This document shows, piece by piece, positions 1-15,334 of a DNA stretch of 15,334 bases (position 1 is its first letter; every line of letters begins with the position of its first letter). The position numbers were made by a program, and so were the translations under genes. A model generated the notes under the pieces. It had not been told where the DNA came from, ran no database searches, and worked only from the letters and a program-made list of their open reading frames with translations. The stretch is from NCBI GenBank assembly GCA_022732315.1, contig JAIJUV010000051.1:1-15334 (forward strand). The letters run 5' to 3'. Source of the DNA: Prevotella sp. (GTDB taxonomy: Bacteria > Bacteroidota > Bacteroidia > Bacteroidales > Bacteroidaceae).

Positions 1-20
1 AATAAAGAAGATTATATACA

Positions 21-1160
21 ATGATAGAGAATCCGTTTATTCTGCGAGGATACATATCCGACGCTTACTTCTGTGATAGAGAAAAGGAAACCATCGACTT
101 GATAAGAGAAATCAAGAATGGCAATAACATCACCCTGATTGCACCTAGAAGAATCGGCAAGACAGGGTTGGTGCAACACGTCTATGCCCAGGAAGAAATC
201 AAGGATAAATACTATACATTTCTTGTAGAAATTTATGCCACGAAAACCCTAGCCGATTTCATTCAGGAACTAGGCAGAAGTATTCTGCAAAGTCTGAAAC
301 CTAAAGGCACCAAAGTAGTGGAACATTTTCTTAACTGCCTCCACTCACTCCGTTCGTCCATCAGCTTCGACATGAATGGCGTGCCTTCGTGGGGAGTAGA
401 TTTGGGAGAAATCACCAGTCCAACCACAACGCTCGATGAAATTTTCCATTATCTGGAGAGCGCTGATAAGCCTTGCATCGTGGCCATTGATGAATTTCAA
501 ACCATTAGCAGTTATAGAGAAGCGAATGTGGAAGCCATACTGCGCACTTACATTCAGCACTGTCATAATGCCAGTTTCATTTTTGCCGGATCTCAGCGTA
601 ACATGATGTCGGAGATGTTCTTGAGTCATGCCCGTCCTTTCTATCAAAGCACCTCCATTAAAACACTGAAAGCTATTGATAGAGAGGTGTATGCAGACTT
701 TGCTACTCATCTTTTCGAAGAAAGACAGAAGCATATCAAACGAGAAACCATTTATCAGATATACGACCGTTTTGACGGCATCACCTGGTATCTGCAGAGG
801 ATGCTCAATAAGATTTTCTCGCTCACGGAAAGGACTGATGATAAGATGATGGAAAGGGCTGATGATAAGATGATGGAACTGGCACTCAACTCGATTATAG
901 ATGAGAGTGCTTTTGCATACGAAGCACTTCTCTTTCAATTGCCAGCTAAGCAAAAGGAACTTCTCTTTGCCATCTGCAACGCTGGCAAGGCTCAAAACAT
1001 CATGTCATCGGCATTCATCAAGAAGCACAATCTTCCTTCCGCCAGTTTTGTACAAGGTGGAATCAAGGGATTATTGGAGAAAGATTTTGTTACAGAGACG
1101 GATGGAACTTACGAACTGTACGATAAGTTCTTCGGTGAATGGCTGAAAAAGGAATTATAA
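21..1160 (+). CDS. AAA-type ATPase, archaeal-ATPase-like family
   Basis: A 379-residue P-loop ATPase. The Walker A motif is PRRIGKT (residues 42-48), Walker B is IVAIDEF (153-159), and a sensor-1-like IFAGSQR lies at 187-193. The C-terminal part (about 305-379) looks like the winged-helix region seen in this family (ATPase domain predominant in Archaea, PF01637-like), which occurs in many copies in Bacteroidota genomes. The cellular role of such proteins is poorly known; DNA-linked or toxin-antitoxin-like roles have been suggested for relatives, but nothing here decides it. The opening ENPFILRGYI resembles the usual start of these proteins, supporting the ATG at 21. There is no Shine-Dalgarno site, as is normal for the phylum. 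A 24-base tandem duplication (828-875) adds an eight-residue repeat, ERTDDKMM then ERADDKMM, between the ATPase core and C-terminal region. The family is firm, the function open. Confidence 0.85.
   Translation: MIENPFILRGYISDAYFCDREKETIDLIREIKNGNNITLIAPRRIGKTGLVQHVYAQEEIKDKYYTFLVEIYATKTLADFIQELGRSILQSLKPKGTKVVEHFLNCLHSLRSSISFDMNGVPSWGVDLGEITSPTTTLDEIFHYLESADKPCIVAIDEFQTISSYREANVEAILRTYIQHCHNASFIFAGSQRNMMSEMFLSHARPFYQSTSIKTLKAIDREVYADFATHLFEERQKHIKRETIYQIYDRFDGITWYLQRMLNKIFSLTERTDDKMMERADDKMMELALNSIIDESAFAYEALLFQLPAKQKELLFAICNAGKAQNIMSSAFIKKHNLPSASFVQGGIKGLLEKDFVTETDGTYELYDKFFGEWLKKEL
828..875 (+). repeat. 24-bp in-frame tandem duplication inside the ATPase gene
   Basis: Two adjacent 24-base units (828-851 and 852-875) differ at one base (act versus gct). 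They encode ERTDDKMM and ERADDKMM, so the duplication keeps the reading frame and probably lengthens a surface linker or helix. Confidence 0.9.
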
Positions 1161-1210
1161 AGTATAAAAATAGAAGTATAAAGAATAAGAATATAAACAA
1201 AAAGAAGAAT

Positions 1211-1624
1211 ATGATACAGCAAGTTGAATTTTCATTGCGCCCGCTTCCTCGCGGGTTTCACCTCGTAACCAATGAGGTGATGAGGAATTTGCCGGCGCTG
1301 CCTAAGACGGGGATTCTGAACCTCTTCGTAAGACATACCAGTTGCGGATTGTCGCTGAACGAGAACTTCGACCCTGATGTGAGACATGATTTAAAGGGTA
1401 TCTTCGAAAGACTGGTTCCAGATGGCGACCCAAGATACCTGCACCAGGATGAAGGACCTACAGATATGTCGGCGCATGCCAAATCGAGTATGGTAGGTGT
1501 ATCGCTCACCATTCCTATTACCAATGGCAGATTAAACCTTGGTACATGGCAGGGGATTTACCTCTGCGAATTCAGAGAGGGAGGCGGAAGCCGACACCTC
1601 ATCGCAACGATTATCGGGAAATAA
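1211..1624 (+). CDS. yjbQ: YjbQ/UPF0047 family protein
   Basis: A 137-residue protein of the YjbQ (UPF0047) family, close to the usual family length of 130-140 residues. Conserved blocks are RHTSCGLSLNEN (41-52), GPTDMSAHAKS (82-92) and GTWQGIYLCEFR (111-122). E. coli YjbQ is reported to have weak thiamine phosphate synthase activity, and the family is a small trimeric cytosolic fold; the true role remains unclear. The first Asp of the usual GxDDMxAH signature is Thr here (residue 84), while the following Asp and His are kept. The ATG at 1211 is chosen because MIQQVEF matches the family start; a longer in-frame reading from 1139 would overlap the ATPase gene and add only Lys/Asn-rich residues from the A-rich spacer. 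The gene lies 50 bases after the ATPase stop and may be read with it. A strong hairpin follows the stop. Confidence 0.9.
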   Translation: MIQQVEFSLRPLPRGFHLVTNEVMRNLPALPKTGILNLFVRHTSCGLSLNENFDPDVRHDLKGIFERLVPDGDPRYLHQDEGPTDMSAHAKSSMVGVSLTIPITNGRLNLGTWQGIYLCEFREGGGSRHLIATIIGK

Positions 1625-1637
1625 TTACTTTAACAAT

Positions 1638-1671
1638 AAAAGGTCGTTGGAACAATACCCAACGACCTTTT
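1638..1671. terminator. Bidirectional intrinsic terminator between yjbQ and the AmpG-like gene
   Basis: A perfect 13-bp stem (AAAAGGTCGTTGG paired with CCAACGACCTTTT) encloses an 8-base loop. It starts 14 bases after the yjbQ stop and lies about 40 bases beyond the convergent transporter stop. The A-run on one side and T-run on the other suit termination from both directions. Confidence 0.85.
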
Positions 1672-1712
1672 CTCAGATTTTCACCTATTTATATATAAAT
1701 TTACTATTCAAT

Positions 1713-3056
1713 CTATTCTATCATTTCCATTTCTTCCGCTTCTTCCTCTTCTATTTCCTCCTTGATCTCCTTCTCCTTCTTTCCGAACTCCGGATCTATT
1801 TTCAGGAAGGCAGTGACCAGGAAAGTGATGGCGCAGCATGCCATCACGATGATGAAGAACAAGCGATAGCCTACCATATCTTTCAGATAGCCAGAAACCA
1901 TACCTGGCAACATTAAACCCAGATAGGAGATGCCCGTGCAGATGGAATAATGCGAGGTCTTGAACTTGCCCTGGCTATAGAACAGCATGTAGAGCGTAAG
2001 AACCGTGAAGCCCAGACCATAGCCAAACTGCTCTACGAAAAGACAGCTCGATACCACGATAAGATTGCTGTTCAGCGAATAACTCAGATAGATGTAAACC
2101 ACATCCGGCAGAGTGATGGCGCAAACCATCGGCCAGAGCCATTTCTTCATACCGTCGCGGCTCACCAGAATACCGCCGATGATGCCACCCAGCAGCAAGC
2201 CTATCAGTCCCACGGTGCCATTGGCAAAACCATATTCCTGCGGCGACAAGCCCAGTCCGCCCTGCGAATTAGGACGAAGGATGAAGGTCTTGGTCATCGT
2301 ATTCAAGAGTGCTTCCGGGAAACGATAGAGCAGCAGGAAGAGCATCACGCAGATGGTTTCCCCCACCCTGAACTTCACGAAGAAGGTGCGGAACATGTTC
2401 GTTAGTTCGTGCGCCACTTCGCCCACCGTTCTATCCGTCTGCACATCCTCCTTAGGGCGCGGCATAAACCGGCTGTGATAGAGCCACAGTCCGATGAAGA
2501 TACCCGCCAATCCGTAGAAGATAAGCGCCCACGAGAAGCGTATCTGGTTGCGGAACATCACCTGGAGCACACCCGCCAGCATCACCAGGAAGCCATTCAC
2601 GAAGATGATGGCGAGGCGATAGAACGTGTTTCGCAAGCCCACAAACTTGGTCTGCGTATGCTCATCGAGTTCTATCATATAGAAACCATCCGCCGAAATA
2701 TCGTGGGTGGCACTACAGAAGGCGATGAGGAAGAAGAAGCACATCGTTGCCTGGAACCAGAAGGCGGTAGGCAGCGAGAAGGCGATGCCGGCAAGGGCGG
2801 CTCCGATGAGCGCCTGCATGGTGAGCACCCACCAGCGCTTGGTCTTCAGCAGGTCGATGAACGGGCTCCACAGGGGTTTGATTACCCATGGCAGGGCGAG
2901 CCATCCGGTATAGAGACCCACCTCGGCATCGGTGAGACCCAACTGCATATACATCACCACAGAGAGGGCGGTCACTATGACGTTAGGCAGTCCTTCTGCA
3001 AAATAGAGGGTCGGAATCCAAGCCCATGGATTCCTACTATTTTTCTTTGTTACCAT
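1713..3056 (-). CDS. AmpG-like major facilitator permease
   Basis: A 447-residue inner-membrane protein with about 12 hydrophobic segments. It resembles the AmpG branch of the major facilitator superfamily: YFAEGLP (18-24), WVIKPLWSP (57-65) and SATHDISADGFY (115-126) match that family's conserved blocks. AmpG proteins import anhydro-muropeptides released by cell-wall turnover. The gene is the second of a - strand unit, 100 bases after the fusion gene that ends in a SpoIID/LytB domain, which supports a cell-wall recycling role; the substrate itself is inferred. The cytoplasmic C-terminal tail (about 424-447) is almost wholly Glu/Lys/Met, in the style EEIEEEEAEEMEM, and is not part of the transport fold. 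The ATG at 3056 is followed directly by MVTKKNSRNPW, a normal cytosolic N-terminus before the first membrane helix. Family confident, exact substrate uncertain. Confidence 0.85.
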   Translation of the reverse strand: MVTKKNSRNPWAWIPTLYFAEGLPNVIVTALSVVMYMQLGLTDAEVGLYTGWLALPWVIKPLWSPFIDLLKTKRWWVLTMQALIGAALAGIAFSLPTAFWFQATMCFFFLIAFCSATHDISADGFYMIELDEHTQTKFVGLRNTFYRLAIIFVNGFLVMLAGVLQVMFRNQIRFSWALIFYGLAGIFIGLWLYHSRFMPRPKEDVQTDRTVGEVAHELTNMFRTFFVKFRVGETICVMLFLLLYRFPEALLNTMTKTFILRPNSQGGLGLSPQEYGFANGTVGLIGLLLGGIIGGILVSRDGMKKWLWPMVCAITLPDVVYIYLSYSLNSNLIVVSSCLFVEQFGYGLGFTVLTLYMLFYSQGKFKTSHYSICTGISYLGLMLPGMVSGYLKDMVGYRLFFIIVMACCAITFLVTAFLKIDPEFGKKEKEIKEEIEEEEAEEMEMIE

Positions 3057-3085
3057 TTCATTTTTAATGTTAGGTTCAGAACATC

Positions 3086-3120
3086 AGGTGTCAAAAGAAG
3101 CGTAGCCTCTTTTAACACCC
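3086..3120 (-). other. Intercistronic RNA hairpin between the fusion gene and the permease gene
   Basis: The arms 3086-3098 and 3108-3120 form a 13-bp stem with a 9-base loop. Read as - strand RNA the two imperfect positions become G-U wobbles, whereas + strand RNA has mismatches there, so the structure fits the - strand transcript. No long U-run follows, so it may be a partial terminator or an mRNA-stability element between the two genes. Confidence 0.5.
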
Positions 3121-3137
3121 GATATTCAACATTCAAA

Positions 3138-3175
3138 TTATTGATAGAGTTTCTTGTTATTGATAGAGTTTCTTG
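3138..3175 (-). repeat. 19-bp perfect tandem duplication at the end of the fusion gene
   Basis: Two identical 19-base units (3138-3156 and 3157-3175) lie head to tail. On the coding strand each reads as the last codons KLYQ plus the stop. The gene stops in the first unit it reaches, leaving the second as untranslated sequence. Confidence 0.9.
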
Positions 3176-6100
3176 ATTTCTGCTCCCTGATAGTAGTGCA
3201 GCAGGATGGCATCATAGAGATAGCCCTCCTCGCCCATCACGGCAGCACCAATCTGGCAGAGTCCTACTCCGTGTCCCCATCCGGCGCCAATCAGTTCGAA
3301 GCGCTGCGGAACACCGTTTTCATCTGCATCATATTTATCTACCACGAAGGCAGAGCTCAGAAGATGAGAATCGCTCAGGGCACGGCGGATTTCCAGTTCC
3401 TTACCGATGGTGAAGGTCTTCTCGGTTCCGATAATCTGCAGTTTGCTGATGCGGCCGCTCGTTCCTCTTTCCACCGCCTTCATGTCGAGGATGGCACCGA
3501 AGTCCATCTTCAGCTTGTCAGCGATGAGCTGCTGCAGTTTCTCCTGGGTCAGGGTCACCTTCCAGCGATAGAAATCCACGGTCTCCTGGTCGTAATCGTT
3601 CAATACCTCAGAGAGGATTTTCTTATCCTGCGTGTTGCAGAAAGCAGGCGGATTGAAGCGGATCCACTTCTCTGCCTCATCCTCATTGGTAAGATTCGGA
3701 AGAGGAGCATTTTCTGCACCCGATATTCCCAAGGCGATATCCCTCACTGCCGTGAGATAGTTCTTCGGCGTATTCTCCCAGCAGTATTGGAATTCCTCAG
3801 TTACTCCGCCGCAGCATTTCGAGAATCGGGCATCGCAAATCTCGCCGCCATCCAGCAACACCTGGCCACGGGTCAGCCTGATAGCCTCGGCAACATGTGG
3901 CGAGGTTTCCTTCGTGATGCCCTGGTAGCGCTGGCAGTGGTCATCGGCACACACATCAAAGAGGGTATGGTCCTCACGGTCGTACCAGCGAATCAGCGTA
4001 TCCTCCTTCTTGGTGAACGAGAAGAAATTGTTGCCGCTCTCAGCCACCTCTCTGCGCTTCTGCATCTGCGCCAGCAGCCACGAACGCGAAATCACGGCAT
4101 GCGCCTTCAGCAGTTCGAGGCTCGATGTGGCACTCATCTCACTACTGATTACACTCTCCAGATAGCGCTCCACCGGCAGTTCGTTGATAGCATAGATCTT
4201 ATCCGATTCCACCACGAAGCGGAGGGCACCCAGGAAGGTCTGCGTCTCCTTGCGCTCCCAGTGGAAGTTCACGCCGATGGTCACGTCGCTGATAGAGAAC
4301 GAGGCGTCATCGCTCTGCGGATGGAAGGTGAGCTTACTGTAAAGATTGCCGTTCCACATGATGCCGCCCTCGAAGAACTCCACCTCCTGCTCGCCAATCA
4401 CGATTTCGCCCTTAGCCAGATAAGGCTTGTTCAGCGAGAAATGCACCTTCTGGGCACTCACGATGCCCACGGTAACCTCTGGTTCCTCCTCATTATTATA
4501 TAGGGCAGATGTAGCCAGAATGGAATCTTCTGCCTCCTTTGCCACCTTCAGCTTGCTCACGATGCTGTTCATCTTCTCCTGGCTCACTCCGCATTCCTGC
4601 AGCAATGCCTCGGCACGCTCATCGGTCAGTTTTCTGAAATCCTCCTCTCTTGGGGTGATGATGAGTCCCGACATATCCAGGGCTCCAGGCGAAACCATCA
4701 GTTGGGCATCGCCATCAGCAAAGTAAGCCTCCGGACGGTGCTTCTCTCTCGGAATCACCACCGAGATGAATTCATCGCCCTTTCTCCAAGCCACGATATT
4801 CATCATCGGTTCCGTCTCTCCGCCACGCAGCGGCATGGCTCTGTAGAGACGGTGGAAGAGCATCTCGTCGCTCTCCTCACTCTTCGAGATGATGACGAAG
4901 GCAGGAACCACGAAGTCGTGAACCACGGCTATCTTCTCTTCATCGTTCAGCGAGATGACGTCGGTAAGGTTGCGCGAAAGACGCTGCCAGTTGGACTGCA
5001 ACGGCAGGATGCCGCTCGTACCTGCCTGGAAATGAAGATGATCCGGAGCAGAGGCACCGCACTTCGGACCGTTATAGAACACCATCAGTTCGCTGTGAAG
5101 CGAGAGGAAGCGATGCATCTCGCCATAGTTCTGATAGATGGCCTGATACTGATGCTTGCGCGCCGGGATGGTGAAATGCACCGGAAGGATTGGGAACGGA
5201 TTCACCAGCAGATGGAAGTTTTCGTCTATCTGCTGCGACATCTGCTCCTTTGGTCGGTTGCGGTCGCAGAGGAAGCAAGGGCGCTCGCCCAGGGTCTTCT
5301 TGTCTATCTTGGCTCCCGTGCTCACGATGCGGGCAGGGTTCCACTGCAGCTTGACCAACTCCGAGAGCTGACGGGTTTCCACATGCTTCAGGTCACGGAA
5401 GCGATGGCGGGCATCAGCCCATTTCTCCAACTGTCGGTTGAAGAATCTGGAGATGCTGCTGTCTTCCATGATATCCGCCTTACCCTGCATCATCTGCTTG
5501 CGGGCCATCAGTTCCATGGTGCGCAGACGGTCTTTATAGAGATTGTTGGCATTCACCCTGTCGATGCTCAGGGCGGCATCCGAATTGCCTCCCCAGCGAC
5601 GGCAGAGATACAGCTCGTCGTAGATTCTGCCGATGCGATAGCGGCGAGAGAAAGCCAGTCCCAGGGCATAGTCCTCACCATAGCTGGTGTTAGGGAACTG
5701 CATCTGTCTTACCAACGGGGTAAAGAAGGCGCGTGGTGCTCCCAAACCGTTGATACGCAGGGCGTTGTTGCAACCGTTATCCTCAGTCCATTCCTTGTGG
5801 TCGATGAGTCCCGGAGGCAGGGTATTCAGGTCGAAATCGCACATGCGGTAGGCGCCAATCATCATCGCCGCCTTCTGCTCGTAGAAGGCATCCACTATCT
5901 TCTGAAGGGTTTCAGGAGATGAATACAGGTCGTCGCTATCCAGCTGCACGGCGAATTTTCCGCAATAGTCGCTGTTGATGGCTACATTCCAGCAGCCGCC
6001 GATTCCCAAGTCCTTTCTATCAGGAACTATCTGAATCAATCGTGGGGCATGGCTCTGAGCAGCATCTTCCTTCATGCTTTCGGAGATTTCCTCTGCAATC

Positions 6101-6999
6101 TGATCAAGAATCTCTCCGGTTTTATCCGTAGAATGATTGTTCACCACAATCACGTTAAACTTGAAATCCGTTTTCTGCGCCAGGGCACTCTTCACGGCAT
6201 CGGCGATGGTCTTCTCTCGGTTAAACACCGGAATCACCACCGAAGCCTCGTATTCAAACTCCTGTTCGTCGAAATCAGGCAGACGGTAGAAGCTGGTATC
6301 CACCAGGGCACCCACCTTGTTAAGATGCTGGGTACAAGCCTTTTCCATCTCTATCTGCACCTCACGGTTTCTAGGGTTCACATAGTCAAACTGCTTTTCG
6401 CCGCTCTTTCTGTTATCCAGTTCGTTCTCGGTATAGAGGAACTCATTCAGATGGAAAATCTCTCCCACACGGCTCAGATAGAGACGCAGGTCGTAGAGAC
6501 CGGCAAACTGATATTCCTGTCTATCCTGCTGGGCGATATAGTTGCGCAGCGCCTGCGCCTTGACGAGCCAGAGACTTCCGAAATCGAAGTCATCTCGCAA
6601 ACTACCCTGCTGATAATCAATCACAGGATGCTTTTCCAGTTGATTGTCCTTCACCAGCGAATAGTGGTCGGAGTAAACCATCACCGCCGCGGTATCATCC
6701 GCCGTGCGCAGGAAACGCTCCAAGGCATAGAGGCCCCACCTGATAGGGGTGGTCTTGGTGCAGATCATCACGAAGTCGGCATCGGCATTTTCGGCGATGC
6801 TCTCCACGGTGTTGCTACTCTCCAGTCGGTCGATAACCACGAAGGTACAGCCGTCTGGCACCTGGTGGTGGGCAGCGAAATCGGCGCTCACCATCAGGTT
6901 GATATGCTGAACAGTCTTGTTGTCATGAAGTTCTCCGAGTGCTTCTTGGGCCACCTCCAGGTCTTCACATGGCAAGAAAAGGTCTATTTTTTCTCTCAT
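3157..6999 (-). CDS. Fusion protein: GT2 glycosyltransferase, DUF4922 HIT/GalT-like domain, SpoIID/LytB domain
   Basis: A 1280-residue protein without signal peptide or membrane segment, so probably cytoplasmic. Domains in order: residues 1-240, a glycosyltransferase-A-like region with VYSDHYS (108-114) where a DxD motif would sit, probably degenerate; 250-500, a canonical GT2 domain with VVIPVFNRE (254-262), DSDD (354-357) and GEDYALG (441-447); about 515-790, a DUF4922-type HIT/GalT-like domain with CFLC (575-578, likely metal site), [10 protein letters not shown] (600-609) and HLHFQ (654-658), matching the HxHxQ nucleotidyl-transfer motif; about 920-1280, a SpoIID/LytB domain with SSEM (952-955), [10 protein letters not shown] (965-974), a Cys-rich SKCCGG (1060-1065) and [13 protein letters not shown] (1240-1252). 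SpoIID proteins cleave or remodel denuded peptidoglycan, normally outside the cell. It is the first gene of a unit with an AmpG-like permease. Domain calls are firm; the joint reaction is unknown. Confidence 0.85.
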
Positions 7000-7026
7000 T
7001 TCTTTGTTTCTAATTTTCTGTTTTTC

Positions 7027-7041
7027 GCCCCTTTTAGGGGC
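7027..7041 (-). other. Small GC-rich hairpin in the fusion-gene leader
   Basis: GCCCC and GGGGC pair around a 5-base loop in the otherwise AT-rich leader between the predicted - strand promoter and the ATG at 6999. It could shape translation of the fusion gene, but five base pairs is weak evidence. Confidence 0.3.
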
Positions 7042-7093
7042 TCGAAACCATGTTTTTTATCTTTATTTCAACTTATTATCTTAAAATATGTGG

Positions 7094-7131
7094 CAAAGAT
7101 AACACTTTTTCAGCAAAAAACACTATCTTTG
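7094..7131. promoter_or_regulatory. Divergent symmetric promoter for the fusion gene and rlmN
   Basis: Two copies of the Bacteroidota -7 box TATCTTTG (consensus TAnnTTTG) face outward: 7124-7131 on the + strand for rlmN and 7094-7101 on the - strand for the fusion gene. They form a perfect 8-bp inverted repeat with a 22-base spacer that itself holds TTTTT and AAAAA arms. I see no good -33 TTTG for either. The + strand start site would fall about two bases before the rlmN ATG; the - strand leader would be about 90 bases. Confidence 0.65.
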
Positions 7132-7135
7132 CAAT

Positions 7136-8209
7136 ATGAATAATGAAAAAAAATATCTTTTGGGCCTTACACTTGCCGAATTGAAGCAGGTAGCTAAGGA
7201 TCTCGGCATGCCTGCCTTCACCGGCGGACAGATGGCGAAGTGGCTCTATGAGCAGCATGTGAAGAGCATTGATGAGATGACCAATATCTCGAAGGCCAAC
7301 CGTGCCAAACTCGCTGCCGAATACGAAATAGGATGCGCAGAATATTCTGACGCACAACATTCTGTGGATGGTACCATCAAGTATCTCTTCCCTACCCGAA
7401 GCGGAAAGTTCGTGGAAACGGTGTATATTCCTGATAAGGACCGCGCCACGCTCTGCGTCTCTTCTCAGGTGGGCTGCAAGATGAACTGCCTCTTCTGCCA
7501 GACCGGAAAGCAGGGATTCGAGGGGAGTTTGCCTGCCGGCGACATCCTGAATCAAATTTACTCGCTGCCTGAGGTGGATAAGCTTACCAACATCGTGTTC
7601 ATGGGACAGGGCGAGCCGATGGATAATCTCGACAATGTGCTTCGTGCCACCGAGATTCTCACCGCCGATTACGGTTGGGCGTGGAGTCCGAAGCGCATCA
7701 CGGTAAGTTCTGTGGGCGTGAAGAACAAGCTGAAGCGATTCCTGGAAGAGAGCGAGTGCCATGTAGCGATTTCGATGCACGACCCTATTCCATCGGAGCG
7801 TGCCGAACTGATGCCTGCCGAAAGGGGCATGAGTATCGAGCAGGTGGTGGAGTTGCTGAAGAACTACGATTTCTCCCATCAGCGCCGCCTGAGTTTCGAG
7901 TACATCGTGTTCAAGGGCGTGAACGACAGCATGCAGCATGCCAAGGCTATCATCAAACTGGTGAAGGGTCTAGATTGCCGTTTCAATCTCATCCGCTTCC
8001 ATCAGATTCCCGACATCCCGTTGCAGGGTGTGAACGACGAGAAGATGGAGCAGTTCCGTGATTACCTCACCCAGCATGGTGTTTTCACCACCATCCGTGC
8101 CAGCCGCGGCCAGGACATCTACGCCGCCTGCGGCTTGCTCAGCACCTCGAAGAAGATTGGAGAAATCCGACAGCACGAGGATGAGGAGCAGAAGCATGGA
8201 AAGGGATAA
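7136..8209 (+). CDS. rlmN: Dual-specificity RNA methyltransferase RlmN
   Basis: A 357-residue radical-SAM enzyme that methylates C2 of adenine 2503 in 23S rRNA and A37 of certain tRNAs. The iron-sulfur cluster motif CxxxCxxC is C114, C118 and C121. The two mechanistic cysteines are present: C107, seven residues before the cluster, and C332 in YAACGLLS, the one that is methylated during the reaction in E. coli. GQGEPMDN (157-164) and SMHDP (213-217) are the usual SAM- and substrate-site blocks. Length is normal. The ATG at 7136 is the only candidate before the conserved KYLLGLTLAELK start and lies five bases after the TATCTTTG box, so its message is probably leaderless or nearly so. Fourteen bases after its stop a tight string of five more genes begins, so rlmN probably heads that operon. 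Confidence 0.97.
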   Translation: MNNEKKYLLGLTLAELKQVAKDLGMPAFTGGQMAKWLYEQHVKSIDEMTNISKANRAKLAAEYEIGCAEYSDAQHSVDGTIKYLFPTRSGKFVETVYIPDKDRATLCVSSQVGCKMNCLFCQTGKQGFEGSLPAGDILNQIYSLPEVDKLTNIVFMGQGEPMDNLDNVLRATEILTADYGWAWSPKRITVSSVGVKNKLKRFLEESECHVAISMHDPIPSERAELMPAERGMSIEQVVELLKNYDFSHQRRLSFEYIVFKGVNDSMQHAKAIIKLVKGLDCRFNLIRFHQIPDIPLQGVNDEKMEQFRDYLTQHGVFTTIRASRGQDIYAACGLLSTSKKIGEIRQHEDEEQKHGKG

Positions 8210-8212
8210 GAA

Positions 8213-8218
8213 AGGAGG
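8213..8218 (+). promoter_or_regulatory. Strong Shine-Dalgarno site for the 78-aa gene
   Basis: AGGAGG ends five bases before the ATG at 8224. Full anti-SD matches are rare in Bacteroidota, where A-rich leaders are usual. The site lies just after the rlmN stop and decides the start of the next gene. Confidence 0.6.
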
Positions 8219-8223
8219 GGGAT

Positions 8224-8460
8224 ATGGTACAAATGGATACAAAAAATGAAAGAAAAGAAAAGGAAAGAACAAAAAGGTCTGAGACGGGTAAATACTTCTA
8301 TGACTTAAGCAAAGCGTCTTTCTCTATCACTTTTCTCGGTAGCTTGGCATCGATGTTTAAAGATGGAGCCCCAACTGTATCAATGCTTATTGGAGCAACC
8401 ATTGGCATAATACTGTCTGTGGTATTTTTCATCGTTGGATATAAAATCTTAAAAAAATAA
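8224..8460 (+). CDS. Small membrane protein, possibly DUF6722 family
   Basis: A 78-residue protein: a charged Lys/Glu/Arg-rich N-terminus (about 1-22), then GKYFYDLSKASFSITFLGSL and a second hydrophobic stretch (about 50-74) ending in YKILKK. Two membrane passes are likely. The GKYfyDlSK block resembles the small Bacteroidota membrane family I recall as DUF6722; the match is from memory and moderate. No function is known. The start at 8224 is favoured by AGGAGG five bases upstream; a second in-frame ATG three codons later is possible. It sits 14 bases after rlmN and five bases before the next small gene, so it is part of the rlmN operon. Confidence 0.7.
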   Translation: MVQMDTKNERKEKERTKRSETGKYFYDLSKASFSITFLGSLASMFKDGAPTVSMLIGATIGIILSVVFFIVGYKILKK

Positions 8461-8465
8461 GAATT

Positions 8466-8570
8466 ATGGATCTATTTACATTTACAATGACGATAAGTCT
8501 CATCATAGCTCTCAGCTTTCTGGCTTGGCTTTATACAAAACCAGGAAAGAAATGGTTAGAGAATCTTTAA
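8466..8570 (+). CDS. 34-aa single-pass membrane protein, copy 1 of a tandem pair
   Basis: A very short gene reading MDLFTFTMTISLIIALSFLA, then a WLYT turn and GKKWLENL. One membrane helix (about 5-23) is followed by a short basic cytoplasmic-type tail. It starts five bases after the preceding stop. Its reality is supported by the next gene, which has exactly the same length and 17 of 34 identical residues in the same register: TMTI, IA, S, L, LYT, GKK and LE are shared. I do not recognise the family. Location in a dense operon with an upstream membrane protein suggests a small membrane-associated or complex-assembly role, which is inference. Confidence 0.65.
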   Translation: MDLFTFTMTISLIIALSFLAWLYTKPGKKWLENL

Positions 8571-8580
8571 AATAAGAAAT

Positions 8581-8685
8581 ATGTTTTACATGGCTTTAAC
8601 AATGACAATTATTATGGTAATTGCAGTTAGCATCCTGATATTCCTCTACACTCCAAAGGGTAAGAAATTTTTGGAGAGTATGTAA
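8581..8685 (+). CDS. 34-aa single-pass membrane protein, copy 2 of a tandem pair
   Basis: This reads MFYMALTMTIIMVIAVSILI, then FLYT and GKKFLESM. It has the same length and layout as the preceding gene: one hydrophobic helix then an LYTxxGKKxLE tail. About half the residues are identical, while the DNA has diverged, which argues that protein selection rather than a recent duplication keeps them alike. It starts ten bases after copy 1 and ends three bases before the lipoprotein ATG, leaving almost no non-coding room. Function unknown. Confidence 0.65.
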   Translation: MFYMALTMTIIMVIAVSILIFLYTPKGKKFLESM

Positions 8686-8688
8686 AGT

Positions 8689-9702
8689 ATGAAGCACTCA
8701 TTTGCACGCAGAGCAACAAAGTTGCCTCTCATCAGCCTACTACTCTACATTCTGCTGAGTGGATGCAACAGAGGAAAGGAAAATCAACTGCCCAAAAGCA
8801 CGGGAATGCCTTACGAGGTGGTGCTTGAGGGAGATACCGACAGCATCGTAACCAAGATGCTGACGGAGGATGTGACAGGACTGCCCCAACCCGAACCACT
8901 CTGCCGACTGATTCAGGTGAAAAAGGGCAAGACCCGGGGGAACTATCTGCTCGTCAGAACCCGAATCGTCGTGAATATCGGAGAACGGGATTTCGGAGAA
9001 CAGAATATAGGAGAGCGGGATTTCTCCGTCACACTTCACCACGACGAGAATGCAGCGCCACAGAATATCATTCGCATAACCGCCCAATCGGCACAGCAGT
9101 TGCGGGAAAGGCTTAATGGCGAGAAACTCCGCCACATCGTGGATGAAGTGGAACTGAAACATCTGGCAGATATCATCTCCGGTAACCCCAGCAAACAAAA
9201 CAGGGAGATGCAAGACGAAATCAAAAAGATGTTCGGAATCGACATGAAGATTCCTGCAGCGATGAACGCCAGCAAAAAGGCGAAAGACTTCATCTGGATC
9301 TCGAACAACGCCAGTTCGGGCATGCAGAACCTGCTCGTAATGAAAGTGAAGAGTGAAGAACGAAGAGCAGGAAAAGTGAAGAGTGAAGAACGAAGAATGA
9401 AGAATTCAAATGCTTTTCATGTAAATGACAAGGCTTTGATTGATAGCATTCTCCGAACCAATATGCCGGGTGAAACCGACAGCATGTATATGGTGATTCC
9501 TCATCTCTCAGAAAGAGGACTCTGGGAGATGAAAGGAGATGCCATGGGAGGGCCTTACGTAATGCATCGCATTCATAGGCAAACAAGCCAGGCAGCAAAG
9601 CAAGGCTATAACCTCTACATCATCGCCTTTGTCTATGCACCCGAAATGAAAAAGAAAATATTAATCAAGCAGCTCGAAGCTGCGATTTCTACTATAAAAT
9701 AA
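8689..9702 (+). CDS. DUF4837-type lipoprotein
   Basis: A 337-residue predicted lipoprotein: basic N-terminus, hydrophobic stretch (12-23) and lipobox LSGC with C26 as the lipidated residue. The mature part carries PYEVVLEGD (39-47 region), AAPQNIIRI, a central stretch with IPAAMNASKKAKDFIWIS, and GLWEMKGDAMGGPYVMH near the C-terminus, which match the Bacteroidota DUF4837 family as I remember it. No function is known; neighbouring lptE and secG further along suggest an envelope setting. Two independent 30-base in-frame repeats are present (8974-9024 and 9343-9396), each adding ten residues, at places where relatives would be expected to be shorter. It begins three bases after the second 34-aa gene and ends six bases before the pdxA-like gene, so it is in the same transcript. 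Lipoprotein call strong, family moderate. Confidence 0.8.
   Translation: MKHSFARRATKLPLISLLLYILLSGCNRGKENQLPKSTGMPYEVVLEGDTDSIVTKMLTEDVTGLPQPEPLCRLIQVKKGKTRGNYLLVRTRIVVNIGERDFGEQNIGERDFSVTLHHDENAAPQNIIRITAQSAQQLRERLNGEKLRHIVDEVELKHLADIISGNPSKQNREMQDEIKKMFGIDMKIPAAMNASKKAKDFIWISNNASSGMQNLLVMKVKSEERRAGKVKSEERRMKNSNAFHVNDKALIDSILRTNMPGETDSMYMVIPHLSERGLWEMKGDAMGGPYVMHRIHRQTSQAAKQGYNLYIIAFVYAPEMKKKILIKQLEAAISTIK
8974..9024 (+). repeat. In-frame 30-bp-period repeat in the lipoprotein gene (NIGERDF units)
   Basis: Units 8974-8994 and 9004-9024 are 21 bases long with three mismatches and a 30-base period. They encode NIGERDF twice, separated by GEQ. Confidence 0.85.
9343..9396 (+). repeat. In-frame 30-bp-period repeat in the lipoprotein gene (VKSEERR units)
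   Basis: Identical 24-base units at 9343-9366 and 9373-9396 encode VKSEERR twice. The sequence style (gtgaagagtgaagaacgaag) is like the purine-rich spacer repeats common between genes in Prevotella-type genomes, here held within a coding frame. Confidence 0.85.
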
Positions 9703-9708
9703 AATTTC

Positions 9709-11052
9709 ATGGACAACAAAAGAATCAAAGTGGCTATCACCCACGGCGATACCAATGGTATCGGATATGAACTCATTTTTAAGGCATTCAACGAACCGGA
9801 GATGCTGGAGTATTGCACCCCTATCATCTACGGCTCGCCAAAAGTGGCAGCCTACTATCGCAAGGCGATGAACCTGCCAGCCCAGTTCTCCATCATCCAG
9901 AAAGCTGAAGATGCTGAGGATGGAAGAATCAACCTCCTCGCTGCCGTAGAAGAGGAAGTGAAGGTGGATATGGGTATGCCTACTCCGGAATCAGGAGCAG
10001 CAGCAGTCAAGGCACTCGACCGTGCCATGACCGACTATCGCGACGGTCTCTACGATGTGCTCGTCACTGCCCCGGTAAGCAGTCAGAACATCAAGATTGA
10101 AGGTTACACCTTCGTGGATCACAAAGACTACATCGAAACCTGTCTGGGCGACGGCAGCCATGCCCTGAGCCTGCTCGTAGGCGACGACCTGCGCATTGCC
10201 TCCGTCACCGGCAAGACACCACTCACCCAGGTGGCCAAGTCAATCACCCAGGAAAGCATCGTGGAGAAAACCACCCTGCTCTGGCACACCCTGAAGCGCG
10301 ACTTCCTCCTCACCAACCCACGCATCGCTGTGCTCGCCCTCAACCCAAGCATCAACGAGGAACAGAGCTGCGGCACCGAGGAGCGCAACATCATCATCCC
10401 AGCCATCGATGCACTCGCCGAGAAGGGCATCCAGGCATTCGGTCCTTACCCAGCCGACGATTTCTTCGGCAACGGATACTACAACGAGTTCGATGGCGTC
10501 ATGGCGATGTACCACGACCAGGCAGCCGTACCATTCCACTCCCTCTTCAACGAGGATGGCGTGCTCTATACCGCTGGTCTCCCTATCATCCATACAGCAG
10601 CCAACACCACCCCATGCTACTATATGGCAGGCTACAACGAGGCAGATGCCATCTCGTTCCGCCACGCCATCTTCCTGGCACTCGATGCCTTCCGCCATCG
10701 CGAAACCTGCGAAGAGGCTTACCAGAACCCACTGCCAAAGCTCTACCACGAGAAGCGTGATGAGAGCGAGAAGGTTCGCTTCTCCATCCCAAAGAAGCAC
10801 GTTCCTTCCCCATTCCCTCCAAAGGGCGGAAACAAGCAGAACGGCACCAAGGGAAACAACGAGCAGAATGCCCCTAAGGGAAACAACGGCAATAACAATG
10901 GTGGCAACAATGGTAATGCCAACAACAACGCCCCTCAGCCTGCCCAGCAGACTGATAAAAAGTTGACACAGCAGCCTAATCCTGCCGAAAAACAGGCGCA
11001 GCCAGCTCCTCAGAAGCCAGCAGAACAGCCTGCTCCACAACCAGCAGAATAG
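9709..11052 (+). CDS. PdxA-family protein with degenerate active site and low-complexity tail
   Basis: Residues 1-360 align along their whole length with PdxA, the 4-phosphohydroxy-L-threonine dehydrogenase of vitamin B6 synthesis: THGDTNGIGYE (11-21), LVTAPVS (118-124), LNPSINEEQSCGTEE (211-225), GPYPADDFFG (245-254), AMYHDQ (266-271) and YTAGLP (287-292). Compared with E. coli PdxA (numbering from memory), the metal ligands H166 and H211 are K169 and S214, with only H266 kept as H269. Substrate contacts T137, K274, N283 and R292 become K139, H277, L286 and H295, and the conserved DHG becomes NTT (299-301). The spacing matches exactly, so these are substitutions, not misalignment. Residues 365-447 form an Asn/Gln/Pro/Gly-rich tail. 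Automatic annotation would say pdxA; classical activity looks doubtful. It is the last gene of the rlmN operon and is followed by a terminator. Confidence 0.85.
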   Translation: MDNKRIKVAITHGDTNGIGYELIFKAFNEPEMLEYCTPIIYGSPKVAAYYRKAMNLPAQFSIIQKAEDAEDGRINLLAAVEEEVKVDMGMPTPESGAAAVKALDRAMTDYRDGLYDVLVTAPVSSQNIKIEGYTFVDHKDYIETCLGDGSHALSLLVGDDLRIASVTGKTPLTQVAKSITQESIVEKTTLLWHTLKRDFLLTNPRIAVLALNPSINEEQSCGTEERNIIIPAIDALAEKGIQAFGPYPADDFFGNGYYNEFDGVMAMYHDQAAVPFHSLFNEDGVLYTAGLPIIHTAANTTPCYYMAGYNEADAISFRHAIFLALDAFRHRETCEEAYQNPLPKLYHEKRDESEKVRFSIPKKHVPSPFPPKGGNKQNGTKGNNEQNAPKGNNGNNNGGNNGNANNNAPQPAQQTDKKLTQQPNPAEKQAQPAPQKPAEQPAPQPAE

Positions 11053-11064
11053 GCTCGAAATACG

Positions 11065-11104
11065 TAGAGAATAGGCGAAATATCACATTTTCGCCTATTT
11101 TCTA
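11065..11104 (+). terminator. Hairpin terminator after the PdxA-like gene
   Basis: Arms 11065-11080 and 11089-11104 form a 16-bp stem with one mismatch and an 8-base loop, beginning 13 bases after the stop. There is no clear U-run after it, but the strength and position suit the end of the rlmN operon. Confidence 0.7.
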
Positions 11105-11158
11105 CCTTATTACACCCACTTTTTGGGCAAAAAAGGCAGTTAATTCAAAAAAAATGTG

Positions 11159-11166
11159 TAATTTTG
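11159..11166 (+). promoter_or_regulatory. Promoter -7 box for the sigma-54 activator operon
   Basis: TAATTTTG fits the Bacteroidota -7 consensus TAnnTTTG and ends eight bases before the ATG at 11175. The predicted start site is at about 11170, giving a leader of only about five bases. No matching -33 TTTG is evident at the right spacing. Confidence 0.55.
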
Positions 11167-11174
11167 GCAGCTAA

Positions 11175-12542
11175 ATGGATAATTCTGAACTACAGAAAAT
11201 AAAACAACGCTACAATATCGTCGGAAATAGCGACGGATTGAACCGTGCTCTCGATGTCGCCCTACAAGTGGCACCGACCGACCTTTCCGTGCTTATCATC
11301 GGAGAGAGCGGTGTGGGTAAGGAAATCATCCCACGAGTCATTCACGATAACTCGCCGAGAAGACGCGAAAGATATTTCGCCATCAACTGCGGCAGTATCC
11401 CAGAGGGAACTATCGACAGCGAACTCTTCGGTCATGAGAAAGGTTCCTTCACCGGAGCCATCGGCGAAAGCGAAGGATATTTCGGCATCGCCAACAAGGG
11501 TACCATCTTCCTCGACGAGGTGGGTGAACTGCCGATACAGACGCAGGCCCGGCTGCTTCGTGTGCTCGAAACGGGTGAATACATCCGTGTGGGCGGCACC
11601 GAAATCAGAAAGACTGATGTGAGAATTGTGGCAGCCACCAACGTAAACATGCGCAAGGCTGTGAGCGAGGGAAAATTCCGCGAAGACCTCTACTATCGCT
11701 TGAATACCATCCCTATCCAGATGCCTCCGCTGCGTGAACGTGGCAACGACATCCTCCTGCTCTTCCGCCTCTTTGCAATGCAGATGGCTGAGAAATATCG
11801 ATTGCCTAAGATTTCACTCACCGAGGATGCCAAGGCGCTCATGCTGAAATATAAGTGGCCAGGCAACGTGCGACAGCTCAAGAACATCACCGAACAGATG
11901 TCAGTGCTGAGCCGGGAAAGGGAAATCAATCTCGAAACCCTCTCGCAGTTCATCCCAAGAGATGAGGAAACTACCCAGCTCGCCACCATTCCGCAAGCCG
12001 GAAACGAGCAGCATAGCTACGAAAGCGAGCGGGAGATGCTCTACAAGATTCTCTACGAACTCAGGGGCAACGTGAGCGACCTGCGAAGAGAGATGAAATC
12101 GCTGCGCGACCAGCTAGATGAAGCTCGGGGACTCAGCGGAGCCAATGGCTTCAGCCATCCGAAAAACATCTCAGGCATGCCTCCAACCACGGTTTCAGGC
12201 GTACCATCGGTTTCAGGAATGCCAGCACCGGTTTCGGGAATCACATCCCCATCGGTTTCGGGAATGCCTGAACCCCACTACCCTTCCGAATTCGGCAATC
12301 TGCAGGAAGGCAGAATCTATGCCGAACCAAGACGGGATGCCGAGGATATCGAGGCAGAGGAAATCAAGGACATGGAGAATGAGAATGAGAGCGAGAACGA
12401 ATCGCTCAACCTCAATGAACTGAGCCGACAGATGATAGAGCGCGCCCTGGAACGCAACAACGGCAACCGCAAGAAGGCGGCCGAAGAATTGGGCATCTCC
12501 GACAGAACGCTCTACAGAAGAATTAAAAAATACAATTTATGA
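11175..12542 (+). CDS. Sigma-54-dependent Fis-family transcriptional activator
   Basis: A 455-residue bacterial enhancer-binding protein that would use ATP to open sigma-54 RNA polymerase promoters. It has no N-terminal sensor or receiver: the AAA+ domain starts near residue 14, as in PspF. Walker A is GESGVGKE (43-50), the sigma-contacting loop is GSFTGA (90-95) where most members have GAFTGA, Walker B is IFLDEVGEL (111-119), the arginine-finger region is REDLYYRLN (169-177), and WPGNVRQLKN is at 228-237. A linker with a possible coiled coil (about 283-318), a VSGMP-type repeat (332-367) and an acidic stretch (385-412) leads to a Fis-type helix-turn-helix (about 413-453). It heads the operon with lptE, whose ATG overlaps its stop by four bases. 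Control without a sensor domain probably depends on a partner protein or on expression level. Confidence 0.93.
   Translation: MDNSELQKIKQRYNIVGNSDGLNRALDVALQVAPTDLSVLIIGESGVGKEIIPRVIHDNSPRRRERYFAINCGSIPEGTIDSELFGHEKGSFTGAIGESEGYFGIANKGTIFLDEVGELPIQTQARLLRVLETGEYIRVGGTEIRKTDVRIVAATNVNMRKAVSEGKFREDLYYRLNTIPIQMPPLRERGNDILLLFRLFAMQMAEKYRLPKISLTEDAKALMLKYKWPGNVRQLKNITEQMSVLSREREINLETLSQFIPRDEETTQLATIPQAGNEQHSYESEREMLYKILYELRGNVSDLRREMKSLRDQLDEARGLSGANGFSHPKNISGMPPTTVSGVPSVSGMPAPVSGITSPSVSGMPEPHYPSEFGNLQEGRIYAEPRRDAEDIEAEEIKDMENENESENESLNLNELSRQMIERALERNNGNRKKAAEELGISDRTLYRRIKKYNL
12168..12275 (+). repeat. VSGMP-type degenerate repeat in the activator linker
   Basis: Residues 332-367 hold five SG-containing units (ISGMP, VSGVP, VSGMP, VSGIT, VSGMP) with Pro/Ser spacers. 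At DNA level the shared core is ggtttcaggaatgcc and variants. It separates the AAA+ module from the DNA-binding domain. Confidence 0.8.
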
Positions 12543-13060
12543 AGCATCTACGCGCGTACATATATATAATAGGCATCGTCCTGGTGATGGGTGTCACCGC
12601 AGCCTGCTCCGTGAGCTACAAGTTCAACGGCGCCAGCATCGACTACACCAAGACCAAGACCATCCAGTTGGCCGACTTCCCTATCCGCAGCTCCTATGTA
12701 TGGGGTCCGATGGGTCCGATGTTCAACAACGAACTGAAGGATAAGTTTGCCAGCAACACCCAGCTCCGCCAGGTGAGCCGCAATGGCGACCTGAAGATAG
12801 AGGGCGAGATTACCCAATACTCACAGCGCAACAAGTCGGTGAGTGCCGAGGGATATTCAGCCCAGACCGAGCTGAGCATCACGGTGAACGTACGCTTCAC
12901 CAACACCAAGAACCACAACGAGGATTTCGAGCGCCAGTTCACCTCTGCCAAGACCTACGATACCACCCAGAGCCTCGCCTCTGTGCAGGAAGAGTTGGTA
13001 ACGCAGATGGTAAAAGACCTGGTTGACCAGATCTTCAACGCCACCGTGGCAAACTGGTAG
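12539..13060 (+). CDS. lptE: LPS assembly lipoprotein LptE
   Basis: A 173-residue outer-membrane lipoprotein that would plug and assemble LptD, the pore inserting lipopolysaccharide at the cell surface. A signal sequence (1-22) ends in VTAAC with C23 as the lipid site, then SVSYKFNGASIDY begins the LptE domain (PF04390-like), with the FNNEL, IEGEIT and ELSITVNVRF strands expected for the fold. Length is normal for Bacteroidota LptE. The ATG shares an ATGA with the activator's stop codon, so the two are probably translationally coupled. An AT-rich 44-base spacer with agttaata repeats separates it from the next gene. I know this activator-lptE-TPR-secG order from other Bacteroidota, which supports the call. 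Confidence 0.9.
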   Translation: MKHLRAYIYIIGIVLVMGVTAACSVSYKFNGASIDYTKTKTIQLADFPIRSSYVWGPMGPMFNNELKDKFASNTQLRQVSRNGDLKIEGEITQYSQRNKSVSAEGYSAQTELSITVNVRFTNTKNHNEDFERQFTSAKTYDTTQSLASVQEELVTQMVKDLVDQIFNATVANW

Positions 13061-13104
13061 TAGAATTTAGAGTTAATAGTTTATAGTTTAAAGTTAATAA
13101 TATC
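13061..13104. repeat. AT-rich spacer with agttaata-type repeats
   Basis: The spacer between lptE and the TPR-like gene contains repeated agttaata and tttatag words (agttaata at 13071 and again at 13092). Such spacers are common in Prevotella-like genomes. No promoter or hairpin is evident. Confidence 0.5.
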
Positions 13105-13914
13105 GTGGAACTAAACAGATTGATACAACATCCTGAGGAAATGAACCGGGAGACGCTCTATGATTTGCGCGCCCTCCTGGCCCTCTATCCGTACTATCAG
13201 ACGGCTCGCCTTCTGATGTTGCAGAACCTGTACCTGCTCCACGACCCGAGCTTCGACGAAGAACTGCGCCGTGCCGCCATCTATATCTCCGACCGCAAGG
13301 TGATCTTCCAGATGGTAGAGGCAGCCCACTATCAGCTCAAGATCCAGAATGCAAACCGCCACGAAGCTGTGGAAGGCAAGCCGAAGAGCGACCGCACCAG
13401 CAGTCTCATCGACCACTTCCTCCACTCCATCCCTACCGAAGCAGAGGAAAGGGAGAAAGAACCGGAAGAGAAGCGCAAACCAACGCCAGCCGATGCCGCC
13501 GTTGACTACGTGGCCTATTTGATGGAGACGGAGACGGAAACCGAGCACGAGCAGCCATCAAGAACCATCGCCCTCATCGATGACTTCATAGAAGAAGGCG
13601 GATTCAAGCTCCACAAGGATAAGGAGGAGGATGATCAGGAGAGCGAGATGATGGAGAAGAAGGAAGAAAAGGAAGAGAAGGAAGAGAAGAAGGAAACTGC
13701 AGAAGCAGATTCTTCCGAAGCCCAAGCTGCCTCAGAAAACGGTGGTATCTTTACGGAGACCCTTGCCCGAATCTACATCAAGCAGGGCAAGTACGAGCGA
13801 GCCTATCAGATTATCGACCGCCTGTACAAGCAGCATCCACAGAAGAGTGCGTTCTATATAGATCAGCTCCGCTTCCTCGAAAAACTGATGCTTAACGAGA
13901 AGAAAAGAAAATAA
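13105..13914 (+). CDS. Tetratricopeptide-like protein of the lptE-secG locus
   Basis: A 269-residue soluble protein. The N-terminus (1-80), with LALYPYYQTARLLMLQNLYL and YISDRKVIFQMVEAAHY, is a conserved block I recognise from Bacteroidota proteins that lie between lptE and secG. The C-terminus (about 214-266), FTETLARIYIKQGKYERAYQ and following residues, is a TPR-like helical pair. The middle (110-210) is low-complexity, rich in Glu and Lys, including runs of EEKEEKEEKKE. TPR pairs usually bind partner proteins; the partner is unknown. The start is the GTG at 13105, which gives MELNRLIQHPEEMNRETLYD matching relatives; no ATG lies between it and the upstream stop in this frame. It is 44 bases after lptE and 29 before secG, probably the same transcript. 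Confidence 0.8.
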   Translation: MELNRLIQHPEEMNRETLYDLRALLALYPYYQTARLLMLQNLYLLHDPSFDEELRRAAIYISDRKVIFQMVEAAHYQLKIQNANRHEAVEGKPKSDRTSSLIDHFLHSIPTEAEEREKEPEEKRKPTPADAAVDYVAYLMETETETEHEQPSRTIALIDDFIEEGGFKLHKDKEEDDQESEMMEKKEEKEEKEEKKETAEADSSEAQAASENGGIFTETLARIYIKQGKYERAYQIIDRLYKQHPQKSAFYIDQLRFLEKLMLNEKKRK

Positions 13915-13943
13915 ATAATAATAATAAAACTAGTTTTAAAAAA

Positions 13944-14357
13944 ATGATTTACACATTATTTGTAGTATTGATTGTCCTGGTATCAATCTTGATGGTACTC
14001 ATCGTCTTGATTCAGGAGTCAAAGGGAGGTGGATTGGCATCTAACTTCTCATCAACCAACTCTATCATGGGTGTTCGCAAGACCACCGACGTAGTAGAGA
14101 AGATCACATGGACCCTTGCTGGTCTGATGGTAGTAATCAGCGTAGCTTGCGCTTACGTAGCTCCACAGGCTGTGGGCGAGAGCAGCGTTATGGAGGGTGC
14201 AACCCAGGAGCAGACCGCTCTTCCTGCTATGCCAGGTGCCAGCAAGGATGCAGCAGCCGGTGCTCAGAAGGCAGCTCCAGCAGCAGCCGGTGCAGAGAAA
14301 GCAGCACCTGCAGCAGAAAAGGCAGCTCCTGTAGTGCCAAACAGCCCTGCAAAATAA
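13944..14357 (+). CDS. secG: Preprotein translocase subunit SecG
   Basis: A 137-residue inner-membrane subunit of the SecYEG protein-export channel. Two membrane helices (about 3-23 and 54-72) flank the family signature IQESKGGGLASNFSSTNSIMG (22-43 region), and VVEKITW precedes the second helix. The core ends near residue 75. The rest (76-137) is an Ala/Pro/Lys/Glu-rich repeat tail with units such as EKAAPAA, absent from the short E. coli-type SecG; similar extensions occur in Bacteroidota. It is the last gene of the activator-lptE operon. Its stop lies 17 bases before the dyad that may serve as its terminator. Confidence 0.93.
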   Translation: MIYTLFVVLIVLVSILMVLIVLIQESKGGGLASNFSSTNSIMGVRKTTDVVEKITWTLAGLMVVISVACAYVAPQAVGESSVMEGATQEQTALPAMPGASKDAAAGAQKAAPAAAGAEKAAPAAEKAAPVVPNSPAK

Positions 14358-14373
14358 AAAAAAATGTAAAAAA

Positions 14374-14411
14374 GTACGGAAATATTTGGTGGAACCAAAT
14401 TTTTTCCGTAC
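14374..14411 (+). terminator. 38-base dyad after secG, overlapping the tRNA promoter
   Basis: The outer arms GTACGGAAA (14374-14382) and TTTCCGTAC (14403-14411) and the inner arms ATTTGGT (14384-14390) and ACCAAAT (14394-14400) form an almost continuous 16-bp stem with a 3-base loop. It could end secG transcripts. Its arms also contain the tRNA promoter elements, so a regulatory role as an operator is equally possible. Confidence 0.6.
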
Positions 14412-14416
14412 CTTTG
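14385..14416 (+). promoter_or_regulatory. Consensus Bacteroidota promoter for the tRNA-His pair
   Basis: TTTG (14385-14388), a 20-base spacer and TACCTTTG (14409-14416) match the -33/-7 consensus exactly. Transcription would start at about 14420, about 13 bases before the first tRNA. Confidence 0.85.
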
Positions 14417-14433
14417 CACTCGCTTAAAAAATG

Positions 14434-14507
14434 GTGGACGTAGTTCAGTTGGTTAGAGCGTCAGATTGTGGTTCTGAATGTCGTGGGTTCGAGTCCCACC
14501 TTCCACC
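14434..14507 (+). tRNA. tRNA-His (GTG), copy 1
   Basis: A 74-base cloverleaf: acceptor GTGGACG with CTTCCAC, D-arm GTTC/GAGC, anticodon stem TCAGA/TCTGA with loop TTGTGGT (anticodon GTG), T-arm GTGGG/CCCAC with TTCGAGT, and discriminator C73. The base before position 1 is G (14433), giving the G-1:C73 pair that marks tRNA-His. CCA is not encoded. The acceptor stem has a C6-U67 mismatch. Confidence 0.97.
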
Positions 14508-14540
14508 CACATTTCTTTAAGCAAACATAAAAATCAAATG

Positions 14541-14614
14541 GTGGACGTAGTTCAGTTGGTTAGAGCGTCAGATTGTGGTTCTGAATGTCGTGGGTTCGAG
14601 TCCCACCTTCCACC
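14541..14614 (+). tRNA. tRNA-His (GTG), copy 2
   Basis: Identical to copy 1 over the whole gene, including the G at position -1 (14540), C73 and the C6-U67 mismatch. The two copies are 107 bases apart start to start, with no promoter box between them, so they are probably one transcript. CCA is not encoded. Confidence 0.97.
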
Positions 14615-14624
14615 CTGAACATTT

Positions 14625-14660
14625 AAAAAGAGGAAAGCAGAATTGCTTTCCTCTTTTTTT
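14625..14660 (+). terminator. Intrinsic terminator of the tRNA-His transcript
   Basis: A 15-bp perfect stem with core GAGGAAAGCA/TGCTTTCCTC, a 4-base loop and a following T-run, beginning ten bases after the second tRNA. Classic rho-independent form. Confidence 0.95.
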
Positions 14661-14730
14661 GCGTTTATTCCCGCAGGCATCAAAAAAAAACAAACACATT
14701 TAAACACCTGATTTACAATATACTATTAAA

Positions 14731-14764
14731 GGTTCACAAGGTTGTGAACCACAACCTTGTGAAC
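14731..14764 (-). terminator. Interlocked palindrome after the DUF4143-type gene
   Basis: A perfect 15-bp inverted repeat (14732-14746 with 14750-14764) has a 3-base loop and lies nine bases beyond the stop of the - strand gene. Its left half is itself a near-palindrome: GGTTCACAA, gg, TTGTGAACC (14731-14750). On the - strand it is followed by CTTTAATAG, a weak U-run, so termination is likely but not textbook. Confidence 0.65.
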
Positions 14765-14772
14765 TTTGTTAT

Positions 14773-15334
14773 TTATCCGAATATTGCAGATACGGAATAT
14801 AAAGGATAATTGTCAAGCCAATCCTGCTCCCTGTAAGGTGACATGGATAGGCGCATACCTTTCAATCCCTGATTGCGCTCCACAAACACCCTCAGACTCT
14901 TAGCCTGTAAATTCTCCTCAGCCTTTACTTCTATCGGAATGATTCTTTCCTCATCCTGCACCAGGAAATCTATTTCACCACGTGAATTTTCTGCCGACCA
15001 ATAATAGATAGACAAGGAAGATTTCTCCTTCAGCTGCTGCAGAACATACTGTTCTGTCAGCGCCCCCTTGAAATCAGAAAACAGCACATTTCCTTCCAGC
15101 AAGCTTTGGGCAGGAATATTGCTCATGGCTCCCATCAGTCCGATATCAGACAGGAATAACTTGAAAGCTGAGAAATCCTCGTATGCAGCCAATGGCAACA
15201 GGGCTTTCTTGCAGCGGTTTACCTTATAAATCAGTCCTGCATCTTTCAGCCATTCGATGGCGAGCTCAAAATCCTTTGCTCTGGCTCCTTCCTTCACGGC
15301 ACCATAGATGAATTTCTTGTTTTCCTTAGCGAGT
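14773..15334 (-). CDS. DUF4143/AAA_14-type ATPase, 3' part only
   Basis: The C-terminal 186 or so residues of an ATPase of the AAA_14 plus DUF4143 type. The frame stays open to the window edge, so the Walker motifs and true start lie outside. Visible here are KENKKFIYGAVKEGARAKDF, a winged-helix-like linker, then SAFKLFLSDIGLMGAM and LTEQYVLQQL, then the DUF4143 end, RGEIDFLVQDEERIIPIEVKA. The ExD...EVK spacing there is that of the PD-(D/E)XK nuclease fold. These proteins are abundant in Bacteroidota and have no settled function. A GTG at 15297 could be misread as the start, but the conserved KFIYGA residues precede it. The gene ends with an elaborate palindrome. Confidence 0.85.
   Translation of the reverse strand, partial: LAKENKKFIYGAVKEGARAKDFELAIEWLKDAGLIYKVNRCKKALLPLAAYEDFSAFKLFLSDIGLMGAMSNIPAQSLLEGNVLFSDFKGALTEQYVLQQLKEKSSLSIYYWSAENSRGEIDFLVQDEERIIPIEVKAEENLQAKSLRVFVERNQGLKGMRLSMSPYREQDWLDNYPLYSVSAIFG

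Follow-up and report, generated by a model that had tools for sequence, protein, structure and literature searches.

The window, by which we mean the whole stretch of 15,334 nucleotides of Prevotella sp. DNA analysed here, contains a gene of the PdxA family behind rlmN and a DUF4837 gene and ahead of a gene for a sigma-54 activator (Table 1). On the reverse strand, positions 3157-6999 encode a protein of 1280 residues that combines a family 2 glycosyltransferase with DUF4922 and a SpoIID domain.

The original prediction described the pdxA product as a PdxA-family protein with almost all catalytic residues replaced. The family assignment was confirmed by a profile search, in which the protein, a full-length PdxA, matched PF04166 with 289.9 bits (cut-off 27), and by structure comparison, which revealed the PdxA fold with a match to 1ps6. 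The score against TIGR00557 was 245.5 bits, below the cut-off of 290.35. The window gene is an orthologue of the PdxA genes of Bacteroidota. The extensive replacement was found as well: seven of the ten active-site positions are changed, including those of the metal ligands H166 and H211 (E. coli numbering), and with K, S and H at its three metal-ligand positions the protein lacks the metal-ligand set of PdxA. Homology to an enzyme combined with loss of catalytic residues, one mark of a pseudoenzyme, is present in this gene. The N/P/Q-rich tail comprises about 97 residues; the intact PdxA proteins of loci L006 and L007 are likewise long (429-448 amino acids).

Table 1. Genes of the pdxA locus in the window and parts of the degenerate PdxA protein (positions in the window; residue numbers of the window protein unless assigned to E. 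coli).
Feature	Position	Strand	Remarks
rlmN, conserved upstream neighbour	7136..8209	+	TIGR00048 350 bits; synteny
DUF4837 gene (PF16125), often immediate neighbour	8689..9702	+	
degenerate pdxA (PdxA-family pseudoenzyme), 447 aa	9709..11052	+	PF04166, fold match to 1ps6
N-terminal block ITHGDTNGIGYE...CTPIIYGSPKVA, residues 10-50	9736..9858	+	retained in degenerate and intact genes alike
H138 (E. coli H136, kept) and K139 (E. coli T137, replaced)	10120..10125	+	
K169 replacing metal ligand H166	10213..10215	+	
residues 195-207 (LKRDF..PRIA)	10291..10329	+	mostly retained even in the most decayed remnants
S214 replacing metal ligand H211	10348..10350	+	
G245-P246-Y247	10441..10449	+	retained in 4, 6 and 6 of 6 remnants, respectively
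H269, equivalent to metal ligand H266	10513..10515	+	kept in the window
H277 replacing substrate residue K274	10537..10539	+	
L286 replacing substrate residue N283	10564..10566	+	
H295 (R292) to T300 (H297)	10591..10608	+	RTSVDH changed to HTAANT
last helix and Bacteroidota-type tail, residues 315-350 (...NPLPKLYHEKR)	10651..10758	+	
low-complexity N/P/Q-rich C-terminal extension	10759..11049	+	pLDDT mostly <50
sigma-54 activator without N-terminal sensor domain	11175..12542	+	

Close degenerate relatives were present at loci of Segatella copri (L001, 73% identity), of an uncultured Prevotella (L009, 69%, partial) and of Prevotella cerevisiae (L002, 60%). PdxA is degenerate in all three, and all three genomes contain pdxS and lack pdxJ, in agreement with the earlier proposal that the vitamin B6 route is absent or different. 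By extension from these relatives, the genome of the window itself probably carries pdxS. In the same comparison, PdxA was intact in eleven genomes, all of which had pdxJ and none pdxS, and the fifteenth genome compared (L013) had a degenerate syntenic PdxA and neither pdxS nor pdxJ. Substitutions of the kind seen in the window are common to the degenerate PdxA proteins of the relatives, as the orthologue comparison called for by the original prediction revealed. Each of the 120 best homologues listed lacked six to eight of the ten residues (83 lacked six, 26 seven and 11 eight). A broken pdxA confined to one strain was ruled out by these close homologues and by the family survey described below.

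The survey covered 199 genomes of the family of S. copri, which is the nearest named relative of the window. Of these, 53 contained pdxS and 142 contained pdxJ; no genome had both genes, and four had neither. The completeness setting was 90, with values not displayed per genome, and single absences may be assembly gaps. All 14 pdxS loci that were read, out of 53 pdxS genomes, contained a PdxT motif, and the PdxST route therefore looks complete there. A PF04166 match was present in 48 of the 53 pdxS genomes (best E 1e-46 to 1e-105) and in 141 of the 142 pdxJ genomes (E 1e-103 to 1e-120, with a split match in G110 at 1e-84). The top scores from pdxS genomes overlap the lowest from pdxJ genomes, and two of these top scores (G198, G106) belong to PdxA2-like paralogues. 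The only pdxJ genome without a PdxA match, G116, is likewise missing rlmN. In G208 (contig C47), pdxJ is split by a stop and was counted as present; the PdxA score is high, and pdxJ may have been lost very recently there, or the assembly may be in error. A second PF04166 protein, PdxA2-like and with an intact active site, is encoded elsewhere in G198 (L092:1-10501), G106 (L094:1-10001) and G010 (L144:1-10101). The idea that a paralogue generally accompanies an intact PdxA was rejected, as such a second copy was seen in only these three pdxJ-less genomes.

Across the class, 197 Bacteroidia genomes contained pdxJ in 190 cases, PF04166 in 195 and pdxS in two. Both of the latter were already in the family sample, and the exchange of PdxJ for PdxST thus seems rare outside the family. 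Five genomes of the class-wide sample (G226, G269, G297, G356, G380) had a strong PdxA score and neither pdxJ nor pdxS, which could be due to assembly gaps or to B6 auxotrophy with retention of PdxA. In five others (G270, G303, G332, G357, G360), which have pdxJ, PdxA scored unusually low (E 4e-61 to 9e-76).

The state of the active site followed the presence of pdxJ. We compared 54 degenerate genes, i.e., the window gene and those at the rlmN locus of 53 pdxJ-less genomes (51 from the sample plus G002 and G010), with 51 intact genes that had not been chosen at random (from 44 of the 142 family pdxJ genomes and 7 others); L149, the syntenic gene of G198, was excluded as too diverged. All 51 genes from pdxJ genomes retained all ten active-site residues. 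At least one was missing in all 54 genes of the other set and at least three in 53 of them, with a range from one (one gene) to ten (one gene) and seven in the window. The losses concerned H166 (47 of 54), H211 (42), H136 (41), H297 (38), H266 and N283 (35 each), T137 (29), R292 (24), K274 (19) and D247 (16). The gene with a single loss, L093, lacks N283 only; judging from the residues that they keep, a few proteins of such lineages may remain active.

For the window protein itself, activity as a PdxA whose active site has been re-formed from other His, Lys or Arg residues and whose product feeds an overlooked PdxJ is a most improbable explanation. The residues K169, K139, H277 and H295 would leave some basic groups in the pocket, and one position appears dispensable, since according to the available part of PMC10471632 the H136N exchange in E. 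coli PdxA raises pyridoxine output and H136 is not essential. Against this stand the loss of two of the three metal ligands, the absence of pdxJ from the genomes of L001, L002, L009 and L013, and the fact that the search which detected pdxJ in 142 of 199 genomes detected it in none of the 53 pdxS genomes.

The PdxA state changed several times within the family. The presence or absence of pdxJ was mapped on an RlmN tree of 108 tips, 49 of them with pdxJ and the window scored as without. The mapping required 10 changes, compared to a mean of 36 in 500 label shuffles, and 7 changes remained after nodes with a support below 0.95 had been collapsed. These changes, which come from a single gene tree, carry no direction and may include reversals.

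Intact and degenerate pdxA genes share one locus downstream of rlmN, often with the DUF4837 gene in between, and rlmN was present at every degenerate gene of the set used for synteny except L111, which lies on a short contig. A tie of DUF4837 to the dead form was rejected: with a home-made profile and counting loci with enough upstream sequence, the gene was found at 32 of 52 loci with a relic and at 32 of 49 canonical ones, and it is therefore not specific to the dead form. Downstream of pdxA the gene content varies. Some lineages have the block of the window, composed of the sigma-54 activator, LptE, TPR and SecG, and others have a gene for an LPG_synthase_TM protein, or one for a nucleotidyltransferase with further genes behind it. 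In many relatives (L096, L097, L105, L109 and others), the nucleotidyltransferase gene comes directly after pdxA or one gene further on and is followed by a second gene and then by one resembling CDP-alcohol phosphatidyltransferase (only the nucleotidyltransferase was domain-scanned). This gene group presumably resembles the Bacteroides inositol-lipid cluster.

A regulatory role of the window PdxA is possible. Its specific form, control in trans of the sigma-54 activator encoded downstream, a protein that lacks its own sensor domain, is suggested by the position of the activator directly after pdxA in the window and in S. copri and by the start of the activator with its AAA+ domain. We nevertheless regard it as very improbable, because many lineages have the LPG_synthase_TM protein or the nucleotidyltransferase next and the pairing is not general; a general link of pdxA to the activator was rejected on the same grounds.

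In five pdxS genomes no PF04166 match had been obtained, yet all five contain a diverged open reading frame of 221-283 amino acids at the same place, and total loss of pdxA was therefore rejected for them. Together with the syntenic gene of G198, these remnants span 221-284 amino acids and are barely recognisable as PdxA. Two of the five were scanned as proteins; one was just over the Pfam cut-off (29.1 bits) and the other gave no match. The remnants L201 and L202 are tied to PdxA by a C-terminal match that includes the tail.

Selection was estimated by NG86, a simple method, from pairs that were picked by closeness in the tree and overlap each other. The dN/dS values were 0.025-0.161 for degenerate pairs (345 codons, 16 of 18 pairs with finite dS) and 0.019-0.088 for intact pairs (12 of 15 with finite dS); two remnant pairs were looser still, with 0.188 and 0.255. 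Between the window and S. copri, dN/dS was 0.135 for pdxA and 0.020 for rlmN. The purifying constraint on degenerate pdxA is real, and for the window it is looser than that on the neighbouring rlmN. Maintenance of the protein by selection, the other mark of a pseudoenzyme, is thus found too and is weaker in the remnants.

The constraint is unevenly distributed. In 36 non-redundant intact proteins, 95 columns were at least 95% identical; when at least 90% identity in 45 non-redundant degenerate proteins was taken as retention, none of the ten active-site columns and 47 of the 85 others were retained (Fisher p 0.001). The retained columns lie mostly in residues 10-50, 198-212, 224-231 and 245-271 and in the last helix and tail, and 21 have either a different residue in E. 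coli or no counterpart in it. After the last helix, intact and degenerate members of the family have a P-L-x-K tail, and similar tails, in which the lysine is frequently missing, occur in many other Bacteroidota. A count on the alignment columns, made without a pattern, showed D326, R331 and L342 to be identical in all 54 degenerate genes; P341 is identical in 53, R329 in 51, Y346 in 50 and K344 in 49. Each of these residues is written with two to six synonymous codons, which indicates selection at the level of the protein. The last helix and tail also form the best-kept region of the six most decayed genes, with means of 3.15 of 6 for residues 321-340, 2.6 of 6 for residues 341-360 and 0.35-2.2 elsewhere; five of these genes were extracted by a tail pattern, and their tail residues are not independent evidence.

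These data bear on slow, non-adaptive decay, by which a functionless gene would persist in a transcribed operon with rlmN and envelope genes, where frameshifts and deletions would be polar. The operon position of the gene would fit, as would the graded series from one lost residue (L093) down to remnants of 221 amino acids and the rise of dN/dS from canonical to relic pairs and from these to remnant pairs. The further decay in some lineages counts against a retained function. However, selection at the protein level is needed to explain both the dN/dS values over 345 codons (0.025-0.161) and the specific conserved blocks, in which synonymous codons change freely, and none of the PF04166 matches listed (61 genomes searched, 55 with a match) contained an internal stop. 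We therefore consider pure decay unlikely. With substitutions common to the relatives and genes under selection, the results as a whole support the original interpretation of a gene kept for another purpose in an organism with an absent or different B6 route.

Among the purposes named in that interpretation, a pseudoenzyme fits best, and an enzyme for a new substrate fits poorly with the replacements, which depend on the lineage. That the old fold might catalyse another reaction is conceivable, given the changed substrates of PdxA2 and terephthalate dihydrodiol dehydrogenase and the recurrence of H136Q, H166K or N, and H266Y within one clade (L109-L111, L114, L117, L121, L124, L125, L128, L130, L133, L136, L137). 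Yet the 45 non-redundant genes contain eleven residue types at H166 and fourteen at N283, the original ones included. This scatter leaves no common new catalytic set and makes a shared new chemistry unlikely. Moreover, the residues most often lost include two of the three metal ligands, H166 and H211, along with H297. A new enzyme is, in our judgement, quite improbable.

Judging from the sequence comparisons, the degenerate PdxA is probably a pseudoenzyme that was kept for a non-catalytic function after PdxST had replaced PdxJ. In this scenario, the lineage gained PdxST as its route to pyridoxal phosphate and PdxJ was lost, after which the oxidative PdxA reaction would no longer have been needed and the residues of the metal, substrate and NAD sites could have drifted, presumably with loss of activity. 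The protein would have been retained through a second, non-catalytic function, probably one already present in intact PdxA of Bacteroidota. This function would most likely be that of a binding surface formed by the N-terminal strand-helix block, the core strands with Pro-Arg-Ile and Gly-Pro-Tyr, the last helix and the C-terminal tail, and we would guess that the degenerate PdxA may serve as an adaptor or scaffold for a partner.

It is plausible, if not quite probable, that PdxA of Bacteroidota has two jobs in general, with an older or parallel non-catalytic role in the N-terminal block, the core strands and the P-L-x-K tail, and that each exchange of PdxJ for PdxST shed the enzymatic half. Every such exchange would then be a natural separation-of-function experiment, the dead versions would reveal which parts of the protein matter, and a classic B6 enzyme of a dominant group of gut bacteria would carry a second, hidden function. 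The repeated swaps also offer a clean evolutionary test of the fate of an enzyme after pathway replacement. On the practical side, a pdxA annotation in genomes of the Segatella/Prevotella type can mislead with respect to activity and to reconstruction of the B6 pathway; the protein P0044, for example, is named PdxA in nr although six of its ten active-site residues are missing.

The use of PdxTS by some Prevotellaceae is already in print, as the accessible text of PMC4403557 describes it for two of them, and the parts of PMC9997740 and PMC6593275 at hand employ pdxJ and pdxST as markers of the two B6 routes. The former survey, in the same available portion, names the paralogue PdxA2 as a special case, and its main text has no occurrence of Bacteroid- or Prevotella. 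A description of degenerate PdxA was not found in the literature covered, which excludes most subscription journals. For Porphyromonas gingivalis, pdxA is listed as essential in vitro on the basis of transposon data (PMC3547785, available part); this essentiality does not separate B6 supply from a second role.

From the characterized PdxA enzymes, the 4-hydroxythreonine-4-phosphate dehydrogenases of E. coli (1ps6/1ptm) and Legionella (6xmy), the window protein differs by its replaced active-site positions and by the added Bacteroidota tail, and also by the lack of PdxJ in its nearest tested relatives. It also stays far below the threshold for PdxA2 or D-threonate 4-phosphate dehydrogenase (6e85, 2hi1), with 130.1 bits against the equivalog model NF002891, whose cut-off is 583 bits; the paralogues at L092, L094 and L144, at separate loci and with intact active sites, are called PdxA2 by resemblance. 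Terephthalate 1,2-cis-dihydrodiol dehydrogenase (8zhy, 4aty), which was compared by sequence and fold only, has the same fold and 21-23% identity to the window protein, with E 3.1e-12 for the sequence match to 4aty. As dead subunits, the non-catalytic isocitrate dehydrogenase subunits, yeast IDH1 and human IDH3 beta and gamma, can be likened to the degenerate PdxA. Those subunits pair with an active paralogue; the degenerate PdxA proteins differ from them in this respect, since a second PF04166 protein accompanies them in only three of the pdxJ-less genomes read.
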